This document shows positions 1 to 5,198 of a stretch of 5,198 nucleotides of DNA, piece after piece (position 1 is the first letter of the stretch; every line of letters starts with the position of its first letter). This DNA comes from Candidatus Omnitrophota bacterium (GTDB taxonomy: Bacteria; Omnitrophota; Koll11; Duberdicusellales; 4484-171): the NCBI GenBank assembly GCA_021735115.1, contig JAIPHQ010000063.1:1-5198 (forward strand), given 5' to 3'. The position numbers and the translations under genes are program-made. The notes below the pieces were generated by a model. That model was not told where the DNA came from. It ran no database searches and saw nothing but the letters and a program-made list of their open reading frames with translations.

Positions 1-235
1 TTGTTATAGCTTCAATAGTTGGTTCAACAAAATCTTGATTAACAGCAATTTCCAGTTTTACTTTTTTCAAAAGGCACACTTCACTCACTACACCTCTATA
101 AGTTTCAGTATAGCCTTTTTGCTGGCCACACCCTAAGGCATTAGTCACAGTCATCTTGTGAACTCCCGCCTCAAATAAAGCTTTTTTAACATCTGGTAAT
201 TTATGTGGCTGAATCATGGCAATTATTAATTTCAT
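1..235 (-). CDS. glnK: PII-family nitrogen regulatory protein, 3' end outside window
   Basis: PII proteins are trimeric sensors of ATP/ADP and 2-oxoglutarate; next to amtB they normally plug the ammonium channel with their T-loop. I read 78 codons from ATG at 235; about 34 residues of the usual ~112 lie beyond base 1. The start [20 protein letters not shown] and the T-loop segment [14 protein letters not shown] (residues 35-48) are diagnostic. Gln39 and Lys58, which contact 2-oxoglutarate in known PII structures, are present. The residue aligned with uridylylated Tyr51 of E. coli GlnB/GlnK is Ser51, and position 49, the phosphoserine of cyanobacterial PII, is Val. Position 9 is Gln, usually Lys or Arg. 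A G-rich Shine-Dalgarno, AAGGGGG, lies at 244-250. The gene starts 21 bases after the amtB stop, so the two are co-transcribed. The symbol glnK rests on the amtB linkage; glnB is equally defensible. The family call is firm. Confidence 0.93.
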
Positions 236-256
236 TTTACTTACCCCCTTATGAAT

Positions 257-1594
257 TTATTCATTAGTAAATATCTGAAAACCAGCATAAGATTCCATGC
301 CGTGTTCTCCGATGTCAAGTCCTTTAAACTCTTCTTCTCTACTGACTCGCAAGCCAATAGTTCTATCAATTAGTTTAAATATTACCCCCATCACAATTAA
401 AATAAAAGCTGCCACCGAAAAAGCTCCCAAAGCTTGAATTCCCAACAACTTTAAACCACCACCATAAAACAATCCATCGCTAGAAAGGCCTAGAGCTTTT
501 TGGCCAAATAAACCAATAGCCAAAGCCCCCCAGATTCCGTTAAAACCATGGACAGGAGCTGCTCCTACAGGATCATCTACTCCTAACTTATCTAGAAGAA
601 AAACCCCTAAAACAACTACTACCCCGCCAATAGCCCCAATCAAAATAGCTGCCCAAGGCTCTACATAAGCGCAACCAGCCGTAATCGCAACTAAACCAGC
701 TAAGGCACCATTCATTGCCATCGATAAATCTGGTTTACCAGCAGTTTTCCATATAGTTAACATTGCTAAAATTCCTCCCGCTGCAGCTGCTAAATTAGTA
801 TTCATTGCAACTCTAGCTATTAGACTTCCATCACCGACACCTAAGGTAGAACCAGGATTAAACCCAAACCAACCAAACCAAAGAATAAACACCCCTAAAG
901 ATGCTAAGGGAATATTGTGTCCGGCTATCATTTTTGGTTTACCATCTGCGCCATATTTTCCAATTCTCGGTTTTAAAATAATCGTTCCAATCAGCGCCGC
1001 AAATCCTCCTACGGTATGAACTACAGTTGAACCAGCAAAATCAGCAAAATTTAATTGAGCTAACCAGCCTCCACCCCAAATCCAATGGCCCACAATTGGA
1101 TAAATAAAAGCAGAAATTATAAATGAATAGATAAGATAACCAACAAATTTCATCCTTTCGGCCATACCTCCGGCTACAATTGTTGCTGCTGCTCCACAAA
1201 AAGCAGCTTGAAAAAGCCAAAAAGCAAATATAGGCAAACCGCCTACACTTTCAGCTCCATTCATAAACCAACCACTTAAGCCAAGAAAACTATTGCCTTT
1301 TCCAAACATGATTGCATAGCCAAATAAGAAAAAACCCAAAGAAGCCATACAAAAATCAAGAAAGTTTTTAGTTAAAATATTGCAAGTATTTTTAGAACGA
1401 ATAAAACCTGCCTCCACCATTCCAAAACCAGCTTGCATGAAAAACACCAAAAATGCTGCAACCAAGACCCAAAGAGTATCAACTCCTATTGATAACGCCG
1501 CTTGAGAAGAAGTCTCTGCAAATGCCAAAGGAGTTATAAAAGAAAAAACTAAGATAAAATTAAATATTTTTTTAAGTAATTTTAGAATATTCAT
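257..1594 (-). CDS. amtB: Ammonium transporter AmtB (Amt/Mep/Rh family)
   Basis: Trimeric inner-membrane channel that recruits ammonium and conducts it into the cytoplasm. The 445-residue product has a signal-peptide-like start (hydrophobic residues 10-25, cleavage site AFA/E after 26) and then about eleven hydrophobic segments. The family landmarks are present: the conserved Asp of ADFAGSTVVH (D185, E. coli D160), the twin pore histidines H193 and H349 (E. coli H168 and H318), the gate region FQAAF around F132, and GWFGFNPGS with F245 and S249 (E. coli F215 and S219). The cytoplasmic tail, residues 417-438, carries the EEEFKGLDIGEHG motif typical of Amt proteins regulated by PII. ATG at 1594 follows an AGGAGG site (1600-1605) that overlaps the stop codon of the upstream porin, suggesting translational coupling. 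PII follows 21 bases downstream. No key residue appears to be missing. Confidence 0.98.
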   Translation of the reverse strand: MNILKLLKKIFNFILVFSFITPLAFAETSSQAALSIGVDTLWVLVAAFLVFFMQAGFGMVEAGFIRSKNTCNILTKNFLDFCMASLGFFLFGYAIMFGKGNSFLGLSGWFMNGAESVGGLPIFAFWLFQAAFCGAAATIVAGGMAERMKFVGYLIYSFIISAFIYPIVGHWIWGGGWLAQLNFADFAGSTVVHTVGGFAALIGTIILKPRIGKYGADGKPKMIAGHNIPLASLGVFILWFGWFGFNPGSTLGVGDGSLIARVAMNTNLAAAAGGILAMLTIWKTAGKPDLSMAMNGALAGLVAITAGCAYVEPWAAILIGAIGGVVVVLGVFLLDKLGVDDPVGAAPVHGFNGIWGALAIGLFGQKALGLSSDGLFYGGGLKLLGIQALGAFSVAAFILIVMGVIFKLIDRTIGLRVSREEEFKGLDIGEHGMESYAGFQIFTNE

Positions 1595-1603
1595 AATAAC
1601 CTC

Positions 1604-2383
1604 CTAAAAGTTATAAGCTAAAGTTATTCCTGTCCAAAACTCTTCATTCCCACTGTTGATATCATCTTTGTGATTAATAGTAAAATTAACACTTGGAGTA
1701 AGCGATAATTTAGCTAAGGAATAAGTTGTTGAAAGTGAAAATTCAGTAGCATATAAAAATTCTGGTTTTAGATCTGCAACACCGTCATTACCCCAATTAG
1801 TAACAGCAAAATCTAAAGTTTGGCCTTTTTGAACCACCGCTAAAAAATCTAAAGGCAGATTATAACCAAATCCCCAACTGTAATACCAGCCTTGATCTGG
1901 GCCGCCTGAAGTTACTTTAAAATCATAAGCAGCAAAAATATTAAAAGATAAATCTGGTAAAAAAGGAAGCGGGCCGTCAATTGCCAACCAAGGTTCTGAT
2001 ACATCTGAATCTAAAGAAGTATTGGGAAAATTAAAATAAGTAAACCCTAAAGATAAATTTAGAGCCCCAACATCTTTTGAAAATATTAAACTATAATCAA
2101 TCTCCTCTGCGTCCTGATGTCCACCTGATACAGGAATTGACCCCCAAATGTTTAGGCCAAAATCAACACCTCCAATTAACTCAGGAAACAATATATCTAT
2201 CTCCGGCTGATAGGCTGCTCTATTATTAGATAATAGATCCTGGCCCCTCCAGATATACCTTGATACATAACTTTGCGAAACAGAAAATTCAATTTCCTGG
2301 TCACTAGCAAAACAATGACCTAGAATTATAGTGAAATTAATTAAACTGATAAATAAAAATAAATTAATAGTTTTTTTAATCAT
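1604..2383 (-). CDS. TorF/Gcw_chp-like outer-membrane beta-barrel porin
   Basis: Predicted 259-residue outer-membrane protein. I chose ATG at 2383, not the in-frame ATG at 2413, because a perfect AAAGGAGG site (2388-2395) sits 4 bases before it and would lie inside the coding region of the longer form. Residues 1-26 form a signal peptide (MIKK, hydrophobic core, cleavage HCFA/SDQ). The mature part starts with SVSQSYVSRYIWRGQ (34-48), which resembles the conserved N-terminal motif of the TorF/Gcw_chp family of putative porins. Alternating polar/hydrophobic strands with aromatic girdles follow, and the protein ends in ...TLAYNF, a terminal Phe typical of BAM substrates. The TAG stop is only 9 bases from amtB and overlaps its ribosome-binding site. 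A role in passage of ammonium or small nitrogen compounds across the outer membrane is inferred from position only; the substrate of this family is unknown to me. Confidence 0.8.
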   Translation of the reverse strand: MIKKTINLFLFISLINFTIILGHCFASDQEIEFSVSQSYVSRYIWRGQDLLSNNRAAYQPEIDILFPELIGGVDFGLNIWGSIPVSGGHQDAEEIDYSLIFSKDVGALNLSLGFTYFNFPNTSLDSDVSEPWLAIDGPLPFLPDLSFNIFAAYDFKVTSGGPDQGWYYSWGFGYNLPLDFLAVVQKGQTLDFAVTNWGNDGVADLKPEFLYATEFSLSTTYSLAKLSLTPSVNFTINHKDDINSGNEEFWTGITLAYNF

Positions 2384-2387
2384 TTTT

Positions 2388-2395
2388 CCTCCTTT
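2388..2395 (-). promoter_or_regulatory. Shine-Dalgarno site fixing the porin start
   Basis: AAAGGAGG on the minus strand, 4 bases before ATG at 2383. It would encode residues if the ATG at 2413 were used, so it argues for the downstream start and leaves a 171-base untranslated leader after the GAF-ANTAR gene. Confidence 0.8.
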
Positions 2396-2420
2396 AAAAA
2401 TTAAACAGCTCATAAAATAG

Positions 2421-2470
2421 AAAAAGCCCTTGACAAACGTGCTCGCTAAATGGCTCGCTTATCAAAGGCT
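2421..2470 (-). terminator. Intrinsic terminator/attenuator in the porin-amtB-PII leader
   Basis: On the minus strand, AGCCTTTGATAAGCG (2470-2456) pairs with CGTTTGTCAAGGGCT (2439-2425). This gives a continuous 15-bp stem with three G-U pairs, a 16-base loop (2455-2440), and a T run starting at 2425 (TTTTT, C, T, A, TTTT). The G/C pairs are concentrated at the base next to the T run, as expected for a rho-independent terminator. It lies 85 bases after the GAF-ANTAR stop and 37 bases before the porin ATG. It would therefore end the glnA/antar transcript, or block the downstream operon unless overridden. The loop region contains a direct repeat GCGAGC (2453-2458 and 2441-2446), which I cannot interpret. 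The hairpin itself is seen in the sequence; its conditional use is inferred. Confidence 0.85.
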
Positions 2471-2496
2471 TCTTTGCCGTCTAAACTACTCTGTTT
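2467..2496 (-). promoter_or_regulatory. Candidate ANTAR dual-hexaloop antiterminator RNA
   Basis: Two adjacent small hairpins lie just before the terminator. P1 is AAAC (2496-2493), loop AGAGTA (2492-2487), GTTT (2486-2483). A 4-base linker, AGAC, follows. P2 is GGC (2478-2476), loop AAAGAA (2475-2470), GCC (2469-2467). Both loops are six bases with A at position 1 and G at position 4, the conserved features of known ANTAR-protein RNA targets (EutV-type). The P2 3' arm GCC is also part of the terminator's 5' arm, so P2 and the full terminator cannot form together. The stems are short (4 and 3 bp), so protein stabilisation would be needed and chance occurrence is possible. The preceding gene encodes an ANTAR protein, which supports the assignment. 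Confidence 0.65.
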
Positions 2497-2554
2497 TTAT
2501 AACAATCTTTAAAAATTTATCTTATCAGCCCACGCAGGCTACCTTAAATCATCC

Positions 2555-3247
2555 CTATATTTCGTCCGCTAAAATAATAGCTTCAGCGATATTTTTCATC
2601 GGCACTCTTTTGTCCATACTAGAACTTCTTATTATTTTATAAGCTTGCTCTTCATTTAAATTCTTTTGGCGCATAAGAATTCCTTTTGCTTTTTCTATTT
2701 TTTTACGCGCCTCAAGCTCTTCTTCAATAACTTTAGTCTTTACCATCAACTCTGTATTTTCAATGGCAACCGCTGCCTGATTAGCTACTGTGCTTAATAA
2801 ATCAGCCTCTGGTTTTGTAAAATTATGTTTTACAGTCGTGTAACAATTTACTACACCAATCACTTTCTTTTTAACCATCATTGGCACACTAATCATCGAG
2901 ACTAATTTTTCTTTTTTAGCTAATTCTTTTTCTTTGTAACGATTATCTTCAATTACGTTAGAAATAATTAAAGGCTTTTTTTCTCTAGCTACTAAACCAA
3001 CTATGCCTTCACCGTATTTGATACTGCGCTCTTTAAGATAGGCCTTACTTAACGCTTGAGTTGCCCTGATTCGTAATTCCTTCTTTTTTGAATCAAGAAG
3101 CCAAAGCGCACAAATTTTTGCCTTCATCATACTAGCAGTTAAGGTAACTATCAGCTTTAACACATCTTCTAAGTAAAGATCGCTAGTTATGGCTTTACTG
3201 ATTTTATTTAAAATGTTAATGTAATCTTTATACGGTGTTTTCGGCAT
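2555..3247 (-). CDS. GAF-ANTAR one-component transcription antiterminator
   Basis: Predicted soluble regulator of 230 residues. Residues about 10-165 form a GAF sensor domain (EGIVGLVAREKKPLIISNV at 80-98, then SVPMMVKKKVIGVVNCY). Residues about 165-185 are a charged helical linker. Residues about 172-228 form an ANTAR RNA-binding domain with its typical IEKAKGILM (184-192) and the helical pattern AYKIIRSSSMDKRVPMKNIAEAII (split as 202-213 and 214-225). There is no receiver domain, so it is not a classical response regulator; the GAF domain probably takes the signal directly. ANTAR proteins bind twin-hexaloop leader RNAs and prevent termination (AmiR, NasR, EutV; NitR beside clostridial glnA). 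It lies 38 bases after glnA, with AAAGGA as ribosome-binding site, and just before the terminator at 2421-2470, its likely target. The GAF ligand cannot be read from the sequence. Confidence 0.92.
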   Translation of the reverse strand: MPKTPYKDYINILNKISKAITSDLYLEDVLKLIVTLTASMMKAKICALWLLDSKKKELRIRATQALSKAYLKERSIKYGEGIVGLVAREKKPLIISNVIEDNRYKEKELAKKEKLVSMISVPMMVKKKVIGVVNCYTTVKHNFTKPEADLLSTVANQAAVAIENTELMVKTKVIEEELEARKKIEKAKGILMRQKNLNEEQAYKIIRSSSMDKRVPMKNIAEAIILADEI

Positions 3248-3281
3248 AATTTTTTTATCCTTTAATTTTTCTTCTCTATCT

Positions 3282-3297
3282 CCAACTATAGAGTTGG
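3282..3297 (-). other. Hairpin spanning the glnA stop codon
   Basis: The inverted repeat CCAACT-CTAT-AGTTGG has a perfect 6-bp stem and a 4-base loop. It overlaps the last codons and TAG stop of glnA. No T run follows, so it is not an intrinsic terminator. It could affect mRNA processing or stability between glnA and the GAF-ANTAR gene, or be fortuitous. Confidence 0.45.
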
Positions 3298-4620
3298 TAA
3301 ATAAGCATCTAGTTCATAACCATGTACTTGTTTTCTATAATTATCCCATTCCACTTTTTTTGCGTAAATTAAATTTTGATAAATATGTTCACCTAAAGTT
3401 TCTCTTAATAAATTACTTTTTTCAGCAATTTCAATTGCTTCAATTAAGCTGCCAGGTAAGCACTTAACTCCCAGCCTATTCATTTCCTTACTATCTAAAT
3501 TATACACATCTTTCTCTAAAGGTTCAACTGCTGAATAGTTTTCTTCTATCCCTTTTAATCCTGCTGCCAACATGGAAGCAGAAGCTAAATAAGGGTTGCA
3601 GGCCGGATCCGGAGAACGAAATTCAATCCGAGTTGCCTTTTCTTTACCCGGTTTATACATCGGCACTCTAACTAAAGCGCTCCTGTTTCTTCTGGCCCAA
3701 CAAACATAAACCGGTGCCTCATAACCGGGAACCAACCTTTTATAGGAATTAACCCATTGGTTGCAAATAAAAGTTAGCTCAGGAGCATGCTTTAGGATAC
3801 CGGCAATATAGGCTTTAGCTTCTTTTGATAGCTGATACTTATCTTCTGGATCAAAAAAAGCATTTTTCTCACCTTTAAAAAGCGATTGATGAACATGCAT
3901 TCCGCTTCCATTTTGGCCATAAATCGGTTTTGGCATAAAGGTTGCATAGTAGCCATGCTTCTGAGCAATTTCTTTAACTACCATCCGGTAAAGCATCATC
4001 GTATCTGCCATTGAAAGTGCTTCTTGGTAACGCAGGTCAATTTCATGTTGGGAAGAAGCTACCTCATGATGCGAATATTCAACATGAATTCCCATCTGTT
4101 CTAAGGTTAAAATTATTTCTCTTCTTACTTCATTTCCAGAATCTAAAGTAGTTATATCAAAATAACCACCTTCATCTAAGATTTCTGTTCCTTTTTCATT
4201 ACGGAAGATGAAAAATTCAAGCTCCGGACCAATATAAAAATCATAACCTTTTGCTTTTGCTTTCTCTAAAACAGTTTTTAAGATATAGCGGCTATCCCCT
4301 TCATAAGGAGTTTGATCTGGCTTTAAGATATCACAAAGCATTCCAGCTACTGCTTTTTCTTTCGGCCGATAAGGCAAAACCCTAAAAGTTGTCGGATCAG
4401 GCATCGCTATCATATCTGATTCATCAATTCTAGCAAAACCTTTAATTGATGAGCCGTCAAAACCCATCCCTTCTTCTAAAGCAGACTCAAGCTCTTCTTT
4501 GGTTACAGCAAAACCTTTCATTTGGCCGGTAATATCCGCAAACCAGAGCCGAATAAATTTTACATCTTTTTCTTTAACTGTTTTTAAAACATCTTTTTTA
4601 GTAAAATTTTTATTATTCAT
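3286..4620 (-). CDS. glnA: Glutamine synthetase type I (GSI-alpha)
   Basis: Dodecameric cytoplasmic enzyme joining glutamate and ammonia to glutamine with ATP. At 444 residues it has the length of the GSI-alpha subtype (about 440, against about 470 for GSI-beta). Active-site signatures are all present: the Asp loop FDGSSIKGF (54-62), metal ligands in GPELEFF (E133, E135), EVASSQHEID (E186, E193), GSGMHVHQS (H242), the NSYKRLVPGYEAP flap (291-303), and RIEFRSPDP (E333, R335). GFARIDESDM (61-70) carries the Arg (R64) that corresponds to R62 of Bacillus GSI-alpha, linked to glutamine feedback inhibition. The NLYDLP adenylylation site of GSI-beta is replaced by DVYNLDSKEM, so GlnE-type modification is unlikely. 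ATG at 4620 follows GGAG (4627-4630). A 135-base leader separates it from the small gene upstream; the GAF-ANTAR gene follows 38 bases after its stop. Confidence 0.98.
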   Translation of the reverse strand: MNNKNFTKKDVLKTVKEKDVKFIRLWFADITGQMKGFAVTKEELESALEEGMGFDGSSIKGFARIDESDMIAMPDPTTFRVLPYRPKEKAVAGMLCDILKPDQTPYEGDSRYILKTVLEKAKAKGYDFYIGPELEFFIFRNEKGTEILDEGGYFDITTLDSGNEVRREIILTLEQMGIHVEYSHHEVASSQHEIDLRYQEALSMADTMMLYRMVVKEIAQKHGYYATFMPKPIYGQNGSGMHVHQSLFKGEKNAFFDPEDKYQLSKEAKAYIAGILKHAPELTFICNQWVNSYKRLVPGYEAPVYVCWARRNRSALVRVPMYKPGKEKATRIEFRSPDPACNPYLASASMLAAGLKGIEENYSAVEPLEKDVYNLDSKEMNRLGVKCLPGSLIEAIEIAEKSNLLRETLGEHIYQNLIYAKKVEWDNYRKQVHGYELDAYLPTL

Positions 4621-4692
4621 CTTATGCTCCTTTGTTTAAACTATTTTCAATTCACTCTTTTACTACAGCATTGGTAAATTACTGCTTTGTTT

Positions 4693-4714
4693 AAAAACAC
4701 ACACAATGTGTTTT
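4693..4714 (-). terminator. Terminator-like hairpin in the glnA leader
   Basis: AAAACACA (4714-4707) pairs over 8 bp with TGTGTTTT (4701-4694) around the loop TTGTG, and the stem ends in a T run. It is A/T-rich, with only two G-C pairs, so it would be a weak terminator. It lies 72 bases before the glnA ATG, and is preceded by a second inverted repeat, GTTAAA/TTTAAC (4742-4727). It may partly end the upstream glutamate-synthase transcript or act as an attenuator for glnA. Confidence 0.45.
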
Positions 4715-4755
4715 AGCCTCATGTCTGTTAAAAACCTTTAACTTAAAAATAGGCA

Positions 4756-4920
4756 TCATTGCTTATATTTTTTAATATTTTTTATTTTTGCTTTTACTTT
4801 TTTAAATTCTTTTTTATTACTTTTAATGCTAAATTCTTCACAATGTAATACCGGAAATTTACGCACAAATGTACAGCTATTATCATGGATACAAGTAATA
4901 CATAATCCTTTTTCTTTCAT
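4756..4920 (-). CDS. Small four-cysteine, lysine-rich protein
   Basis: A 54-residue reading frame from ATG at 4920 to TGA at 4758-4756, with AAGGTG as ribosome-binding site 4 bases before the start. The N-terminal half has cysteines at 7, 10, 16 and 27 (pattern C-x2-C-x5-C-x10-C, with His12 and His26 nearby), beginning MKEKGLCITCIHDNSC and ending the module with HCEEF. This spacing fits a small zinc-binding knuckle or a metal/redox site. Residues 31-54 are strongly basic, with 11 lysines in 24, and probably helical or disordered. It starts 2 bases after the glutamate synthase stop, so it is tightly coupled to that gene, and glnA follows. No function can be assigned; a metal-binding adaptor that contacts nucleic acid or an enzyme of glutamine/glutamate metabolism is a guess from composition and position. 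The good start site, ordered cysteines and exact gene packing argue that it is real. Confidence 0.8.
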   Translation of the reverse strand: MKEKGLCITCIHDNSCTFVRKFPVLHCEEFSIKSNKKEFKKVKAKIKNIKKYKQ

Positions 4921-4922
4921 AA

Positions 4923-5198
4923 TCACCTTCCTCCCCTTTCTACAGATTTACAGTAATTATTGCTCCATTCTCCTTCCAAAATAGCTTCTGCCTCTTGCCG
5001 ATAAGCCTCGGTTAAATAGGGTACTCCTGAAACTTTAGCTGCCTCTTCAGTTAAAGCCATCAAGTCTCTGCGTGAAATAGAACTTAATTTAAAGTTTCTG
5101 CTTCCTGCCATAAGTTGTTGGAGGCCAATTTTAATTTTTTGGGCAAAAGAATAAATCCCTACTGCTCCTAAGGGAATTTGATCGATATCTTTACCAAA
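4923..5198 (-). CDS. gltB: Glutamate synthase FMN-binding subunit, C-terminal part
   Basis: The frame is open to the window edge at 5198, giving the last 91 residues of a longer protein. It should not be read as a 62-residue gene starting at the internal ATG at 5111. The visible sequence has FGKDIDQIPLGAVGIYSFAQ (1-20), GLQQLMAGSRNFKL (25-38) and ISRRDLMALTEEAAKVSGVP (41-60). These match my recollection of the C-terminal end of stand-alone glutamate synthase FMN-domain proteins (archaeal-type GltB), which make glutamate from 2-oxoglutarate and ammonia derived from glutamine. The tail after residue 61 (acidic, then NNYCKSVERGGR) is not one I recognise. Its place ahead of glnA supports the GS-GOGAT assignment. 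The FMN, Fe-S and catalytic regions lie outside the window, so the subtype cannot be confirmed. Confidence 0.75.
   Translation of the reverse strand, partial: FGKDIDQIPLGAVGIYSFAQKIKIGLQQLMAGSRNFKLSSISRRDLMALTEEAAKVSGVPYLTEAYRQEAEAILEGEWSNNYCKSVERGGR

What the first reader, a model, noticed from the sequence alone, without database searches (positions are those of the whole stretch)
2421..2496. Putative ANTAR twin-hexaloop switch controlling a porin-amtB-PII operon
Hairpin P1 (loop AGAGUA, 2492-2487) and hairpin P2 (loop AAAGAA, 2475-2470) are 4 bases apart, and both loops have A1 and G4. The 3' arm of P2 (2469-2467) is the G/C-rich base of a 15-bp terminator ending in a T run at 2425-2421. 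The preceding gene encodes a GAF-ANTAR protein. Known ANTAR proteins (EutV, NasR, AmiR, clostridial NitR) act on such leaders. Extending this to an outer-membrane porin plus ammonium channel plus PII would give the regulator a cis target that couples ammonium import to its signal. The sequence shows the hairpins and the mutual exclusion; the regulation is inferred. The weak points are the short stems.
Basis: partly seen in the sequence, partly recalled or inferred. Interest (0 to 1): 0.78.

Follow-up and report, generated by a model that had tools for sequence, protein, structure and literature searches.

The report
RNA switch guarding ammonium-uptake genes
In what is probably an uncultured Omnitrophota bacterium, the messenger RNA leader of a porin, ammonium-channel and PII operon carries two small hairpins and a terminator that the RNA-binding protein encoded just upstream most likely uses to switch ammonium-uptake genes on; it is a convincing new case of a known kind of switch.

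Summary
On the minus strand, 2496-2483 is hairpin P1 (loop AGAGUA) and 2478-2467 is hairpin P2 (loop AAAGAA). P2 overlaps a strong terminator (2474-2421). The preceding gene encodes a GAF-ANTAR protein. A covariance model built without the window and relative L002 still finds the site, E 4.3e-8.
Relatives conserve it. In 10 of 12 relatives with amtB within 3 kb after the ANTAR gene, an A1/G4 hexaloop overlapping a terminator lies between. Twin hexaloop plus terminator occurs in 16 of 81 leaders, mean 0.05 in shuffles. In 48 chosen sites stems covary and G4 is invariant. Of 66 Omnitrophota genomes with a model hit, 63 encode ANTAR (211 of 285 overall). Of 37 sites examined, 30 precede ammonium, glutamine or glutamate genes or heads of such operons.
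The switch type is known, and Ramesh 2012 listed sites before P-II and ammonium-transporter genes. Apparently new: this phylum, a GAF regulator, porins and, in relatives only, added terminators with one hexaloop each. Binding, read-through and signal are untested.

The parts
2483..2496 (-). P1 hairpin: 4-bp stem AAAC/GUUU, hexaloop AGAGUA (2492-2487), A1 and G4 present
   Evidence: covariance models
2479..2482 (-). 4-base linker between P1 and P2
2467..2478 (-). P2 hairpin: 3-bp stem GGC/GCC, hexaloop AAAGAA (2475-2470), A1 and G4 present; overlaps the terminator base
2421..2474 (-). Intrinsic terminator, long stem running into a U tract; uses most of P2's loop and its 3' arm as part of its own 5' arm
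2555..3247 (-). GAF-ANTAR protein, 230 aa, the presumed antiterminator
   Evidence: Pfam GAF and ANTAR over cut-off; alignment to EutV
3286..4620 (-). glnA, glutamine synthetase, upstream in the same direction
   Evidence: Pfam
1604..2383 (-). Porin: predicted signal helix plus 12-stranded outer-membrane barrel (start at 2383 chosen because of an AGGAGG just upstream; the mechanical ORF starts at 2413)
   Evidence: model pLDDT 90.2; Foldseek matches to PDB porins; no Pfam family
257..1594 (-). amtB ammonium channel
   Evidence: Pfam PF00909, TIGR00836 over cut-off
2..235 (-). PII signal protein gene, cut off by the window end
   Evidence: Pfam PF00543

Best explanation
The leader is an ANTAR-dependent transcription attenuator. 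Without the active regulator, the nascent RNA folds the long terminator and RNA polymerase stops before the porin gene. When the GAF-ANTAR protein encoded just upstream is in its RNA-binding state, it binds the hexaloops through G4, holds P2 closed, denies the terminator its base, and polymerase reads on into porin-amtB-PII. The GAF domain presumably reports nitrogen status (ligand unknown), so outer-membrane entry, inner-membrane ammonium transport and PII signalling would be raised together. Shown: the hairpins, the terminator overlap, conservation, covariation, gene neighbourhoods and co-occurrence with ANTAR. Inferred: binding by this protein, read-through, the signal, and that nitrogen limitation is the activating condition.
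For: A model that held neither the window nor L002 finds the site, E 4.3e-8. 10 of 12 relatives with amtB within 3 kb downstream of the ANTAR gene have an A1/G4 hexaloop-terminator between. 16 of 81 leaders carry twin plus terminator, shuffled mean 0.05. In 48 aligned sites four of seven pairs change on both sides, 69 such cells, 94% of cells paired; 0 of 500 shuffles reach the values for cells paired, cells changed on both sides and covariation score. 65 of 69 matches in 81 sources run in the ANTAR gene's direction. Co-occurrence: 63 of 66 hit genomes encode ANTAR against 148 of the other 219, Fisher p 8e-7. 30 of 37 examined sites precede ammonium, glutamine or glutamate genes or the porin or sigma-like genes heading such operons. 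EutV's RNA contacts R142, K143, K147, K149, E160, Y164, R168, M172, R175 are identical in the window protein (alignment, residue list, compared by hand). The unaided fold is the terminator (-29.1); forcing P1+P2 costs about 11 kcal/mol; P2 is in the minimum-energy fold at the six chain ends examined from 2466 to 2430 and gone at 2425.
Against: No binding or transcription data. The stems are short and not unusual in energy; P1 is absent from the minimum-energy fold at four of the eight chain ends examined (2460 to 2435). Two EutV contact residues differ (N173 to D, R177 to P); changing N173, R175 and R177 together abolished EutV binding. Only 66 of 285 genomes gave an R1 hit although 211 encode ANTAR, and with R2 7 of 75 hit genomes had no ANTAR match. 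L029 and L060 have ANTAR then amtB without a unit. No TTGAC-type promoter was found just before the window's P1. The alignment sets were chosen by me, which inflates pairing.
Confidence: 0.9

Rival explanations
1. An ordinary terminator that ends the glnA-ANTAR transcript; the hexaloops are chance, and the porin operon has its own promoter.
For: The terminator is strong and lies after a gene; the hairpins alone are energetically unremarkable.
Against: The hexaloops are conserved and covary, which a plain terminator does not need; the window site is found by a model that did not contain it; a strong site can lie on another contig than the ANTAR gene (G126: site on C50 before gltB, ANTAR on C38).
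Confidence: 0.05
2. A real twin-hexaloop attenuator, but read by another RNA-binding protein or a second ANTAR protein encoded elsewhere in the genome.
For: Some genomes carry two ANTAR matches, and no whole genome is held for the window.
Against: Most of the 211 ANTAR genomes list one match; the unit recurs right after this GAF-ANTAR gene and the protein keeps most RNA-contact residues.
Confidence: 0.05

Closest known systems
EutV attenuators of Enterococcus faecalis eut genes (Ramesh 2012 PMC3369931; Walshe 2022 PMC8934654)
   Same: Two hexaloops with A1 and G4, short stems, limited linker, P2 overlapping an intrinsic terminator; nine of eleven ANTAR contact residues identical.
   Different: EutV has a REC domain switched by phosphorylation; here a GAF domain. 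Other genes, other phylum.
Predicted ANTAR nitrogen regulons, e.g. Desulfotomaculum acetoxidans (13 sites, six units) and Pelobacter carbinolicus (Ramesh 2012, section 10 read)
   Same: Twin-hexaloop attenuators before nitrogen genes; across genomes the paper names P-II, ammonium transporters, glutamine and glutamate synthase enzymes.
   Different: Other organisms; porins and sigma-like genes are not among the targets named in the section read (Table S2 not seen); a passage of its introduction says no PAS- or GAF-ANTAR protein had then been characterised.
NasR of Klebsiella and AmiR of Pseudomonas (passages of Ramesh 2012 and recall)
   Same: ANTAR antitermination in nitrogen metabolism.
   Different: Nitrate and amide systems with other sensor arrangements.
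GnfR of Geobacter (recalled as an ANTAR response regulator of nitrogen fixation; the original paper was not found in the library)
   Same: ANTAR control of nitrogen genes in a Gram-negative anaerobe (recalled).
   Different: Two-component protein, nitrogen-fixation targets (recalled).

Membership tests
ANTAR dual-hexaloop attenuator | Two hairpins of at least three base pairs with six-base loops | tested here: met
ANTAR dual-hexaloop attenuator | A at loop position 1 and G at position 4 in both loops | tested here: met
   window: both; in 48 chosen aligned sites G4 invariant, A1 90% or more in both loops
ANTAR dual-hexaloop attenuator | P2 overlaps an intrinsic terminator in the right direction | tested here: met
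ANTAR dual-hexaloop attenuator | Limited linker between the hairpins | tested here: met
   4 bases in the window beyond a 4-bp P1; 3-7 bases between minimal 3-bp stems in the aligned sites
ANTAR dual-hexaloop attenuator | Organism encodes an ANTAR protein with RNA-contact residues | tested here: met
   PF03861 69 bits, cut-off 27.3; 9 of 11 EutV contacts identical
ANTAR dual-hexaloop attenuator | Protein binds the RNA and increases read-through | not testable with these tools
   needs the bench
Any curated Rfam family | Match of the leader to a curated RNA family | tested here: not met
   three matches in the whole window at E up to 10, none in the leader and none near its gathering score
Outer-membrane porin | Signal peptide and beta barrel | tested here: met
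   predicted helix 2-23 and twelve long strands, pLDDT 90.2; top PDB matches include VhGalP, OmpG, Tsx, NanC. Transport not testable

The most novel reading that the evidence does not exclude
Omnitrophota use GAF-ANTAR antitermination as a main nitrogen-assimilation control, co-controlling several distinct porin groups and a small sigma-factor-like gene with amtB, PII, GS and gltB. In many relatives the twin unit is followed, typically 12-16 bases after its terminator stem, by a second terminator carrying a single hexaloop; P2 of the first unit would then serve as the recruitment hairpin for the next, a hop-along relay that bears on why two hairpins are needed. The window itself has only the single twin unit.
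Probability: 0.4. Interest if true: 0.66.

Novelty: new member of a known kind. Interest (0 to 1): 0.52.

Why it matters
It gives a specific, testable regulator-RNA pair for ammonium uptake in a large uncultured phylum; no paper in the library searched holds both words ANTAR and Omnitrophota. It ties an outer-membrane porin to ammonium transport. The single-hexaloop terminators in relatives bear on a question Walshe 2022 leaves open: how far single hexaloops serve ANTAR proteins (discussion read).

Tried and rejected
Rfam gave only chance matches. A switch before the window's own glnA was sought: 4712-4678 scores 12.1 bits, E 0.031, with a P1 loop that departs from six bases; not claimed. L002, L007 and L010 have model hits before glnA; the stricter script found twin plus terminator there in 2 of 9 glnA-ANTAR loci. 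The only NCBIfam match for the porin was far below cut-off. Model hits L093, L097, L099 and L100 show no terminator and L108 no clear target: five of 37. L098 (carB) and L081 have no terminator by the script. The 16 of 81 includes L006, whose partner hairpin is the loop of the first terminator, L010, whose unit is 850 bases downstream, and L054 and L055 with 23-base spacing.

Rows dropped: one search took 37 of the 41 matches (left out: L105, already known as the L007 amtB site, and the weak second matches in L109, L123 and L127). itself took 35 of loci L081-L129; L082-L092 and L094-L096 were left out as sites already seen in earlier loci. The 48-site alignment left out L093, L097, L098, L099, L100, L101 and L102. 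The 50 sites were picked by hand and leave out those (except L102, present as L067) and the deltaproteobacterial sites. The GnfR and NitR precedents could not be read.

Full report
WHAT IS THERE. On its minus strand the window carries glnA (4620-3286), a GAF-ANTAR gene (3247-2555), a leader, a porin gene, amtB (1594-257) and the start of a PII gene. The leader reads P1 AAAC-AGAGUA-GUUU (2496-2483), four bases, P2 GGC-AAAGAA-GCC (2478-2467), then a long stem and U tract. The closest proteins that carry an organism name are from Candidatus Omnitrophica (P0011, P0012, 83% identity), so the window most likely comes from that phylum; no whole genome is held for it.

IS IT MORE THAN CHANCE. The two small hairpins alone are energetically unremarkable. 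Comparison decides. 80 loci with relatives of the GAF-ANTAR gene were fetched. In up to 900 bases after the gene (81 leaders with the window, some cut short by contig ends), twin hexaloop plus terminator occurs in 16, against a mean of 0.05 and a maximum of 1 in 20 sets of dinucleotide shuffles; hexaloop-terminator units number 35 against a mean of 1.25 and a maximum of 4. A test that does not choose by motif: among 12 of these loci with amtB on the same strand within 3 kb after the ANTAR gene, 10 have an A1/G4 hexaloop overlapping a terminator in between; L029 and L060 do not. A covariance model R1 from 18 sites gives 69 matches at E up to 5 in 81 sources, 65 of them in the direction of the ANTAR gene. 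The window was in R1, so R3 was built from 45 sites without the window and the two L002 sites: it finds 2497-2465 at 35.4 bits, E 4.3e-8, the next window match having 12.1 bits. Some R3 sites had been found with R1, so the independence is not perfect. The held-out L002 sites score 39.8 and 31.6 bits.

CONSERVATION. In 48 aligned sites (18 picked by eye or script, 30 of the 37 examined R1 hits) G4 is invariant in both loops and A1 is 90% or more. P1's outer pair of the three-pair core is A-U, C-G, U-A, G-U, G-C or U-G and is paired in 48 of 48; P2's two outer pairs switch between G-C and A-U; the inner pairs never vary and say nothing. Cells paired, cells changed on both sides and the covariation score exceed all 500 shuffles; the counts of changed pairs and of pair types do not. 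My choice of sites inflates the paired percentage.

REGULON. R1 in 14 genomes behind my loci: 13 of 14 have a match at E up to 0.1, one to four sites each. Across 285 genomes of the phylum, 66 have a match at E up to 0.01, where about three would be expected from the (rough) E-values. ANTAR is found in 211 of 285; of the 66, 63 have ANTAR, Fisher p 8e-7. With the wider model R2, 75 of 285 match and 68 of these have ANTAR, p 6e-5. I compared the lists by eye. Incomplete genomes may explain the exceptions; not tested. Of 37 sites examined (best-scoring, not a random sample), 30 precede genes or operons of ammonium, glutamine or glutamate metabolism: amtB, PII, glnA, GS type III, gltB, carA, carB, glutamine-dependent NAD synthase, another glutamine amidotransferase, or the porin and sigma-like genes that head such operons or stand beside PII. 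Two are looser (a hybrid-cluster protein, a flavoprotein), and five do not support it (names from Pfam, from similarity, and for the second L107 site from its place between two genes). In 18 larger regions, chosen because they hold a model hit, a porin gene lies directly before amtB in 11; the porins fall into at least three groups by the queries used.

THE PROTEINS. The ANTAR domain is clear (69 bits, cut-off 27.3). Against EutV (PDB 6WSH, named so; alignment) the residues reported to touch RNA (Walshe 2022, sections on contacts and mutagenesis) are identical in nine of eleven: R181, K182, K186, K188, E199, Y203, R207, M211 and R214 of the window protein; N173 is D212 and R177 is P216. I matched the numbering by hand with an offset of two. 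The GAF half resembles those of PtsP and NifA-type regulators; that such domains can report glutamine or 2-oxoglutarate is recalled, not tested. The porin has no Pfam family; its predicted fold is a 12-stranded barrel (pLDDT 90.2) with PDB matches such as VhGalP, OmpG, Tsx and NanC. That it passes ammonium or any nitrogen compound is a guess from position.

MECHANISM. The unaided leader folds into the terminator (-29.1 kcal/mol); forcing P1 and P2 costs about 11 kcal/mol; of eight chain ends examined, P2 is in the minimum-energy fold at the six from 2466 to 2430 and gone at 2425 and 2421, while P1 is missing at four of the eight. This fits protein-stabilised antitermination. In 25 of 50 hand-picked sites a TTGAC-17/18-TA promoter lies close before P1, in most ending about ten bases before it, so P1 would be near the very 5' end of the message; at the window, L001, L002 (porin site) and L007 (amtB site) none was found, so the porin operon there is probably fed by read-through from glnA-ANTAR (inferred). 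In 22 of 50 sites a further hexaloop-terminator follows, one stem mismatch allowed, against 1.2 expected from shuffles; in 13 of the 22 its loop starts 12-16 bases after the first stem (counting a listed alternative in three). Of 16 such sites looked at closely, 11 show no second recruitment hairpin before the added hexaloop and five show only weak candidates. The window has no such tandem unit.

KNOWN OR NEW. The switch type and its use before P-II, ammonium-transporter and glutamine and glutamate synthase genes are in Ramesh 2012 (section 10 read in full; its Table S2 was not seen). No paper in the library holds both ANTAR and Omnitrophota as whole words, and the large Omnitrophota genome study PMC10066038 has no whole-word occurrence of ANTAR in the main text held. 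Five papers hold ANTAR, porin and antitermination; I saw only that listing. The verdict is a new member of a known kind, with added features in its relatives.

Noticed in passing
L081:1690-2199; homologs in L003, L009, L022, L107, L110, L112, L114, L128: A small sigma-factor-like gene (weak sigma-70 region 2, GerE or region 4 HTH) often heads the porin-amtB operon and often follows its own twin switch.
   Followed up: partly
L002 2836-2938; L006 1126-1260; L127 1501-1581: Tandem arrays: a twin unit, its terminator, then one or two further terminators each with one hexaloop; five of the later hairpins (L013, L018, L107, L115, L119) share an A-C mismatch in the stem.
   Followed up: partly
window about 4689-4670 (minus) and L002 about 635-654: A short element CAAAGCAGTAA..TTACCAA upstream of glnA is shared by the window and L002; in L002 it lies after the glnA switch, which the window seems to lack.
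   Followed up: partly
L067:8031 (same site as L102), L098:374, L122:1501, L116:1501, L129:1501, L104:1372: Glutamine-using enzymes (CarA, CarB, NAD synthase, GATase) also follow model hits, which is odd for a pure nitrogen-starvation regulon and may hint at glutamine as the signal.
   Followed up: no
L033:1457, L036:5745, L046:7744: Relatives in records titled Deltaproteobacteria have twin units with changed stems (TAC/GTA, GAC/GTC); the L046 one precedes a gene with a glutamate-synthase domain.
   Followed up: partly
L022:8789-10663: An amino-acid permease fused to a PII domain follows a hexaloop-terminator.
   Followed up: no
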